Assembly: GCF_000154725.1 (NCBI RefSeq)
Contig: NZ_DS544873.1
Location: 3,695,339-3,759,338, forward strand
DNA length: 64,000 nucleotides
Direction of reading: 5' to 3'
Origin: Kordia algicida OT-1
GTDB lineage: Bacteria; Bacteroidota; Bacteroidia; Flavobacteriales; Flavobacteriaceae
In this document: in pieces, positions 1-64,000 of the stretch
Position numbering within the stretch: position 1 is the first letter of the stretch
Layout of the letters: every line of letters begins with the position of its first letter
Position numbers and translations under genes: made by a program
Notes under the pieces: model-generated
What the model saw: the letters and a program-made list of their open reading frames with translations, nothing else
What the model was told of the DNA's origin: nothing
Databases searched by the model: none

Positions 1-312
1 ATCAAATACATGCAAATTAAGTTCATGCAAGATCACAAAGATGAAGAATTTGTCGGAGTCATTTCTGGTGTAACCGAATGGGGAATTTACGTAGAAATCA
101 TAGCTAACAAATGTGAAGGAATGGTACGTATTCGCGAAATAAAAGACGATTACTACACATTTGATGAAAAACAATATGCTTTGGTGGGCGAAGTCACTAA
201 AAACATGTATCAATTAGGTGATGAAGTTGTGGTAAAAGTAAAAAATACAGACTTGGTAAAACGTCATTTAGACTTTGATCTCATTGGAAAACGTGCTGAG
301 GTAGAAGCTTAA
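1..312 (+). CDS. rnr: Ribonuclease R, C-terminal fragment (S1 domain)
   Basis: This is the 3' end of a gene that starts outside the window; the frame is open from base 1. The visible ~104 residues form an S1 RNA-binding domain (FVGVISGVTEWGIYVEI, then ...GMVRIREI) ending in DFDLIGKRAEVEA, as in the C-terminus of RNase R, a processive 3'-5' exoribonuclease of mRNA and rRNA turnover. The internal ATG at 10 is not taken as a start because the frame runs on upstream without a stop. Other S1 proteins (PNPase, Tex) end differently, so RNase R is the best reading, but the catalytic RNB domain is not visible. Confidence 0.82.
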   Translation: MKYMQIKFMQDHKDEEFVGVISGVTEWGIYVEIIANKCEGMVRIREIKDDYYTFDEKQYALVGEVTKNMYQLGDEVVVKVKNTDLVKRHLDFDLIGKRAEVEA

Positions 313-400
313 ACATAATTTAGTAATTTGTTAATTTGAAAATGTAACAATTCTGAAAAACTCATACTAATGTTACAATAATCAACAATCAAACATCACT

Positions 401-715
401 ATGATATTTTCAACAACGCCAACATTACAAAATAGAGAAATTAGCGAATATTTAGGTTTAGTATGTGGAATGACGTACAACATTAACTACAGCTACAAAG
501 GAACATCGTTCAAAGACATGTTTAACATGAAAAAATACTACTCCAAAATAGAAGCTGCCATCGAAGAAGTAAAAGAAACAACCTTTCAAAAACTCAGTGA
601 CAATGCCGAAAAACTACAGGCAGATGCAGTTGTAGGAATCAATGTTGATATGGAAATAAGTGCTGGTGGCGCAGTAATGGTTAGCATTACAGGAACGGCT
701 GTAAAGTTGAAATAA
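401..715 (+). CDS. YbjQ/UPF0145 family protein
   Basis: A 104-residue cytoplasmic protein of the YbjQ (UPF0145) family. The marks are the N-terminal TTPTLQNREISEYLGLV block, the central helix with KIEAAIEEVKETTFQKL, and the C-terminal ADAVVGINVDMEIS strand pair. Family members form pentameric rings and are of uncertain function; some are annotated as heavy-metal-binding. Length is normal for the family. It stands alone 88 bp after rnr and ends 17 bp before a strong hairpin. The role in this organism is unknown. Confidence 0.85.
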   Translation: MIFSTTPTLQNREISEYLGLVCGMTYNINYSYKGTSFKDMFNMKKYYSKIEAAIEEVKETTFQKLSDNAEKLQADAVVGINVDMEISAGGAVMVSITGTAVKLK

Positions 716-732
716 ACACATATTCAAAATAA

Positions 733-768
733 AAAAAATCCCGATTTCTTAAAAATCGGGATTTTCTT
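733..768. terminator. Bidirectional intrinsic terminator
   Basis: AAAATCCCGATTT and AAATCGGGATTTT arms with a short CTTAA loop, A-tract on one side and T-tract on the other. It sits between the convergent YbjQ-family gene and the minus-strand RiPP precursor and can serve both. Confidence 0.85.
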
Positions 769-787
769 TAATGCATTATTCAAAAGA

Positions 788-982
788 CTAATAGTCTTCG
801 TCAAGACATAAACAAGCTACTTCACAAGCTAAAGGTCCAAAACTTGTCGTTGGTCCAGCTCCACAAAATAATCCAGGAATAAACGATAAAAATCCTCCTG
901 TTCCTCCAGTAACTTCTTCTGGATTTAACTGAGAGATTTTTTGCTTGTTAATCTTCAACGATTTTAAATTCTTTTTTTTCAT
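788..982 (-). CDS. GG-leader RiPP precursor (class I lanthipeptide-like)
   Basis: A 64-residue peptide with a lysine-rich leader (MKKKNLKSLKINKQKISQL), an acidic stretch (NPEEV) and a TGGTGG double-glycine region at about residues 25-30. A short core follows, rich in Gly, Ser/Thr and Cys, with four cysteines (LFC, LACEVAC, LC) and an acidic tail DEDY. This matches the Bacteroidota natural-product precursor families annotated as class I lanthipeptide or GG-type precursors. The leader would be recognised by a maturase and cut after GG by a peptidase-transporter. None of these partners is in the window, so this copy is an orphan. The product class is inferred from the leader; the core could equally be left unmodified. 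The start ATG is followed directly by the lysine run and preceded by an AACTTAAAAACTTACATT leader. Confidence 0.75.
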   Translation of the reverse strand: MKKKNLKSLKINKQKISQLNPEEVTGGTGGFLSFIPGLFCGAGPTTSFGPLACEVACLCLDEDY

Positions 983-1034
983 AATGTAAGTTTTTAAGTT
1001 TCCAAGCTAAATTTACTAAACATCTCTATATAAA

Positions 1035-1055
1035 AATTACGGTAAAACCGTAATT
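1035..1055. promoter_or_regulatory. Perfect 21-bp inverted repeat upstream of RiPP precursor
   Basis: AATTACGGT, three A residues, then ACCGTAATT: nine perfectly paired bases per arm. It lies 52 bp upstream of the RiPP precursor start (minus strand) and 133 bp upstream of the plus-strand GIN-domain gene. There is no T-tract, so it looks more like an operator for a dimeric regulator than a terminator. The function is inferred. Confidence 0.45.
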
Positions 1056-1188
1056 AACAAGCAACTACAGAAAATTTTTTTAAAGAAGCTTTTTTACCAA
1101 AAACATAGTTTTTCATAAAAAATTAAATAAAAACTGTAACAAAACGTTTTTTACATACTCTTTACAGACAAACACTAAAACCAAAATT

Positions 1189-1860
1189 ATGAAACATATC
1201 TTCACATTTGTCTTATGCTTTATCGCTTTAACAGTATCAGCACAAAAAGCAGTTGAAAAACAAGTAGGTGATTTTGACGAAGTAAAAGTTTTCGATCTTA
1301 TAGAAATCAATCTCATCAAATCAAATGAGAATAAAGTTGTTATTACTGGCGCTGATACACAAGATGTAGAAATCATCAACAAAAAAGGAAAATTAAAAGT
1401 ACGCATGAAGTTTGAACGTATTTTTGACGGATCTGAAACCTTTGTAGAAGTATACTACAAAAGTATCACCACCATTGATGCCAATGAAGGCGCCATTATT
1501 GTTGCTAACGAAACAATGAAGCAACCATACATCAACCTAAAAGCACAAGAAGGCGGAAAAATCATAGTAAACTTAGATGTAGATAATTTAGATTCAAGAG
1601 CTGTATCTGGCGGAATTATTGATACTTCTGGTAAAGTAAAGCATCAAGAAGTTACCTTAAATACAGGTGGCATTTACGAAGGAAAAAAATTAATTACAGA
1701 ACAAACAAAAGTAAAAGTAAGTGCTGGCGGAGAAGCATATATTTACGCTTCCGTTTTAGCAGATGCTAGAGTAAGAGCTGGTGGATATATAGAAATTCAT
1801 GGCGATCCTGAAACGATCAAAAAAGATAAAATCTTCGGAGGAAAAATAAAAGTTAAATAA
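1189..1860 (+). CDS. Secreted GIN-domain (DUF2807) protein
   Basis: A 223-residue protein with a signal peptide (MKHIFTFVLCFIALTVSAQ, cleavage after about residue 19). The mature part is made of short repeated beta strands with Gly-rich turns (AVSGGIIDTSG, LNTGGIYEG, VSAGGEAYI, RAGGYIEI), typical of the putative auto-transporter adhesin head GIN domain (DUF2807), a beta-helix-like fold. The protein probably lies in the periplasm or on the cell surface; the molecular function is unknown. It is a single gene closed by a strong hairpin. Family assignment rests on the start NEANEGA/EGG repeat style and the typical length. Confidence 0.8.
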   Translation: MKHIFTFVLCFIALTVSAQKAVEKQVGDFDEVKVFDLIEINLIKSNENKVVITGADTQDVEIINKKGKLKVRMKFERIFDGSETFVEVYYKSITTIDANEGAIIVANETMKQPYINLKAQEGGKIIVNLDVDNLDSRAVSGGIIDTSGKVKHQEVTLNTGGIYEGKKLITEQTKVKVSAGGEAYIYASVLADARVRAGGYIEIHGDPETIKKDKIFGGKIKVK

Positions 1861-1892
1861 ACAAGTACTACCAATATTCATCAATCATTACA

Positions 1893-1925
1893 AAACGTCT
1901 GAACTGCCATTCAGGCGTTTTTCTA
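1893..1925 (+). terminator. Intrinsic terminator
   Basis: AACGTCTGAA and TTCAGGCGTT arms (10 pairs, one G-U) around CTGCCA, followed by a T-run; 33 bp after the GIN-domain gene. Confidence 0.85.
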
Positions 1926-2063
1926 TTTTCTACAAAAAGTTTGATGAGTATATAACGAAAGAAACAGACAAAAAAACCCAAAACAAAAAACGAAAAGCAA
2001 GAAAAGTCAAAAAAATTACACCTGATATGGAGTATATAAAAGTATAAATCATATTACTTTTAG

Positions 2064-2071
2064 TACTTTTG
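2064..2071 (+). promoter_or_regulatory. Possible -7 box (TACTTTTG) of the LysE gene
   Basis: TACTTTTG fits the Bacteroidota TAnnTTTG -7 consensus. It ends only 4 bp before the ATG at 2076, so transcription from it would give an almost leaderless mRNA. No clear TTTG -33 box is present 17-23 bp upstream. Confidence 0.3.
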
Positions 2072-2075
2072 TTTT

Positions 2076-2750
2076 ATGTTTGACGGATTACCATACGCAG
2101 TACTTTACGGATTTATCTTGGCCTTTGCCGTGGGTCCTGTGTTCTTTATCATCATAGAAACAAGTATTACCAAAGGTTTTAGAAGCGCGCTTGCCTTTGA
2201 TTTAGGTGCTATCTTCGCAGATATCATCTTCATTACTTTTGCATATTATAGTACAAGTCAAATACTAAACAAAATAAAAGACGACCCAAACTTAATCATA
2301 TTTGGAGGTCTTATACTCCTTGCATTCGGAATTATTTCATACATCAAAACGTCCAAATCCTTTCGGAAAATCGTTCGAGAACATTACAATGTTGATACCA
2401 AAAAAAATCTCTTTGGATTATTCGTAAAAGGCTTTCTACTCAACTTTATCAACTTTGGAGTACTTGCAGGTTGGATTGGTGTCATTATCATGGCAAATGC
2501 GCTCACAAGTACTTCTCAAGGTGTTATCTTATTTCTTGTCACAGTATTGGTAAGTATGTTGCTTACAGACATTGCAAAAATTTTATTGGCAAAAAAATTA
2601 AAAAGCAAAATGACGCCACGCGTGATTTTTAAGACCAAAAAATGGGTAAGTATTCTTATCATTGTATTTGGTTCGGTAATGATACTTCAAGGAACATTTC
2701 CTAGAGAAATAGAAAAACTCAAACACATAATCGTAAACTTCTTTTCATAA
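2076..2750 (+). CDS. LysE/RhtB-type amino-acid exporter
   Basis: A 224-residue inner-membrane protein with about six hydrophobic segments. The first, YAVLYGFILAFAVGPVFFII, carries the GPVFF motif typical of LysE/RhtB exporters. Further helices are at about 40-60, 68-88 (IIFGGLILLAFGIISYI), 112-140, 145-168 and 187-205 (WVSILIIVFGSVMILQGTF). These transporters export amino acids or related small molecules by proton antiport; the substrate cannot be told here. It is slightly longer than the usual ~205 residues and stands alone between its own hairpin and the tRNA gene. The start at 2076 gives the normal short N-terminus. Confidence 0.85.
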   Translation: MFDGLPYAVLYGFILAFAVGPVFFIIIETSITKGFRSALAFDLGAIFADIIFITFAYYSTSQILNKIKDDPNLIIFGGLILLAFGIISYIKTSKSFRKIVREHYNVDTKKNLFGLFVKGFLLNFINFGVLAGWIGVIIMANALTSTSQGVILFLVTVLVSMLLTDIAKILLAKKLKSKMTPRVIFKTKKWVSILIIVFGSVMILQGTFPREIEKLKHIIVNFFS

Positions 2751-2756
2751 AAAAGA

Positions 2757-2785
2757 AAAAACCCTCTGATTTTCAGAAGGTTTTG
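2757..2785 (+). terminator. Intrinsic terminator
   Basis: AAAACC(C)TCTGA and TCAGA(A)GGTTTT arms with a TTT loop; it begins 7 bp after the LysE-type gene and just before tRNA-Cys on the other strand. Confidence 0.75.
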
Positions 2786-2793
2786 TTATTTTG

Positions 2794-2864
2794 AGGCGTC
2801 GAGCGGATTCGAACCGCTGTACAAGGTTTTGCAGACCTCTGCCTAGCCACTCGGCCACGACGCC
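2794..2864 (-). tRNA. tRNA-Cys (anticodon GCA)
   Basis: Read on the minus strand, the acceptor arms GGCGTCG and CGACGCC pair perfectly and the discriminator base is U, as expected for Cys. The anticodon arm GAGGT-CTGCAAA-ACCTT shows anticodon GCA. The T arm AGCGG-TTCGAAT-CCGCT is canonical. The length is 71 nt and CCA is not encoded. No integrase or tail duplication is seen next to it. Confidence 0.95.
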
Positions 2865-2932
2865 ATTCTTATGGTGCAAATTTAACCAATTTTACATTCT
2901 ATGCAACAAAAAAGAAACAATAAATACTATTC

Positions 2933-3292
2933 TTACGAACGTTGCGAGGTCATTTCAATCGTAACCATTTGAACATTACCACCAATAGGCGGGTTTAATT
3001 TTGAAACTTCTACGGTAGCTTCATTTGCAATGGCAATCTCATCAAAAATACGATTCAAAATACGTTTGGCAACATGCTCCAACAATTTAGATCGAATCGC
3101 CATTTCTTCTTTTACAATTTTATTAATATGTACATAATCAACTGTATCAGCTAATTGATCGCTCTTTGCTGAGGTTTGCAAATTAGCTTTCACAGCAACA
3201 TCAACCCGATAATCGCTTCCTATCTTACTTTCCTCAACCAAACAACCGTGAAAAGCATATACTCTAATGTTGGTCACACGAATAATTCCCAT
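2933..3292 (-). CDS. folB: Dihydroneopterin aldolase
   Basis: A 119-residue FolB, which converts 7,8-dihydroneopterin to 6-hydroxymethyl-7,8-dihydropterin and glycolaldehyde in folate synthesis. Visible marks are VYAFHGCLVEE near residue 12-22 (the HG..xxE region with the substrate-binding Glu), DYVHINKIV, the LLEHVAKRI helix and VEVSKLNPPIGG, which contains the conserved lysine before NPP. Length is typical. It is followed (downstream on the minus strand) by tRNA-Cys, and a zinc-ribbon gene lies 51 bp upstream on the same strand; the two may be co-transcribed. The start ATG at 3292 gives the standard MGIIRVTNIRVYAFHG opening. Confidence 0.92.
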   Translation of the reverse strand: MGIIRVTNIRVYAFHGCLVEESKIGSDYRVDVAVKANLQTSAKSDQLADTVDYVHINKIVKEEMAIRSKLLEHVAKRILNRIFDEIAIANEATVEVSKLNPPIGGNVQMVTIEMTSQRS

Positions 3293-3343
3293 AAATAATC
3301 TTCTTCTTAAAAGAAGCTAAAGTACAGCATTCTTCGCAAACTA

Positions 3344-3553
3344 TCAACCTGTAAAAAAGTCAAAAATATTACTAATTGCGCTTGTTTTTGCTTTATAAAA
3401 TTCCGTGTACGAACAACGTTCACACGTTACAGAAGTATATTTCTGATTTTGAATATCAAATATCTTAGACAACGTTCCGCCCGTAGCTCTCAATTCTGCT
3501 ACTTCATACGTTCTGTTCGCACACTTAGGACATGAATAATTAGGATGTTGCAT
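3344..3553 (-). CDS. Small zinc-ribbon protein
   Basis: A 69-residue protein with two CxxC knuckles, CPKC at residues 8-11 and CERC near 44-47, separated by a VAELRATGG...KIFDIQNQKYTSVT hairpin. This is the pattern of the nucleic-acid-binding zinc-ribbon family DUF2082 (PF09855). Members are small, of unknown function and widespread in Bacteroidota and Firmicutes. The hydrophobic C-terminus (ISNIFDFFTG) is conserved in type. The neighbour is folB, downstream on the same strand. Confidence 0.8.
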   Translation of the reverse strand: MQHPNYSCPKCANRTYEVAELRATGGTLSKIFDIQNQKYTSVTCERCSYTEFYKAKTSAISNIFDFFTG

Positions 3554-3691
3554 ACTATTATATTATTAAATTAAACGACAACTTATACGTATTACCTTAT
3601 CAATGTTCGTTACAAGTAAGTACAAAGAAATCTATACCATTTCACATTAATTCGCTAATTTTACATCTTTAATGTTGAAAATAATACTCCT

Positions 3692-5749
3692 ATGACGGAA
3701 GAAACAAAATCACTCAATTTTATTGAGCATATCATTGAGGAAGATTTGGCAAACGGAATGGACAAAAACAATTTACGTTTTCGATTTCCACCTGAGCCAA
3801 ACGGATACTTGCATATTGGGCATACCAAAGCCATCGGAATTAGTTTTGGTTTGGGCGAAAAGTACAATGCACCTGTAAATCTTCGTTTTGATGATACCAA
3901 TCCTGCCAAAGAAGAACAGGAATATGTAGATGCAATTAAACGCGATATTTCTTGGTTAGGCTACCAATGGGCACAAGAATGTTATTCCTCTGATTATTTT
4001 CAGCAATTATACGATTGGACAATTCAACTCATCAAAGATGGAAAAGCCTATGTAGATTCGCAATCTTCTGAAGCTATGGCGGAACAAAAAGGAACGCCTA
4101 CAGAAGTAGGAACCAACAGTCCTTACAGAGACCGAAGCGTGGAAGAAAACTTAGACCTATTCCAACGCATGAAAAATGGCGAATTTGAAGCTGGAACACA
4201 CGTACTACGCGCCAAAATTGACATGGAAGATCCAAACATGCTCATGCGCGATCCAATCATGTACAGAATCTTATACGCACATCATCACAGAACTGGAGAC
4301 GATTGGTGTATTTACCCAATGTACGATTGGACACATGGTGAAAGTGATTACATCGAACAAATATCACATTCTCTATGTTCGCTAGAATTCAAACCACATC
4401 GTAAACTCTACGATTGGTTCAAAGAGCATGTATACGAATACAGCAAAGACGAATATCCATTACAACCAAAACAGCGCGAATTTGCACGTTTAAACCTAAG
4501 TTATACCATAATGAGTAAACGAAAATTACTCAAATTGGTAGAAGAAAACATAGTTTCTGGTTGGGACGATCCGCGAATGCCTACCATTTCAGGTTTACGC
4601 CGTAGAGGTTATACGCCAGCAGCTATCAGAAAATTTGTGGAAACTGTCGGAGTTGCCAAACGTGAAAATGTCATCGATGTTTCATTATTGGAATTTTGCA
4701 TTCGCGAAGATTTAAACAAAACTGCCAATCGTGTCATGGCTGTATTAAATCCTGTGAAACTTGTCATTACCAACTATCCAGAAGGAAAAGAAGAATGGTT
4801 AGATGCAGAAAACAATCCGGAAGATGAAAACGCAGGAAGTCACAAAGTACCTTTTTCAAGAGAACTGTACATTGAACGTGAAGACTTCAAAGAAAATGCT
4901 GGAAGCAAATACTTTAGACTTACACTTGGGAAAGAAGTACGTCTTAAAAATGCCTACATCATCAAAGGAGAAAATGTGGTAAAAGATGCTGACGGAAACA
5001 TTACAGAAATTCACTGTACGTATGATACCGATAGTTTAAGCGGAAGCGGAACGGAAGCAAGCGTACGCAAAGTAAAAGGAACTTTACACTGGGTTTCTAT
5101 TGCACACGCAGTACAAGCTGAGGTTCGTGTATACGATCGTTTATTCTCGGATGAAGCGCCAGGAAATCACAAAGACAAAGATTTTATGGAATTTGTAAAT
5201 CCTGATTCGTTAAGTATTGTAAATGCTTTTGTAGAACCGTACTTAAAAGAAGCAAAAGTAGGCGATCGTTTTCAATTTCAACGTCTTGGATATTTTTGTG
5301 TGGATGAAGATACGACAGCAGACAAGCTAATCTTCAACAAAACGGTTGGTTTGCGTGATACGTGGGCAAAACAGAAAAAAGTTGCTGAACAAGATCAAAA
5401 CAAATCGCAAAATCAGTCAAAACCAAAACCTCAAAATCAGCAACAATCATCCAGACCTGCCATTGAGGAAATTAAAAAATTAGGAAAAAAATACACCAAT
5501 TATCCACCTGAAAAACAGCAGCTTACCAGAGCTAAAATTCAGGAATTGGCAGAAAAAGTTCCGTATGAAGATTTAGAACCGCTATTTGGAACTGCTGTTA
5601 AAAAAGCAGGAACGCGAATTGCAACGATGATTACGTTGGGTGTTTTATTAAAAAATGGACAAGAACGTAATGGAAATATTGACGAATTCATCGCAAAAGC
5701 TCTAGACGATAAAAACGATCTGTTAGTGGCGGAAGCACAACAAATCTAG
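3692..5749 (+). CDS. glnS: Glutamine--tRNA ligase with C-terminal extension
   Basis: A 685-residue class I aminoacyl-tRNA synthetase that charges tRNA-Gln directly. The catalytic domain has PPEPNGYLHIGH (HIGH at residues 41-44) and the IMSKRK form of the KMSKS loop at about 273-278, followed by the two beta-barrel anticodon-binding domains. The core ends near residue 565. A Gln/Lys/Asn-rich linker (about 570-588) then joins a further ~95-residue helical domain (PAIEEIKKLGKKY... to the end), similar to the YqeY/GatB-tail appendages known on some bacterial GlnRS. The start at 3692 is the only ATG that gives a normal N-terminus. gltX is also present in the window, consistent with separate Glu and Gln enzymes. 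Confidence 0.95.
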   Translation: MTEETKSLNFIEHIIEEDLANGMDKNNLRFRFPPEPNGYLHIGHTKAIGISFGLGEKYNAPVNLRFDDTNPAKEEQEYVDAIKRDISWLGYQWAQECYSSDYFQQLYDWTIQLIKDGKAYVDSQSSEAMAEQKGTPTEVGTNSPYRDRSVEENLDLFQRMKNGEFEAGTHVLRAKIDMEDPNMLMRDPIMYRILYAHHHRTGDDWCIYPMYDWTHGESDYIEQISHSLCSLEFKPHRKLYDWFKEHVYEYSKDEYPLQPKQREFARLNLSYTIMSKRKLLKLVEENIVSGWDDPRMPTISGLRRRGYTPAAIRKFVETVGVAKRENVIDVSLLEFCIREDLNKTANRVMAVLNPVKLVITNYPEGKEEWLDAENNPEDENAGSHKVPFSRELYIEREDFKENAGSKYFRLTLGKEVRLKNAYIIKGENVVKDADGNITEIHCTYDTDSLSGSGTEASVRKVKGTLHWVSIAHAVQAEVRVYDRLFSDEAPGNHKDKDFMEFVNPDSLSIVNAFVEPYLKEAKVGDRFQFQRLGYFCVDEDTTADKLIFNKTVGLRDTWAKQKKVAEQDQNKSQNQSKPKPQNQQQSSRPAIEEIKKLGKKYTNYPPEKQQLTRAKIQELAEKVPYEDLEPLFGTAVKKAGTRIATMITLGVLLKNGQERNGNIDEFIAKALDDKNDLLVAEAQQI

Positions 5750-5772
5750 CTAAAATCAGTTATATATAAGAA

Positions 5773-5800
5773 GACTGTACTTCGGTACGGTCTTTTTTTT
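5773..5800 (+). terminator. Intrinsic terminator with UUCG loop
   Basis: GACTGTAC-TTCG-GTACGGTC (8 pairs, one G-U, very stable UUCG tetraloop) followed by eight T; 23 bp after glnS. Confidence 0.92.
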
Positions 5801-5832
5801 GCAAAATTTTTAACTGGATAAATAAAAGAAAC

Positions 5833-7140
5833 ATGAAAAAACTCTTTTACGTCTTACTCCTACTTTTATTAACGAGTATCTTCTATCAATGTTCACTACT
5901 AGAAAATGATGACCTCACTCCTATTGAAAAAGAACGAGAAGAAATAAATGAAAGTTTATACTCATACCAAGTACTTGTATGGAAATACATAAAAATGCTT
6001 CACAAAGCAACCTATGTAAATGAAAATATATATCCAGAATTGCTTCCGATAAAAGAAAAATTAGGAAACATTGAAAATGCAGTTGCCGTATTTAGAGAAG
6101 GAAAATCACCAAAAAACCTAAGCGGACTTGATTATGTGACATTTTACAATGATTTACTAGAAAAAAAGAATTTCATTGAAGAAACTGATGAAGATGTATT
6201 GCCTTCTTTCTTAGAATTTAAAGATGGAAAACCCAAACAAAAGTTCACGGAAGAAGAAAAAGCACAAATCAAAACAACAGAACACTTCTTACTCTCAGGA
6301 ATGACCATGTTTGTAAGCAAACTAGGAAAAGATATTTCGCTATACGAAATGATGCAAGTAAAAATGGAACTGATTCCCGAAAGTGAATTAAAATGCTTGT
6401 ACAGATTATTCAGAGGAATGCTGTTTTTTCAAAAAGGAATGGTGTACATGACTGAAGAAGAATTTACACAAAATATTACTTGGCTGGAAAACAATGAAGA
6501 TGCCGATTTTACAAACTACTATTTTTACCTAAAAGGAAAACAATTTTCACAACCACAAGCCTATCAAGTATCACTTTCCATGAACTATTTGCTACGTGGA
6601 ATAGATCGACTACTTATTGGTGAAGAAGACAAAGAAAAAGCAGGTTTAGAGGATTTTCAAAAATTCCTAAACATTATGAATCAACTTGGTGTGCAATCAG
6701 AATTAACATTAGCGATAGAAACGTATTTACACTTAAAAAATGAAGACTCTGAAAAAGCAATTGTTTCACTTTTAAAACTTAAGGAAAGCAATATGCTTTC
6801 TAAAAAAGAAAAGAATACCATTGATGAATCCATCACGTATCTAAAAGACAGAAAATCAGGCAAAGTATTAAACACGGTGTACGATAAATACTTCTTGGGT
6901 AAAATTATCACAAAATATACCTGGAATGTGTTATCTGAATTAAACTGGAAACAATTCCTAAAGCAACAAGGTTTTGACAATGCCGATCAGTTTTTCGAAA
7001 AAATTGACACCAGCAAAGAATTCATTCAAAACATAGAAAAATACACCTCTGAAGAAGCTATGAAAGAAGCAGGAAAGCAACTAAAAGAGGAAGGAGAAAA
7101 ACTTTGGGGCAAAGCAAAACAGGTTTGGGATGAAAATTGA
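5833..7140 (+). CDS. Predicted lipoprotein of unknown function
   Basis: A 435-residue protein I do not recognise. The N-terminus is a lipoprotein signal (MKKLFYVLLLLLLTSIFYQC, lipobox FYQC with Cys20), so it is probably anchored to a membrane facing the periplasm. The rest is acidic and lysine-rich and predicted mostly alpha-helical, with repeated short helix-loop pairs (for example VQSELTLAIETYLHLKNEDSE) suggestive of TPR-like packing, and an amphipathic Lys/Glu-rich C-terminal helix (KEAGKQLKEEGEKLWGKAK). It stands alone between the glnS terminator and the long 5' region of the subtilisin gene. Confidence 0.65.
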   Translation: MKKLFYVLLLLLLTSIFYQCSLLENDDLTPIEKEREEINESLYSYQVLVWKYIKMLHKATYVNENIYPELLPIKEKLGNIENAVAVFREGKSPKNLSGLDYVTFYNDLLEKKNFIEETDEDVLPSFLEFKDGKPKQKFTEEEKAQIKTTEHFLLSGMTMFVSKLGKDISLYEMMQVKMELIPESELKCLYRLFRGMLFFQKGMVYMTEEEFTQNITWLENNEDADFTNYYFYLKGKQFSQPQAYQVSLSMNYLLRGIDRLLIGEEDKEKAGLEDFQKFLNIMNQLGVQSELTLAIETYLHLKNEDSEKAIVSLLKLKESNMLSKKEKNTIDESITYLKDRKSGKVLNTVYDKYFLGKIITKYTWNVLSELNWKQFLKQQGFDNADQFFEKIDTSKEFIQNIEKYTSEEAMKEAGKQLKEEGEKLWGKAKQVWDEN

Positions 7141-7326
7141 TCTTCAAAAAACATGACAAACTGTCGTAAAAAGTAGACATATCCGTAAAAATCTTAACAT
7201 TTTTTTGAGAACTAATTATTATATTAGCAAGCTAATTGGTTTTTTAACAACATTTTATCAATAAATCAGGTTGGTAATTGCTTAAAAAAATTAGTTGGAC
7301 CCTAATAAAACTTAATTAAAATTGTC

Positions 7327-10300
7327 ATGAAAAAAATTACGCAAGTAAAGAGTTTGCTAGGCTCTTTAATTCCTTTGCTCGTGGTTGCAATCTTCTTAAA
7401 TTGTAACATAGCACAGGCTCAAAGTACAGTGTATTTCCAGGACGAAGTTATTACGATGCCAAACAACATTGCATCTTTTAATTGGAATTCAATGCCTGAA
7501 AATGCAAAATTTAATAACGGATACTTCGGTTGGGCGCACTTTAGTGAAACACCTACACAAGCAATCCAAGATCAATTTGCTGAAAGAAACCTCAAACTTA
7601 TTGAGTATTTCCCAGATCAAACATACTTGTTTTACGCTCCAGCAAATACAAACATCTCATTCTTACAACAATCAGGAGTTGTATCAATTATTCCAATTGA
7701 AAACAACTTTAAAAAGTCAGCTCAAATCAAATTAAACAACATTGACAGTTATGCTATGCAAGGCAACAATGTTCTTATCATGTTACAGCACTATGACTTT
7801 ATCAGTAAAGATTATGTAGTTGAACAATTAGCAAGCATGTCATCAGTTACCATCAAGGAAAACTACAAAACAAGTAGCATGCTTCAAATTGTTATTCCTT
7901 ACGGACAAATTGATGCATTGGTATCTCAACCATTTGTAAAATGGGTAGAATTAGTTCCTGCACCAGCAATAAAAGAAGATACTCGCGGAAGAAGTTTACA
8001 CAGAGCTTCCAACTTAGATTCACAAACACCATCGGGTAGAAATTACACAGGTGCAGGTGTTGGTGTCATGGTAAGAGATGATGGAATTGTTGGTCCACAC
8101 ATTGACTTTCAAGGAAGAATTGATAATTCATCTTCTTCTACAGTAGGACAAACACATGGTGATGGTGTAGCAGGAATTATGGCAGGAGCTGGAAACTTAG
8201 ATCCTACCAAAAGAGGAATGGCAGCAGGATCTGATATATATGTAACGCAATACGCTGCTACTTTCTTAGATGATGCAACAACGTCACGAATTAATGACGG
8301 ATCTGTTCAAATTACAAACTCATCGTACGGTGACGGATGTAACGATGGATATACTGTAATTTCTCGTACCGTAGATACTCAAACAATAAATACACCAGCA
8401 TTACTTCACGTATTTTCAGCAGGAAACTCAGGAACATCTAACTGTGGTTACGGAGCTGGAGCTGGTTGGGGAAACATTACTGGTGGACACAAACAAGGTA
8501 AAAACGTAATTGCAACAGCAAACACATTTTTCAACGGTTCCTTAGCTTCTTCAAGTAGTCGTGGACCTGCAGCAGACGGACGTATTAAGCCAGACATTAC
8601 TGCACATGGACAAAACCAAGAATCTACTGCGGAAAACAATACATACCAAACATTTGGTGGTACATCAGGAGCAGCACCAGGAATTGCGGGAGTTTCTGCT
8701 CAATTATATGAAGCATATGCAAGTTTAAACGGTGGCGCTTTCCCAGAATCTGGGTTAATCAAAGCAACATTATTAAACACTGCAAACGATTATGGAAATA
8801 CAGGACCAGACTTTAGCTTCGGTTGGGGAATGGTAAACGGATTAAGAGCAGCAATGCTTATTGAAGATGGACGTTATTTAGACGCTACCATTTCGCAAGG
8901 AGGAAACAACAATCACTCAATTACAGTACCAGCAAACACAAGAGAAGTTCGTTTTATGGTATACTGGACAGATGCTGCTGCCGCGCCAGGAGCTTCTCCA
9001 GCATTAGTAAATGACTTAGATTTAGTAGTTACTGATCCAGGAAGTACAACACACCAACCATGGGTTTTAGATACAACGCCAAGTGCTGCATTCTTAAACT
9101 CACCAGCAACTACGGGAGCAGATCACTTGAACAACATGGAGCAAGTTGCTATCACAAATCCAACAGCTGGAACATACAATATCAACGTAGCAGGATTTAA
9201 CGTGCCTATGGGACCACAAAAATACTATGTTGTTTACGAAATTATTACAGATGGAATTACGCTTACCTATCCAACTGGTGGCGAAAAATTTGTTGCAGGA
9301 ACACAAGAAGTAATTCACTGGGATGCAAACAATGCTGTAAACTCTTATGTATTAGAATATTCTACAGACAATGGAGCTACATGGAACTCAATGGCAACAT
9401 TACCACCAGCATCAACAAACTATACTTGGAATGTACCTAACGGACTTGCTTCTGGACAATGTAAAATAAGAATTACTAATGGAACACTTACAGATGAAAG
9501 CGACGACAATTTCTCTATTGCTTCTCGTGTGACAGGAGTAAATATTTCAATGGTATGTCCAACAGAAGTTACCGTAAGCTGGAATGGTATTCCAAGTGCT
9601 ACCTCATACGATGTTTATTTATTAGGAGATAAGTTTATGGAAGTTGCAGGAACGTCTACAACAAATTCTTTAGCAGTTCCTATTACAGATGCTTTTGCTC
9701 CTATTTGGGTAGCAGTTGTTGCTAAAGGTGGCAACGGATGGGAAACACTACGTACTAACGCTATAAATTATACAGGAAGCGGATTATTCAACTGTCCATT
9801 AGCAAAAGATTTATCAGTAACGGCAATCAATAACACTGCTGGAGATTTCCAAACAATTTGTAATACTGATCCAATTATTGTTTCTGCAGAGTTACAAAAT
9901 GATGGTACAGATCCACAATCTAATTTTACAGTTTCTTACCAAGTAGGTTCAGAGCCTGTAGTGCAAGAAACATATACAGGAACAATTGCTTCTGGAACTT
10001 CAGATACATTCAACTTTGCAACACCAATTACATTAACAGCAAATGGAGATAACACGCTACGTGTTTGGACTTCATTATCTGGTGACGAATTTACAAATAA
10101 TGATGAGCAAACATTTGATTTCTTTGCGGTAGTAAATGGAACAGCAATTGATTACTCAGAACCGTTTGATGTAAACGGAGTATTGCCTACAGGATGGATT
10201 CTTGACAATCCTGATAACTCAAGAACATGGCAAGCAAGAGCAAACCTTTTAGGAATTGACGGTAATACAACAACGGCAGCGTTCGTAGATGGCGCAAATT

Positions 10301-10941
10301 ATACCACAAGAGGACAAGAAGATACGATGACAACAGAGTATTTTGACTTAAACTTTAACGGAACTGCCGAATTAACTTTCGATTTAGCAAAAGCACAATG
10401 GTCTAATTCGTTTAACGATGGTTTACGTGTCGAAATTTCTATTGATTGTGGTGCAACCTATACACAAGTTTACTTTAAAGATGGACTTGATTTAGCAACG
10501 GTTCCTAATACAAGTGCAGCTTGGGCACCAAGTTCGGTAAACGATTGGAGAACAGAAATTATAGACATAACTCCATATGTAGGTGAAAATATCTTAGTAA
10601 GAATCATCAACATAAATGATTACAGCAATAGTACATTTGTAGATAATATTACATTGACAAAAACATTATCTGTTGGAGAAAATGCTTTAGATAAAGCGAT
10701 AGCATTGTATCCAAACCCTGCAAAAAGCAATGTAGATGTAATTATCAATACGAATATTGGAAATACATACGAAATTGAATTAATGAACAGTATTGGACAA
10801 ACAATCAGTAAAATTGAAGAAACTCGTTTTAGCGCAAGAGCTCAACAACGATTAGATGTTTCTCAGTACGGAACAGGTTTGTACTTTGTAAAAATTAAAG
10901 TAGGAGACCAAGTAGTAACGAAAAAGTTGATTGTAAACTAA
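7327..10941 (+). CDS. Secreted S8 (subtilisin-like) peptidase with T9SS sorting domain
   Basis: A 1204-residue secreted peptidase. The signal peptide covers about residues 1-32 (ends IAQAQ). A ~200-residue pro-region follows, then the S8 catalytic domain: Asp in MVRDDG (D251/D252), His in QTHGDGVAG (H277), oxyanion Asn in SAGNSG (N367) and Ser in GGTSGAAPG (S447). After the protease come a jelly-roll P-domain-like region (about 525-640), Ig/fibronectin-like modules (about 645-830), a CARDB-like module (about 840-930) and a galactose-binding-like module (about 945-1115). The C-terminus (ALYPNPAKSNVDV ... GLYFVKIKVGDQVVTKKLIVN region) is a type A T9SS sorting domain, so the protein should be exported and anchored or released at the surface. 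The His motif HGDGVAG differs from the usual HGTHVAG. The gene is monocistronic. Confidence 0.92.
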   Translation: MKKITQVKSLLGSLIPLLVVAIFLNCNIAQAQSTVYFQDEVITMPNNIASFNWNSMPENAKFNNGYFGWAHFSETPTQAIQDQFAERNLKLIEYFPDQTYLFYAPANTNISFLQQSGVVSIIPIENNFKKSAQIKLNNIDSYAMQGNNVLIMLQHYDFISKDYVVEQLASMSSVTIKENYKTSSMLQIVIPYGQIDALVSQPFVKWVELVPAPAIKEDTRGRSLHRASNLDSQTPSGRNYTGAGVGVMVRDDGIVGPHIDFQGRIDNSSSSTVGQTHGDGVAGIMAGAGNLDPTKRGMAAGSDIYVTQYAATFLDDATTSRINDGSVQITNSSYGDGCNDGYTVISRTVDTQTINTPALLHVFSAGNSGTSNCGYGAGAGWGNITGGHKQGKNVIATANTFFNGSLASSSSRGPAADGRIKPDITAHGQNQESTAENNTYQTFGGTSGAAPGIAGVSAQLYEAYASLNGGAFPESGLIKATLLNTANDYGNTGPDFSFGWGMVNGLRAAMLIEDGRYLDATISQGGNNNHSITVPANTREVRFMVYWTDAAAAPGASPALVNDLDLVVTDPGSTTHQPWVLDTTPSAAFLNSPATTGADHLNNMEQVAITNPTAGTYNINVAGFNVPMGPQKYYVVYEIITDGITLTYPTGGEKFVAGTQEVIHWDANNAVNSYVLEYSTDNGATWNSMATLPPASTNYTWNVPNGLASGQCKIRITNGTLTDESDDNFSIASRVTGVNISMVCPTEVTVSWNGIPSATSYDVYLLGDKFMEVAGTSTTNSLAVPITDAFAPIWVAVVAKGGNGWETLRTNAINYTGSGLFNCPLAKDLSVTAINNTAGDFQTICNTDPIIVSAELQNDGTDPQSNFTVSYQVGSEPVVQETYTGTIASGTSDTFNFATPITLTANGDNTLRVWTSLSGDEFTNNDEQTFDFFAVVNGTAIDYSEPFDVNGVLPTGWILDNPDNSRTWQARANLLGIDGNTTTAAFVDGANYTTRGQEDTMTTEYFDLNFNGTAELTFDLAKAQWSNSFNDGLRVEISIDCGATYTQVYFKDGLDLATVPNTSAAWAPSSVNDWRTEIIDITPYVGENILVRIININDYSNSTFVDNITLTKTLSVGENALDKAIALYPNPAKSNVDVIINTNIGNTYEIELMNSIGQTISKIEETRFSARAQQRLDVSQYGTGLYFVKIKVGDQVVTKKLIVN

Positions 10942-10970
10942 AAAAGCAACACCAATCCAACCAAACCATA

Positions 10971-11008
10971 AAAATCCTGAGAATTTCAAATTCTCGGGAT
11001 TTTTTTTG
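10971..11008 (+). terminator. Intrinsic terminator
   Basis: ATCCTGAGAA and TTCTCGGGAT arms (one G-U) followed by eight T; 30 bp after the S8 peptidase gene. Confidence 0.88.
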
Positions 11009-11368
11009 CTTTTAAATCAACTATAAGTTTTAATGATTATTTTGAATAATAGTATCTAGAATATTTATAAAAAACAACCTTATGAGAAGCGTTTTTAGCT
11101 ACTTTAATAAATTTTGAAACAACTTATGTTATTTCTTTAAAAAGGATGCTAAAAAAGGCTTTAAAACGTAAAATGGAGAAGTCGTTGTGAAGTAATGATA
11201 GATTAAAATCCTTTTTGAATAGTTAAGAATTTTTTTGACACGTTTTCAGCTAAAAAGGAATACAATAATATTAAGTTTTTCAATAAAACATATAAAAATA
11301 TGCTCAACCCAATCAGATTTTTTACTAATAAAATTCTACATCAGATTCGGTTGAACATCACCTATAAT
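11009..11368. other. AT-rich intergenic gap, no gene seen
   Basis: About 360 bp with very low G+C and no reading frame longer than a few tens of codons on either strand, no tRNA-like fold and no strong hairpin. It separates the S8 peptidase terminator from the 3' end of a minus-strand gene. I see nothing functional in it. Confidence 0.5.
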
Positions 11369-11893
11369 TTATTCCTTAATATCTTCCATTTTCATGGTAT
11401 TCTCTGGAATTTCTAAAGAAGTTTTAAAATCAGGGAAATACGCAATGATTGAACCCGAACTTTTCATTTCTTTTGCTTCTACAAATGTCCATTTCTTAGC
11501 TTTCTCATCATACATTCCGAGCATATAACTTGTAGAAGTAATACGCTTATCTTTCATTCGCATTACATTATAATTTTCTACATAACAACGGTATTCGTTT
11601 TGTTCTTTTACAACATCTGATACCGCTTTTGTTTCGGCAACTTCATAAGCAAAACCATCTGCTTTCATTTGATTAAAAGTAGATTTTAAATATTCCTCCA
11701 TGATTTCTGCACCGCCAGCAGCTTTTAAAATATTTGGATGTGTAAACGTAAGTAAGGTTTTAAAGTCTTCTTTTAACGTAGCATTACAAGCGGCCTGAGC
11801 GTCGCGCATGGCTTCTTTTTTGAGTGTTTCCATATTCTGTGAAAATACGTGTGTAGCACAAAATATAAATAGGAGGAAAGTGATTTTTTTCAT
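11369..11893 (-). CDS. Secreted protein of unknown function, possibly NTF2-like
   Basis: A 174-residue protein with a signal peptide (MKKITFLLFIFCATHVFSQ). The start is set at 11893; an upstream in-frame ATG at 11920 would add MYQFKHSIT before the signal and is unlikely. The mature part begins with a helix (METLKKEAMRDAQAACNATLKEDFKTLLTFTHPNIL has the look of the helical opening of SnoaL/NTF2-like folds) followed by curved strands (EYRCYVENYNVMRM, SYMLGMYDEKAKKWTFVEA). It is probably periplasmic. It lies downstream of the SPFH gene on the same strand but beyond that gene's terminator. Confidence 0.6.
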   Translation of the reverse strand: MKKITFLLFIFCATHVFSQNMETLKKEAMRDAQAACNATLKEDFKTLLTFTHPNILKAAGGAEIMEEYLKSTFNQMKADGFAYEVAETKAVSDVVKEQNEYRCYVENYNVMRMKDKRITSTSYMLGMYDEKAKKWTFVEAKEMKSSGSIIAYFPDFKTSLEIPENTMKMEDIKE

Positions 11894-11930
11894 CGTGATG
11901 GAGTGTTTAAATTGATACATTATTTAAATG

Positions 11931-11961
11931 AAAAAACCCGAAACTTTATGCTTCGGGTTTT
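11931..11961 (-). terminator. Intrinsic terminator of the SPFH gene
   Basis: ACCCGAA and TTCGGGT arms with a T-run on the minus strand, 16 bp downstream of the SPFH gene stop. Confidence 0.85.
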
Positions 11962-11976
11962 CGAATAGAGATTATT

Positions 11977-12912
11977 TTACAAATCTCCCTTTTTCGTATT
12001 TTTTGTTCTTTTCATTGCTTCACCAATTTGATTACTTGCGGTAAAACTAGCAACCATGTCATTTAACATGTTACTTCCGGCTTGTGGCGAATTTGGCAAT
12101 AAAATTAAATTACTATTGGTTTCCTGACCAATGGCTTGTAAGGTATCATAATGTTGTGTTACAACGATAAGGGCAGAAGCTTCTTGCGAGTTGATTCCAA
12201 CTTTGTTTAACACTTCTACAGATTCTTCCAAACCACGTGCAATTTCACGACGCTGATCGGCAATACCTTGTCCTTGTAAACGCTTGCTTTCTGCTTCCGC
12301 TTTTGCTTTTTCAACGATTAAAATACGTTGTGCATCACCTTCATATTGTGCAGCAGTTTTTTCTCTATCTGCCGCGTTAATACGGTTCATTGCCGCTTTT
12401 ACTTGTGCATCAGGATCAATATCAGTTACTAAGGTTTTAATGATATCATAACCATATTCCATCATGGCATCATTCAATTCCGTTTTTACAGCAATGGCAA
12501 TATCGTCTTTCTTTACGAATACATCATCCAATTTCATTTTTGGCACTTCGGCACGAACTACGTCAAATACATACGAAGTAATTTGATCGTGTGGATAATC
12601 TAACTTATAAAAAGCATCGTATACTTTGTCTTTAATAACTTTGTATTGAACAGAAACTTTTAAGCGAACAAATACATCATCTAATGTTTTTGTCTCGATA
12701 ATAACGTCTAATTGTTGAATTTTTAAACTGAGTTTTCCAGCAATTCTATCAACTAAAGGAATTTTCATCTGTAATCCTGAGTGACGAATACTTTGAAAGC
12801 GTCCGAAACGTTCAATAATAGCAGCTGTTTGTTGTTTTACGATAAAAAACGATGATAGCAATATGAACAATGCTATAACGCCTAAAACAATGTAAAATGG
12901 ACTGAAAGGCAT
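11977..12912 (-). CDS. SPFH/Band 7 membrane protein (QmcA/stomatin-like)
   Basis: A 311-residue protein with one N-terminal membrane segment (FYIVLGVIALFILLSSFFIV, about 5-24) followed by an SPFH/Band 7 domain: QTAAIIERFGRFQSIRHSGLQMKIPLVD, then IETKTLDDVFVRLKVSVQYKV. A long heptad helix follows (about 175-230, INAADREKTAAQYEGDAQRI onward) that drives oligomerisation. Stomatin and QmcA relatives form large rings that organise membrane microdomains and can control proteases. The usual NfeD partner is not adjacent. It is a monocistronic gene with its own terminator. Family assignment is firm; the specific role is unknown. Confidence 0.92.
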   Translation of the reverse strand: MPFSPFYIVLGVIALFILLSSFFIVKQQTAAIIERFGRFQSIRHSGLQMKIPLVDRIAGKLSLKIQQLDVIIETKTLDDVFVRLKVSVQYKVIKDKVYDAFYKLDYPHDQITSYVFDVVRAEVPKMKLDDVFVKKDDIAIAVKTELNDAMMEYGYDIIKTLVTDIDPDAQVKAAMNRINAADREKTAAQYEGDAQRILIVEKAKAEAESKRLQGQGIADQRREIARGLEESVEVLNKVGINSQEASALIVVTQHYDTLQAIGQETNSNLILLPNSPQAGSNMLNDMVASFTASNQIGEAMKRTKNTKKGDL

Positions 12913-12970
12913 AATTTGTATGTATTAAATGTTAGTATATAAAAATAATTTTTTTTTGTGTAAAAAAGGA

Positions 12971-12978
12971 TACTTTTG
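12971..12978 (+). promoter_or_regulatory. Possible -7 box (TACTTTTG)
   Basis: TACTTTTG matches TAnnTTTG and lies 26 bp before the ATG of the beta-barrel gene, a sensible distance. The nearest TTTG upstream (12955) is only 12 bp away, closer than the usual ~19 bp, so the -33 element is uncertain. Confidence 0.35.
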
Positions 12979-13004
12979 AAAACTTAATCTAAAGTTTATC
13001 CCAA

Positions 13005-13655
13005 ATGCATAAATTCCTTTTCCTACTATTAGTAGCTATAACACTACTTTTTGTTACAAATTCTTTTTCACAAAGTCGTTACAACGATTACAATCGCTTT
13101 GGGATTTCAGCAGGAATTCACCAATTTGATATTCGCACAGACGATCTTACAACGACCAAATCTACAGGGTTTCAAGCAGGATTATCTACACGTGGAACTG
13201 TCGCCAAACATTTTGATATGGTGTATTTTTTATTTCTGAATAGACATGAAGTAAACATTCTTGGGCGTGAAACGCTGTTATCTGCCAACGAGGAAATTCC
13301 GTTTCAACTATTAGCGGCAAAAATTGGTGTGTTAGGAAGTTATAAAATTATTGAAAAACATTTAAGTTTCGAATTTGGACCTGCCTTACAATTTTCAGAT
13401 AAGTTTGAAGTAGAAGGGAAGTACAGTGATTATATCTTGCAAGGTTATGACACGTTTACGGCTAATGAAGCGCGCCAAACTTCTCGTTTAAATTTGATGG
13501 GAATTGTGGGAATTTCTACAGGATTTCAATCATTTAAAATATCGCTTCAATACGAATATGGATTTTCCAACGTTTTAAGTAAACTGACAGTGAACAACAA
13601 CAAACTAAAAGGAACTATAGAACAGTTGAGTGTTTTAGCCACCTTCTATTTGTAA
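13005..13655 (+). CDS. Outer-membrane beta-barrel protein (PorT/OmpX-like)
   Basis: A 216-residue protein with a signal peptide (MHKFLFLLLVAITLLFVTNSFSQ). The mature part is a run of amphipathic strands with alternating hydrophobic residues (FGISAGIHQFDIR, GFQAGLSTRGTV, FDMVYFLFLNRH, LSFEFGPALQFS, MGIVGISTGFQS, KISLQYEYGFSN) and ends with an aromatic strand LSVLATFYL, the usual outer-membrane assembly signal. It looks like an 8-stranded outer-membrane beta-barrel of the PorT-like type. The molecular role is unknown. It is followed by a strong terminator and converges with gltX. Confidence 0.75.
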   Translation: MHKFLFLLLVAITLLFVTNSFSQSRYNDYNRFGISAGIHQFDIRTDDLTTTKSTGFQAGLSTRGTVAKHFDMVYFLFLNRHEVNILGRETLLSANEEIPFQLLAAKIGVLGSYKIIEKHLSFEFGPALQFSDKFEVEGKYSDYILQGYDTFTANEARQTSRLNLMGIVGISTGFQSFKISLQYEYGFSNVLSKLTVNNNKLKGTIEQLSVLATFYL

Positions 13656-13664
13656 GTAACACTA

Positions 13665-13693
13665 AAAAAGCTCGCCAATCAGCGAGCTTTTTA
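13665..13693. terminator. Intrinsic terminator
   Basis: AAAAAGCTCGC and GCGAGCTTTTT arms around CAATCA; it follows the beta-barrel gene and is symmetrical enough to act from both sides, so it may also serve gltX. Confidence 0.85.
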
Positions 13694-13713
13694 CTTTATA
13701 TTTCAACTCAAAA

Positions 13714-13762
13714 GTATATTGAGAAAAGTCGAATCTACAGTACATTGAGCGGAGTCGAAATG
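13714..13762. repeat. Two copies of a short dispersed-type repeat
   Basis: ATTGAGAAAAGTCGAAT (13718-13733 area) and CATTGAGCGGAGTCGAAAT (13743-13761) lie head to tail 26 bp apart. The TTGAG(C/A)(G/A)(G/A)AGTCGAA core resembles a family of short intergenic repeats common in Flavobacteriaceae. They fill the space between two convergent genes. Confidence 0.6.
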
Positions 13763-13768
13763 TATATT

Positions 13769-15280
13769 CTACAAACGCTCCATAACCTTCTGAATACGTT
13801 TGATGGTTTCTTGTTTTCCGATCATAAACATAATTTCAAAAACATCTGGTCCTTGCAAAGCTCCTACTAAAGACAATCGCAATGGTTGCATCACTTTTCC
13901 AAAACCAATTTCATTGTTGGTAATCCATGCTTTAATATCTGTTTGAAGATTGGTTGCTGTAAAATCACCAATAGGTTTGATGATGTCTAGCAATTGCTTC
14001 AAAATGTCTGCAGTACCTTCTTTAAATGCTTTTTTAGAAGCTTTTGCATCATATTCTTGCGGTGCTACAAAGAAATAATGACTCAAATTCCAAAAATCGC
14101 TAACAAATGTTGCTCTTTCTTTTATCAATCCAACAACCATTTCAATATAATTGATATCAATATCTTTTAATTCTTCACGACTTTGCTGGAAATCGACAGC
14201 CAAAATTCTATCCGTTTTTTGCTGCATGTATTGTTGGTTAAACCACTTCATTTTGTCATTATCAAAACGAGCACCAGCTTTATTGATTCGCTCTAAATCA
14301 AATGCTTCAATCAATTCGTGCAAACTAAAAATTTCTTGTTCTGTTCCAGGATTCCATCCTAAGAATGCTAAGAAGTTTACCAAAGCGTCTTCAAAATATC
14401 CATCTTCACGAAAACCAGCAAACAATTCGCCTGTTTTCGGATCTTTCCATTCTAATGGAAACACAGGAAAACCAAATTTTGCACCATCACGCTTTCCTAG
14501 TTTTCCTTTTCCTGTAGGTTTTAGAATGAGTGGTAAATGTGCAAATTGCGGTGCTTCCCATTCAAACGAACGGTACAATAAATAATGCAATGCTAACGAA
14601 GGCAACCATTCTTCTCCGCGAATTACATGCGTTATTTCCATCAAATGATCGTCTACAATATTGGCTAGGTGATAGGTTGGCATTCCGTCACTTTTGTACA
14701 ATACTTTATCATCTAAAATATTGGTGTCTATTTCTACATCTCCACGAACTATATCTTTTAAATGTAAAGTTTCATCTTGTGGCGATTTGTAACGAATCAC
14801 GTACGGTTCACCAGCATTTAACTTTGCAGAAACTTCTTCCGCCGAAAGCGATAAAGAGTTCGTCAATTTTAAACGATTGTGCCAATTATAGATAAACGTT
14901 TTTCCTTTTGCTTCATGATCTTTACGATGCGCATCCAAAGTTTCCGCAGTATCAAAAGCGTAATATGCGTGTCCTTTGTCAATTAAAAAATCAGCATATT
15001 GTTTGTATAAATGTTTGCGCTCACTTTGTCGGTATGGACCAAAACCACCATCTTTTCCAATTCCTTCGTCAAACGGAATTCCACACCATTCCAATGCTTC
15101 TATGATATATTGTTCTGCACCTTCTACAAATCGGTTTTGATCTGTATCTTCAATACGCAATACAAAATCGCCACCATGTTTTTTGGCAAATAGATAATTA
15201 AATAAGGCAGTTCTAACGCCTCCAATGTGTAATGGTCCTGTTGGACTTGGTGCAAAACGAACACGAACTTTTTTAGTCAT
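13769..15280 (-). CDS. gltX: Glutamate--tRNA ligase
   Basis: A 503-residue class I synthetase that charges tRNA-Glu. It has RFAPSPTGPLHIGG at the N-terminus (HIGH-type motif at residues 18-21), the EDTDQNR strand that follows, and KLGKRDGAKF as the KMSKS-equivalent near residue 257. The C-terminal helical anticodon-binding part ends QETIKRIQKVMERL. Length is typical for a bacterial discriminating-type GltX. It starts at 15280 with MTKKVRVRFAPSPTGP. It is monocistronic on the minus strand, converging with a beta-barrel gene. Together with glnS it covers both Glu and Gln charging. Confidence 0.96.
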   Translation of the reverse strand: MTKKVRVRFAPSPTGPLHIGGVRTALFNYLFAKKHGGDFVLRIEDTDQNRFVEGAEQYIIEALEWCGIPFDEGIGKDGGFGPYRQSERKHLYKQYADFLIDKGHAYYAFDTAETLDAHRKDHEAKGKTFIYNWHNRLKLTNSLSLSAEEVSAKLNAGEPYVIRYKSPQDETLHLKDIVRGDVEIDTNILDDKVLYKSDGMPTYHLANIVDDHLMEITHVIRGEEWLPSLALHYLLYRSFEWEAPQFAHLPLILKPTGKGKLGKRDGAKFGFPVFPLEWKDPKTGELFAGFREDGYFEDALVNFLAFLGWNPGTEQEIFSLHELIEAFDLERINKAGARFDNDKMKWFNQQYMQQKTDRILAVDFQQSREELKDIDINYIEMVVGLIKERATFVSDFWNLSHYFFVAPQEYDAKASKKAFKEGTADILKQLLDIIKPIGDFTATNLQTDIKAWITNNEIGFGKVMQPLRLSLVGALQGPDVFEIMFMIGKQETIKRIQKVMERL

Positions 15281-15372
15281 AGATAATAATTGTATGTGGT
15301 TATAAAATGCAAATGTACTATTATTTTTCCTTTAAAATTACTCCATGTTCAATCCGATTATTTAGCAAAAGA

Positions 15373-15404
15373 GAAACCCTCAATGTTTTAATTTTGAGGG
15401 TTTC
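15373..15404 (-). terminator. Intrinsic terminator
   Basis: GAAACCCTCAA and TTGAGGGTTTC arms (11 pairs) with an eight-base AT loop; 27 bp downstream of the T9SS protein gene on the minus strand. Confidence 0.8.
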
Positions 15405-15430
15405 GATAATCAGTAAGTTGAGAAAAAATG

Positions 15431-17371
15431 CTACTTTTTGATAAATTTTTCTGTGTGATTAATTCCTGATGCTGTAGTTACGGTTAAGAAATACATATTA
15501 TTGCTTAATTGTGAAACATCAATTTCGGAAACTTCAATCGCTTTACTTTGTATTAATTTTCCTGAGATATCAGTTATTTTATAAGCAACGATAGGTTCGT
15601 CACTATTAAATCGTAACACATCTGAGGTTGGATTTGGAAACATGGTAAAATTGATAAGTTCGTTATCTTCTCTACCTAAGGTTCCGTTGTTTGCTTCTCC
15701 CATTACTAATAATGAACGGATATGATCTTTTACTTCTTCGGTAAATACATTCATTGTTGGTGGCACATCGCTTTCACTACTCAATGTGATTTGGTACGAC
15801 CAAGCTTCATCATAACAACTATCACAACAAGAAGGAACGTACAATCCTATCACGTATAATTTGTTGTGCTCAAAGTTGTAATTAGGAAACGTCGTCGTTA
15901 ATCCCCAAACTGGATTTGCAGAAGTTGGCAATTGATTGTTAAATCCGCCAATATTACTTGACCACGCAAATGAATCTGGTGCCATATTTACAAAATCAAT
16001 AGGTTGTGTTAGTGGATAATTTGCCAATTCGTATACAAACCAATTATACTGATATCCACCATTTTGTTCTGTACAAACATCTCCAACAGCTAGCACATCG
16101 TCTGTGGTATCAATACTATTGATTGAACCTGTTAATTGTTGTGGATTTCCTTGGTGTAATACACTAATGCTTAAGTTTTGATCTAGTTTTGCTTGTAATG
16201 AAATATCATCAATAGCTAAATCGTTTCCATCGCCCAAACCATCTTCTTTTAAGTGAATTTTAATGTCTAATACATCATTTTCTCCCTCAAAACATTCTGA
16301 AATTTGTTGCCAGTCACAAGGATCGTCACTGTTTGTGTTAATCGTAATCCAATCAAATAATTGACCATTTACTTCTAAACGAATTTCTGGTTTGATGTTG
16401 AAGGTACATTGTGGCAAATCTTTAAAGTTTGCACAGAATTTGTAATTTTTCTCAGGATCAATTTGTACACTTTGTTCCCAAATAACACTTGTTGTTCCTG
16501 AAGGTTGTGTTGTTCTTCCATTCACTAATAAGAAGTTTTTGTTGTCTGCATATTGCTCAGGGTCAATACATGCAGAATGATCTGTTACGGTTGTTCCAAA
16601 AATACTTGCATCGTCGGAAACATGATAGGCTCCAGGATATAAACTTGCATCTTCAGTGTAATCGCTACCAAATCCGTTTGTACCATTTTCAAAGTTTCCG
16701 TTTTCTACTAAGTTGTCTCCTTCACAGCAAAAAGCGCCTTCATTATTTGGTTCGCCACCTTGAATGTCACAATCTTGAATACAAATATTGTCATAACCAT
16801 ATTCTTCAATTGGATACGAAGTTAAATCTAGGTAAAAACGAATTCCACTAATATTGCTTAGTAACGTGTTCCAATCGGTACACTCAGATCCGGCAGACAT
16901 TACCCATTGTCCGTTGGCGTTAGAAGGTAAATCGGTGCCTTCACATGTTTCAATTGGTGCACATACATGTACCCAACCTTCACCTTCTGAGATTGATACA
17001 TTGGCTACAAAAGTTGCAGTTGCTGTTGGACTTGTTGGCGATCCGCTATAAATGATTAATCTTGGAGATAATGGTTCTCCTAAGTTTCCATCATTAATAA
17101 CTTTAAAATCCCAACACAGACATTGTCCGTCGTATTCGCGCCAATCGCCACCATAATCTACGTCGTTGTAAATGTATGATGAACCTGAGGCATCATAAGA
17201 ATGTAGAAAAAAGTCGTCAGCATTTCCGCTAGGACCAGGACTGTCAACAGTACTTGCTCCGGCAGCAACGCCATTCCAATTTGAGATATTCTGATCGTTA
17301 AAATCTTCACAGAACTGTCCAAAGCTTACTCCGCAAACGAAGAGTAAACATAAAGTAATCATGTTTTTCAT
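15431..17371 (-). CDS. Secreted multi-module protein with T9SS sorting domain
   Basis: A 646-residue secreted protein. The signal peptide is MKNMITLCLLFVCGVSFGQ. A first cysteine-containing beta-sandwich (about 20-205, FCEDFNDQNISNWNG onward, ending in RFYLDLTS...GYDNICIQDC) looks like a lectin/laminin-G-like fold. A second, carbohydrate-binding-like module (about 212-395) opens with NLVENGNFENGTNGFG and closes with DLAIDDISLQAK. A Cys-rich third region contains CCDSCYDEAWSYQI. The last ~75 residues (FTMFPNPTSDVLRFNSDEP ... TEKFIKK) are a type A T9SS sorting domain. No catalytic motif is visible, so the likely role is binding or adhesion at the surface. It has its own terminator. Confidence 0.82.
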   Translation of the reverse strand: MKNMITLCLLFVCGVSFGQFCEDFNDQNISNWNGVAAGASTVDSPGPSGNADDFFLHSYDASGSSYIYNDVDYGGDWREYDGQCLCWDFKVINDGNLGEPLSPRLIIYSGSPTSPTATATFVANVSISEGEGWVHVCAPIETCEGTDLPSNANGQWVMSAGSECTDWNTLLSNISGIRFYLDLTSYPIEEYGYDNICIQDCDIQGGEPNNEGAFCCEGDNLVENGNFENGTNGFGSDYTEDASLYPGAYHVSDDASIFGTTVTDHSACIDPEQYADNKNFLLVNGRTTQPSGTTSVIWEQSVQIDPEKNYKFCANFKDLPQCTFNIKPEIRLEVNGQLFDWITINTNSDDPCDWQQISECFEGENDVLDIKIHLKEDGLGDGNDLAIDDISLQAKLDQNLSISVLHQGNPQQLTGSINSIDTTDDVLAVGDVCTEQNGGYQYNWFVYELANYPLTQPIDFVNMAPDSFAWSSNIGGFNNQLPTSANPVWGLTTTFPNYNFEHNKLYVIGLYVPSCCDSCYDEAWSYQITLSSESDVPPTMNVFTEEVKDHIRSLLVMGEANNGTLGREDNELINFTMFPNPTSDVLRFNSDEPIVAYKITDISGKLIQSKAIEVSEIDVSQLSNNMYFLTVTTASGINHTEKFIKK

Positions 17372-17519
17372 AATGTAAAATGTTTAAGTTTCTATTATTT
17401 AGTTTCAAGGCAAAGATGCGCCAGTATGAAACAATAGGGTAGAAGCAAAGCACCGAGTTTGGAAGCGTGTTTTGCCTTAGGAAAATATTGAAAAACCTTA
17501 AACCTTACAGGAAAAACAC

Positions 17520-18560
17520 TTAGGAAATCATTTCACTTGGTATGCGTTTATTCATCACTTTAAACCATAAAGGAGGAATCAGTGCTAATACCATTGAGGT
17601 TGGATAACCAAAAGGCATTTGCGGACTTTTCTCGTGACAATCAAGCAATTGATACTTTTTAGAAGCTTTGTAATGATGATCGCTATGACGTGTGAGTTCG
17701 TACAAAACAATGCGCCCAATAGTGTGATTGGAATTCCAAGAGTGAATTTCGCGTACACGTTCGTAACGCCCAGAAGCTAGTTTTTTTCTGAGCAATCCGT
17801 AGTGTTCTATATAATTAATGGTTTCTAAAAGTAAAAAGCTTACCACAGCACTTGCGAGCGCAAATACAAACGCCAATGTTCCTAGAAAATAGAAAATACT
17901 CGCTAAGTAACCTATCTGCAGCAGCGTAAACCAAAACATGTTATTTTTAAACGAAAAGAAAGAAAAGTTTCCGCGTTGTCGTAGATTTTTTTGAATTTTC
18001 CACGCGTTTATATATTGTCGAATTGTTGAGGTAAACCAGAAAGAATATACAACTTGATTGTATCTTGCAGTTGCAGGATCTTCTTTTGTGGCGGCGTGTA
18101 AATGATGTCCAAAATTATGTTCTACAAAAAAGTGCATGTATAAAGATGGCCACAATAACAATTTTGCCATAATTTGCTCATATTGTGTTTTTCGGTGACC
18201 AAGTTCGTGCGCTACGTTGATTCCGTTAGAACCTAAAACGATTCCTGTAGAAAAGATGAGTCCGACCAATTCGTAGGTTTCATACATTCCTGTGGAAACA
18301 TTCCACAATGTAATTAGTAAGAGTCCAAAAACTACGGGAAGATTCAAATATAATAACCAATCAAAAATTGGGTTTACGGCTTTTTCTTCTACTTCTTGCT
18401 CTGATAAATTTTTGGTGCTTTGTGAAAAAATCAATTCCATTACCGGAATCATTCCAAAGGCATACAAAGGCGTCAAAAAGGTATAATAACCTTCCAAATA
18501 TAACGCTAACATAGCAACCAAAGGTGTAGAAAAAGCAGCTAAATATTTCAAGTCTTTCAT
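17520..18560 (-). CDS. alkB: Alkane 1-monooxygenase (AlkB-type)
   Basis: A 346-residue integral-membrane di-iron hydroxylase. All AlkB signature motifs are present: HELGHR at 118-123, EHNFGHH at 147-153 followed by EDPATAR, NYIEHYG at 249-255 and HSDHH at 292-296, with six hydrophobic segments between them. AlkB oxidises medium to long n-alkanes at the terminal carbon, using rubredoxin as electron donor. No rubredoxin gene is in the window. The EDPATAR and NYIEHYG motifs separate it from fatty-acid desaturases and xylene monooxygenase. An outer-membrane protein gene lies 89 bp upstream on the same strand and may be co-transcribed. Length is a little short of Pseudomonas AlkB (~400). Confidence 0.9.
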   Translation of the reverse strand: MKDLKYLAAFSTPLVAMLALYLEGYYTFLTPLYAFGMIPVMELIFSQSTKNLSEQEVEEKAVNPIFDWLLYLNLPVVFGLLLITLWNVSTGMYETYELVGLIFSTGIVLGSNGINVAHELGHRKTQYEQIMAKLLLWPSLYMHFFVEHNFGHHLHAATKEDPATARYNQVVYSFWFTSTIRQYINAWKIQKNLRQRGNFSFFSFKNNMFWFTLLQIGYLASIFYFLGTLAFVFALASAVVSFLLLETINYIEHYGLLRKKLASGRYERVREIHSWNSNHTIGRIVLYELTRHSDHHYKASKKYQLLDCHEKSPQMPFGYPTSMVLALIPPLWFKVMNKRIPSEMIS

Positions 18561-18649
18561 AAATCAACATCTAGATTCAAGGTTCTTAAAAATACTACTT
18601 TTTTATGGAATTGAAGCCTCAAGAATCTCTAAAAAAAGAAAATACACTT

Positions 18650-19477
18650 TTAAAACCGCTTGTACAAACCAACAGTCAACGCCGCTTGCTTCGCTACATT
18701 GTTTCCAGAAAATGCACCGCCAAAACTCAAAACGCCACCAAAAGAATTAGTAATTTCTCCCACAGCTTTCAAACCAAAAGCACCATATTCTTGATTGTTT
18801 ACGTATAAAGCTGTCGCTTGATTTGACAAAGGAAGATTCACATCGCCATCATTAAAAGAACTCACAATATCCACAAAACCAATCAGCCAAATTTTTGAAT
18901 GTACTTTTGTGCCAATTTCGCCACCAATCTTAAAATTATTGCTATAATCGTTCGTTTTCAAGTCAATTCCTGTAAAAGCTTGCACATAAAACTTGTCAAA
19001 ACTACGCCCAATATTCACCGTTGGTGTCAATGTCCACGCGTCTTGTCCGGTTCTAATTCCCGAAGCAGTTTCAAAAGTTCCAGTATTCGCTTCCACATTC
19101 AACTGTCCGGAAATCAACCATTTCTTATGGTAAAAATTATGCTTCAATCCTACAGAAACATTTCCAAAAGCTGTTTTCGAATCTTCCGTAATAAACGCAG
19201 TTCCATTGACAGCATCGCCGGTTTGAATCATTTTAATAGGAAGATTTACAATTAAAGTCGTTTTAGAGGAAATTCCATATTCGCCATACAATTGTAGTGT
19301 ATTGTCGGTAATTTCTCGATCGGTTTGATACTCAGGATCGCCAAAAACTTCGTCATAATTGGCAATTGTAGTGAACGAAAGTTGTGTGTAAAATTTTCCT
19401 TTTTCTTGTGTCCACGGACTCTGTGCAAACAAAATTCCTGAACTCAAAATAGCAATAATTGTATATAAATTTTTCAT
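18650..19477 (-). CDS. Outer-membrane beta-barrel, phenol-MetA-type transporter family
   Basis: A 275-residue protein with a signal peptide (MKNLYTIIAILSSGILFAQ). It is made of alternating amphipathic strands: KFYTQLSFTTIANYDEVFG, LYGEYGISSKTTLIVNLPI, GNVSVGLKHNFYHKKWLIS, LTPTVNIGRSFDKFYVQAF and a terminal AALTVGLYKRF with aromatic C-terminus. The layout fits the outer-membrane family PF13557 (putative MetA pathway of phenol degradation), whose members are linked to uptake of aromatic or aliphatic compounds. It lies directly upstream of alkB, which suggests, but does not prove, a role in hydrocarbon entry. Confidence 0.6.
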   Translation of the reverse strand: MKNLYTIIAILSSGILFAQSPWTQEKGKFYTQLSFTTIANYDEVFGDPEYQTDREITDNTLQLYGEYGISSKTTLIVNLPIKMIQTGDAVNGTAFITEDSKTAFGNVSVGLKHNFYHKKWLISGQLNVEANTGTFETASGIRTGQDAWTLTPTVNIGRSFDKFYVQAFTGIDLKTNDYSNNFKIGGEIGTKVHSKIWLIGFVDIVSSFNDGDVNLPLSNQATALYVNNQEYGAFGLKAVGEITNSFGGVLSFGGAFSGNNVAKQAALTVGLYKRF

Positions 19478-19587
19478 AATTGGCTTGTTTCTGAGTGCTT
19501 AGTAGTAACTTTTTGTAAAATCTTACACAATCTTTAACAAGTCTCATATACTATTAATTGCGTAAATATGTTATTTTTATCAGTTAT

Positions 19588-22500
19588 ATGATGAATGCAT
19601 ACGAGCAAATACAAAAAAAATTAGGGCAGTTTGTGACCAAATACTACACAAACGAGCTCATCAAAGGAGCCATTCTATTCTTTAGTATCGGACTCTTATA
19701 CTTTATAATCACCTTGTTGGTGGAACATTTTCTATGGCTAAGTACAGGCGCAAGAACAGCGTTATTCTGGATTTTTATTGCGGTTGAGTTAGCGCTTTTC
19801 GCGAAATTTATCGTGCTACCATTCACAAAATTGTTTAAACTACAAAAAGGAATCAGTTTCAAAGAAGCGTCTACCATTATCGGAAATCACTTCCCAGAAG
19901 TAAACGATAAACTATTGAACGTGTTGCAATTGTCTGAAACGTCTCAGGAATCTGAATTGTTATTGGCAAGTATCGAACAAAAATCGCGAGAACTACAACC
20001 CATTCCGTTTCAAGTAGCGATAAATTTTAAGAAAAACATCAAATACGCAAAATATGCCATCTTACCATTGGCAATCGTACTATTTGTGTGGATTTCTGGA
20101 AACAGTTCCTTATTCAGTAGTAGTTACGAACGTGTAGTAAATTACAAAACGGCGTATGAACCGCCAGCGCCATTTCAATTCATTGTAGTAAATGATACTT
20201 TGCAAGCCATTGAAAATCAAGCATTCAAGCTGCAAGTGCAAACATTAGGTGATGTCATTCCAGAAGAAGTACAAATCTCGCTAGGAGAGGAAACGTATTT
20301 TTTACATAATAAAGGCATTGGAACGTTTGAATACAACTTTTCACAACCAAAAGAGGCAACAACTTTTACGCTCAAAGCGAATGAAGTCACGTCAAAACCA
20401 TATACTTTAAACGTCGTAAAAGTTCCGTCATTGGTCAACTTTCAAATGATTTTAGATTATCCTGCATATACCAAACGGAAAGATGAGGTTTTAAAAAGCA
20501 CAGGAAATGCGACAATTCCTGAAGGAACAACCATTACTTGGGAAGCAAAAGCAAAACAAACCAATCGATTAGAGCTAATTTCTACAGATTCGACTTATGT
20601 TTTTACTAAAGAAGCAAACAATTTTAAACTTGCACAAAAAATATTTCAAAAACTTGATTATCAAATAAGTATAAGCAATTTAGAACTTAAAAACTATGAA
20701 AATTTAGGCTTTAATATCAATGTTATCAAAGATGAATATCCAAAAATGGATTTGCAATCAAAACGTGATACGGTCGATCAACGAACCATGTATTTCTTAG
20801 GGCAAGTTTCGGATGATTACGGACTCAAACGTCTGCAATTGGTATACTATCCTGCGGAAAATGCAGCGAAAAAAACAAAAGAAAACATTCCTATTAGCGC
20901 TTCAAACATTGACCAATTTCAATACACATTTCCTGGAAATCTACAATTGGCAAAAGGTGTCAATTACGAATTCTACTTTCAACTTACAGACAACGATGGA
21001 TTGCGTGGAGGAAAAAGCGTTAAAAGTGAAATATTCAACTATCGCAAACTCACAGATACTGAATTAGAAACAGAGCAATTGCAACAGCAAAATGAAACGA
21101 TCAAAGACTTAGACAAATCATTAGAGAAGCTTCAAAAGCAACAAGATGAACTCAAAAAAATCTCCAAAGAACAAAAAGAAAAAAGTGAATTGAACTTCAA
21201 CGATCGTAAAAAGCTAGAAAAATTCTTGCAACGACAAGAACAAAACGATCAAATGATGGAGAAATTCTCCAAGCAACTTCAGGAAAATCTAGAAGACTTC
21301 CAAAAAGAAGAAACCAAAGATGATGAAGACAAAGAATTGCTAAAAGAACGTCTAGAACGTCAGCAAAAAGAATTGGAAAAAAATGAAAAGTTGATGGAGG
21401 AGTTAAAAAAACTTGCTGAAAAAATAAGCGAAGAAGAACTCCAAGAAAAACTTGAAGAACTCGGAAAACAACAACAAAATAGCAAAAAGAATCTGCAACA
21501 AATTCTCGAATTAACGAAGCGTTATTATGTAACAAAAAAAGCAGAGAAAATTCAAAAAGAACTGCAAGAACTCGCTAAAGAGCAGGAAGAACTTTCTAAG
21601 AAAAGTGGCGATCAAAATACGAAAGAACAGCAAGAAGAACTCAACAAAAAATTTGAAGACTTGCAAAAACAAATGGATGAGTTAGACAAAGAAAATGAAG
21701 AACTCAGAAAACCATTAGACTTGGAACGTAAAAAAGACGAAGAAGAAGACATCAAACAAGAACAACAAGAAGCTACGGACGATCTTGAAAAAAGTGAAGA
21801 ATCGCAAAGTGAGCAACAAAAATCTGAACAGCAAAAAAGTGCCAAGCAAAAGCAAAAGAAAGCCGCGCAGAAAATGCAACGTATGAGCAAAAGTATGGCA
21901 ACAGCGATGCAAATGAGTGGACAGCAAAGCATTCAAGAAGATGCTGAAATGTTACGTCAAATCTTAGATAACTTATTACTTTTTTCTTTTGATGAAGAAA
22001 ATTTAATGAAAAACTTTGAAGAAATCGATAATACAAATGCAAGCTATGCATCACGATTAAAACGTCAAAAAGAACTGCGAAAAATGTTTGAACATGTCGA
22101 TGATAGTTTATTCGCATTGTCATTACGTCAGCCAACAATCTCTGAAGAAATCAACAAGGAAATTACGGAAATCTATTTTAATATAGACAAATCGTTGGAA
22201 CTTCTAGCAGAAAACAATGTCTACCGTGGCGTTGCTGCACAACAATATGCGTTGACATCAACCAACAAATTGGCCGATTTCTTAAGTGGTGCGCTCGATA
22301 ACATGAACCAAAGTATGGGTTCTGGAAAAGGTCAAGGAACATCAGGAGTTGGACAAAGCGGACAAAATCAAGGTCAAGGAAAAGGATTTCAATTGCCAGA
22401 CATCATTCAATCGCAAGAGGAAATCAACAAGCAAATGAAGAAAGGGCAGAAGCAAGAAGGGCAAGGAAAAGATGGTAAAGATGGCAAGGAAGGCGGTAAA

Positions 22501-23013
22501 GAAGAAGGCGAAAAAGGCAAAGGCGGCAAAGATGGTAAAGACGGAGAAAACGGTCAGCAAGGTGGCGGATCGGGTAGTGGAGACGAAGACGCTTCGGGAA
22601 AATTATACGACATTTACAAGCAACAACAAGCGTTGCGAAATCAACTAGAACAGCAATTAAAAGATAAATACGGAGAAAAAATAAACAATCCACAAGCAAG
22701 AGAATTGCTCAAGCAAATGGAGCAAGTGGAAACTGAATTGCTAGAAAGAGGTTTCAATGATGAAACCATGAAAAAGATGATAGAACTCAAATATCAATTA
22801 CAAAAACTTGACAAAGCTGCCTTCGAACAAGAAAAAGAAAACAAGCGAGAATCTTCTACAAATCGGAAAGATTTCAACAATACTACAAACGAAAAAATTC
22901 CTGATGTGCGACAGTATTTCAATCAAATTGAGATATTAAACAGACAAGTATTACCTTTGCGCAATAATTACAAAAAGAAAGTACAAGAGTATTTCAAAAA
23001 AAAGGATGATTAG
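19588..23013 (+). CDS. DUF4175 family membrane protein with long coiled coil
   Basis: A 1141-residue protein of the Bacteroidota DUF4175 family. Membrane segments lie at about 28-50 (AILFFSIGLLYFIITLLVEHFLWL), 57-77 and 157-175 (YAILPLAIVLFVWISG). Beta-rich extracytoplasmic modules (about 190-480) follow, then a very long Glu/Lys/Gln coiled coil (about 490-780), a helical region, and a Gly/Lys/Gln low-complexity tract (about 915-1010, with GKGGKDGKDG-type repeats), before a final helical domain. The function is unknown; the shape suggests an envelope-spanning structural or ATP-independent assembly factor. The start is placed at ATG 19588 (or 19591); an in-frame TTG at 19558 would add ten residues and is less likely. 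It overlaps ybeY by 8 bp, so the two are translationally coupled. Confidence 0.85.
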   Translation: MMNAYEQIQKKLGQFVTKYYTNELIKGAILFFSIGLLYFIITLLVEHFLWLSTGARTALFWIFIAVELALFAKFIVLPFTKLFKLQKGISFKEASTIIGNHFPEVNDKLLNVLQLSETSQESELLLASIEQKSRELQPIPFQVAINFKKNIKYAKYAILPLAIVLFVWISGNSSLFSSSYERVVNYKTAYEPPAPFQFIVVNDTLQAIENQAFKLQVQTLGDVIPEEVQISLGEETYFLHNKGIGTFEYNFSQPKEATTFTLKANEVTSKPYTLNVVKVPSLVNFQMILDYPAYTKRKDEVLKSTGNATIPEGTTITWEAKAKQTNRLELISTDSTYVFTKEANNFKLAQKIFQKLDYQISISNLELKNYENLGFNINVIKDEYPKMDLQSKRDTVDQRTMYFLGQVSDDYGLKRLQLVYYPAENAAKKTKENIPISASNIDQFQYTFPGNLQLAKGVNYEFYFQLTDNDGLRGGKSVKSEIFNYRKLTDTELETEQLQQQNETIKDLDKSLEKLQKQQDELKKISKEQKEKSELNFNDRKKLEKFLQRQEQNDQMMEKFSKQLQENLEDFQKEETKDDEDKELLKERLERQQKELEKNEKLMEELKKLAEKISEEELQEKLEELGKQQQNSKKNLQQILELTKRYYVTKKAEKIQKELQELAKEQEELSKKSGDQNTKEQQEELNKKFEDLQKQMDELDKENEELRKPLDLERKKDEEEDIKQEQQEATDDLEKSEESQSEQQKSEQQKSAKQKQKKAAQKMQRMSKSMATAMQMSGQQSIQEDAEMLRQILDNLLLFSFDEENLMKNFEEIDNTNASYASRLKRQKELRKMFEHVDDSLFALSLRQPTISEEINKEITEIYFNIDKSLELLAENNVYRGVAAQQYALTSTNKLADFLSGALDNMNQSMGSGKGQGTSGVGQSGQNQGQGKGFQLPDIIQSQEEINKQMKKGQKQEGQGKDGKDGKEGGKEEGEKGKGGKDGKDGENGQQGGGSGSGDEDASGKLYDIYKQQQALRNQLEQQLKDKYGEKINNPQARELLKQMEQVETELLERGFNDETMKKMIELKYQLQKLDKAAFEQEKENKRESSTNRKDFNNTTNEKIPDVRQYFNQIEILNRQVLPLRNNYKKKVQEYFKKKDD

Positions 23014-23428
23014 TTTTCATTATGAGACACAATTTGAACTTCCAAACGAAGCACAAATTGAACAATGGATTGGCAACGTAATTGCTTCAGAAAACAGAAA
23101 AGAAGGAGAAATCAATTATATCTTTTGTGATGATGAATACCTGCATAAACTAAATGTAGAATTCTTAAATCACGATACACTAACTGATATCATTAGTTTC
23201 GACAATTCCCTAGGAAATCAACTCCATGGAGACATTTTTATCTCTGTAGAACGTGTTGCTGACAATGCAAATGATTTTAAAGTTTCCTTCGAAGAAGAAC
23301 TGCGTCGTGTGATGATTCATGGAATATTACATTACTGTGGTTACAAAGACAAAACCGACGAAGATCAAGCTGAAATGACTGCCAAAGAAAATGAAAAACT
23401 CCAAATGTTCCACGTGGAACAATCGTAA
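23006..23428 (+). CDS. ybeY: Endoribonuclease YbeY (16S rRNA maturation)
   Basis: A 140-residue YbeY, a metal-dependent endoribonuclease of 16S rRNA 3'-end maturation and ribosome quality control. The family signature HGILHYCGYKDKTDED is at residues 105-120; H105 and H109 are the first two zinc ligands, but the third ligand position (H-x3-H-x5-H) is Asp115 rather than His. SFDNSLGNQLHGDIFIS is the usual preceding strand. The start ATG at 23006 overlaps the DUF4175 stop. The 3' end of the gene contains a perfect parS-type palindrome, which encodes the tail residues FHVEQ. mnmG follows 54 bp later. Confidence 0.93.
   Translation: MISFHYETQFELPNEAQIEQWIGNVIASENRKEGEINYIFCDDEYLHKLNVEFLNHDTLTDIISFDNSLGNQLHGDIFISVERVADNANDFKVSFEEELRRVMIHGILHYCGYKDKTDEDQAEMTAKENEKLQMFHVEQS
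23406..23421. promoter_or_regulatory. parS: parS-type ParB-binding site 1
   Basis: TGTTCCACGTGGAACA, a perfect 16-bp palindrome fitting the general parS consensus TGTTnCACGTGnAACA. It lies inside the last codons of ybeY. Confidence 0.88.
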
Positions 23429-23482
23429 ATCTCTTGTATAAATTGTTAAAGAAAATAGAATTAGTATTATAATCGTTAAGAT

Positions 23483-25354
23483 ATGTTTAATACGGAATAT
23501 GATGTAATCGTTGTTGGTGCAGGTCATGCAGGTTCAGAAGCCGCCGCCGCCGCCGCAAATATGGGAAGCAAAACTTTGCTTGTTACGATGAACTTACAAA
23601 ACATCGCGCAAATGTCTTGTAATCCCGCTATGGGAGGAATTGCTAAAGGGCAAATTGTACGTGAAATTGATGCACTTGGTGGTTATAGCGGAATAGTTAC
23701 CGATAACTCTGCGATTCAGTTCAAAATGCTCAACAAATCCAAAGGTCCTGCCATGTGGTCACCACGTGCACAAAGCGACCGAATGCGCTTTGCAGAAGAA
23801 TGGCGTTTAATGCTAGAACGAACTGAAAACCTTGATTTTTATCAAGAAATGGTGCGTGGTCTCATTATTGAAAATGAAGAAATAAAAGGTGTAAAAACGT
23901 CTTTAGGATTGGAAATAAGATCCAAAACAGTTGTCTTAACCAACGGAACTTTCTTAAACGGATTGATTCATATTGGAGATAAAAACTTCGGTGGTGGTAG
24001 AGCAGGAGAAAGAGCTGCTACAGGAATTACAGAAGAATTAGTCGAACTTGGTTTTGAATCAGGAAGAATGAAAACAGGAACGCCACCAAGAGTTGATGGA
24101 AGATCGTTAGACTATTCTAAAATGATAATTCAACCAGGTGATGAAGTTCCAGATAAATTTTCCTATCTAAAAGTAACAAAACCGTTAGAAAACCAGCGTG
24201 CGTGTCACATGACATACACGTCTCCAGAAGTGCATAACTTACTGCGAGAAGGTTTTGATAGATCGCCAATGTTCAATGGAAGAATTCAATCTATCGGACC
24301 AAGATATTGTCCTTCTATAGAAGATAAAATCAACCGTTTTGCAGATAAAGATCGTCACCAACTTTTTGTTGAACCAGAAGGTTGGAATACTGTAGAAGTT
24401 TATGTAAATGGATTCTCGACGTCGCTTCCAGAAGATGTTCAATTTAAAGCATTACGTTCGGTGGCTGGTTTTGAAAATGTAAAGTTTTTTAGACCTGGAT
24501 ATGCAATCGAATATGATTACTTTCCACCAACACAATTAAAGCATACGCTAGAAACAAAACTTGTAGAAGGATTGTTTTTTGCGGGACAAATTAACGGAAC
24601 CACAGGTTACGAAGAAGCCGCTTCACAGGGATTAATGGCAGGAATAAATGCTGCATTAAAAGTTCAGGAAAAGGAAGAATTCATCCTAAAAAGAAACGAA
24701 GCTTATATTGGAGTTTTGATTGATGACTTAATTACAAAAGGAACGGAAGAACCTTACCGAATGTTTACTTCGCGTGCAGAATACAGAACGCTACTTCGTC
24801 AAGATAATGCTGATTTTAGATTAACACCTGTTGGTCACAAACTTGGTTTGGCAAGTGACGAACGTTTGCGATCGATGGAAAAAAAGAAGACAAATTCAGA
24901 TGCGTTTATTCAATTCTTTAAAGATACCAGCGTAAAACCTGATGAGATAAATCCGGTTTTAGAAGCAAAGAACTCATCAAAAGTTAAGCAGCAAGATAAG
25001 ATGTTTAAAATCTTTGCGCGTCCAAATATCTCTATGGAAGATATGCGAAAAGTAGCTTCTGTAGAAAACTTTATTCAAGAACATGAACTTGGAAAAGATG
25101 TCTTAGAACAAACGGAAGTTCAGGTTAAATATGCAGGTTATATCAATAAAGAAAAAAGCAATGCTGATAAACTGAACAATCTAGAACGGGTTAAAATCCC
25201 AGCAGATTTTAAGTATGAAGGATTGACAAATCTTTCTATGGAAGCCAGACAAAAATTAGCTAAAATTCGTCCTGTAAATTTATCTCAAGCATCACGAATT
25301 AGTGGTGTTTCTCCAAGTGATATTAGTGTGATGTTGGTTTATTTAAATAGATAA
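23483..25354 (+). CDS. mnmG: tRNA uridine-5-carboxymethylaminomethyl modification enzyme MnmG
   Basis: A 623-residue FAD-dependent enzyme that, with MnmE, makes the 5-carboxymethylaminomethyl group on wobble U34 of several tRNAs. It has the N-terminal dinucleotide fold YDVIVVGAGHAGSEAA (GxGxxG at 12-17), the MSCNPAMGGIAKGQIVRE block, TGTPPRVDGRSLDYSK, GYEEAASQGLMAGINAAL, and the C-terminal helical domain that contacts MnmE and tRNA (LSQASRISGVSPSDI). Length is standard. Flanked by parS-type sites on both sides. In many bacteria this gene (gidA) lies near the replication origin. The tract GCCGCCGCCGCCGC near the start encodes the alanine run. Confidence 0.97.
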   Translation: MFNTEYDVIVVGAGHAGSEAAAAAANMGSKTLLVTMNLQNIAQMSCNPAMGGIAKGQIVREIDALGGYSGIVTDNSAIQFKMLNKSKGPAMWSPRAQSDRMRFAEEWRLMLERTENLDFYQEMVRGLIIENEEIKGVKTSLGLEIRSKTVVLTNGTFLNGLIHIGDKNFGGGRAGERAATGITEELVELGFESGRMKTGTPPRVDGRSLDYSKMIIQPGDEVPDKFSYLKVTKPLENQRACHMTYTSPEVHNLLREGFDRSPMFNGRIQSIGPRYCPSIEDKINRFADKDRHQLFVEPEGWNTVEVYVNGFSTSLPEDVQFKALRSVAGFENVKFFRPGYAIEYDYFPPTQLKHTLETKLVEGLFFAGQINGTTGYEEAASQGLMAGINAALKVQEKEEFILKRNEAYIGVLIDDLITKGTEEPYRMFTSRAEYRTLLRQDNADFRLTPVGHKLGLASDERLRSMEKKKTNSDAFIQFFKDTSVKPDEINPVLEAKNSSKVKQQDKMFKIFARPNISMEDMRKVASVENFIQEHELGKDVLEQTEVQVKYAGYINKEKSNADKLNNLERVKIPADFKYEGLTNLSMEARQKLAKIRPVNLSQASRISGVSPSDISVMLVYLNR

Positions 25355-25363
25355 AATTTCGAG

Positions 25364-25379
25364 TGTTCCACGTGGAACA
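25364..25379. promoter_or_regulatory. parS: parS-type ParB-binding site 2
   Basis: TGTTCCACGTGGAACA, identical to sites 1 and 3, in the 34-bp gap between mnmG and the GNAT gene. Confidence 0.88.
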
Positions 25380-25388
25380 TTTTATAAT

Positions 25389-26243
25389 ATGGAAATAAAA
25401 TCATTACAAGAAACGCCAATTCAAGAAATCTTAACGACATTGAATCTGGCGTTTTCTGATTACTTTGTTCCGATCAATTTTACCGTAGATTATGTCAATG
25501 AACGTTGGACAGCTTCTGGTGTAGATTATAAACTTTCTTTCGGTGCTTTTGATGATGGAAAATTAGTAGGTTTTATCATTCATGCAATAAATTTTTATGG
25601 AGAGACCAAAGTTGCTTATAATGCATCTACAGGAATTATTCCTTCATACAGAAGAAAAGGTTTGTTGACCAAATTGTATGAGAAAGCAATTACGGTTTTA
25701 CAAGAAAACGGAATTCAAAAAAGTACGTTGGAATGTATCACAAAAAATGAACGTGCAATTTTAGCGTACCAAAAAGTGGGTTTTAAAATTGATCGCCAAT
25801 ATCATTTATACAAATTCAATTGGAAGCAAAGAGAAATTCAATCTGAATTTAAAATTAAAGTTGACACAGATTTTTCTTTTGAGAATTTCACACAGTTACA
25901 AAACTATCTTCCTTCTATAGAAAACCAAGATCATTTTTTAGAAAAATACAAAAACAGTTTAAACGTAATTTCAGTTTTTGATAAAAATGAAATAGTCGCA
26001 TATTTGCTTTTTCACAAAATCACAAAAAGAATTCATAGGTTAGGCGTAAAAGAAAATAATTGGAATACTTTTGGTGAAATTTTATTTTCAGGATTGCCGA
26101 CAGGAAATTATAATATTATCAATATTGATTCAAGAAATAAAAATATGCATGATTTTTTTAAAAAAATGAATTTTGATAATTATATCGATCAGTTTGATAT
26201 GAGTTTTGATTTCGAATTCTCTAAATCACAAGATTCAGAATAG
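25389..26243 (+). CDS. GNAT family N-acetyltransferase
   Basis: A 284-residue protein whose first ~150 residues are a GNAT fold: LVGFIIHAINFYG (beta 4), STGIIPSYRRKGLLTKLYEKAI (motif A, acetyl-CoA pyrophosphate loop Y-R-R-K-G-L) and LECITKNERAILAYQKVGFK (motif B). The second half (about 155-284) is a second, weaker GNAT-like unit with LGVKENNWNTFGEIL and MHDFFKKMNFDNYI, so the protein may be a tandem or pseudo-tandem acetyltransferase. The substrate is unknown. It lies in the mnmG run between two parS-type sites. Confidence 0.82.
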   Translation: MEIKSLQETPIQEILTTLNLAFSDYFVPINFTVDYVNERWTASGVDYKLSFGAFDDGKLVGFIIHAINFYGETKVAYNASTGIIPSYRRKGLLTKLYEKAITVLQENGIQKSTLECITKNERAILAYQKVGFKIDRQYHLYKFNWKQREIQSEFKIKVDTDFSFENFTQLQNYLPSIENQDHFLEKYKNSLNVISVFDKNEIVAYLLFHKITKRIHRLGVKENNWNTFGEILFSGLPTGNYNIINIDSRNKNMHDFFKKMNFDNYIDQFDMSFDFEFSKSQDSE

Positions 26244-26283
26244 TTGAGTAAAATCTTCAATTTTAAAAAAGAAAAAAACGTAT

Positions 26284-26299
26284 TGTTCCACGTGGAACA
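26284..26299. promoter_or_regulatory. parS: parS-type ParB-binding site 3
   Basis: TGTTCCACGTGGAACA, third identical copy, in the 86-bp gap between the GNAT gene and the methyltransferase gene. Confidence 0.88.
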
Positions 26300-26329
26300 T
26301 TTTAATAAAAATAGAAAGCAAATATAAAA

Positions 26330-27175
26330 ATGGAGAACATTACGGTAAAAGATCATTCCGTTTCTGGTGAAAAATTCCAATTGGTTTTTGATGAAGTTTT
26401 AGAAATGTACAAAACCGAACCGCAACCAAGTTTGGATAAACTCGCTTCCTATTACGAAAGTGAAGATTATATTTCGCATACAGATGCCAAAAGAAATCTC
26501 TTTGAAAAAATATACCATTGGGTTCGCATATACATGCTTTCTAAAAAAATGTCTTTTGTAGACATGAATACAAAAAGTGACGGAAAAAAAGTGTTGGACA
26601 TTGGTTGTGGAACTGGAGACTTTTTAGCAATGGCTCAAAAATACAAATGGGAGATTGCCGGAGTTGAACCTGATGCTCAAGCACGAAAAATTGCTTCCGA
26701 AAAAACCAATACTGAAATTCATAATAATGATTGGCTTTCTACACTTGAAGACGATTCTTTTGATGCCGTTACCATGTGGCATGTTTTAGAACATGTTCCA
26801 AACTTAGAGGAACAAATAGCGGAATTGAAAAGAATTGTAAAACCCAACGGAACTATTTTTATTGCTGTACCAAACTTCAACTCTCATGATGCAAAACATT
26901 ACAAAGAATTTTGGGCAGCTTATGATGTACCAAGACACTTATGGCATTTCTCTCAAAAAGCAATAAAAGTACTTTTTGAAAAGCAACAAATGAAAGTAGT
27001 AAAAATCTTACCAATGAAATTTGATGCTTATTATGTGAGTTTGCTTTCAGAAAAACACAAAACAGGAAAGATGAATCCGCTAAAAGCATTTTATAGAGGA
27101 TTTGTATCCAATTTTAAAGCAATTACAAGTTCAGAGTATTCTTCATTGATTTACATTATAAAAAATGAAAAATAA
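26330..27175 (+). CDS. Class I SAM-dependent methyltransferase
   Basis: A 281-residue methyltransferase. Motif I is VLDIGCGTGDFL near residues 89-100, followed by the acidic strand end IAGVEPDAQA (motif II), FDAVTMWHVLEHVPNLEEQ (motif post-II with the HVLEHV signature) and LKRIVKPNGTIFIAVPN. The ~80-residue N-terminal extension (KLASYYESEDYISHTDAKRN) is the type seen in methyltransferases of small molecules, lipids or sugars. The substrate is unknown. Its position after mnmG/GNAT and before the OmpH-like gene is an arrangement I associate with Flavobacteria, but that is from memory. Confidence 0.88.
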   Translation: MENITVKDHSVSGEKFQLVFDEVLEMYKTEPQPSLDKLASYYESEDYISHTDAKRNLFEKIYHWVRIYMLSKKMSFVDMNTKSDGKKVLDIGCGTGDFLAMAQKYKWEIAGVEPDAQARKIASEKTNTEIHNNDWLSTLEDDSFDAVTMWHVLEHVPNLEEQIAELKRIVKPNGTIFIAVPNFNSHDAKHYKEFWAAYDVPRHLWHFSQKAIKVLFEKQQMKVVKILPMKFDAYYVSLLSEKHKTGKMNPLKAFYRGFVSNFKAITSSEYSSLIYIIKNEK

Positions 27176-27362
27176 TGCATTTTAAGCCGTTTTAAGCACG
27201 ATTTTCCACTCAAACCATATATTGTATAGTAATTTTTTAAAAATGATCTAAAAGACGCCATTAATAAATCATTTTTTAATTGATAAAAATTATAGTTAAA
27301 ATAGAAATTATCAATTTTAATTATAATATGATTTTTTCAGAAAAATCAGTCAATTATCACGA

Positions 27363-27392
27363 TTTGTTATGTAAACTTTATTTCTATTTTTG
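27363..27392 (+). promoter_or_regulatory. Bacteroidota-type promoter of the OmpH-like gene
   Basis: TTTG (27363-27366), 18 bp spacer, TATTTTTG (27385-27392): a good fit to the TTTG / TAnnTTTG consensus. The start codon is 92 bp downstream of the -7 box, leaving a moderate 5' leader. The rest of the 309-bp gap 27176-27484 is AT-rich with no gene and no convincing DnaA-box cluster. Confidence 0.65.
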
Positions 27393-27484
27393 CGGCAACA
27401 AAAAATACAAGAGAAAACATGTTATAAAATATTGATATGTCAATTCTCAAAAACAAATAAGAAAAACAATAAAAAATCATACAC

Positions 27485-28009
27485 ATGAAAAAATTAATCG
27501 TTTTAGCTGTTGCAGCTTTAGGATTGTATTCTTGTCAGCAACCTGCAAAAATTGGATTTGTAGACAACACAGAATTGGTCAATGAATACCAAGAGAAAAA
27601 AGATTTGGAAGAATTGATGAAAGGTAAAATTGAAAAGTTTCAAAAAAAGAATGACAGTATCGGACGCTCTTTTCAAATGGAAGTCAAAGATGCGCAAATC
27701 AAAGCGGCAAAAATGAGCAAGGCAAAACAAGATGCTTTGATGACACAATTGCAACAAAAACAAGGAATGTTGCAACAACAATATCAATTAGAAGAAAAAG
27801 CAATTTCTAGTGAAAGTCAAACTTTGAATGATTCATTACTAAGCACCGTGAAAAAATTCGTAGAAGACTACGGAAAGAAAAATGGGTACGATTACATTCT
27901 TGGGAAAAACGAATATGTAGGAACTGTTTATTATGGAAAAGAAGAAAACGATATCACTAAAGAAATTTTAGAGCTATTGAATAAAGAATACGCTGCTAAA
28001 AAGAAGTAA
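27485..28009 (+). CDS. OmpH/Skp-family lipoprotein
   Basis: A 174-residue protein with a lipoprotein signal (MKKLIVLAVAALGLYSC, lipobox LYSC, Cys17). It then has the OmpH/Skp layout: a strand KIGFVDNTELVNEY, a long charged coiled-coil hairpin (about 35-120, rich in K, Q, E) and a closing strand region YDYILGKNEYVGTVYYGKE. Skp-type proteins are trimeric periplasmic chaperones for outer-membrane proteins; here the lipid anchor would tether the chaperone to a membrane. Length fits. A clear promoter lies upstream and a hairpin downstream. Confidence 0.88.
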   Translation: MKKLIVLAVAALGLYSCQQPAKIGFVDNTELVNEYQEKKDLEELMKGKIEKFQKKNDSIGRSFQMEVKDAQIKAAKMSKAKQDALMTQLQQKQGMLQQQYQLEEKAISSESQTLNDSLLSTVKKFVEDYGKKNGYDYILGKNEYVGTVYYGKEENDITKEILELLNKEYAAKKK

Positions 28010-28038
28010 TTTCAAAATAACATACAAAACTCACAAAA

Positions 28039-28067
28039 AAGGCTTTCGAAAGAAGGTCTTTTTTTGT
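28039..28067 (+). terminator. Intrinsic terminator
   Basis: AAGGCTTTC-GAAA-GAAGGTCTT (two G-U pairs, GNRA-type loop) followed by a T-run; 30 bp after the OmpH-like gene. Confidence 0.75.
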
Positions 28068-28119
28068 TTTTTGCTTAAAAAGTCAAATAAGCTGAAAATT
28101 AAAAAATACATCCGAGTAA

Positions 28120-28181
28120 GCAACACCCAACACCCCAAACCCAATACCTAACACCCAATACCCAAAACCCACCAACCCAAC
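28120..28181. repeat. C/A-only low-complexity tract
   Basis: About 62 bp built of CAACACCC, CCCAAT and ACCCAA variants, nearly free of G, with a strong strand asymmetry. It lies in the 320-bp gap between the OmpH-like gene and the TonB receptor; apart from the terminator and this tract I see nothing else there. Confidence 0.7.
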
Positions 28182-28329
28182 TTATAATACTTTGTTAAAA
28201 AATCCTCAAAAAAAGAAAGCTCCGCCGTAAGAAGTTTATTTTTACATACAAATTATCACTAATCATGCAACCTTTTACTTTCCTAACTGTCAATAGCTGT
28301 ATACTATCAATTAGAAAACCTCACAAACA

Positions 28330-30708
28330 ATGAAAAACAGTGTTATCTGGATTTGTCTTTTAATGAGCACATTTCTCTTTGCGCAAGAAAAATTTAGCGT
28401 AAGCGGAACCGTAAAAGACAAAAAAAATGGTGAAACCTTGCTTGGCGCAACTGTATATCTCAAAGGAACAACTATTGGAGCAGTCACCAATGAATATGGT
28501 TTCTATTCCTTAACAGCTCCATCAGGAACGTACACACTTGTCATTTCCTTTCTCGGCTATCAAGACATTACTAAGGAAATTACGCTTACTGTAGACCAAA
28601 CGGTAAATTTTGAAATCGAAGAAGCTTCAACCTCACTAGAAACGGTTGTCATCGAAGCAGAAGAATCAGAACGTGTAAGCATCCGAAAACCGCAAATGAG
28701 TGTCTCCAAACTCAATGCAGAAACCATCAAACAAATGCCCGTAGTTTTGGGAGAAGTTGACGTTATCAAATCCATTCAAATGTTGCCAGGAGTTACCAAT
28801 AGTGGAGAAGGAAGTGCCGGATTTAACGTTCGTGGTGGTGCTGCCGATCAAAATTTAGTATTACTCGACGAAGCAATTATATACAATACTTCACACTTTT
28901 TTGGTTTTTTCTCAGTCTTTAATGCAGATGCTATCAAAGATATCAAACTCTACAAAGGAGACATTCCTGCAAAATTTGGAGGACGAATTTCTTCGGTATT
29001 AGACGTACGTCAAAAAGATGGAAACAGTAAAAACTTGGAAGTAAATGGTGGTGTCGGAATCATTTCAAGTCGTTTGGCGGTAGAAGGTCCGATGTTTAAC
29101 AAAAAAGGCTCATTCTTGGTTGCAGGAAGAACCTCGTATGCACACTTATTTCTTCCGCTAATAGAAGAACTAAAAGACGATAAAATCTCGTTTTACGATC
29201 TCAATCTAAAAACCAACTACGAAATCAACGAAAACAACCGAATCTATCTTTCAGGATATTTTGGGAGAGATATTTTCGACATTTCTCAATTTGTCAAAAA
29301 CCGTTACGGAAATGCTTCGGCAAACTTACGTTGGAATCATGTATTCAATGAAAAACTATTCTCAAACCTATCGTTAATTTACAGTAAATACGATTACAGA
29401 CTCGTTTTAGACTTTATTCAATTAGATTGGGTTTCTGACATCAAAAACTTCAACCTAAAATACGACTTACGTTATTATGCCAATGACAAAATAAAACTAG
29501 ACTTTGGAGTCAGCGGAATTACGTATGATTTCAATCCTGGAGAAGTAAAACCTACCGATCCAAGTTCGCCAATAAACTTCCGAAAACTCGATCAAAAAAG
29601 AGCCTTTGAAGCTGCGGCGTACATCAGTGCAGAACATCAACTTACGGACAAACTCACAGCACAATATGGTTTACGATTCAGTACATTTTCTCGCTTAGGC
29701 GGACAAGAATTGTCTGATTATGCCAACGATCAACCTGTAGTTTACAATGAAGAAATTGGCATCTATGAAGAAGGTGAAGAAATTGGCACAACCAACTACG
29801 GGAAAAGTGAAAGTATCAAAACCTTTGCAAATGTTGAGCCAAGACTTGGACTATCGTATCAACTCAATGACAAATCATCTGTAAAAGCAAGTTACACGCG
29901 TTCGGTACAATACGTTCACTTACTTTCTAACACGGTTTCAGTAACACCATTAGATGTTTGGGCGCCAAGCGGACGTTACATTCAGCCACAAAAATCCAAT
30001 CAATATGCCGTTGGGTATTACAGAAACTTCAATGACAAAAAATACTCGCTAGAAGTAGAAACCTACTATAAAAATGTAGACAATCGTATTGATTACATTG
30101 ATGGTTCTGACTTAATCGGGACAAATAACATTGAAACTGAAATCCTAAACGGAGAAGCCAGAGCGTACGGTTTGGAAATTCTATTTCGTAAAAACAAAGG
30201 AAAGCTCAAAGGTTGGTTGGCCTATACCTTATCAAAATCTGAACAAAGAGCACCTGGCGGAAATGCTGGTGGACCAGGAATTAATAGAGGAAATTGGTAC
30301 AACACACCATTTGACAGAACACACGATATTTCGATCACAGGAAGTTATGACTTTAGTGAAAAATGGAAATTCAGTGCCAACTTTGCCTATCAAACTGGTC
30401 GTCCTGTAACCTATCCAAACGGACAATACGAATATGAAGGACTATCCATTGCAAGTTACGATGCTCGAAACGCCAATCGTTTGCCAGCATATCACCGACT
30501 AGATTTATCAGCAACATATACGCCGACGAAAAATAAAAACAGGCGTTGGCAAGGCGAATGGGTTTTTGGTCTCTATAACGCTTACGCGAGAAGAAACGCT
30601 GCTTCCATCTCATTTACACAAGACTTTGATACTGGAATCAACGAAGCTCGTAGACTTTCGGTTTTTGGAAGTGTCATTCCATCCATAACGTATAATTTTA
30701 AATTCTAA
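28330..30708 (+). CDS. TonB-dependent receptor (DUF4249-linked type)
   Basis: A 792-residue outer-membrane receptor. The signal peptide (MKNSVIWICLLMSTFLFAQ) is followed by a CarboxypepD-reg-like beta-sandwich (about 22-105, FSVSGTVKDKKNGETLLGATV ... ISFLGYQDI). Next comes a plug domain (about 130-235) with DVIKSIQMLPGVTNSGEGSAGFNVRGG and GDIPAKFGGRISSVLDV, and then a 22-strand barrel ending VIPSITYNFKF. Such receptors import large or scarce ligands with energy from TonB-ExbBD. No SusD partner is present; instead a DUF4249 lipoprotein follows after 4 bp, a standard pairing in Bacteroidota. The ligand is unknown. Confidence 0.92.
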   Translation: MKNSVIWICLLMSTFLFAQEKFSVSGTVKDKKNGETLLGATVYLKGTTIGAVTNEYGFYSLTAPSGTYTLVISFLGYQDITKEITLTVDQTVNFEIEEASTSLETVVIEAEESERVSIRKPQMSVSKLNAETIKQMPVVLGEVDVIKSIQMLPGVTNSGEGSAGFNVRGGAADQNLVLLDEAIIYNTSHFFGFFSVFNADAIKDIKLYKGDIPAKFGGRISSVLDVRQKDGNSKNLEVNGGVGIISSRLAVEGPMFNKKGSFLVAGRTSYAHLFLPLIEELKDDKISFYDLNLKTNYEINENNRIYLSGYFGRDIFDISQFVKNRYGNASANLRWNHVFNEKLFSNLSLIYSKYDYRLVLDFIQLDWVSDIKNFNLKYDLRYYANDKIKLDFGVSGITYDFNPGEVKPTDPSSPINFRKLDQKRAFEAAAYISAEHQLTDKLTAQYGLRFSTFSRLGGQELSDYANDQPVVYNEEIGIYEEGEEIGTTNYGKSESIKTFANVEPRLGLSYQLNDKSSVKASYTRSVQYVHLLSNTVSVTPLDVWAPSGRYIQPQKSNQYAVGYYRNFNDKKYSLEVETYYKNVDNRIDYIDGSDLIGTNNIETEILNGEARAYGLEILFRKNKGKLKGWLAYTLSKSEQRAPGGNAGGPGINRGNWYNTPFDRTHDISITGSYDFSEKWKFSANFAYQTGRPVTYPNGQYEYEGLSIASYDARNANRLPAYHRLDLSATYTPTKNKNRRWQGEWVFGLYNAYARRNAASISFTQDFDTGINEARRLSVFGSVIPSITYNFKF

Positions 30709-30712
30709 GATC

Positions 30713-31561
30713 ATGACAAAAAATATAAAATTCACGGTTTTTTTAGCACTAATTATCACGTTTATTTCCTGCGATGATAAAATTGATGTAGATGTTCCTG
30801 AAGCACCGCCACGTTTGGTGATTGAAGCTTCTCTCGATTGGAAAAAAGGAACAGCGGGAAACAACCAAACCATAAAACTAAGCACATCGACACCGTTTTT
30901 TGATACTACCACAAATACAAGTGTTATTGGCGCTTCTGTACGAGTGACGAACAACAACTCGAATGCAGTTTACAATTTTGTCGATCAAAATGACGGAAAC
31001 TACACAATTACCAACTTTGTTCCTGTTTTAAACGATTCCTACACCTTAGAAGTCATTTACAACGGAGAAACATATACAGCAACGGAAAACTTAATTCCTG
31101 TGACGCCAATTATGAATCCTACGCAATCTCTTGAAGGCGGATTTGACGATGAAGTACTAGACGTAACCATCTTTTTTGACGATCCTGCCGACGAAGAAAA
31201 TTTCTATATGGTTCGAATAAAAGAAGACACAGATTTATTTGCGGAATTAGAAACGCAATCCGACGAATTTACCAATGGAAACGTACAAGAAGAATTCTTT
31301 GAAAAAGAACGTGATGATGAAGATCCTGAAGCAGAATACAATCCTGGAGACACGGTAAACATTAGACTCTTTGGAATCTCAGAACGTTATTACAACTTCA
31401 TTTCATTATTGATAGAACAATATGACTCTGGCGGTGATCCATTTTCAGTAACTCCAGCAGAAATCAGAGGAAACTGCGTCAATCAAACCAATGAAGCCAA
31501 CTATGCTTTCGGTTATTTTAGAGTCACAGAATTTGATGAAATAGATTTTACCTTTCAATAG
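30713..31561 (+). CDS. DUF4249 surface lipoprotein
   Basis: A 282-residue lipoprotein (MTKNIKFTVFLALIITFISC, lipobox FISC, Cys20). The family opening (VPEAPPRLVIEASLDW, LSTSTPFFDTTTN, VIGASVRVTNNN, YTATENLIPVTPI) is characteristic of DUF4249, which accompanies TonB receptors and probably acts like SusD as a ligand-handling lid or accessory. It begins 4 bp after the receptor stop, so the two form one operon. The last 27 codons, including the stop, are duplicated 687 bp downstream with only synonymous changes, and a minus-strand membrane gene lies between the two copies. The product appears intact. Confidence 0.9.
   Translation: MTKNIKFTVFLALIITFISCDDKIDVDVPEAPPRLVIEASLDWKKGTAGNNQTIKLSTSTPFFDTTTNTSVIGASVRVTNNNSNAVYNFVDQNDGNYTITNFVPVLNDSYTLEVIYNGETYTATENLIPVTPIMNPTQSLEGGFDDEVLDVTIFFDDPADEENFYMVRIKEDTDLFAELETQSDEFTNGNVQEEFFEKERDDEDPEAEYNPGDTVNIRLFGISERYYNFISLLIEQYDSGGDPFSVTPAEIRGNCVNQTNEANYAFGYFRVTEFDEIDFTFQ
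31481..31561 (+). repeat. 81-bp direct repeat, left copy (end of DUF4249 gene)
   Basis: The last 27 codons of the DUF4249 gene. The matching copy at 32168-32248 differs at only five positions, all synonymous (Asn, Gly, Val, Thr and the stop codon TAG versus TAA). Confidence 0.92.
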
Positions 31562-32081
31562 AAATTATAAATATCATGAAAATATATTGAGAGATATATG
31601 CAATAAACCAAGACATAAAAATTCCTAAGCATCCTATTTTTTCTTCCTTCACTTCTTCTCTATATCGAGTTATGAAAGAAGTTAGAATAATAGAGAAAAA
31701 AATTGTCCCTATAATTAGAGTCATATAAAAGTTTTGATTGAGAGGATACTGATGTAAATCGGAATTTGTTTTATCTGGAAAAAATAAAACCTTGTAATTA
31801 TTTAGTCTTATCCAAGAAATAAATATTGTAAGAAATATATATGTATAACAGCCAATTCCTTTACTTTTTTTGAAAATAATGTATAATATGAAACCATAAC
31901 TAAAGGCAATAACGAACTCTACTATAACCATTAAGACTACTTTAGAAAAAATAGAATCTATATGAATTTTAGGTAATAGGTGGTTTACCCCATCTATTTC
32001 AATTAAACCAATTAACTTCATAATAAAAACTGTAATAGTTATTATAGACGCAATTATTGGTAATATTTTGAGATACTTCAT
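31548..32081 (-). CDS. Small integral-membrane protein inside an insertion
   Basis: A 177-residue protein I do not recognise. It has about five hydrophobic segments (about 5-27, 45-70, 78-95, 118-140 and 153-173), short loops and a charged RYREEVKEEK hinge near residue 140. Codon use is more AT-rich than that of its neighbours. The gene lies wholly within the stretch between two copies of the DUF4249 gene tail, converging with that gene and overlapping its last 14 bp; its stop codon is formed by the tail sequence. It may be a recently gained cargo gene. Similar small membrane proteins occur as uncharacterised accessory genes; no function can be given. Confidence 0.6.
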   Translation of the reverse strand: MKYLKILPIIASIITITVFIMKLIGLIEIDGVNHLLPKIHIDSIFSKVVLMVIVEFVIAFSYGFILYIIFKKSKGIGCYTYIFLTIFISWIRLNNYKVLFFPDKTNSDLHQYPLNQNFYMTLIIGTIFFSIILTSFITRYREEVKEEKIGCLGIFMSWFIAYISQYIFMIFIISIER

Positions 32082-32167
32082 ATTATAAATCTTTCAAATT
32101 CTGTTAGTAAGTTATATTTTAAAAATAAGAATTTATTTACTTTTTAAAAATTTATAATAATTAGTTA

Positions 32168-32248
32168 AATCAAACCAACGAAGCCAACTATGCTTTCGGC
32201 TATTTTAGAGTGACAGAATTTGATGAAATAGATTTTACATTTCAATAA
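32168..32248 (+). pseudogene. Detached second copy of the DUF4249 gene tail
   Basis: In-frame remnant encoding the same 26 residues as the end of the DUF4249 protein (NQTNEANYAFGYF, then RVTEFDEIDFTFQ) plus a TAA stop. It has no start and no upstream gene body. The terminator expected behind the DUF4249 gene lies just after this copy, so this copy is probably the original locus end. The rest of 32082-32449 holds only AT-rich sequence, this remnant and the terminator. Confidence 0.85.
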
Positions 32249-32279
32249 AGTATAGAAATCAAACATTTATTCAGAAAAA

Positions 32280-32311
32280 AGCGCAATTTCATCAGAAACT
32301 GCACTTTTTTT
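32280..32311 (+). terminator. Intrinsic terminator
   Basis: AGCGCAATTTC-ATCA-GAAACTGCACT hairpin (9 of 11 pairs) followed by seven T. It sits 31 bp after the detached DUF4249 tail rather than after the intact gene. Confidence 0.75.
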
Positions 32312-32449
32312 ATGGGAAAACAAGTCTTTCACAAAAAATGTAAACTGTATATTATCAGCCGTAAAAAACTTTTTCACAAAAAATGCAACCTTTCAAAAAT
32401 TTGGTTGTCTATACTAAAAACAACAATCGTCACCATATTTTAATCCATA

Positions 32450-32983
32450 GTGAGCAACGCTATCTTATTTACACATAAAGAGCTTATAGAAAAGAGCAAG
32501 CTAGGAAACCGTAAAATGCAATACCAACTGTATTCATTATACGTTGATGCTATGTTTAATGTGAGTATTCGGATGGTAAAAATAAAAGAAGATGCGGAAG
32601 ATATAGTACAAGACAGTTTTGTTGATGCGTTCAAAAACCTTGAATCCTTCAAATACGAAAGCACCTTTGGTTCTTGGCTAAAACGAATTGTCATCAACAA
32701 AAGCATCAACTATTTAAAAGTAAAACGAATTCCGCTAGTTGCTATAGAAGATCAAGAATATTGGATTTCGGAAACAGAAGAACTCAAACCAACACAGTTA
32801 GATATAAGTAAAATAAAAAATGCCATTCAGCAATTGCCAAACGGCTATCAAACCATTATCAATCTTTATCTCATAGAAGGTTACGATCATACAGAAATAG
32901 GAGACATTTTAGAAATCAGTGTATCAACTTCAAAATCGCAATATCACAGAGCAAAAAAGAAGTTAATCCAATTAATCAATTGA
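32450..32983 (+). CDS. ECF-type RNA polymerase sigma factor
   Basis: A 177-residue sigma-70-family (ECF) factor. Region 2 is visible as YVDAMFNVSIRMVKIKEDAEDIVQDSFVDAF with FGSWLKRIVINKSINYL, and region 4 as LPNGYQTIINLYLIEGYDHTEIGDIL with the helix-turn-helix ISVSTSKSQYHRAKKKL. The start is GTG at 32450; no ATG lies close enough to give a full region 2. The next gene starts 2 bp after the stop and has an anti-sigma layout, so this is a sigma/anti-sigma pair followed by two envelope genes. The inducing signal is unknown. Confidence 0.9.
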   Translation: MSNAILFTHKELIEKSKLGNRKMQYQLYSLYVDAMFNVSIRMVKIKEDAEDIVQDSFVDAFKNLESFKYESTFGSWLKRIVINKSINYLKVKRIPLVAIEDQEYWISETEELKPTQLDISKIKNAIQQLPNGYQTIINLYLIEGYDHTEIGDILEISVSTSKSQYHRAKKKLIQLIN

Positions 32984-32985
32984 TT

Positions 32986-33531
32986 ATGAAAGACGAATTA
33001 AAAAACTACATACAATCCCACAAAAACCAATTCGACGATCATTCCATAAATGAAGTTGACAAGCTAGCTTTATGGGAAAAAATCAGTGAACAATTGCCTG
33101 AAACACCTAAAAAAGGAATTCCATTATGGAAAAAAGCTTCTTTTAGAGTTGCCGCAGCTATTGTGTTGCTTTTTGGTTGCCTGTTTCTATATTTCAACAC
33201 CAATAAAACAGCAGGCGAATACGATATGGTAAGTGACGAATTTCGTCAAATAGATACACATTACAAATCATTGGTGCAAAATCAAATACAACTGGTAAAA
33301 ACGAGTGCCAACCTTTCCAAACAAGAACAAGAAGCCTTTTTAAGCCATATTGATACGCTAGACAAAGAATACATAAAACTAAAAAAAGAACTCAAACAAG
33401 GTGTTAATAATCAACTCATTATAGAAGCTATTATCAATAATTACAGAAAAAAAATTCAACTTATGGAAGATCTTTTACGCAGATCGTATCCAGTTCAAAA
33501 TACCGCAGACGATGGCGAGCTCATTTTATAA
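32986..33531 (+). CDS. Putative membrane-bound anti-sigma factor
   Basis: A 181-residue single-pass membrane protein. A ~50-residue cytoplasmic part (MKDELKNYIQSHKNQFDDHSI onward) precedes one membrane helix at about 53-70 (VAAAIVLLFGCLFLYF), and the extracytoplasmic part is a helical, Lys/Gln-rich coiled coil (about 85-170). The position directly behind an ECF sigma gene and the topology point to an anti-sigma factor, though no zinc-binding HxxxCxxC motif is present. The start is ATG 32986 (an in-frame TTG at 32980 is rejected). Its 3' end overlaps the next gene by 20 bp. Confidence 0.75.
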   Translation: MKDELKNYIQSHKNQFDDHSINEVDKLALWEKISEQLPETPKKGIPLWKKASFRVAAAIVLLFGCLFLYFNTNKTAGEYDMVSDEFRQIDTHYKSLVQNQIQLVKTSANLSKQEQEAFLSHIDTLDKEYIKLKKELKQGVNNQLIIEAIINNYRKKIQLMEDLLRRSYPVQNTADDGELIL

Positions 33532-34585
33532 AACCGTACTTATTGGTGTAGTGTGTTTGCTTTCGTTTCAAAGTACGCTCGCACAACACAAACGCACCAA
33601 AGAAATCAAAGAAACGCATGCATTCAGTAATGAAAGCAAACTGTATTTAGAAAATAAGTACGGCGATATCTTTGTAAGCGGTTGGGAGAAAAACAGTATT
33701 GAAATTATCGTCAATATTGAAGCCGAGAGCAAAAATGCAGAAAAATCTGAAAAACTCCTGAACCGCGTAAAAACATCTATCATTCTTACCGATACAGAAC
33801 TCAAACTGACATCAACAATTGCTAAAAAAGAAGGTGGATTTCTCGGACGATTAGATCCGTTTAAAAATGAAAAAACAAAAATAAACTACACCATATATAT
33901 GCCCAAAAAGGCAATGATGGAAGTCTACAATACCTATGGTAATATTATTATTTCTGATTGGAATGGAGCGTTGAAAGCAAATATAGAACATGGAAAAATG
34001 CAACTTTCAAGCGCTATTCAAAATGCAGATATTACGATAAAATTTGGCAAACTCAACGCGATCAATTTAGAAGCATCAACAGTAAAAGCAAATGATGCAA
34101 CGCTGACAATTCATAACGGAAACGATTTAAAAATAACGTCTGACGGTTCAGAAATGACGCTGAACAACATGAAAAATTTGGAATTAAATTCGAACAAAGA
34201 CAATACAGACATCTTAAAAGTGGATGGAATTTCAGGAAGCATTAAACACTCAAAAACATTTTTGAAAAATCTCGGAGGAAAAACCATACTCGATTTATAT
34301 TATGGCGAATTGCGTGTGCTAAAACACATTACGACATCGCCAGAAATCAACATCAATCAAAAAGAATCGGAAGTATACATCAACATTTCAGACATCAATT
34401 TCACTTTCAAAGCAAAACTCGAACAAGGTGTATTGCGCATTCCAAAAACTATGAATAACATAGAAAGCGAAATCATAGACCGAAAAGACAAAATAAGACG
34501 CATAAGCGCATCATATGGCGCAAAAAACAACGGAACCATTACCTGTACAGGTTACAAAGGCGTAATCTTATTAAAAGAATTATAA
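33512..34585 (+). CDS. Secreted DUF4097-type beta-repeat protein
   Basis: A 357-residue protein with a signal peptide (MASSFYKTVLIGVVCLLSFQSTLAQ). The mature part has the repeated short strands of DUF4097/GIN-like folds (LYLENKYGDIFVSGWEKNSI, MEVYNTYGNIIISDWNG, LKANIEHGKMQLSSA, KFGKLNAINLEAS, DLYYGELRVLK). It is probably a right-handed beta-helix on the periplasmic or outer surface. The function is unknown; Bacteroidota often place such genes behind ECF sigma/anti-sigma pairs, suggesting a sensory or stress role. Translationally coupled to the anti-sigma gene by overlap. Confidence 0.8.
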   Translation: MASSFYKTVLIGVVCLLSFQSTLAQHKRTKEIKETHAFSNESKLYLENKYGDIFVSGWEKNSIEIIVNIEAESKNAEKSEKLLNRVKTSIILTDTELKLTSTIAKKEGGFLGRLDPFKNEKTKINYTIYMPKKAMMEVYNTYGNIIISDWNGALKANIEHGKMQLSSAIQNADITIKFGKLNAINLEASTVKANDATLTIHNGNDLKITSDGSEMTLNNMKNLELNSNKDNTDILKVDGISGSIKHSKTFLKNLGGKTILDLYYGELRVLKHITTSPEININQKESEVYINISDINFTFKAKLEQGVLRIPKTMNNIESEIIDRKDKIRRISASYGAKNNGTITCTGYKGVILLKEL

Positions 34586-34611
34586 AAGCAACAAACGAAA
34601 AACTCATAAAA

Positions 34612-35283
34612 ATGAAGAAGTTAATCACTGTAGTATTCACACTATTCATTTTCAATATACTCACAGCACAAACCAACGAAACCGAAGATTATGTCGAATT
34701 TGACGATCGGAAAAACATTGTACACGGCGTCTATTTGGGATTTACACCGCAATACGGAAGAATTTCCAACGAAGATGCAGGAGTTTTCAATCTAAAATTA
34801 GCGTATGTAGCCAACAGAAAATTTGAAATTGGACTCTCAGGAAGCGCATTTTTCAGTTCGCAACCCAATAATACCAATGTTTACAGAGGCGATGAGGTAT
34901 TTTTAGTGGGCGCTTATGGCGGATTGCACTTAGAACCAATTCTATTTGGAAACAGATTTATAAGTGTATCATTTCCACTAATGATTGGTGGCGGTGGCAT
35001 TACCATACTTGAAAAAAAGGCAAACGGCGACTTTGATGAAACACCTTTGGAAAATGACACGTACGATTACGATTCCTTTTTCATTGTAGAACCTGGCGTA
35101 AACATATTGTACAACATTTCACGCTTTGTACAAATAGAAACAGGTGTGCGCTATCGTATCTCAGAATCGTTTCAATTGCCGTTTTATGAAAAAGACAATA
35201 TCAAAGGATTTTCTGTGGGAATGGGAATAAAAATTGGAATCTTTAATATGGGAAGAAAGAAAAAAATAAAAGATAAATTTTAG
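34612..35283 (+). CDS. Outer-membrane beta-barrel protein
   Basis: A 223-residue protein with a signal peptide ([20 protein letters not shown]). Alternating strands such as GVYLGFTPQYGRIS, NLKLAYVANRKFEIGLSGSAFF, VFLVGAYGGLHLEPI, ISVSFPLMIGGGGIT, FFIVEPGVNILYNIS and FVQIETGVRYRIS indicate an 8- to 10-stranded outer-membrane barrel. The final strand, GFSVGMGIKIGIFNM, is followed by a short basic tail GRKKKIKDKF, which is unusual because barrels usually end on the aromatic strand. It is the last gene of the sigma/anti-sigma/DUF4097 cluster. Confidence 0.72.
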   Translation: MKKLITVVFTLFIFNILTAQTNETEDYVEFDDRKNIVHGVYLGFTPQYGRISNEDAGVFNLKLAYVANRKFEIGLSGSAFFSSQPNNTNVYRGDEVFLVGAYGGLHLEPILFGNRFISVSFPLMIGGGGITILEKKANGDFDETPLENDTYDYDSFFIVEPGVNILYNISRFVQIETGVRYRISESFQLPFYEKDNIKGFSVGMGIKIGIFNMGRKKKIKDKF

Positions 35284-35400
35284 AGCAATACGTTCAAAAT
35301 AGGCACAAAAAAACCTCGGCAATAAAAAGATATTACCGAGGGAAGAAAAACTAGTAAATAGGTTTTGAGATGTATTTTCTTTTTCCCGAATTCTGTGAGA

Positions 35401-35429
35401 CAACTATCGAAATAGTTGTTTTTCTTTTT
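35401..35429 (+). terminator. Intrinsic terminator
   Basis: CAACTAT-CGAA-ATAGTTG followed by TTTTTCTTTTT; about 120 bp after the beta-barrel gene stop. Confidence 0.75.
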
Positions 35430-35643
35430 CATAGCATTCTTTTCCCATCCTAATTTTTTTGTTCAGTTAAAAAAAAGGGCAACAAAGACTTTAGCCTCGA
35501 TCTCAATAGCTTTGCTGCCGCTTTATTTTCAACTAATAAAAAACCGACTTAATTGAACTTAATTTGTTTTATGAACGTGTTAGAAATGTTAAATTTCTAA
35601 GTAATTGATATTTTTTCGTTGCTTAATTTGTTGATAAAACAGG

Positions 35644-35651
35644 TAACTTTG
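35644..35651 (+). promoter_or_regulatory. -7 box (TAACTTTG) upstream of fecI-type gene
   Basis: TAACTTTG fits TAnnTTTG; a TTG lies 22 bp upstream at 35619. A second candidate, TAGTTTTG, is at 35699-35706, 27 bp before the ATG but without a -33 box. Which one is used is undecided. Confidence 0.45.
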
Positions 35652-35733
35652 AAAATACCCTACCAATTATTTAAAAAAAATTTAAAAATAAATTTACGTA
35701 GTTTTGAAAATCCAAAAAATGAATCGTTAATCA

Positions 35734-36246
35734 ATGGCTACAGAAGAAAAATCTGTTTGTGAATCAAAACACTACGAAACCATCTTTAATACACATGCCG
35801 AAACACTTCGGAATTTTGTGTATTACAAATGTGGTAGTGAGCAACAAGCAGAAGATATTGTACAAGAAGCATTCATCAAACTTTGGAAAAACTGTGCAAA
35901 GGTAATTTACACAAAAGCCAAATCGTATTTATTTACCGTTGCCAACAATATGTTTCTAAATGAAGTAGCGCATCAAAAAGTTGTGCTCAAATACAAACAG
36001 CAAAAGGGAAGTAGTGTTTCAAACGAAACTCCAGAATTTGTGTTGCAACAAAAAGAATTCCAAGAAAAGCTACAACGCACCATTGCAAAACTACCAGAAG
36101 GACAACGTGAAGTGTTCTTACTCAACAGAATAGACAAAAAAACATATGTTGAAATTGCAGAAATCATTGGACTTTCTGTAAAAGCTGTCGAGAAGCGAAT
36201 GCACAAAGCATTGGTAACTTTGCGAAAAGAAATAGGAAATATTTAA
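35734..36246 (+). CDS. FecI-type ECF sigma factor
   Basis: A 170-residue ECF sigma factor of the Bacteroidota FecI-like group. Region 2: FNTHAETLRNFVYYKCGSEQQAEDIVQEAFIKLWKNC and YLFTVANNMFLNEVAHQKV. Region 4: LPEGQREVFLLNRIDKKTYVEIAEIIGLSVKAVEKRMHKAL in separate helices. It is followed after 53 bp by a FecR-type anti-sigma gene and then an STN-containing TonB receptor, the classic cell-surface signalling triad. The gene is flanked by an 11-bp inverted repeat (AAATACCCTAC before, GTAGGGTATTT after). Confidence 0.93.
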   Translation: MATEEKSVCESKHYETIFNTHAETLRNFVYYKCGSEQQAEDIVQEAFIKLWKNCAKVIYTKAKSYLFTVANNMFLNEVAHQKVVLKYKQQKGSSVSNETPEFVLQQKEFQEKLQRTIAKLPEGQREVFLLNRIDKKTYVEIAEIIGLSVKAVEKRMHKALVTLRKEIGNI

Positions 36247-36299
36247 AAAAAAGTAGGGTATTTCAGTTGGAAACTGTTTAATAACCGAATCAAATAAAA

Positions 36300-37217
36300 A
36301 TGATGAAAGAAAAAAATGATGATACGTTTTTAGCAAGATGGCTTGCTGATACACTCACAGAAGAAGAAAAACTTCGGTTTGAAAATTCTGAGGAATATCA
36401 GGACTATCTGCATATCATTGAAAGTGTTGACCTGATGGAAGCACCTTCTTTTGATAAAAAATCCGTATTGAAATCGATTCAACAGAAACAACAAATTGCT
36501 GAACCTAAAGTAAGAAAAATACGCACTTCATGGTTGTACAGTGCAGCCGCAGTAATACTCTTATTTGTAGGTTTTTCATACTTCTATGTAAACGCCGATA
36601 CCAATTTTGAAACCACTTTTGGCGACCAAATGACAGTAACTTTGCCAGATGGTTCTGAAGCAATCTTAAACGCAAAAACGACACTTTCTTACAATAAAAA
36701 CTCTTGGGACAGTAATAGAAATATTGTTTTAGATGGAGAAGCTTATTTTAAAGTTGAAAAAGGAGAAAAATTTACAGTAACCACAACTTCAGGAACTGTT
36801 GAAGTACTTGGAACACAATTTAATGTACTTACAGATGATGCTATTTTTGAAGTAAAATGTCATGAAGGAAAAGTAAAAGTAACTTCCAAAAATCAAGAAA
36901 CTGCAATTTTAACACAAGGAAACGCATTTTCTTTTATAAATGGCGAAACTACCTCTTGGAACTTCAACACCAATGATGCATCGTGGAGAGATGGCGAAAG
37001 TAACTTTAGGGAAATGCCTATAAAACATGTTATTACAGCTTTACAAGATCAATACGGAGTACAATTTAATGTTGATTCAATAGACACAAAGCAACGTTTT
37101 ACAGGAACATTTTCACACAAAAACCTAAAACTTGCACTTCGAACAGTTTTTGTTCCTATGGAAATTTCATATACTTTTAAGGACGAAAAAACAGTTATTC
37201 TTAAAAAAGCGAAATAA
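36300..37217 (+). CDS. FecR-family anti-sigma/sigma-regulator
   Basis: A 305-residue membrane regulator. A cytoplasmic N-terminal part (about 1-75, FLARWLADTLTEEEKLRFENSE) would hold the sigma factor. One membrane helix lies at about 78-96 (WLYSAAAVILLFVGFSYFYV), then the periplasmic FecR domain (TFGDQMTVTLPDGSEAILNA ... GEAYFKVEKGEKFTV ... VEVLGTQFNV) and a C-terminal DUF4974-like end (MPIKHVITALQDQYGVQFNV ... ALRTVFVPMEISY). It relays ligand binding by the TonB receptor to the sigma factor. Two adjacent ATG codons (36300, 36303) are possible starts. Confidence 0.93.
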   Translation: MMKEKNDDTFLARWLADTLTEEEKLRFENSEEYQDYLHIIESVDLMEAPSFDKKSVLKSIQQKQQIAEPKVRKIRTSWLYSAAAVILLFVGFSYFYVNADTNFETTFGDQMTVTLPDGSEAILNAKTTLSYNKNSWDSNRNIVLDGEAYFKVEKGEKFTVTTTSGTVEVLGTQFNVLTDDAIFEVKCHEGKVKVTSKNQETAILTQGNAFSFINGETTSWNFNTNDASWRDGESNFREMPIKHVITALQDQYGVQFNVDSIDTKQRFTGTFSHKNLKLALRTVFVPMEISYTFKDEKTVILKKAK

Positions 37218-37274
37218 TCAACCCTTTTTTACGACAAAAAAGGAATCGCACAATGGAATTTTACCGTTACGTCT

Positions 37275-39875
37275 ATGAAAAGTGTCATAAGTGTTGTCTT
37301 ACTGTTCATCACACATGCATTGTTAGCCCAAAACAATGTGTCGCTTTCGTTTGAAAAAGAACCACTTCAAGACGCCTTAACAACGATAGAAAAAGCCTTT
37401 GATGTAAAATTTTCCTATAAAGCAGAACTCGCAGAAGGAAAAATAATTACGCTTACGCTGAAAGATGCTTCACTCAATACCGTTTTTCAACGTTTACAAG
37501 AAATAGTTCCTATCGTATTCGAAAAAGTAAACGAACGTTACTACGTCATCAGAAACCAATCGCAAGCAGGAAAAATTCGTATATGTGGCGTTTTGGTCGA
37601 TTCCAAAAGTCAATTGCCTATCGTAGAAGCTTCTGTTGTAAACATATCGCAATACAAAGGAACTGTCACCAACAATAATGGACGATTCGAATTATTTTTA
37701 GCATTTCCTTCCGATACTATTGAAGTTCGTTTCTTAGGCTACAAAACCAAACGACTAATTGCTAAAGAATTGCAAAAAAATCCTTGCGAAAAAGTTTCTA
37801 TGGAAGCCGATCAGTACGACTTAGGAACGGTTTTAATAAGCAACTATCTTACCTCAGGAATCAACAAAAAAACAGATGGTGCATTGTCATTATCGCCTTC
37901 AAAACTCGGAATTCTTCCCGGACTTACAGAACCAGATGTATTACAAAGCATTCAACTCTTACCAGGAATTCAAAGTCCTAACGAAACTGCTTCAGGATTA
38001 TTCATTCGTGGTGGGACGCCCGATCAAAACCTAATTTTATGGGATGGCATAAAAATGTATCACTCTGGACATTTTTTCGGATTAATTTCTGCCTTCAATC
38101 CGTACGTAATAGAAGAAGTTTCTGTATACAAAAGCGGAACCGAAACGCGTTATGGAGATCGTATTTCGGGAGTTATTGACATTCAAACAGACACCAAAGT
38201 GCCTGAAAAACTATCTGGCGGATTTGGGTTTAATATGACACATGCTGACGCATATTTAAAAATACCAATTGCTAAAAACTTTGGTGTTACAGTTTCTGCG
38301 CGACGCGCTTTTACAGATGTCTGGGAAACGTTTACCTACAACAACTTTTCAGAACGTGTATTTCAAAACACAAAAATTACCAAAAGCTCCGAAATCATTG
38401 AAAATGTATTCTCTGAAACTGAAAACAGGTTCTTTTTTACAGATTACACCATAAAATTTATTGGAAAACTCTCCGATAAAGATGAGGTAATGTTAAGTAC
38501 TTTGCGAACAAAAAATGAACTTGATTTTACCTCAGAAATAGAACTATTTGAAGAAACATCACGCGATCAACTAAGCATTCGCAATGCAGGGTTTAGCGGA
38601 TTTTGGAAACGCCAGTGGAGTCCTAATTTCTCGCATACGTTAGATGCATATTATTCTCGATTTGACTTTGATTACTTAGGAACTTTTAGAGGAGACATTG
38701 TAGAAATTACGGAGCAAGATCAAAAACGAAACAAAATAAAAGACATTGGACTTGCCTACAACACAACTTGGAAAATAGACGAAAAACGAAGCTTACAATC
38801 AGGATATCAATTTTCATCCAATGATGTCTCGTTTGGTTTTTCTGGTTTTAGAGGCACGGAAGATGGTGTCACTACATACGATGCAGGAGAGGAAAACATC
38901 AACAATTCACACGCAGCATTTACATCATTCAAATACAACAACAAAAATGAATTGATTATCAATGCAGGTTTACGAATGAACTATTTTAGTACTACAAAAC
39001 GTGCGTTTTTTGAACCGAGATTGTACATCGAGAAAAAACTCAACAAACGTTTTAGTATTAACTTTTCAGGAGAACTCAAACACCAAGCGGTTAGTCAAAT
39101 TTTAGAATTCAATACAGCAAACTTTGGCTTGGAAAATCAAGTGTGGGCAATTGCCAATGGTGATGAATTTCCAATACTAAAAAGCAGGCAAATTTCAGCA
39201 GGAGTTTTATTCAATAAAAAAGGCTGGCGTATAGACTTAGATGCGTATTACAAAAACATTTCGGGACTTACATCTTTCAACAGAAGTTTTGGAAACACCA
39301 GTGTTTTAGAAACCTTTACAGAAGGAAAAAGTAACATATACGGAGTAGATGTGCTCATTGAAAAAAAGATCAACGATTACCAAACGTGGATGAGCTATTC
39401 ATACACAGATAACAAATTTGAATTCTCGCTCATTAACAACGGACTTACATTTCCTGGGAACTACGACATTCGTCATTACTTCCGTTGGGCGCATTCGTAC
39501 ACCATAAACAACTTTAAATTCTCTTTAGGTTGGAATTACCGCACAGGAACGCCATACACGCCTGTAACATCGCAAACGCAAGCCAATGGAGACTTATTCG
39601 TATTTATTGGAGATACGAATAGTACGCGTATTCCTGACTATCATCGTTTGGATTTCTCAGGAACGTACACGTTTAACTTTGACAAAAAGAACAATTGGAA
39701 AGGGAAAATAGGATTTTCACTGCTCAATATCTACGATCGTAAAAACTTGCTAGAACGATATTACGAAATTCGTCCGTTCCTAAATCAAGATGATAATGTG
39801 CAATTTCGTCTAGAAACCGTTGATAAATTTTCGTTAGGCTTAACGCCGAATTTAGTATTTAGAGTAGATTTTTAG
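37275..39875 (+). CDS. STN-domain TonB-dependent transducer-receptor
   Basis: An 866-residue outer-membrane receptor. The signal peptide (MKSVISVVLLFITHALLAQ) is followed by an STN signalling domain (about 20-92, VSLSFEKEPLQDALTTIEKAF ... FEKVNERYYVI), which contacts FecR in the periplasm. A CarboxypepD-reg-like module comes next (about 98-172), then a plug (about 195-300, DVLQSIQLLPGIQSPNETASGLFIRGG) and the barrel, ending LGLTPNLVFRVDF. It lacks a SusD partner, so the ligand may be a siderophore-type or peptide-type molecule rather than a glycan; this is inference. It closes the FecI/FecR/receptor operon. Confidence 0.93.
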   Translation: MKSVISVVLLFITHALLAQNNVSLSFEKEPLQDALTTIEKAFDVKFSYKAELAEGKIITLTLKDASLNTVFQRLQEIVPIVFEKVNERYYVIRNQSQAGKIRICGVLVDSKSQLPIVEASVVNISQYKGTVTNNNGRFELFLAFPSDTIEVRFLGYKTKRLIAKELQKNPCEKVSMEADQYDLGTVLISNYLTSGINKKTDGALSLSPSKLGILPGLTEPDVLQSIQLLPGIQSPNETASGLFIRGGTPDQNLILWDGIKMYHSGHFFGLISAFNPYVIEEVSVYKSGTETRYGDRISGVIDIQTDTKVPEKLSGGFGFNMTHADAYLKIPIAKNFGVTVSARRAFTDVWETFTYNNFSERVFQNTKITKSSEIIENVFSETENRFFFTDYTIKFIGKLSDKDEVMLSTLRTKNELDFTSEIELFEETSRDQLSIRNAGFSGFWKRQWSPNFSHTLDAYYSRFDFDYLGTFRGDIVEITEQDQKRNKIKDIGLAYNTTWKIDEKRSLQSGYQFSSNDVSFGFSGFRGTEDGVTTYDAGEENINNSHAAFTSFKYNNKNELIINAGLRMNYFSTTKRAFFEPRLYIEKKLNKRFSINFSGELKHQAVSQILEFNTANFGLENQVWAIANGDEFPILKSRQISAGVLFNKKGWRIDLDAYYKNISGLTSFNRSFGNTSVLETFTEGKSNIYGVDVLIEKKINDYQTWMSYSYTDNKFEFSLINNGLTFPGNYDIRHYFRWAHSYTINNFKFSLGWNYRTGTPYTPVTSQTQANGDLFVFIGDTNSTRIPDYHRLDFSGTYTFNFDKKNNWKGKIGFSLLNIYDRKNLLERYYEIRPFLNQDDNVQFRLETVDKFSLGLTPNLVFRVDF

Positions 39876-39957
39876 GAAAAACTCAATATTGAAAGATGAA
39901 CTAATTCGTTGCAGAACGGAATCTTTATTTGTGATATTTAAAATATTCAAAACGTAT

Positions 39958-40752
39958 TTAATTTGCGATACGTTCTTCCAAATAATCAGACATACCATTC
40001 GCTAGGAATTCCACCAACGGAATATTAGAATTTTCATTTTCACAAGCAACAATCTTACTAATATATTCAAACGTATCTTTATCAGAAGTTATCTTCTTAA
40101 AAATTGGAGGACAATTATTCTTCATCAAAACAGTTCCGATAATTATTCTACAAACTCTTCCATTTCCATCAGCAAACGGATGAATTTCATTCAAAAACTG
40201 ATTATGAAAATAGCTTACAACAGTAATTAAATGATGTTCATTAGTTGTATTATCTATATTTTGGAATTTTGCATTAAAAATATCAATATAGGAAGACATA
40301 ATAACATCCAAATTATAGTGAGGTGCGTACTCTTTATTGGCAAAAAAAGGTTCTCTATATCCTATCGTTGGAATATTTCTGTATTCACCAACCAAATGAG
40401 GATTAAAATCAATTTCCCAAGCCAACTCGCTTCCCATCAAGTTTCTATGAATTTCTTTAATAGTTGTTTCTGTAAGTTCAAAAGTTTCAAATCTATTTAT
40501 CATAGATTCCAAAATATCTTTGTGATTAGAAACATCAAGCAAACTTTTCATTTTACTTTTTCTAACTAATTCTCCATTCAAAAACTTAATGGTATCTCCG
40601 TATTGCAATTTTTCATCTTCTATTTTTGAAGAATAAAAAGAATAATCGTTAATCAAACTAGACTTAAACGAACTCGTCCAATCAGAAACAGGAAACTTTT
40701 CTCTGAAACTTTCTAAAGCTGTATTAAAGCGTTGTAAGTAAGCAGAAAGCAT
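39958..40752 (-). CDS. Fic family protein (putative AMP-transferase)
   Basis: A 264-residue Fic-domain protein. The catalytic loop HPFADGNGRVCR is complete at residues 191-202 (catalytic His191), matching HPFx(D/E)GNGRxxR, so transfer of AMP or another phosphate-linked group to protein hydroxyls is expected. Near the N-terminus, SSKIEDEKL (Ser41-xxx-Glu45) resembles the class II inhibitory helix (S/T)xxxE(G/N), with Asp in place of Gly/Asn after the Glu. That points to self-inhibition rather than an obligate antitoxin. A 70-residue protein is encoded 2 bp upstream on the same strand and is probably co-expressed. Target unknown. Confidence 0.9.
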   Translation of the reverse strand: MLSAYLQRFNTALESFREKFPVSDWTSSFKSSLINDYSFYSSKIEDEKLQYGDTIKFLNGELVRKSKMKSLLDVSNHKDILESMINRFETFELTETTIKEIHRNLMGSELAWEIDFNPHLVGEYRNIPTIGYREPFFANKEYAPHYNLDVIMSSYIDIFNAKFQNIDNTTNEHHLITVVSYFHNQFLNEIHPFADGNGRVCRIIIGTVLMKNNCPPIFKKITSDKDTFEYISKIVACENENSNIPLVEFLANGMSDYLEERIAN

Positions 40753-40754
40753 CT

Positions 40755-40967
40755 TTAATCGCTATATTTAGAAAATACATAACGAACCCAATGTTTGATG
40801 TCATGAGGATATACAAATAGGACATCATTTTTTTTAACTAAAGTTTTGCCAAAGAAAAATGTATCAAAATCCAATTTAAAGGAATTTGGAATATTTTTCA
40901 CGGGAACTAAATCTTTTGTAAAAGATAATTCTTTAAGTGTCGATATGTCTGTTCTAGATATTAACAT
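40755..40967 (-). CDS. Small protein encoded just upstream of fic
   Basis: A 70-residue protein I do not recognise (MLISRTDISTLKELSFTKDLV opening, DVLFVYPHDIKHWVRYVFSKYSD ending). The start is taken as ATG 40967; an in-frame TTG at 40970 is rejected. It contains a mixed beta/alpha pattern without membrane segments or signal. Its stop is 2 bp from the Fic start, so the two are co-transcribed and probably coupled. This layout suggests a partner or regulator of the Fic protein, but no known antitoxin motif is visible. Confidence 0.55.
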   Translation of the reverse strand: MLISRTDISTLKELSFTKDLVPVKNIPNSFKLDFDTFFFGKTLVKKNDVLFVYPHDIKHWVRYVFSKYSD

Positions 40968-41070
40968 CAAATAGGTTGTGCGTACAATTTTTCAAATCGA
41001 TACAAATATAAATTAAAGATAAGTAAAATAAATAAAATAACTATTCTGTTGCTTGTCATTACATTAAAAC

Positions 41071-42231
41071 CTACAACGCTTGATCCTTTCGATGCAACAA
41101 GCGCGTCAATTTAATAGATAAATCTGTCAAAACGATTTTAGCATTTCCATTGCGCTCAATATGATAAATCGCATCTTGCAATTCCTTTGAAATATCCAAA
41201 ATATTATTTCCGTGAACAAAAGGCGCAAACTTTTCGAGAAAAAAACCTTTGGTATGTGGTTCAAAAAACACCAAATCGGTTGCAGTATAATTTTGAAGCA
41301 ACGCTTGTCGAAAAAGATCCAAACAAAAGCTTAAAAATTTCTTCTGTGTCTCTCGTCCTGTTTTGGCAACTTCTTCGCTCCAAGCAATCAAATCACGCAC
41401 GGCAGTTTTATTTCCTTTTGCTTTAAAAGCAGAACGAACCCAAGCGACAAACCATGTTTCAAACATCAAATCTTCTGAATCTTGATGTACCAAATCTACC
41501 GCTTTATTATAATTTCCATTTGCCTGATGTGCAATTTTAGTAGCTTCTGCTTCTGCAACATTCAGGTTTTTCATCAAAGATTCCTTAATCGCTTGTTCGC
41601 CCAAAGGAGGAAAATGTAGAATTTGGCAACGCGAACGAATTGTATTAATAATTTGTTCTTCATCTTCAGCAATCAAAAGAAACAAGGTCTTATTTGGCGG
41701 TTCTTCAATTAACTTCAACAATTTATTTGCCGCGGCTGTATTCATGCGTTCTGCCATCCAAATAATCATTACTTTATAACCACCTTCATACGATTTCAGC
41801 GTAAGCGATTTAACAATATCTAGCGCTTCATCAACACCAATCTGTCCTTGCTTATTATCAATACCGAGCATTTTATACCAATCGAACAAATTTCCATACG
41901 GTTGCTCTTTAACAAACTGCCGCCATTCTTCCAAAAAATGTTTTGATACGGGATGACTTTTCACTTTATGATTTCCCGCAACAGGAAAGGCAAAATGCAA
42001 ATCGGGATGCGAAAGATTACTAAATTTCAAATTACAAGCGTCATTTCCGCCAGCATTTTCTCCTTCCGAATTTTGACACAACACATACTGCGCATATGCA
42101 ATTGCCATCGGAAGCGTTCCGCAACCTTCTGGACCCACAAAAAGTTGTGCATGCGGAATGCGTCCGCGATCGGCACTCAATGTGAGATGTTTTTTAATAT
42201 GTGTTAATCCTAAAATATCCTGAAAAAGCAT
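41071..42231 (-). CDS. holB: DNA polymerase III subunit delta'
   Basis: A 386-residue clamp-loader subunit. The start is placed at ATG 42231 (MLFQDILGLTHIKKHL); the longer in-frame version from 42321 adds 30 unrelated residues. AAA+ fold marks: LTHIKKHLTLSADRGRIPHAQLFVGPEGCG (P-loop degenerate, as usual for delta'), YKVMIIWMAERMNTAAANKLLKLIEEPP (sensor region, LLKxxEEPP) and IRSRCQILHFPPL (sensor with the SRC motif). The zinc-module cysteines are reduced to LCQNSE and ACNLKF. The C-terminal collar domain ends TRLLHRKDQAL. It loads the sliding clamp with DnaX and HolA. Confidence 0.92.
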   Translation of the reverse strand: MLFQDILGLTHIKKHLTLSADRGRIPHAQLFVGPEGCGTLPMAIAYAQYVLCQNSEGENAGGNDACNLKFSNLSHPDLHFAFPVAGNHKVKSHPVSKHFLEEWRQFVKEQPYGNLFDWYKMLGIDNKQGQIGVDEALDIVKSLTLKSYEGGYKVMIIWMAERMNTAAANKLLKLIEEPPNKTLFLLIAEDEEQIINTIRSRCQILHFPPLGEQAIKESLMKNLNVAEAEATKIAHQANGNYNKAVDLVHQDSEDLMFETWFVAWVRSAFKAKGNKTAVRDLIAWSEEVAKTGRETQKKFLSFCLDLFRQALLQNYTATDLVFFEPHTKGFFLEKFAPFVHGNNILDISKELQDAIYHIERNGNAKIVLTDLSIKLTRLLHRKDQAL

Positions 42232-42468
42232 GTGGCAAATATAGTTGTAAGTGTTCAATTTTTGTGTGATAGACACGATAAAATCCTTGAAAAAACATCG
42301 TAAAAATGTAAAAAACAACAAGAAACTGTAATTTTAACTCATGGAATGGCTTACTAAAACGTTTGATGAAAAAAAACTTCAAAAAAGTCATCCCCAAAAA
42401 TAGAAAACAACTTATATTGCTTGCTGATTCAGGATGTAAAACAACAATAACCGAAAAATAAAATACTT

Positions 42469-43656
42469 GTGAAAACGCTAAACGACTTCAACTTTAAAGA
42501 TAAAAAAGCACTCATTCGTGTAGATTTTAATGTTCCTTTAAACGATCAATATCAAGTTACGGACGATACGCGAATTCGTGCCGCAAAACCAACCATTATC
42601 AAAATATTAGAAGATGGTGGAAGTTGCGTATTAATGTCGCACTTAGGAAGACCAAAAGGGTTTCAGGAAGAATATTCACTGCGTCACATTGTTGAAACGG
42701 TTTCTCAAATCATTGGTGTGCAAGTAAAATTTGCAGGAAACTGTATTGGCGAGGAAGCTGAAAAAGCAGTAGCAGGTTTAGAAGATGGCGAAGTATTATT
42801 ATTAGAAAATTTACGTTTTCACGAAGAAGAAAAAGCTGGTGATGAAGCCTTTGCGGCGAATCTTGCCAAATTGGGAGACATCTACGTAAATGATGCTTTT
42901 GGTACAGCACACAGAGCGCACGCATCTACAGCAGTCATCGCAGAAAACTTTACAGATAAAAAATGCTTTGGATTGTTACTTGCAAAAGAAATAGAAAGCA
43001 TTGCAAAAGTGATGGAAACAGGCGAGAAGCCAGTTACCGCAGTTCTTGGAGGTGCCAAAGTATCGTCAAAAATTACAATCATAGATAACATCTTAGACAA
43101 AATAGATCACCTAATAGTTGGTGGCGGAATGACATTTACCTTCATCAAAGCACAAGGCGGAAGCATTGGAAACTCATTGGTAGAAGATGACAAACTTGAC
43201 TTGGCAAAAGAAATTATGAAAGAAGCGGAAGCCAAAAATGTAACCATTCATTTGCCAGTAGATGCTGTTATTGCAGATGCATTTGCCAACGATGCAACCA
43301 CAAAAGTAGTAGACGTTACCGAAATTCCTGACGGTTGGATGGGCTTAGACGCTGGATCAGCAACACAAGCAAAATTTGCTGAGGTCATCGCAAAATCAAA
43401 AACCATTCTTTGGAATGGACCTTTAGGTGTTTTTGAAATGCCAAACTTCGCCAAAGGAACCATTGCTTTAGGTAATGCTATTGCCGATGCTACCAAAAAC
43501 GGAGCATTTTCACTTGTTGGTGGTGGCGATTCTGTAGCTGCGGTAAAACAATTTGGTTTTGAACCAAAAGTAAGTTATGTAAGTACAGGTGGCGGTGCTA
43601 TGTTGGAAAGCTTAGAAGGAAAAACATTGCCAGGAATTGCAGCAATTTTAGCGTAA
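42469..43656 (+). CDS. pgk: Phosphoglycerate kinase
   Basis: A 395-residue glycolytic enzyme that transfers phosphate between 1,3-bisphosphoglycerate and ADP. It has the family start [13 protein letters not shown], the SHLGRPKG motif, [45 protein letters not shown] and the nucleotide-binding [10 protein letters not shown] with TGGGAMLE near the end. The start codon is GTG at 42469, which reproduces the standard N-terminus. It stands alone before a clear terminator, with a lytic transglycosylase gene following. Confidence 0.97.
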
Positions 43657-43681
43657 AACACATAACAAAATAACAAATATC

Positions 43682-43714
43682 AAAAAGTCTAATTCTTGTA
43701 GTTAGACTTTTTTA
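43682..43714 (+). terminator. Intrinsic terminator
   Basis: AAAAAGTCTAA and TTAGACTTTTTT arms; 26 bp after pgk. Confidence 0.85.
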
Positions 43715-43817
43715 ATACACGCTAATTTCTAAATTCAAATAAAAAACACGAATTTAGCACCAATCGCGTTTCAATACCATAGAAACCGTTTAAAACGAAA
43801 AAACGCCTTATATATAC

Positions 43818-45461
43818 ATGAAATATCTCTTTAGCATACTTTTCTTATCTCTAGCTTTTGTGGGAAATGCCCAAGAAGATGAAAAAAAGCCAGTAAAAGA
43901 AAAACCTACGTTCAAAATTATAAAAGACACGATCATTCTTGATGGAAAAAAAACCGTTATGACTGATACGATTTATTTTGATACCAAAAACGAAATCAAA
44001 CGTACAGCAAATGATATCTTGCCAGAATTAGACAGCACAAAAACAGTACTAGACGGAAAAAAAGTATTGACCAAAGTCAATGAAAGCTACGATTTACAAG
44101 ATGATAAAATGGCAGCAAAAATTGACAGTTTATGGCTGCGCGAATTGAGCGGAACAGCTTTATTTGACACCATTCACAATGAAATTACAGAACTTAAATA
44201 TGACCCTGTAGTATATCAAGATTTGCCGACAGACACATTAAAAGCGCGTTTGGAACGATTAAATGCCAAAACGCCGTTCAATATTGAATACAATCCTTCG
44301 TTAGAAAGTGTCATTCGCAGGTTTTTAAAAAGACGTAAAAAATCGATGGAACGCCTGATGAAAATCAGCCAATACTACTTTCCAATGTTTGAACAAGAAT
44401 TGGACAATCACAACATTCCATTAGAAGTAAAATACCTAGCAATCGTAGAATCTGCCTTAAATCCAAGAGCACGTTCGCGAGTTGGCGCTACTGGATTGTG
44501 GCAATTTATGTATCAAACAGGAAAACAATACGATTTAGACGTAAACTCATACGTAGACGAACGTAGCGATCCTGTAAAATCGACCAAAGCAGCGTGTCAA
44601 TACTTGGCAAGTCTCTACAAAATATTTGGTGATTGGGATTTGGCACTAGCAGCCTACAACTCAGGTCCAGGGAACGTATCCAAAGCCATTAGACGTTCTG
44701 GCGGATACGTAAATTATTGGAACATTCGATCAAACTTACCACGCGAAACAGCAGGATATTTGCCAGCGTTCTTAGCAACCATGTATATTTTTGAATATGC
44801 AGACGAACACGGTTTTCAGGTAGACAACATAGAAACTCCACACTTTGCAACCGATACCATTCGCGTGAAGCAATTATTGACCTTCGATCAAATTTCGGAA
44901 GTATTAAACGTAAAAGTAGAAGACCTTCAATTCTTTAATCCATCATACAAATTAGACATCATTCCACACATAAAAGGAAGAAATTATACCTTGCGATTGC
45001 CCGTACAAGAAGTAGGGAAATTTGTAAACAATGAAGAAGCAATTTACGCTTTCGCAAAAGAAGAATTAGCCAAAAGAGAAAAACCATTACCACAACTTTT
45101 TCAAATGGACAAACGCACGCGTTATCGTGTAAAAAGTGGTGATTATCTCGGAAAAATTGCGCGACGTTTTGGTGTGCGCGTAAGCGATTTAAAACGCTGG
45201 AATGGATTGCGTTCCAACAGATTGCGAATTGGACAACGATTAACGATTTATCCAAAAAAACCTGGTTTTGCAGTCAAAAAACCATCACAAAAGAAAAAAA
45301 ATACAGGCAATGCAAAAACCTATGTTGTCAAGTCTGGCGACTCTTTGTGGAGCATTGCACAAAAATTTCCTGGAGTTTCTGTCAAGAATATTAAAAAATG
45401 GAATGATATTAGTGGTAATAAACTAAAACCTGGAATGACGTTGCAGGTTTCCAAAAAATAA
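43818..45461 (+). CDS. MltD-like lytic transglycosylase with two LysM domains
   Basis: A 547-residue secreted enzyme (signal MKYLFSILFLSLAFVGNAQ). The SLT domain (about 190-310) has VKYLAIVESALNPRARSRVGATGLWQFM in pieces, with catalytic Glu211, then GDWDLALAAYNSGPGNVSKAI. Two LysM modules follow near residues 434-478 (YRVKSGDYLGKIARRFG) and 501-546 (YVVKSGDSLWSIAQKFP), joined by a Lys-rich linker. It cleaves peptidoglycan glycan strands to 1,6-anhydro ends during wall remodelling. The ~150-residue charged N-terminal extension before SLT is typical of Bacteroidota homologues. A DUF4837 lipoprotein gene follows after 25 bp, likely in the same operon. Confidence 0.92.
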   Translation: MKYLFSILFLSLAFVGNAQEDEKKPVKEKPTFKIIKDTIILDGKKTVMTDTIYFDTKNEIKRTANDILPELDSTKTVLDGKKVLTKVNESYDLQDDKMAAKIDSLWLRELSGTALFDTIHNEITELKYDPVVYQDLPTDTLKARLERLNAKTPFNIEYNPSLESVIRRFLKRRKKSMERLMKISQYYFPMFEQELDNHNIPLEVKYLAIVESALNPRARSRVGATGLWQFMYQTGKQYDLDVNSYVDERSDPVKSTKAACQYLASLYKIFGDWDLALAAYNSGPGNVSKAIRRSGGYVNYWNIRSNLPRETAGYLPAFLATMYIFEYADEHGFQVDNIETPHFATDTIRVKQLLTFDQISEVLNVKVEDLQFFNPSYKLDIIPHIKGRNYTLRLPVQEVGKFVNNEEAIYAFAKEELAKREKPLPQLFQMDKRTRYRVKSGDYLGKIARRFGVRVSDLKRWNGLRSNRLRIGQRLTIYPKKPGFAVKKPSQKKKNTGNAKTYVVKSGDSLWSIAQKFPGVSVKNIKKWNDISGNKLKPGMTLQVSKK

Positions 45462-45486
45462 ATAAACAATCATAAACCCATTACAC

Positions 45487-46473
45487 GTGAAAAAATTATA
45501 CGCACTTATATTTGTTTTAGCATTATTTTCTTCTTGTGGAGATAAGAATGACAAAGATGTTGCCGAGCGATATAAACCACAATCTGCAGGAAAAGTAAAT
45601 CTATTGGCAGTTGTTATTGATAACGATCAATGGAAAGGAAAAATAGGGGATAGCATTCGAAGTATTTACGGTGCACCAACAGATGGTTTGCCAATGGAAG
45701 AACCGCTATTTTCGCTAAAACAAATAAATCCTGAAGTATTCAAAGATCCAATTACGACGTACAGAAGTATTTTAATTATAGAATCATCTGACGAGAAAAA
45801 ATTCCGTATCAAAGGAGATGTATATGCAAAACCACAGCAAATTGTATATATATCAGGTTCAGACGATGAAATTATTGCACAACTTACAGAAAATGCAGCA
45901 AAATCTATCAAAACCCTAAAGGACAATGAATTACTTTCCAAGCAACAATTCATTAAAGGAGCATTAAACAAAGACAAATCGTTGGAGGAAACCTTTGGAA
46001 TTTCGCTAAATATTCCTTCTGTATACAAAGTAGTCAAAAAGGAAGACAATTTCGTTTGGTTTGAGCGTAAAGTTTCTAACGGAACCATGAATATTATTGC
46101 ATACACCTTGCCATACGGAAGCATTCCAAAAAACGATACAACGATTGATGCTATCATTAAAATGCGTGACTCCATTGGTGAAGCGTATGTACCTGGTAGA
46201 GATCCTGAAACAATGTATATGATTACTGAAAAAGCATACGCACCGTTTCTCTTTGAAGCAACGATTGACAATAAGTTTGCATTTGAAACCAAAGGAATGT
46301 GGGAAGTACACGGCTTTCAAATGGCAGGACCGTTTATCAACTATGTGGTAGATGACAAAGATCACAACCGACTCATGGTGATTGAAGGATTTGCCTTTGC
46401 GCCTTCGGAAGACAAAAGAGATTTTATGTTTGAAATTGAGGCGATCTTAAAATCCCTGAAAATTCAGAAATAA
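45487..46473 (+). CDS. DUF4837 family lipoprotein
   Basis: A 328-residue lipoprotein (MKKLYALIFVLALFSSC, lipobox FSSC, Cys17) starting with GTG at 45487. Family marks are the LLAVVIDNDQWKGKIGDSIR opening, YGAPTDGLPMEEPLFSLKQINP and the C-terminal FMFEIEAILKSLK. DUF4837 is restricted to Bacteroidota and of unknown function; its place behind a lytic transglycosylase suggests a cell-wall link. A strong hairpin follows 33 bp downstream. Confidence 0.88.
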   Translation: MKKLYALIFVLALFSSCGDKNDKDVAERYKPQSAGKVNLLAVVIDNDQWKGKIGDSIRSIYGAPTDGLPMEEPLFSLKQINPEVFKDPITTYRSILIIESSDEKKFRIKGDVYAKPQQIVYISGSDDEIIAQLTENAAKSIKTLKDNELLSKQQFIKGALNKDKSLEETFGISLNIPSVYKVVKKEDNFVWFERKVSNGTMNIIAYTLPYGSIPKNDTTIDAIIKMRDSIGEAYVPGRDPETMYMITEKAYAPFLFEATIDNKFAFETKGMWEVHGFQMAGPFINYVVDDKDHNRLMVIEGFAFAPSEDKRDFMFEIEAILKSLKIQK

Positions 46474-46505
46474 ACAATATACAAATACAGTATAAAACCG
46501 ATTGC

Positions 46506-46537
46506 AGCACATAAGTTAGTTCTTGTGTGCTTTTTTT
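46506..46537 (+). terminator. Intrinsic terminator
   Basis: AGCACATAAG-TTAGTT-CTTGTGTGCT (10 pairs, one G-U) followed by seven T. Confidence 0.88.
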
Positions 46538-46554
46538 ATGTCTAAATTTTCGCT

Positions 46555-46880
46555 GTTGCGGAATGAACTCTTTGAATTTGAAGTTGAACTTGAAACTGAA
46601 CTTGAACTTTAATTTGAAACTCAATTCAGTTTTCTACAACAGTAAACAATTCGTGAATTCGTGACAAAAAACTCTTTCAGAAATTGAGTTTAAACTTCAA
46701 CTTGAAACCGAAACTAATGAAACGTCATTACATATCTTTAACCAAATACAGTTTCCCCACAACAGTAAGCAATTCGTGAAAATTTTTAAAGTTCACACAA
46801 AGACCAATCAACAATTCGTGAATTCGTAAAAAAACTTCCTAAATTTAAGTTAGAAACCGAATTTGAACTTGAAGTTGAAC
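46555..46880. repeat. Degenerate repeat block (TTGAA runs and CAATTCGTGAA units)
   Basis: Three stretches of GAA-CTTGAA-type units (about 46561-46625, 46677-46716 and 46850-46876) alternate with three CAATTCGTGAA units (46647, 46770, 46812), two of which extend to CAATTCGTGAATTCG. Two of the latter are preceded by a CAGTTT..C.ACAACAGTAA segment, so a longer unit has been duplicated and has diverged. No coding frame is convincing here. Confidence 0.7.
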
Positions 46881-46902
46881 ACAACAAAGTACCTTTAATT
46901 TG

Positions 46903-46995
46903 TCATTTCGAGCGTTTTGAAAAACGTGTGGCAATCTGTTGCTTCAAATAATACGAATGTCATGTGAGAAACAGATTGCCACGTCATACTTCCTC
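46903..46995. repeat. Dispersed-type inverted repeat (GTGGCAATCTGTT)
   Basis: GTCATTTCGAGCG leads into GTGGCAATCTGTT (46928-46940) and its perfect complement AACAGATTGCCAC (46970-46982) with a 29-bp spacer. It resembles short intergenic palindromic repeats scattered in Flavobacteriaceae chromosomes. It lies just upstream of tex. Confidence 0.75.
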
Positions 46996-47078
46996 GTAAA
47001 GATGTTTCAATTGAATAAAAACAACCAAACAAAAAACACTAAATTGCACTTCCAAATCAATCTTTCAATCACAATACA

Positions 47079-49205
47079 ATGACCCAACTTCAATACATAC
47101 AATCACAGCTTTCATTGCCTGAAAAAAGCATTCTCAAAACCATTGAATTGCTCAACGAAGATTGTACCATTCCTTTTATTTCTCGCTATCGAAAAGAAAT
47201 GACAGGAAACCTAGACGAAGTACAAATTGGTCAAATTGTAAAGCTAAAAACAGCCTACGAAGAACTCGAAAAAAGACGTGAAGCTATTCTCAAGGCCATC
47301 ACGGAGCAAGAAGCGCTAACGCCACAATTACAGGAAAAAATTGCGCAAGCAAAAACACTCACCGCGTTGGAAGACTTGTATTTACCTTACAAGAAAAAAC
47401 GCAAAACGAAAGCTTCTATTGCCAAAGAAAACGGACTCGAGCCATTGGCAAAAATCATTATGAAGCAACAACACGAAGATGTAATCTATGCAGCAAATCG
47501 TTTTGTAAAAGGAGAAGTCACTTCGGTAGAAAAGGCCATTGAAGGTGCGCGACATATTATTGCAGAATGGATTAACGAAAAAGAATATGTTCGAAACAAA
47601 ATAAGACGTCTTTACCAACGAAAAGCAACAATCACTACCAAAGTTGTCAAAGCAAAAAAAGATGACGAAAACGCACAAAAATACAAGCAATATTTTGACT
47701 GGAGCGAATCGCTTCACAGAACACCTTCACACAGATTGCTCGCTATGTTACGAGCTGAAAAAGAAGGTTTTATCAAACTAAAAGTTGCTGTTGATAAAGA
47801 AGAAGCTTTAGAAACTATTGACAGATTGGTCATCAAAACAGACGTTACTTCTTGCACGGATCAAGTGTTTATTGCCATTGAAGACGCCTACAAACGATTA
47901 CTATCGCCAGCAATTGTCAATGAAGTACTAAACGATGTAAAAGCCAAGGCAGATGCAACAGCAATTTCCGTTTTTGCAGACAATTTAAAGCAATTATTAT
48001 TGGGCGCGCCACTTGGTCAAAAACGGGTTTTGGCGATTGATCCAGGATTTAAGTCAGGCTGTAAAGTAGTGTGTTTGGACGAAAAAGGTGATTTGTTACA
48101 CAATGAAAATATCTATCCACATCCGCCACAGCGAAAAACTACAGACGCAGGAAAAAAAATACGTTCGTTGGTCAATGCGTATAAAATTGAAGCCATTGCT
48201 ATAGGAAATGGAACAGCTTCGCGAGAAACAGAATTTTTCATTAAAAAGATTCAATTTGATCGCGATCTACAAGTATTTATCGTGAATGAAGCTGGCGCAT
48301 CTGTATATTCTGCATCCAAAATTGCACGTGCCGAATTTCCAAATTATGATGTGACGGTTCGTGGTGCGGTTTCTATTGGAAGACGACTCAAAGATCCGTT
48401 GGCGGAACTCGTAAAGATTGATCCGAAAGCAATTGGTGTTGGACAATATCAGCATGATGTCGATCAAACAAAACTCAAAGAAGAACTCGATACGGTTGTG
48501 ATGAGTTGTGTAAACGCCGTTGGTGTCAATGTAAATACTGCAAGTAGCGCATTGCTGAGTTATGTATCTGGAATTGGCGTGAATTTGGCAGAAAATGTAG
48601 TGAAATACAGAAGCAAAAACGGAAAAATTGATTCGCGAAATAGCTTAAAAAAAGTACCACGATTAGGTCCGAAAGCGTTTCAGCAAGCCGCAGCATTCTT
48701 ACGAATTACCGATGCCAAACATCCGTTAGATAATTCTACCGTGCATCCAGAAAGTTATCATATTGTTGAAAAAATGGCAAAAGATGTCAAGCTTTCTGTA
48801 GACGAATTGATTGGAAATAAAGCAGTTTTAAGTACCATAGATCTTCAAAAGTATTGTACAGAAACTATCGGATTGCCAACGTTGAATGATATTGTCAAAG
48901 AATTGGAAAAACCAGGCGTTGATCCGCGGAAAGCGGCAAAACTTTTTGAATTTGATAAAAATGTAAAAACCATATCAGATGTTAAAGTTGGCATGTCGCT
49001 ACCTGGAATCGTCAATAATATTACCAATTTTGGTTGTTTTGTCGATATCGGAATTAAGGAAAGCGGTTTAGTCCATATTTCAAAATTGGCAAACGAATTT
49101 ATCAGTGATGTCAACTCGGTTGTAAAACTGCACCAACATATTACCGTAACAGTTGTTGAGGTGGATGAAGCACGTAAGCGAATTCAATTGTCTATGATTG
49201 ATTAG
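47079..49205 (+). CDS. tex: Tex-family S1 RNA-binding transcription accessory protein
   Basis: A 708-residue Tex protein. The helical N-terminal part (IPFISRYRKEMTGNLDEVQIGQI, LPYKKKRKTKASIA) is followed by a YqgF/RNase-H-like domain (KRVLAIDPGFKSGCKVVCLD at about 314-333). A helix-hairpin-helix pair comes next (NTASSALLSYVSGIG, LKKVPRLGPKAFQQAAAFL, about 485-570), then a C-terminal S1 domain (VGMSLPGIVNNITNFGCFVDI, about 635-708). Tex binds nucleic acid and affects transcription and toxin expression in other bacteria. Length is a little short of the usual ~770. It converges on the next gene with only 4 bp between the stops. Confidence 0.95.
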   Translation: MTQLQYIQSQLSLPEKSILKTIELLNEDCTIPFISRYRKEMTGNLDEVQIGQIVKLKTAYEELEKRREAILKAITEQEALTPQLQEKIAQAKTLTALEDLYLPYKKKRKTKASIAKENGLEPLAKIIMKQQHEDVIYAANRFVKGEVTSVEKAIEGARHIIAEWINEKEYVRNKIRRLYQRKATITTKVVKAKKDDENAQKYKQYFDWSESLHRTPSHRLLAMLRAEKEGFIKLKVAVDKEEALETIDRLVIKTDVTSCTDQVFIAIEDAYKRLLSPAIVNEVLNDVKAKADATAISVFADNLKQLLLGAPLGQKRVLAIDPGFKSGCKVVCLDEKGDLLHNENIYPHPPQRKTTDAGKKIRSLVNAYKIEAIAIGNGTASRETEFFIKKIQFDRDLQVFIVNEAGASVYSASKIARAEFPNYDVTVRGAVSIGRRLKDPLAELVKIDPKAIGVGQYQHDVDQTKLKEELDTVVMSCVNAVGVNVNTASSALLSYVSGIGVNLAENVVKYRSKNGKIDSRNSLKKVPRLGPKAFQQAAAFLRITDAKHPLDNSTVHPESYHIVEKMAKDVKLSVDELIGNKAVLSTIDLQKYCTETIGLPTLNDIVKELEKPGVDPRKAAKLFEFDKNVKTISDVKVGMSLPGIVNNITNFGCFVDIGIKESGLVHISKLANEFISDVNSVVKLHQHITVTVVEVDEARKRIQLSMID

Positions 49206-49209
49206 ATTT

Positions 49210-50700
49210 TCAGCTATTTAGCGAATTGTGAAGCCAAGTAGCATCATCTTCAATTTCTTGCGCATTATTGAAACAAATATAACCACTTGGTGCATTTTTA
49301 CGATCTAAATAATCGGGAAGCTTCCGCGGATTTAATACGTATCTTTTAGACACTTGCAAATCGATGTGTTCCTTTTCTGGTCCATCATAAATGAGCAATT
49401 TCCCAAAGCGACATGCAATATTGATGAAGCGACTTTTTTTATGAATGTAGATTTCTCCATGCGTCAAATCGACTCCGGTTAAGTGTGTATTGGCACAATC
49501 GTCCAAAAAGATGCCTGGTTTTACACGTTCTGGTGGAAGGTTTCGATCTTTACGATTTACTGCGCCCAATCCAGAAGCGAAAAAACCGCCAATCACATGC
49601 AATCCTGAAGATTGTTTTGCAAATACTGTTTCTCCATGTATACTTGCGCCTGCAAACCAGCAATTAATGAGTGTAGTATCTCTAATTCGCCATCGCAATC
49701 CGCTTCCTTTTTGACAACTTTCCATAAAAATAGCTCTTTTGGCTCTTGCATTGAGCGTAAATACGATGTTTTCAGCAGTCCATTTTGCCACCGCAGGACA
49801 ATCTGTTTTATATCCGTTCTTGTCTACACAAGAAGTTTCAGTAGAAAGTAAGGAAACAATATTTGCATCATACGCATTTATGTACTTCGGATTGTTTTTT
49901 TCTTCCTCAGGAATAAATAATAGTGGCACATCAACCGTTAAATTTTTCAATCCGCCGCCAGCGTTATTGCTACCATTGGCTACGTATCTAAAAAAAGCAC
50001 CTTTGTCGTTATTTTGAGGTAAAATACTTTCCTTCGGATTGTTGGGATTAGCAAAGTTGAAGTCGTTGTATCTGTGGAAAATAAGCAAGCGTGTTCCGTG
50101 TGCTGAAGTTCCCATGTTTCCTTCGCCTTCAAAGACGACTCCGTAGTAAATTGTACTGATGAAGGTGTGAAAGTAATATCTTCCGGAAGGAATAAAAATA
50201 GTTTTTCCAGGCCGCGTGTACGCTCGATTATTAAAGGTATGAATTGGCGGATTAAATTTTGGTGGATTTACATATTTTCCTTTGCCGTCTCGTTGCCTGA
50301 TGGCGATATCAAATTGTGCATATTGCAGTGCAGCATTTACCGCAGGAGATGCATCTGAACCGCTTGGTCGTGCGCCAAACCAACGTAAGTTTAGTTTTCC
50401 TCTGTCCCATTGGCGCGTCCATTTTCCGTTTGGATTTGTTTTTGATTTGCACACCATTCCGTCGTAATTGGCGTTGTATCCAATTTTGAGCATGGCTTCA
50501 AAAGAAGCATACGGACTTTTCGGATTGCGAGCGTTTGGAGTATTACTTTGATAAAAAGGTTCGAGCGAAGATTTTGCATCAAAAATAAAAAAACCACCGC
50601 CGCCATCTTCGTCATTTAGATAACCGCGCATGTACACCATTTCTTTATCTGATGGTGAAGCATAGTTGTATAATTCTTCGAAACTTTCTACGACGTTCAT
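49210..50700 (-). CDS. Tailspike/pectate-lyase-like beta-helix protein A
   Basis: A 496-residue protein with the layout of the pectate-lyase superfamily used in phage tailspikes. A small N-terminal module (VYMRGYLNDEDGGGGFFIFD ... YDGMVCKS ... WTRQWDRGKLNLRWFGARP) corresponds to the VxxFGAKGDG-type entry of such helices. It leads into a right-handed parallel beta-helix with GKTIFIPSGRYYF, VVFEGEGNMGTSAHGTRL (about 187-205), GGGLKNLTV, LINCWFAGASI and HVIGGFFASG. There is no signal peptide, lipobox or T9SS domain, so export by Sec or T9SS is not indicated. It has a close paralogue 146 bp upstream. It could be a lyase or hydrolase of the cell's own polysaccharide, or a receptor-binding fibre; catalytic residues cannot be named. 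Confidence 0.65.
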   Translation of the reverse strand: MNVVESFEELYNYASPSDKEMVYMRGYLNDEDGGGGFFIFDAKSSLEPFYQSNTPNARNPKSPYASFEAMLKIGYNANYDGMVCKSKTNPNGKWTRQWDRGKLNLRWFGARPSGSDASPAVNAALQYAQFDIAIRQRDGKGKYVNPPKFNPPIHTFNNRAYTRPGKTIFIPSGRYYFHTFISTIYYGVVFEGEGNMGTSAHGTRLLIFHRYNDFNFANPNNPKESILPQNNDKGAFFRYVANGSNNAGGGLKNLTVDVPLLFIPEEEKNNPKYINAYDANIVSLLSTETSCVDKNGYKTDCPAVAKWTAENIVFTLNARAKRAIFMESCQKGSGLRWRIRDTTLINCWFAGASIHGETVFAKQSSGLHVIGGFFASGLGAVNRKDRNLPPERVKPGIFLDDCANTHLTGVDLTHGEIYIHKKSRFINIACRFGKLLIYDGPEKEHIDLQVSKRYVLNPRKLPDYLDRKNAPSGYICFNNAQEIEDDATWLHNSLNS

Positions 50701-50782
50701 TGATGTGTATTTTAGATTTTCTAAAATACTATAAATATTTGAGAGGAAAGTGTTATGTGTTTTTTGGATTGTTTCAGAAATT

Positions 50783-50815
50783 AAAAACGCATCAATTTTA
50801 GGTTGATGCGTTTTT
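50783..50815 (-). terminator. Intrinsic terminator of beta-helix gene B
   Basis: AAAACGCATCAA and TTGATGCGTTTT arms around a TTTTAGG loop; 31 bp downstream of gene B on the minus strand. The stem is shared with the terminator at 52563-52597. Confidence 0.88.
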
Positions 50816-50845
50816 GGTTTTATTTGTAATTTGAGAATGTCTTAA

Positions 50846-52294
50846 TTATTCCCAATCCCAACCAGTGATTAAATCAGCGTCTAGATCATTGTAGATATCT
50901 GTGAAGTAGCCATAACATTTGTAATTTGTAGGAGTTGTAGCAGTATCACAAACTAAATCATTATTGGTATGAACTCTTCTATTAAGAATAAATCTTTTAG
51001 AAACATGAAGCGCTTTGTGATCATTATTTGGACCATTGTAAATTAATAACTTCCCAAATCGACAATCAATATTGATAAATGTACTAATCTCATCAATCTG
51101 AATGATAGAATGTGACAAGTCAACTCCGTTTAGATGCGTATTTGCACAACCATATGTTCCACCTAATACAATTCCTGGTGTAAGAACGTCATTTTCTACT
51201 CCTGTACCAGAAGAGAAGAACCCGCCTATTATCTGGAGTTCAGATACATTTTCTGCACGTACAGTTTGCCCTTCAACACTAGCTCCAGCAAACCAACAGT
51301 TAATCAACATAATGTCTCTAATACGCCAAGGTAAAACTCCGCCAACCTGCGAACTTTTCATATATAATGCTCTTTTTGAAAGTCCAGACATGACAATGAA
51401 GACATTTTCCGCTGTCCATTTGGAAACCCCTGGATTATAGTCTAAAGCATGTTCGTTGGTTGGATACAAAGCATGGTCTGTTTGTTCTTGTGGAGATAGT
51501 AAAGAGATAACATTAGTATCATAGGTTTGTTCTGCAACTTGAATAGATAAGTTTTTAAGTCCTCCACCAGAGTTATTAGCTGCAACTTCTCCAACAAACC
51601 TTAAAAAACCAGATTCTTCTTGTGAGTAATTAGGTATACTTGAATAAGCTTGATTGATGTAAAGTCTTGTTCCGTGTGCAGAAGTACCCATATTGCCTTC
51701 ACCTTCTATTACAACTCCAAAGGTAATGTCACTAATTGCGGAGTAAAATTTATATCTTCCTGACGGAATAAAAATAGTTTTTCCAGGTCTTGTGAAAAAT
51801 GCAGAATTAAATATAGAAACCCCAGAATCATTTGGGAAGGCGTTAATAGGATCAAATTGCGCATATTTTAACGCTGCATTTAATGCCCATGAGGTATCTC
51901 TCCCTGCGGTATAATCGGGACGTGCGCCAAACCATCGTAGATTTAATGCTCCACGATCCCATTGACGAATCCATCTTCCATCTGTTATATCTATAGCTTT
52001 ACAAACCATACCATCATAGTTTTCATTATACCCGACTTTAAAAATACTTGTATCATCGAATACTGGATCTAATGTTGAGTTTTCCTCAAAAATAAATAAA
52101 CCGCTACCACCATCGTTTTTGTCCCAGAATCCTTGAACATATACAATATCTCCATCAGATGCTGAATACGGATCAGGATTTGAAATCGTTTCAGGATTGT
52201 CAGAACTAATAGGAAAATCAGGGTCAAAATTAGGGTTTGGAATAGTAGTAACTGTTAGATTATATAATCTTGCCATATTTTCTACTGTTATCAT
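50846..52294 (-). CDS. Tailspike/pectate-lyase-like beta-helix protein B
   Basis: A 482-residue paralogue of protein A with the same order of blocks: DIVYVQGFWDKNDGGSGLFIF, NYDGMVCKA, RWIRQWDRGALNLRWFGARP, PGKTIFIPSGRYKF, EGEGNMGTSAHGTRL (about 192-206), LINCWFAGASVEG, LQIIGGFFSSGTG and a conserved end block FINIDCRFGKLLIYNGP. It differs in an extended N-terminus (ARLYNLTVTTIPNPNFDPDFP). There is again no signal peptide. The stop is followed by a strong terminator. The tandem arrangement implies duplication with divergence of the loops, as expected of proteins that bind variable glycans; that is inference. Confidence 0.65.
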   Translation of the reverse strand: MITVENMARLYNLTVTTIPNPNFDPDFPISSDNPETISNPDPYSASDGDIVYVQGFWDKNDGGSGLFIFEENSTLDPVFDDTSIFKVGYNENYDGMVCKAIDITDGRWIRQWDRGALNLRWFGARPDYTAGRDTSWALNAALKYAQFDPINAFPNDSGVSIFNSAFFTRPGKTIFIPSGRYKFYSAISDITFGVVIEGEGNMGTSAHGTRLYINQAYSSIPNYSQEESGFLRFVGEVAANNSGGGLKNLSIQVAEQTYDTNVISLLSPQEQTDHALYPTNEHALDYNPGVSKWTAENVFIVMSGLSKRALYMKSSQVGGVLPWRIRDIMLINCWFAGASVEGQTVRAENVSELQIIGGFFSSGTGVENDVLTPGIVLGGTYGCANTHLNGVDLSHSIIQIDEISTFINIDCRFGKLLIYNGPNNDHKALHVSKRFILNRRVHTNNDLVCDTATTPTNYKCYGYFTDIYNDLDADLITGWDWE

Positions 52295-52627
52295 AATTTT
52301 TTAAGTTTTAGTTTTTAAAGCTTTTATTCTTTAAAAAGATTAATATTTGTTTGAATTTACTGCTGAGAATTGTTGATACAAATAAACTGCAAATAAGCCG
52401 AAAAACGCAGTGATAGCAAGGATTTCAGCTGCAAAGACAGGAAGTGTTTAGGAGTTTTTTGAGGTAAGTAGAACGTAAGGAAATACGCTTATATTTTTCT
52501 GTTAACAACGAATTAACTTTATATGCCGTAAATAGTTTTTTGTTGTTAAAATTTTCACATAAAAAAACGCATCAACTGTAAAATTGATGCGCTTTTTAGC
52601 TTTTGTATTTATTTTGAGAATTTTTTC
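52295..52627. other. Intergenic gap: leader of beta-helix gene B and operon terminator
   Basis: About 330 bp. It contains the 5' leader of gene B (an AAAACTTAAAAAATT stretch directly before the ATG), AT-rich sequence without a clear promoter box, and the terminator of the polysaccharide operon. No further gene is seen. Confidence 0.5.
52563..52597 (-). terminator. Intrinsic terminator of the polysaccharide operon
   Basis: AAACGCATCAA and TTGATGCG arms with flanking A/T runs, 31 bp downstream of the last operon gene. Confidence 0.85.
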
Positions 52628-54745
52628 CTAGTTGTCTTGAATTAAGAAAGTTGCTCTTGTAGTTTGTACCATATCGTCAAAGTCAATGGCAAATTTGTTG
52701 TTTTGAATCGCATCAAACATGTGTAACAATTCTTCATACTGACCTTTCTCAGGTGTTTTAGAAGCCAATTCCTTTACTTTAACGCCATATCCTGTCAATT
52801 TGGTAAAATCGTCCATGATAATTGTTTTTGCGTCGTAATGCACTTCTAAATTCTCTTTTTGGTAGCCTTTGTTTCCAACAGCAAAGTATTGCAAACTTCC
52901 TACTGAACCATCTTCATATTTTAATAAGATAGAAACGTTATCGTCACTACGAATTTGCTCGTTTTTTGGACTTAGTTTTTCTACACTTACCGATTTGATT
53001 TTTGATTCTGTTAAGAACGTGATTAAGTCAATAAAATGACAAACTTCGCCAACTACGCGTCCACCATGTTCGTGTAATGCATCTGTAGCAGGTCTAAAAC
53101 CAGCATTGATTCGGTAACTTACGAATAATGGATTTTCACGAGTTGTGGTATGTTTTTTTATTTCTTGTGCATATTTGCTAAAACGTCTGTTGAAACCTGT
53201 AAGCAATAAGGGTTTGTTTTGAATGCTATCATCATTATAGAAATCAACAATTTTGTTTAAATCTTCTGGAGTTGTTGCCAACGGTTTTTCTACAAATACG
53301 TGTTTTCCAGCTTGCAACGAACGTAATGTTAATGATGCATGGTCTTTGTGTTGTGTTGTGATAAAAACCACATCTACTTCAGGATCTTGTAATACATCTT
53401 CGATTTCAGAAGTTGTGTATTTTGCATCAAAGTGTGTAGCAACGGTTTTTCCTTTGTGTCCAGTTCTGTTTACGACTGCATAGAGTGAATATTTGTCCTT
53501 CATTTTCTCCATGTTTGGCAAATGCATCGCTGTGGCAAAACTTCCTGCACCAACTAAGGCTACGTTGAGTTTTCCTTTTTTGGTATAACTGTTATTGACA
53601 ACTACTTTGGAGCTAGGTTTTGCATTTACATCATTGTCATACGAAAGCAATACAATAATTGGTTTTTCCGGACTTTGTAAAGATGCATATGCTTCTTCTG
53701 CTTGCTCAATTGGATATGTTTTGTTGATTAATGGTTCGAGGTTTACTTTTCCTTCATGTACCATTTTCAAATATTCTGTCATGTTACGATTTTCCGTCCA
53801 ACGTACATATGCGTATGGATAATCGTGTCCTTTGTCTTCATATTCTCTGTCGTAACGTCCAGGACCGTACGAAGTAGAGATTTTAAAGTCTAATTCTTTT
53901 TTATAGATATCAGCACGTTTGATTTCCATTCCAGAAACGCCCACTAAGATCACGCGACCTTTCTTTTTGGTTGCTTGGAATGCTTCCGATAACGGTTCGC
54001 TACTTGCTGTTGCGGCTGTAAATATTACGGCGTCTGTTCCGTAACCGCCAGTATAATCGGTCACTCTTTTTACTAAATTTTCTTTGGCAGGATTTAATAC
54101 GACATCTGCGCCTAATTCTTTGGCAATTTGCAAACGATCGTCGTTAATATCACTAACAACGGTACGAACACCAGAGTTTTTTAAAAATTGAACCGTTAGT
54201 AATCCTAAAATTCCAGCTCCGATAACGACACAATATTCGCCTAAGCGTAAATCGGCACGACGCACACCTTGCAAGGCAATTCCACCTAGTGTTACGGTGG
54301 AAGCAAGTTTCAAATCGAGTCCTTCAGGAACTTTCATCACAAGATTTTCAGGAACTACGGCATATTCTGCATGATTGGCAATTCCTGCGCCTGCAGCGGC
54401 AACTTTGTCTCCAACTTGAATGTTTTGTACGCCTTCTCCAACGGCAATGACAATTCCTGAGTTGGAATATCCTGTTGGCGTTCCGTATTTTACTTTTTGC
54501 TGTACTTTAGAGAAAGCTCGTGCAATTCCTTGCGACTTTGCAAGATCGATTACTTTTTTTAAGTTTTCTGGTTGCTTGATGGCTCTCATCAGAAGATTTT
54601 CACCACTATTTCCAACACTTTTAAGTTCTGTACCTGCGGAGATACAGCTATATGATACCGCGATTAATACTTCTCCCGCTGATAATATTGGTGATGGCAC
54701 TTCTTCTGCCATTACCTTTCCCTTTTTTATAATTGCTTGTAACAT
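52628..54745 (-). CDS. Bi-domain oxidoreductase (MDR + Gfo/Idh/MocA)
   Basis: A 705-residue fusion. Residues about 1-375 are a zinc-type alcohol dehydrogenase (MDR): GEVLIAVSYSCISAGTE, YSNSGIVIAVGEGV, VGDKVAAAGAG and the Rossmann motif CVVIGAGILGLLTVQFLK. Residues about 385-705 are a Gfo/Idh/MocA dehydrogenase: LNVALVGAGSFATAMHLP, DVVFITTQHKDHASLTLRSLQAGKHVFVEKPLA with the catalytic-region EKP. Such fusions occur in polysaccharide loci and probably oxidise or epimerise a nucleotide sugar or a precursor; the substrate is not known. Its ATG overlaps the stop of the SGNH gene by 1 bp (TAATG), so it is translationally coupled and last in the operon. Confidence 0.88.
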   Translation of the reverse strand: MLQAIIKKGKVMAEEVPSPILSAGEVLIAVSYSCISAGTELKSVGNSGENLLMRAIKQPENLKKVIDLAKSQGIARAFSKVQQKVKYGTPTGYSNSGIVIAVGEGVQNIQVGDKVAAAGAGIANHAEYAVVPENLVMKVPEGLDLKLASTVTLGGIALQGVRRADLRLGEYCVVIGAGILGLLTVQFLKNSGVRTVVSDINDDRLQIAKELGADVVLNPAKENLVKRVTDYTGGYGTDAVIFTAATASSEPLSEAFQATKKKGRVILVGVSGMEIKRADIYKKELDFKISTSYGPGRYDREYEDKGHDYPYAYVRWTENRNMTEYLKMVHEGKVNLEPLINKTYPIEQAEEAYASLQSPEKPIIVLLSYDNDVNAKPSSKVVVNNSYTKKGKLNVALVGAGSFATAMHLPNMEKMKDKYSLYAVVNRTGHKGKTVATHFDAKYTTSEIEDVLQDPEVDVVFITTQHKDHASLTLRSLQAGKHVFVEKPLATTPEDLNKIVDFYNDDSIQNKPLLLTGFNRRFSKYAQEIKKHTTTRENPLFVSYRINAGFRPATDALHEHGGRVVGEVCHFIDLITFLTESKIKSVSVEKLSPKNEQIRSDDNVSILLKYEDGSVGSLQYFAVGNKGYQKENLEVHYDAKTIIMDDFTKLTGYGVKVKELASKTPEKGQYEELLHMFDAIQNNKFAIDFDDMVQTTRATFLIQDN

Positions 54746-56385
54746 TATAGATTTAATTCTTTTATGATATATTTTGCTAATTTTTCGTGTGCATCTGCAT
54801 TAAAGTGCAATACGTCTATTTTGTCTCGTACACTTCCTTTCGTGTAAATTCCGAAATTATCTTTTGTTAAGATATATGAAGCATTTACAAAGACAACATT
54901 TTTTTCTTTACAATACTGCTGTATGGTTGCTACTAGAGCATTGTATTTTTTCTTCTGTGGATACGCTGTTTTTTCTTTATCATGCCAAAAAGGAGTAAAT
55001 AATAAAACATTTGGTTGTGCTGTTTTTTGTGTTGATAAAAAGTCAATTACAGAAAACATATTTTCTTGTATTCGTTTCCATTCAGCATCATTGTATGTGT
55101 AAGAGACATGAGGACGTTCTTTTAATTCTTCTTCAAAACTTGGATTTGGTAAAATATTTTCACCTACTTTATCATCATATACAGGTTTTGCTACTAAATC
55201 ATCAAACCAAACCGTTCCAAAGGCTCCATAAAGTAACACATGTGGTTTAATTGCTTTTACTTTTTTATCAAAACGAACACGTGTTTTTACTTTTTCCCAA
55301 TCATGAGTTCCTTTTTTAAAAGTTAATCCTTTGTAATGCCATTTACTAGTTCCATCTTCAAAAATCACTTGAAAATCTATACAGTATAATTTTGCCTTTG
55401 AAACACCTTCAGCTTTACTCCATCCTTCAAATTCGAAAGTGTCAGTTGGTTTTTCAAGTATAATATTATCTCCGAGCCATTTTGCAGAGGTTGCATTTTC
55501 ATTAGTAATTTTTAATGACTTCGATCCTGTTTTGGCTATACTTTGATCCCAACCAGATTTGTTATCAAGTTTTTGATTTAATGTTCTCCAATACTGTGGA
55601 CTGCTAGAATTTACTATAGTTTCTTTTTTTACACCTTCTTTTATTTCAAGTAATGTACCAATTATTTCTGCATTAAGCCACCTTTTTATCGCAGCTCTTT
55701 TATTGTAGATGTCAATATTTTCAGTGACTGCTTCATCTACAACAGCGGTTATATTATCATTTATGTTTAGCGGAAATGGTTTGCTCTCAACCGTTGGAGT
55801 TTCGTCAACTTTCTCAGTTAATTTTTTAACTTTACTTTGATAGTTTTTAGATTCAATTTTTTTTATGGAAGGTCTTACATCATCTGCCAAGCAATCCCAT
55901 GGAGTAACAGAAATAAGTAATCGCGTTGCTTGTGTTGCTTCAATTCCTTTTTTTGCAATTATCAATTTTTCAGGAGTTTTCATACCTCCAATAGATAAAT
56001 TGTAAGTGTTATAGTTTGTTAGTGCCGCTATTTTTCTTGAAACTAAATTTTGATATGCATCTTGAATATCTTCTCCCTGAACCACACGCATTTGAGAAGA
56101 ACCTACAATCAGTAGTTTGTTTCCTTCTGTTTGTTTTAGATTTTTTAATACTTTATCCATTAACTTTCCGCTAGTAGGGTCAAAAGTCAAGTCATTTTGA
56201 GCAATGAGTGAGTCCGTCAATATAGTTGTTGAAGAAGCCATTTTTTTTATGCCTTCATTGAATTCTAGGTACGATTGCGCTTTTGGATCGCTCATAAAAA
56301 TACTTTTTATCGTAAAAGATAATCCTATGAATAGTGCGACTGCTATGACTGTCTGAATGAGAAATATACGATGTTCTTTTTTCAT
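54745..56385 (-). CDS. SGNH-type acyltransferase partner with inserted carbohydrate-binding-like module
   Basis: A 546-residue protein anchored by one N-terminal helix (about 6-28), with the rest outside the cytoplasm. An SGNH/GDSL core is split in two. The nucleophile block KLLIVGSSQMRVV (Ser96 or Ser97) lies in the N-terminal half, and the DVLHFNADAHEKL block (Asp524, His527) at the C-terminus. In between, about residues 255-415, lies a jelly-roll-like module (SGWDQSIAKTGSKSLKI, FEFEGWSKAEG, KKGTHDWEKVKTRVRFD, FGTVWFDDLVA) ending near the NILPNPSFEE segment; it resembles carbohydrate-binding modules. By position beside an MBOAT protein it is the likely AlgJ/AlgX- or PatB-type partner that places acyl groups on the polysaccharide. 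Confidence 0.8.
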   Translation of the reverse strand: MKKEHRIFLIQTVIAVALFIGLSFTIKSIFMSDPKAQSYLEFNEGIKKMASSTTILTDSLIAQNDLTFDPTSGKLMDKVLKNLKQTEGNKLLIVGSSQMRVVQGEDIQDAYQNLVSRKIAALTNYNTYNLSIGGMKTPEKLIIAKKGIEATQATRLLISVTPWDCLADDVRPSIKKIESKNYQSKVKKLTEKVDETPTVESKPFPLNINDNITAVVDEAVTENIDIYNKRAAIKRWLNAEIIGTLLEIKEGVKKETIVNSSSPQYWRTLNQKLDNKSGWDQSIAKTGSKSLKITNENATSAKWLGDNIILEKPTDTFEFEGWSKAEGVSKAKLYCIDFQVIFEDGTSKWHYKGLTFKKGTHDWEKVKTRVRFDKKVKAIKPHVLLYGAFGTVWFDDLVAKPVYDDKVGENILPNPSFEEELKERPHVSYTYNDAEWKRIQENMFSVIDFLSTQKTAQPNVLLFTPFWHDKEKTAYPQKKKYNALVATIQQYCKEKNVVFVNASYILTKDNFGIYTKGSVRDKIDVLHFNADAHEKLAKYIIKELNL

Positions 56386-56390
56386 AGCTG

Positions 56391-57830
56391 TTAAAATTGA
56401 AAGTATATAAATGCCTGATTGTCGTCGCTACCAAATAAAAGTACTAAGAAGATTGCCAATCCAAATAATGCGCCTTGTAAATACGGATTTGAGAACATGT
56501 GTCCTTGGTTTTCTTCTACTTCTTTATAATATTTCGTTCCGAAGAAATGACCAATTACCGTAATTCCAAATAGTGCAATAAATGCGATTGGAATTCTGTA
56601 ATTTATAGATTCTTGGAAAGTAAACATGTTTTGTAATACTTGTGCCGCATCACCAAATGTTTGTGCTCTAAAGAATACCCAAGTGACCATTACAAATATC
56701 ATGGTTAAAACCCACGCACTTACGGTATAAAGCGAAGTGCCAAATTTTGAAAATTTGAAGTTGTCGGAGTATTTTGTTTTGTATAATTTGTGAATGATTA
56801 ATGCCGCGCCGTGCAATCCGCCCCAAACGACAAAGTTCCAGCTTGCACCGTGCCAAAGTCCTCCAAGGAGCATGGTAAGCATTAAGTTTCTGTAGTAAAA
56901 TATCTTTTTAGATACTCTACTTCCTCCAAGTGGAATGAACAGATAATCACGTAGCCAAGTGGAGAGACTGATATGCCATTTTCTCCAAAAAACAGTAATG
57001 TTTGTAGCATTGTATGGCATGTTGAAGTTTTCCATCAGGCGAAAGCCTAATAATGCTGCTACACCAATTGCCATATCTGAATATCCTGAAAAATCACAGT
57101 AAATCTGAATACTGTATGACATCACACCAATCCAAGAAGAAAGCGTTCCGTATTGATCTGGGTTTGCAAATAACGGATCAGAGAACTTTGCAATATTGTC
57201 TGCAATGACCACTTTTTTTACGAGCCCTAATAGAAAATAGTTTGCCGCTAGTTGAAAGTTGATGTCTTTGAAACGTTGGTTTACTTTTAACTGCGGAATG
57301 AAATCAATAGCTCGTACAATTGGTCCTGCCACTAATTGTGGAAAGAAGGTAACGTACAATGAAAATTCAAAAAAATCTTTGGAAGGTTTCATTTTTCCGT
57401 AGTAGATATCTATTGTATAACACATGGATTGAAACGTGTAAAAGGAGATTCCTACAGGAAGTATGACATCAACAAAGAAATTTGTTCCTGCAACATCGTT
57501 TACGGTTCCTAAAAAGAAGTTTACATATTTAAAATATGCTAAAAACCCTAAATTGGTTACCAAACTAATGATAAGAAAGAGTCTCTTTTGCTTTTTAGAG
57601 GAACTTTGATGTATTTTTTTACCAGCAATATAATCGACTACTGTTGAGAATAGTATGAGTAGAATGAATATTGGATTCCACGACATATAAAAGTAATAAG
57701 ACGCTAAAAGCAAGAATATGATTCTCGCTTTTAGTTTTGTGTCTTCATCTTTTATGCTGCCTAGTACAAACCAATATACTGCAAATACGATGGTAAAGAA
57801 TACTAGAAAAAGAGATGTTGAAAATATCAT
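56391..57830 (-). CDS. MBOAT family O-acyltransferase (AlgI-like)
   Basis: A 479-residue integral-membrane protein with about 11 hydrophobic segments. The MBOAT signature is complete: FQSMCYTIDIYYGKMKPSKDFFEFSLYVTFFPQLVAGPIVRA in pieces, FWRKWHISLSTWLRDYLFIPLGGSR, and LGGLWHGASWNFVVWGGLHG with His327 and His340. AlgI-type proteins move acetyl groups from cytoplasmic donors across the inner membrane for O-acetylation of exported polysaccharide. The SGNH partner gene starts 5 bp after it, a standard pairing. The neighbourhood of nucleotide-sugar genes supports capsule or exopolysaccharide O-acetylation. Confidence 0.94.
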   Translation of the reverse strand: MIFSTSLFLVFFTIVFAVYWFVLGSIKDEDTKLKARIIFLLLASYYFYMSWNPIFILLILFSTVVDYIAGKKIHQSSSKKQKRLFLIISLVTNLGFLAYFKYVNFFLGTVNDVAGTNFFVDVILPVGISFYTFQSMCYTIDIYYGKMKPSKDFFEFSLYVTFFPQLVAGPIVRAIDFIPQLKVNQRFKDINFQLAANYFLLGLVKKVVIADNIAKFSDPLFANPDQYGTLSSWIGVMSYSIQIYCDFSGYSDMAIGVAALLGFRLMENFNMPYNATNITVFWRKWHISLSTWLRDYLFIPLGGSRVSKKIFYYRNLMLTMLLGGLWHGASWNFVVWGGLHGAALIIHKLYKTKYSDNFKFSKFGTSLYTVSAWVLTMIFVMVTWVFFRAQTFGDAAQVLQNMFTFQESINYRIPIAFIALFGITVIGHFFGTKYYKEVEENQGHMFSNPYLQGALFGLAIFLVLLFGSDDNQAFIYFQF

Positions 57831-57845
57831 CTAGTTATAATTGTG

Positions 57846-58397
57846 TTACTGAGGCAATTTGATATTTCTAACCGTTAGCATTTTTTTGTTAATTACACCT
57901 TGGTCATTGTAAAAGTAAAACTTCACTTGCGTGAAATCTTTTGGTAATAATTCAAAATCTTGTACAACGACAACACCATCATCTAAGCTAAATAGTTTAC
58001 AGGCTGCCGGCACTTGTCTTGATTTTCTTTTTCTGTAAATCGCATCTTTAAATTTTGATGGATCTTTTGCATAGAAAACCGCAGAAACTTTTAAGTCTTC
58101 TACTTTCGCATAATCTGTATCAGATTCTAATCCGTAGATGAGCTGGTATTTGTCTCCACCTTTGCTTTCTAAAGAAATAAAATCAACTTTAATATCATCT
58201 GCAAAGTCATATCCGTTGTCAAAAACATAGTTCAACTGTGGCGGAACATCTGTTAATTTTGGATATGTTGGCGTTGTTACTTCAGGTTTTACTTCTTCTG
58301 TTTTTTTGTCATTTTGTTTTGGTTCTGTTTTCTTTTTTTCGTCCGATCCACATGCGATCAGAAAAAGACCAAGAACTAATACTAATGCTTTTTTCAT
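57846..58397 (-). CDS. Lipoprotein of the polysaccharide operon, function unknown
   Basis: A 183-residue lipoprotein (MKKALVLVLGLFLIAC, lipobox LIAC, Cys16). A Lys/Glu/Gln/Thr-rich flexible stretch (about 18-45) follows, then a compact beta-rich domain (about 48-183) with two cysteine-free strands before PAACKLFSL and a closing KFYFYNDQGVINKK. I do not recognise the family. Its place between wecC and the MBOAT gene, with 15-20 bp spacing on each side, ties it to polysaccharide assembly or modification; it may be a periplasmic accessory of the acylation pair. Confidence 0.65.
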   Translation of the reverse strand: MKKALVLVLGLFLIACGSDEKKKTEPKQNDKKTEEVKPEVTTPTYPKLTDVPPQLNYVFDNGYDFADDIKVDFISLESKGGDKYQLIYGLESDTDYAKVEDLKVSAVFYAKDPSKFKDAIYRKRKSRQVPAACKLFSLDDGVVVVQDFELLPKDFTQVKFYFYNDQGVINKKMLTVRNIKLPQ

Positions 58398-58417
58398 TGT
58401 TTTTTGTTTTTTACTAA

Positions 58418-59620
58418 TTAACTTACGTTACAAAAATCGATAACAGTTTTATTTACTGTTAAATCTTTAAATTCGTTATGTGCCACTAAATATACAATAA
58501 TATCTGCTTGTGCTACAGCTTCTTGCATATCGTGTATTTCATATTTGTCGTGCGATTTTACGTTTGGCTCAACAGCCAACACATCAAAACCGTCGTTTAT
58601 TAACGTGTTGGTTACTAATAATGCTGGTGATTCACGTAAATCGTCAATATTAGGCTTGAATGCCAATCCCATACAAGCAATTTTTGCATCTCTACCGTTG
58701 TCTATTTTAAATTGTAAAGCAGTACTTTTTACTTTTTCAATAGCCCATTCTGTTTTGTAATTGTTGATTTCTCTTGCCGAACGAATGATTTTCGCTTCTT
58801 CTGGAAATTCTGAAACAATAAACCAAGGATCAACGGCGATACAGTGTCCACCAACGCCTGTTCCTGGTTGTAAAATGTTTACTCTTGGGTGTTTGTTTGC
58901 TAAATTGATAAGCTCCCAAACATTGATTCCTGCTTTGTCACAAATGATTGAAAGCTCGTTTGCAAAGGCAATTTGCACGTCTCTTGATGAGTTTTCTACC
59001 AATTTACACATTTCTGCGGTTTTTGAGTTGGTTTTGTGCAATTCTCCTTTTACAAAATGTCTGTAGAATGCTACTGCTTTTTCGGTTGATGCTGCATTAA
59101 TTCCACCAATAGCTCTATCGTTATGCTCCAATTCGTAAATTACGTTTCCTGGTAATACACGTTCTGGACAATATGCCATGTATATTTTTCCTGCCAATTC
59201 TGGGCGTTCTGCTTCAATTACCGCTTGCATTTTTTCGGTAGTTCCTACAGGACTTGTAGATTCTACTATGACCAAAGCTCCTTCTTTTAAAGTTGGTAAT
59301 AATGCTCTTGTTGCCGATTCTACATAAGAGATATCTGGCTCATAATCACCTTTAAACGGTGTTGGTACAGCAATTAAGTATACATCTGCTTCTACAGGTG
59401 ATGTGCTTGCGGTTAAGAATCCATCCTTTACTACTTTGTGAACCAAACCATCTAAGTCTGGCTCTACAATGTGGATTTCTCCTTTATTAATAGTATCTAC
59501 TACATGTTGATGAATATCAACTCCTGTTACTTTTATTTCTTTACTTGCAATTAATGCTGCTGTTGGAAGTCCGATATATCCTAGACCTACCATTACCACA
59601 CTTGGTTTGTTATTCCCCAT
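58418..59620 (-). CDS. wecC: UDP-N-acetyl-D-mannosamine dehydrogenase
   Basis: A 400-residue UDP-sugar dehydrogenase that oxidises UDP-ManNAc to UDP-ManNAcA with two NAD+. It has the Rossmann start VVMVGLGYIGLPTAALIASK, the CPERVLPGN block, and the active-site loop GVGGHCIAVDPWF with Cys260. The SKEIKVTGVDIHQHVVDTINKGEIHIVEPDL opening (in pieces) is typical of WecC rather than UDP-Glc dehydrogenases. Immediately downstream (in transcription) of wecB with 5 bp spacing, as in other loci that make ManNAcA. Length is normal. Confidence 0.92.
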   Translation of the reverse strand: MGNNKPSVVMVGLGYIGLPTAALIASKEIKVTGVDIHQHVVDTINKGEIHIVEPDLDGLVHKVVKDGFLTASTSPVEADVYLIAVPTPFKGDYEPDISYVESATRALLPTLKEGALVIVESTSPVGTTEKMQAVIEAERPELAGKIYMAYCPERVLPGNVIYELEHNDRAIGGINAASTEKAVAFYRHFVKGELHKTNSKTAEMCKLVENSSRDVQIAFANELSIICDKAGINVWELINLANKHPRVNILQPGTGVGGHCIAVDPWFIVSEFPEEAKIIRSAREINNYKTEWAIEKVKSTALQFKIDNGRDAKIACMGLAFKPNIDDLRESPALLVTNTLINDGFDVLAVEPNVKSHDKYEIHDMQEAVAQADIIVYLVAHNEFKDLTVNKTVIDFCNVS

Positions 59621-59625
59621 GATTG

Positions 59626-60753
59626 TTATTGTAATTTTGACATGTATTTTACGATTTTATCACAAGCAGTTCCATCTCCATACGGATTGTGTAGTTTACT
59701 CATTTTGTGATAAGCTGATTCGTCTGTTAGTAATTTGTGTGCTTCACTGATAATTTTTTCGGTGTTTGTTCCAACCAATAAAACGGTTCCTGCGTCTACA
59801 GCTTCTGGGCGTTCTGTAGTGTCACGCATTACCAATACTGGTTTTCCTAAACTTGGTGCTTCTTCTTGCACGCCACCACTATCTGTAATGATTAAGCTCG
59901 ATTTGTCCATTAACCATACAAATGCTGGATATGATAACGGATTGATGAGTTTTACATTATCAATATCAGCTAATAATTCGTATACAGGCTTTTGTACGTT
60001 TGGATTTAAGTGAACAGGATAGATGATTTGTGTATCAGGATGATCGGTTGCAATTTGCTTTAACGCTGTGCAAATATTGATAAATCCTTGTCCGTGATTT
60101 TCTCTACGGTGTCCTGTCACTAATATCAATCGTTTAGAAGTGTCTAAAACTTCTTTTACATCTTCAATTTCTTGATCTTGAAAACCATCTGATTTTACTT
60201 TGTCTGCGCTAAAGTGCAACGCGTCAATTACGGTATTTCCTGTAATAAGTATGTTTTCGTCTGCAACATTTTCGTTGAGCAGATTTTGTTTTGAGGTTTC
60301 CGTTGGAGAGAAGTGATAGTCACAGATACTTCCTGTAACACATCTGTTGATTTCTTCTGGGAATGGCGATCTTTTGTTGAAGGTACGCAATCCTGCTTCT
60401 ACATGACATACTTTTGCTCCAGAGTAAAACGCTGCAATACTTGTTGCCATCGTCGTCGTAGTATCTCCATGAACGTATACATAATCTGGTTGAAAATCTT
60501 CCAAAACAGGTTTTAAATTCGTGATGATATCAGCAGTTAAACCATATAGATTTTGATTAGGCTTCATTAAGTCTAAATCGTAATCGGGTGTAATTTCAAA
60601 AAATGATAGTACCTGATCCAGCATTTCTCGGTGCTGAGCCGTGATACAAACTTTTGTTTCAAAAGTGTCTTGGTGTTTTAAAAATTCCTTTACCAAAGGC
60701 GCCATTTTGATGGCTTCTGGTCGTGTACCAAATACAATAAGGTTTTTTTTCAT
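59626..60753 (-). CDS. wecB: UDP-N-acetylglucosamine 2-epimerase (non-hydrolysing)
   Basis: A 375-residue enzyme interconverting UDP-GlcNAc and UDP-ManNAc. It has the GT-B-like fold marks: LIVFGTRPEAIKMAPLV at the start, YVHGDTTTTMATSIAAFYSGAKVCHVEAGLRT in pieces (with the conserved Asp and Glu), VTGHRRENHG, and ITDSGGVQEEAPSLGKPVLVMRDTTERPE in pieces near the C-terminus. It feeds wecC directly downstream. Length and motifs are standard. Confidence 0.95.
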   Translation of the reverse strand: MKKNLIVFGTRPEAIKMAPLVKEFLKHQDTFETKVCITAQHREMLDQVLSFFEITPDYDLDLMKPNQNLYGLTADIITNLKPVLEDFQPDYVYVHGDTTTTMATSIAAFYSGAKVCHVEAGLRTFNKRSPFPEEINRCVTGSICDYHFSPTETSKQNLLNENVADENILITGNTVIDALHFSADKVKSDGFQDQEIEDVKEVLDTSKRLILVTGHRRENHGQGFINICTALKQIATDHPDTQIIYPVHLNPNVQKPVYELLADIDNVKLINPLSYPAFVWLMDKSSLIITDSGGVQEEAPSLGKPVLVMRDTTERPEAVDAGTVLLVGTNTEKIISEAHKLLTDESAYHKMSKLHNPYGDGTACDKIVKYMSKLQ

Positions 60754-60792
60754 CAGTTTGTTTTTACTCTTTTATATTTAATATTCTAACGG

Positions 60793-62052
60793 CTATAATC
60801 TCTCTGTCACAATTGGTTTTGGAAGGAAATTTTTCGCGTCAAAAATAATACATCCTTCTTTAAAAAAGGGAGTTACGTCAATTTTATTGAAACTTTTATG
60901 TGCAACTGCCAAAATAATCGCTCTAGTGTCGTTGGAAATCGACGAAACTAGCTCAATATTGTATTCCTTTTTTACTTCAGAAGCATCTACGTTGTCGTCA
61001 AATACTTCCACTTCAATTCCATATTCTTCCAATTCATGCACAATGTCAATGACGCGTGTGTTTCTAATGTCAGGACAATTTTCTTTAAAAGTGATTCCCA
61101 AAATGGTCACTTTTGCACCTTTTATTAGTTTTTCTTGTTGTATCATAAGTTTTACAACGCGTTCTGCGATGTATTTGCCCATGTTGTCATTTATTTTTCT
61201 TCCTGCTAAGATAACTTGCGGAATGTATCCTACACTTTTTGCTTTGTACGTAAGATAGTATGGATCTACACCAATACAATGTCCGCCCACCAAACCTGGT
61301 GTAAATGGCAGGAAATTCCACTTAGTTCCTGCGGCTTCTAATACTTCATGTGTATCAATACCGAGTTTCCCAAATATCAATGCCAATTCGTTTACAAACG
61401 CAATGTTGATGTCTCGCTGAGAATTTTCAATCACTTTGGCAGCTTCTGCTACTTTTATGGAAGAAGCTTTAAAGGTGCCAACGGTAATGATACTTTTATA
61501 GAGCTCATCAATCGTATCTGCAATTTCAGGTGTGCTTCCCGAAGTTACTTTGGTAATATTGTTTACTCTGTGTTTTTTGTCTCCAGGATTGATTCTTTCA
61601 GGAGAATATCCGCAGAAAAAATCGGTATTGAAAACCAATTTACTTTGCGCTTCCAAAATAGGCACGCAAACTTCCTCAGTACAACCTGGAAAAACCGTTG
61701 ATTCATAGATGACAATATCATTTTTGCTTAATACCGAACCAACTAAGTTAGAAGCGGCTTCTAAGGGTTTTAAGTCTGGAAATTTATGATCGGTAATTGG
61801 TGTCGGAACGGTTACAATATACACATTTGCTTGCGCGATGTCTGCTGCTTTGTTTGTGTATTGTAAAGTAGCAGCTTCTTGTAATTCGGCTTCACTAACT
61901 TCTAGCGTATGATCTTTTCCTTGCTGTAATTCTTGAATTCGCGCTTGATTGATATCAAATCCGATGACTTGAAACCCTTTTTTGCTGAATTCAACCGCAA
62001 GCGGTAATCCAACATATCCTAAACCTATTATGGAAATTACCTTATTTGTCAT
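60793..62052 (-). CDS. Nucleotide-sugar dehydrogenase (TviB/WbpA-like)
   Basis: A 419-residue UDP-sugar 6-dehydrogenase: [22 protein letters not shown] at the N-terminus, [20 protein letters not shown], and the active-site loop [15 protein letters not shown] with Cys259, plus the C-terminal [17 protein letters not shown] domain. The [10 protein letters not shown] and HRVNNI features place it with TviB/WbpA-type enzymes, which make UDP-GlcNAcA or UDP-GalNAcA, and not with WecC. It overlaps the preceding epimerase gene by 11 bp; that pair matches the TviB/TviC (Vi antigen) route. Exact substrate is inferred. Confidence 0.88.
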
Positions 62053-63037
62053 TTGTTTCCGACTGCTTTTTAAAAAAGTCGTACGTAATGCTTAATCCAT
62101 CGCGTACGGTATATTTAGGATTGTATTGTAATAATTTTTTTGCTTTTGAAATGTCGGCTAATGAATCACGAACATCACCAATACGGCTTTCTCCATAAGA
62201 AGCTTCCGTAGTACTTTGTGTAATTTCTTTGATGTTGTTCCACAAATCGTTTACACTGATGCGATCGCCCACAGCTACATTGAACACTTCATGTTTTGTA
62301 ATTTCTGCAAAAAGTGACTTTATATTTGCCTGCACTACATTTTCGACAAAAGTAAAATCTCTTGTTTGATTTCCATCTCCATTGATTGTTACTTTTGTGT
62401 TATGTATTCCAGCATTGAAAAATAGCGGAATTACTGCCGCATATGCACCTTTTACGTTTTGTTTTGGTCCAAAAACGTTGAAATAGCGCAAACCAACTGA
62501 ATGAAAATCAAAATGTTTGGAAATGTTGTCAGCGTACAATTCGTTTACATATTTGGTAATAGCGTACGGAGATAATGGATTTCCAATAATGTCTTCTTGT
62601 TTTGGTAATGCTTTGCTATCGCCATATGTGCTCGAAGAAGCTGCGTATACCATTCGTTTTACGCCAGCATCGCGCGAAGCGACCAACATGTTTAAGAAAC
62701 CTGAAATGTTTACGGCATTGGTTGAAATAGGATCGTTAAATGATCTTGGTACCGAACCCAATGCTGCTTGATGTAATACAAAGTCCATTTCGCTAACGGC
62801 AGTTTTGCATGTTTCTACATCTCTGATATCACCTAGTATGAATTCGAAATTTGGATGTGATTCAAATTCCTCAATATTGTGTTTGAAACCTGTAGATAAA
62901 TTGTCTAATACACGTACTTTTTTGGCGTTGTGCTTTAGTAAATATGCTACTAAATTTGATCCTATAAATCCTGCGCCGCCAGTAATTAGAAAACTGTATT
63001 TTTCTAAAGGTTCGTGATGATATGCTTCTTGGTACAT
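62042..63037 (-). CDS. NAD-dependent UDP-HexNAc epimerase (TviC/WbpP-like)
   Basis: A 331-residue short-chain dehydrogenase/reductase of the extended type. NAD motif [11 protein letters not shown] (Gly20-xx-Gly-xx-Gly26), then the SSSTYGDS loop and the catalytic YAITK (Tyr-xxx-Lys). The [15 protein letters not shown] and [12 protein letters not shown] blocks are those of UDP-GlcNAc 4-epimerases such as WbpP and TviC. The start is set at ATG 63037 because a promoter box (63055-63062) lies inside the longer in-frame version beginning at 63079. First gene of the operon; overlaps the dehydrogenase gene by 11 bp. Confidence 0.88.
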
Positions 63038-63054
63038 AGTGCTATTATTCGCTG

Positions 63055-63062
63055 CAAAACTA
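63055..63062 (-). promoter_or_regulatory. -7 box (TAGTTTTG) of the polysaccharide operon
   Basis: On the minus strand TAGTTTTG fits TAnnTTTG and lies 17 bp upstream of ATG 63037. A weak TTTC stands in the -33 position. This placement decides the start of the epimerase gene. Confidence 0.5.
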
Positions 63063-63142
63063 GCTATAAATTTTAACACTAGGAAATTATTGACTTTTCT
63101 GGGGAAATACCCTTTTTTATAAGGGTTTTATCCCCTTATTTT

Positions 63143-63940
63143 TCATCCTACTTTTCGAACAAGAAACCACGGATTTAGTAGATTTTCCTTGTTGTATTTT
63201 AGTGGTTTGTTCGTTTCTAAAGAATATACTTCGAGTCCAACAGCTTTGCAAATAGCGTGTCCTGCTGCGGTATCCCATTCCATTGTTGGCGCGTATCGCG
63301 GATAGAAAGACGCTTTTCCTTCAGCCATGAGACAGAATTTTAAGGAACTTCCTGCTTTGATGAGGTTGACTTCTTTTCCTTCAGTTTCTAGCGTATCAAT
63401 TAAGTCCAATACTTTTTGGTTGGTGTACGAGTGACTTGACGTTAGTGTAATGGCATCAGTTTCAGAAGCAGCCGTAATTTCTTTGGCATTTTTCAACGAA
63501 TCATAAGTGATATTGTGTGCTTCTAAATTGAGTTTGAACGATTTTTTTTCCGCCGTAATGGCAAAATAAACCGATTTTTCTGCTGGAATGTAAATGACGC
63601 CCAAAAGTGGCTTTCCATTTTCTACTAAGGCAATATTTACGGTAAATTCTCCATTTCGTTTGATGAATTCTTTGGTTCCATCAAGCGGATCAACAATCCA
63701 GCATTGTTCCCAGTTTTTACGAATGTCAAAGTGTGCGTGCTCGCCTTCTTCACTTAATACAGGAATGTTGGTACTTTGTAAAGCATTTTGAATGTACAGA
63801 TCAGCTTTTTTGTCAGCAATAGTTACTGGCGAATCGTCAGCTTTTGTTTCAACAGCTACAATTTGATTTTCATAGATATCCATAATAATTGCGCCCGCGT
63901 TTACCGCAGCTTCAATGGCGTTGTATAGATATTCTTTCAT
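63143..63940 (-). CDS. cysQ: 3'(2'),5'-bisphosphate nucleotidase CysQ
   Basis: A 265-residue inositol-monophosphatase-superfamily enzyme that removes the 3' phosphate of adenosine 3',5'-bisphosphate (PAP) left from sulfate activation. Metal-binding motifs are SEEGE (Glu64/Glu65), DPLDGTKEF (Asp84, Asp87) and MEWDTAAGHAI near the C-terminus. The start is ATG 63940; the in-frame TTG at 63943 is rejected. It begins 4 bp after the stop of the upstream gene, so it is coupled to that gene. Role in sulfate assimilation or in recycling PAP from sulfotransfer to polysaccharide is possible. Confidence 0.94.
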   Translation of the reverse strand: MKEYLYNAIEAAVNAGAIIMDIYENQIVAVETKADDSPVTIADKKADLYIQNALQSTNIPVLSEEGEHAHFDIRKNWEQCWIVDPLDGTKEFIKRNGEFTVNIALVENGKPLLGVIYIPAEKSVYFAITAEKKSFKLNLEAHNITYDSLKNAKEITAASETDAITLTSSHSYTNQKVLDLIDTLETEGKEVNLIKAGSSLKFCLMAEGKASFYPRYAPTMEWDTAAGHAICKAVGLEVYSLETNKPLKYNKENLLNPWFLVRKVG

Positions 63941-63944
63941 CAAT

Positions 63945-64000
63945 TTAGTTGTGATTTTTCATGAGTTGTTGCAAACTTTCTTGCCAAGAAATTGTTTGTA
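63945..64000 (-). CDS. C-terminal fragment of an upstream gene
   Basis: The last 18 codons of a gene that begins beyond the window (QTISWQESLQQLMKNHN, then TAA at 63947-63945). The ISWQESLQQL ending resembles C-termini of glycosyltransferase-like proteins, but the fragment is too short to name. It precedes cysQ by 4 bp between stop and start, so the two are probably one operon. Confidence 0.45.
   Translation of the reverse strand, partial: QTISWQESLQQLMKNHN

Follow-up and report, generated by a model that had tools for sequence, protein, structure and literature searches.

Genes and palindromes at the mnmG locus

We analyzed a window of 64,000 nucleotides (64 kb; positions 3,695,339-3,759,338) from the genome of Kordia algicida OT-1, which comprises a single contig of 5,033,129 bases. 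The locus under study contains ybeY, mnmG and genes for a GNAT acetyltransferase and a SAM methyltransferase, together with three identical 16-bp palindromes (Table 1). The palindrome TGTTCCACGTGGAACA occurs in three exact copies in the window, the same three being returned when up to three mismatches are allowed (100 shuffles of the window: mean 0.26, largest 2), and every copy conforms exactly to the consensus for ParB-binding parS sites, TGTTNCACGTGNAACA. A first-pass annotation of this DNA had proposed these three copies, their agreement with the ParB consensus and their placement, one within ybeY and two in intergenic gaps, and its description holds on each of these points: the codons of site 1, which lies 61 bases before the mnmG start, belong to ybeY, and sites 2 and 3 lie between genes. 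A survey of parS sites (Livny 2007) is cited in PMC10197239.

The annotation had also called for a genome-wide search, on the premise that a 16-mer scattered evenly around the chromosome would speak against a partition centre. The consensus has only these three matches in the genome, all within 2.9 kb at 3.72 Mb, and the reversed control pattern has none. Allowing up to two mismatches adds two places (2,171,154 and 3,865,875), with one match for the reversed control.

Table 1. Coordinates of genes and parS-type sites at the mnmG locus of Kordia algicida OT-1 (window numbering)
Feature	Position	Strand	Description
ybeY (endoribonuclease YbeY)	23006..23428	+	Pfam PF02130, 106 bits; last codons hold parS site 1
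parS site 1	23406..23421	none	Exact match; inside ybeY 3' end, encodes MFHVEQ tail
mnmG (gidA)	23483..25354	+	Pfam PF01134, PF21680, PF13932; TIGR00136; flanked by parS
parS site 2	25364..25379	none	Exact match; 9 bases past mnmG stop codon
GNAT acetyltransferase gene	25389..26243	+	Pfam PF00583; between parS sites 2 and 3
parS site 3	26284..26299	none	Exact match; between GNAT and methyltransferase genes
SAM methyltransferase gene	26330..27175	+	Pfam PF13489; conserved downstream neighbour of mnmG

Conservation of the sites and of the ybeY tail

The mnmG loci of relatives were defined as the best 80 of at least 581 confirmed stretches, with flanks of up to 10 kb; being the best of at least 581, these 80 loci represent the closest relatives. 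By title they derive mostly from Flavobacteriaceae, and the nearest MnmG relatives of the window are from Kordia (94-96% identity). Among these best 80 loci, 77 contain at least one exact site, for a total of 148 sites, and the remaining three (L023, L048, L055) carry copies that deviate from it at one or two bases. The 14-base core GTTNCACGTGNAAC stands on either side of mnmG in all 80 of the best of at least 581 loci, no more than 400 bases upstream and no more than 1.6 kb downstream, and it occurs at no other place in them, flanks of up to 10 kb included. Near-sites such as TCTTCCACGTGAAACA, seen 5-10 kb downstream in several relatives, differ at a fixed consensus base and were left uncounted.

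Conservation extends across the phylum. In a pattern search of 148 Bacteroidota genomes, an exact site was found in 110 and none in 38, with the reversed control pattern found in 2. Distances to mnmG were counted for the 84 of those 110 genomes with listed site coordinates: mnmG has a site at most 2 kb away in 76 of the 84, such sites flank the gene on both sides in 24, and 132 of the 149 exact sites are within 2 kb of mnmG, 115 of them within 200 bases. The remaining eight genomes (G013, G024, G029, G033, G049, G063, G071, G108) have their sites further away or on another contig. We noticed no link of parS to mnmG in Bacteroidota, and no earlier account of the parS bracket around this gene across the phylum, in the open-licence papers searched.

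Since sites hug both ends of mnmG in every one of the best 80 of at least 581 loci, the palindromes might be read as a local control element of that gene, either an operator or the hairpin of an intrinsic terminator, and not as a centromere. The RNA of site 2 is able to form a hairpin of 9 pairs (-10.2 kcal/mol, z -2.1), and site 3 provides two, one per strand, of the three terminator-like matches between 22800 and 26600, where shuffles give 1.6. Site 1, however, is located inside ybeY, and in the eight genomes with no site within 2 kb of mnmG, sites remain close to each other wherever there are two or more: the spacing of the pair is 46 bases in G013, 50 in G033, 38 in G049 and 5.5 kb in G029, and G108 has three sites within 6.6 kb. 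Moreover, 17 of the 148 exact sites in the best 80 of at least 581 loci carry a C/A combination that would break a stem pair, and the sequence itself is the ParB consensus. Weighing the stem-breaking sites together with the folding and terminator counts, we disfavored the hairpin or terminator explanation, and we consider control of mnmG as a whole a very improbable account of these palindromes.

The downstream side of the locus has a feature particular to Kordia. A methyltransferase homologue lies downstream of mnmG on the + strand in all 81 loci (the window and the best 80 of at least 581). In the same set, a tblastn match to the GNAT gene is limited to the window and three Kordia loci (L006-L008), and among the best 80 these three alone have a second exact downstream site. 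Among the 77 loci of that best-80 set that lack the GNAT gene, the methyltransferase starts less than 400 bases from the end of mnmG in 50 and the gap is wider in 27. The order in Kordia is thus mnmG-parS-GNAT-parS-methyltransferase, L006 having a further 204-aa ORF, an order that makes site 3 look like an additional copy acquired when the GNAT gene was inserted.

Site 1 appears to constrain a protein-coding sequence. The last codons of ybeY in the window read ATG TTC CAC GTG GAA CAA TCG TAA. YbeY was found in 77 of the 81 loci (the window and the best 80 of at least 581), and in 17 of this set its C terminus is FHVE followed by one or two further residues: the window, 3 other Kordia, 2 Mesonia, 1 Salegentibacter, 5 Aquimarina, 4 Sinomicrobium and 1 other member of the Flavobacteriaceae. 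All 17 tails use TTC-CAC-GTG-GAA, with no synonymous variant, and the frequencies of these codons for their residues in mnmG of the 81 loci are 0.15 for TTC, 0.29 for CAC, 0.18 for GTG and 0.73 for GAA. Because the tails were located through their peptide, any synonymous change would have come to light. This uniformity supports DNA-level selection acting on the ybeY coding sequence, as judged from 17 tails that are kin to each other, and selection on the DNA site would be strong enough to dictate the last ybeY codons wherever the two overlap.

To the proposal that the site forces the residues FHVEQ two points can be added: the ending is FHVEQ in some species, FHVEH in others and FHVEY once, and in most relatives among the best 80 of at least 581 loci the exact site follows the ybeY stop. 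Four loci of that set have no exact site upstream of mnmG (L023, L025, L048, L055), and in L073, one of the 17, one base of the site has been lost just past the FHVE codons, with two intact sites between ybeY and mnmG. The ybeY tail clearly illustrates codon choice governed by a DNA-binding site.

Partition proteins and the replication origin

The genome encodes one ParB by TIGR00180 (165.9 bits) and one parA-parB pair, of chromosomal type, at about 2.256-2.258 Mb; the pair is therefore outside the window, as had been reported, and parB is 1.46 Mb from mnmG and its sites. ParA (256 aa; PF13614, 234 bits) is encoded directly upstream of parB, whose product (301 aa) has the domains ParB_N, HTH_ParB and ParB_C. 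GERRxRA is the CTP-binding motif of ParB, and the Kordia protein carries it as GERRFRA. In Caulobacter numbering (PMC7383237), assigned by motif position, this ParB keeps Q162, G170, K171, R173, N178, G201 and R204, and has K at position 172 in place of the contact residue S172, a position at which other aligned ParBs vary too. According to PMC7383237, every extant ParB orthologue shares R173 and G201, the pair that differs in Noc. With the equivalents of these two residues, placed by motif, the protein qualifies as a cognate chromosomal ParB with DNA-contact residues of the parS type.

The origin of replication was approximated from GC skew in 40 samples of 12-14 kb. Cumulative skew has its minimum at about 3.75 Mb and its maximum at about 1.25 Mb, half a chromosome apart, and a two-replichore fit places the origin at 3.78 Mb (bootstrap 95% interval 3.66-4.26 Mb), with 0 of 5000 permutations as strong; when the origin is fixed at parS, 3 of 20000 permutations reach the fit. 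The skew is weak, and in finer bins, with some gaps, its broad minimum (about 3.54-3.82 Mb) spans the window; the location is therefore good to no better than a few hundred kilobases, and the origin may lie inside or outside the window. An origin near 3.75 Mb would have both 16S genes (+ strand, 0.665 and 4.614 Mb) transcribed in the direction of replication. The suggestion that the sites form a partition centre near the origin is supported, and the accompanying check on the position of the skew minimum did not refute it: the estimate is some 60 kb from the sites, with a wide interval. Fourfold-site skew proved noisy and was set aside.

The same comparison in four other genomes (20 samples each) placed the skew origin 32 kb from parS in G056 (0 of 2000 permutations) and 110 kb from it in G094 (3 of 2000), both in agreement with parS, and, in fits that did not reach significance, 446 kb away in G117 (267 of 2000) and 498 kb away in G133 (319 of 2000). 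A search of 476 kb around the Kordia skew minimum with a DnaA-box consensus returned five perfect TTATCCACA boxes, at most three relaxed boxes in any 600 bases and no cluster that would place oriC itself. No dif-like pattern was found in 120 kb at 1.20-1.32 Mb, a null result that says little because the pattern was loose.

An alternative assignment would accept the sites as parS and put the origin at dnaA (1.863 Mb), 1.86 Mb from the cluster, which would then not be origin-proximal. In many bacteria dnaA marks the origin, and of the 16 Bacteroidota genomes with SMC considered below, 10 have mnmG no more than 0.1 Mb from dnaA. The skew statistic nevertheless has the wrong sign at dnaA (-0.029, vs +0.047 at parS), and from an origin there both 16S genes would run head-on to replication. 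Using parS clusters, GC skew and read coverage, PMC10197239 moreover reports origins of gut bacteria that are not always at dnaA; that parS-marked origins need not coincide with dnaA is therefore already in print there. In Blattabacterium, according to PMC7203096 and PMC2768785, the origin was placed by GC skew and dnaA is absent. By this evidence dnaA, where the numbering of three of the seven single-contig genomes examined from the window's order begins (G028, G102, G117), is not the origin in Kordia, and we regard an origin at that gene as very improbable. An origin close to the parS cluster is the reading retained here, under which ybeY-mnmG with its parS sites would serve as a landmark by which to locate the replication origin across a large bacterial group.

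Condensin and known partition systems

The loading of SMC-ScpAB at parS requires that SMC and ScpA be encoded. SMC was searched with TIGR02168 in 23 single-contig Bacteroidota genomes, scoring up to 19 first-look candidates per genome and taking as Flavobacteriales the genomes listed under the window's own order. SMC is present in all 16 genomes outside Flavobacteriales: 15 are over the cut-off, and G029 has two partial matches (510 and 446 bits). It was not found in any of the seven Flavobacteriales, where no TIGR02168 match exceeds 29 bits. In the Kordia genome itself, scoring 19 of 29 first-look candidates gave no SMC match better than 24 bits (43 positions), and none of its three ScpA candidates, all scored, gave a match. 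Of 31 genomes searched for ScpA (PF02616), 20 have it; the 11 that lack it are all eight Flavobacteriales plus G040, G044 and G071 of the same class, so the apparent loss of condensin is not confined to Flavobacteriales. Bacteroides ihuae, a control, likewise has no ScpA match, and the outcomes for SMC and ScpA coincide in each of the 23 genomes searched for the two. PMC10197239 reports no known condensin in two Bacteroidetes; the absence of SMC and ScpA here fits that report, though many of the Bacteroidota searched have SMC. We noticed no paper on SMC loss in Flavobacteria, and no earlier account of an SMC-less setting in Flavobacteriales, in the open-licence papers searched.

Position relative to dnaA differs along the same line. 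The dnaA-mnmG distance, divided by half the genome, has a median of 0.67 in the seven SMC-less genomes vs 0.04 in the 16 others (rank test p 0.0002, ignoring kinship, for one clade and with many genome sizes rounded), and in G032, G005 and G042 SMC is present yet dnaA is far from mnmG.

Given that neither SMC nor ScpA was found, condensin loading, the other customary function of parS, is probably absent in Kordia or carried out by an unrecognised complex, and the sites probably serve ParA-driven segregation and not SMC loading. The same lack of matches, together with the 1.46 Mb between parB and mnmG, could be taken to mean that the palindromes are relics that ParB no longer uses, particularly with SMC gone. 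No decay is seen, however: the three copies are perfect, the core persists in all 80 of the best of at least 581 loci, the 17 ybeY tails (from the window and that set) are free of synonymous drift, and ParB retains its CTP motif and most DNA-contact residues, all of which makes disuse extremely improbable.

What the sequence shows is the sites, their uniqueness, their conservation at mnmG, their proximity to the skew origin, genes for ParA and ParB, and an absence of SMC and ScpA matches. The three palindromes very probably constitute the chromosomal parS cluster, or centromere, of Kordia, acting through ParB and ParA, with binding and segregation inferred. By all this evidence the locus appears to be a genuine, well-conserved parS cluster in an unusual genomic context. 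A ParB dimer would recognise each 16-bp site, close there as a CTP-dependent clamp and slide onto the flanking DNA of ybeY, mnmG and the next genes; ParA would then pull the origin-proximal ParB-DNA body, and new origin copies would separate through its action.

For the order as a whole we put forward, tentatively and at less than even confidence, a broader scenario in which Flavobacteriales lost SMC-ScpA, dnaA drifted and a centromere of two or three sites was kept at mnmG. Organisation of the origin would fall to ParB, parS and ParA, by themselves or together with some unknown condensin; mnmG rather than dnaA would be the fixed landmark; and the flanking positions of the sites would matter, with ParB clamps covering mnmG. 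The locus also points to bacteria whose ParABS seems to function naturally in the absence of SMC-ScpA, which would allow experiments to tease apart the two roles of parS.

Compared with known systems, the Kordia locus most resembles the parS/ParABS of Spo0J-Soj type described in Bacillus subtilis and Caulobacter, with which it shares the 16-bp palindrome, a small number of copies close to the origin, a ParA-ParB pair, the GERRxRA box and the parS-type specificity residues. It departs from that type in having parB and dnaA more than 1.4 Mb from the sites, in lacking SMC or ScpA matches, and in having only three sites, tightly bracketing one gene. The parS clusters of gut Bacteroidetes studied by Hi-C (PMC10197239, in the part available to us) are alike in that parS, GC skew and coverage mark an origin that need not match dnaA, and in the two species with no known condensin; they differ in that the present case concerns Kordia, a member of the Flavobacteriaceae, and in that mnmG is not mentioned in that part of the source. 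Nucleoid occlusion by Noc and its NBS sites likewise combines a ParB-fold CTPase with a 16-bp palindrome, but NBS sites are scattered round the chromosome according to the abstract of PMC4331003, and Noc has Q and R where the ParB of Kordia has R and G.

Replication genes and a candidate origin

On the Kordia algicida chromosome the GC-skew origin estimate, near 3.78 Mb, is distant from both dnaA and parB, and the two genes lie closer to the presumed terminus (~1.26 Mb) than to that estimate. Within the 64-kb window, the sole perfect DnaA box, TTATCCACA, occurs at 12590 with two relaxed boxes no more than 480 bases away, a grouping that, as a sequence pattern, offers a possible but weak lead to oriC.

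Positions of the GNAT gene (window) and of dnaA and parB (K. algicida genome)
Feature	Position	Remark
GNAT gene	25389-26243	flanked by two parS copies
dnaA	1,863,129	
parB	2,256,091	

Condensin and ParB in Bacteroidota

Searches for condensin components drew on K. algicida and 30 other Bacteroidota. With up to 19 candidates scored per genome, SMC (TIGR02168) was not detected in any of the seven Flavobacteriales among 23 genomes, K. algicida included, and ScpA (PF02616) was not detected in any of eight Flavobacteriales or in three other genomes among the 31. ParB scored above the cut-off in 23 of the 23 Bacteroidota genomes tested.

Variation around the parS sites

Among the window and the best 80 of at least 581 related mnmG loci, the GNAT gene is confined to Kordia; one Kordia locus (L006) carries an extra 204-aa ORF ahead of the third parS site. 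One relative has an exact parS within the mnmG coding sequence (G016:C1:1086925). In Aquimarina litoralis (L073), the ybeY tail, 101 bases upstream of mnmG, still encodes FHVE, its parS having lost one base to end in AATA, and two intact parS lie between this altered site and mnmG; the arrangement has the appearance of decay of a redundant parS.
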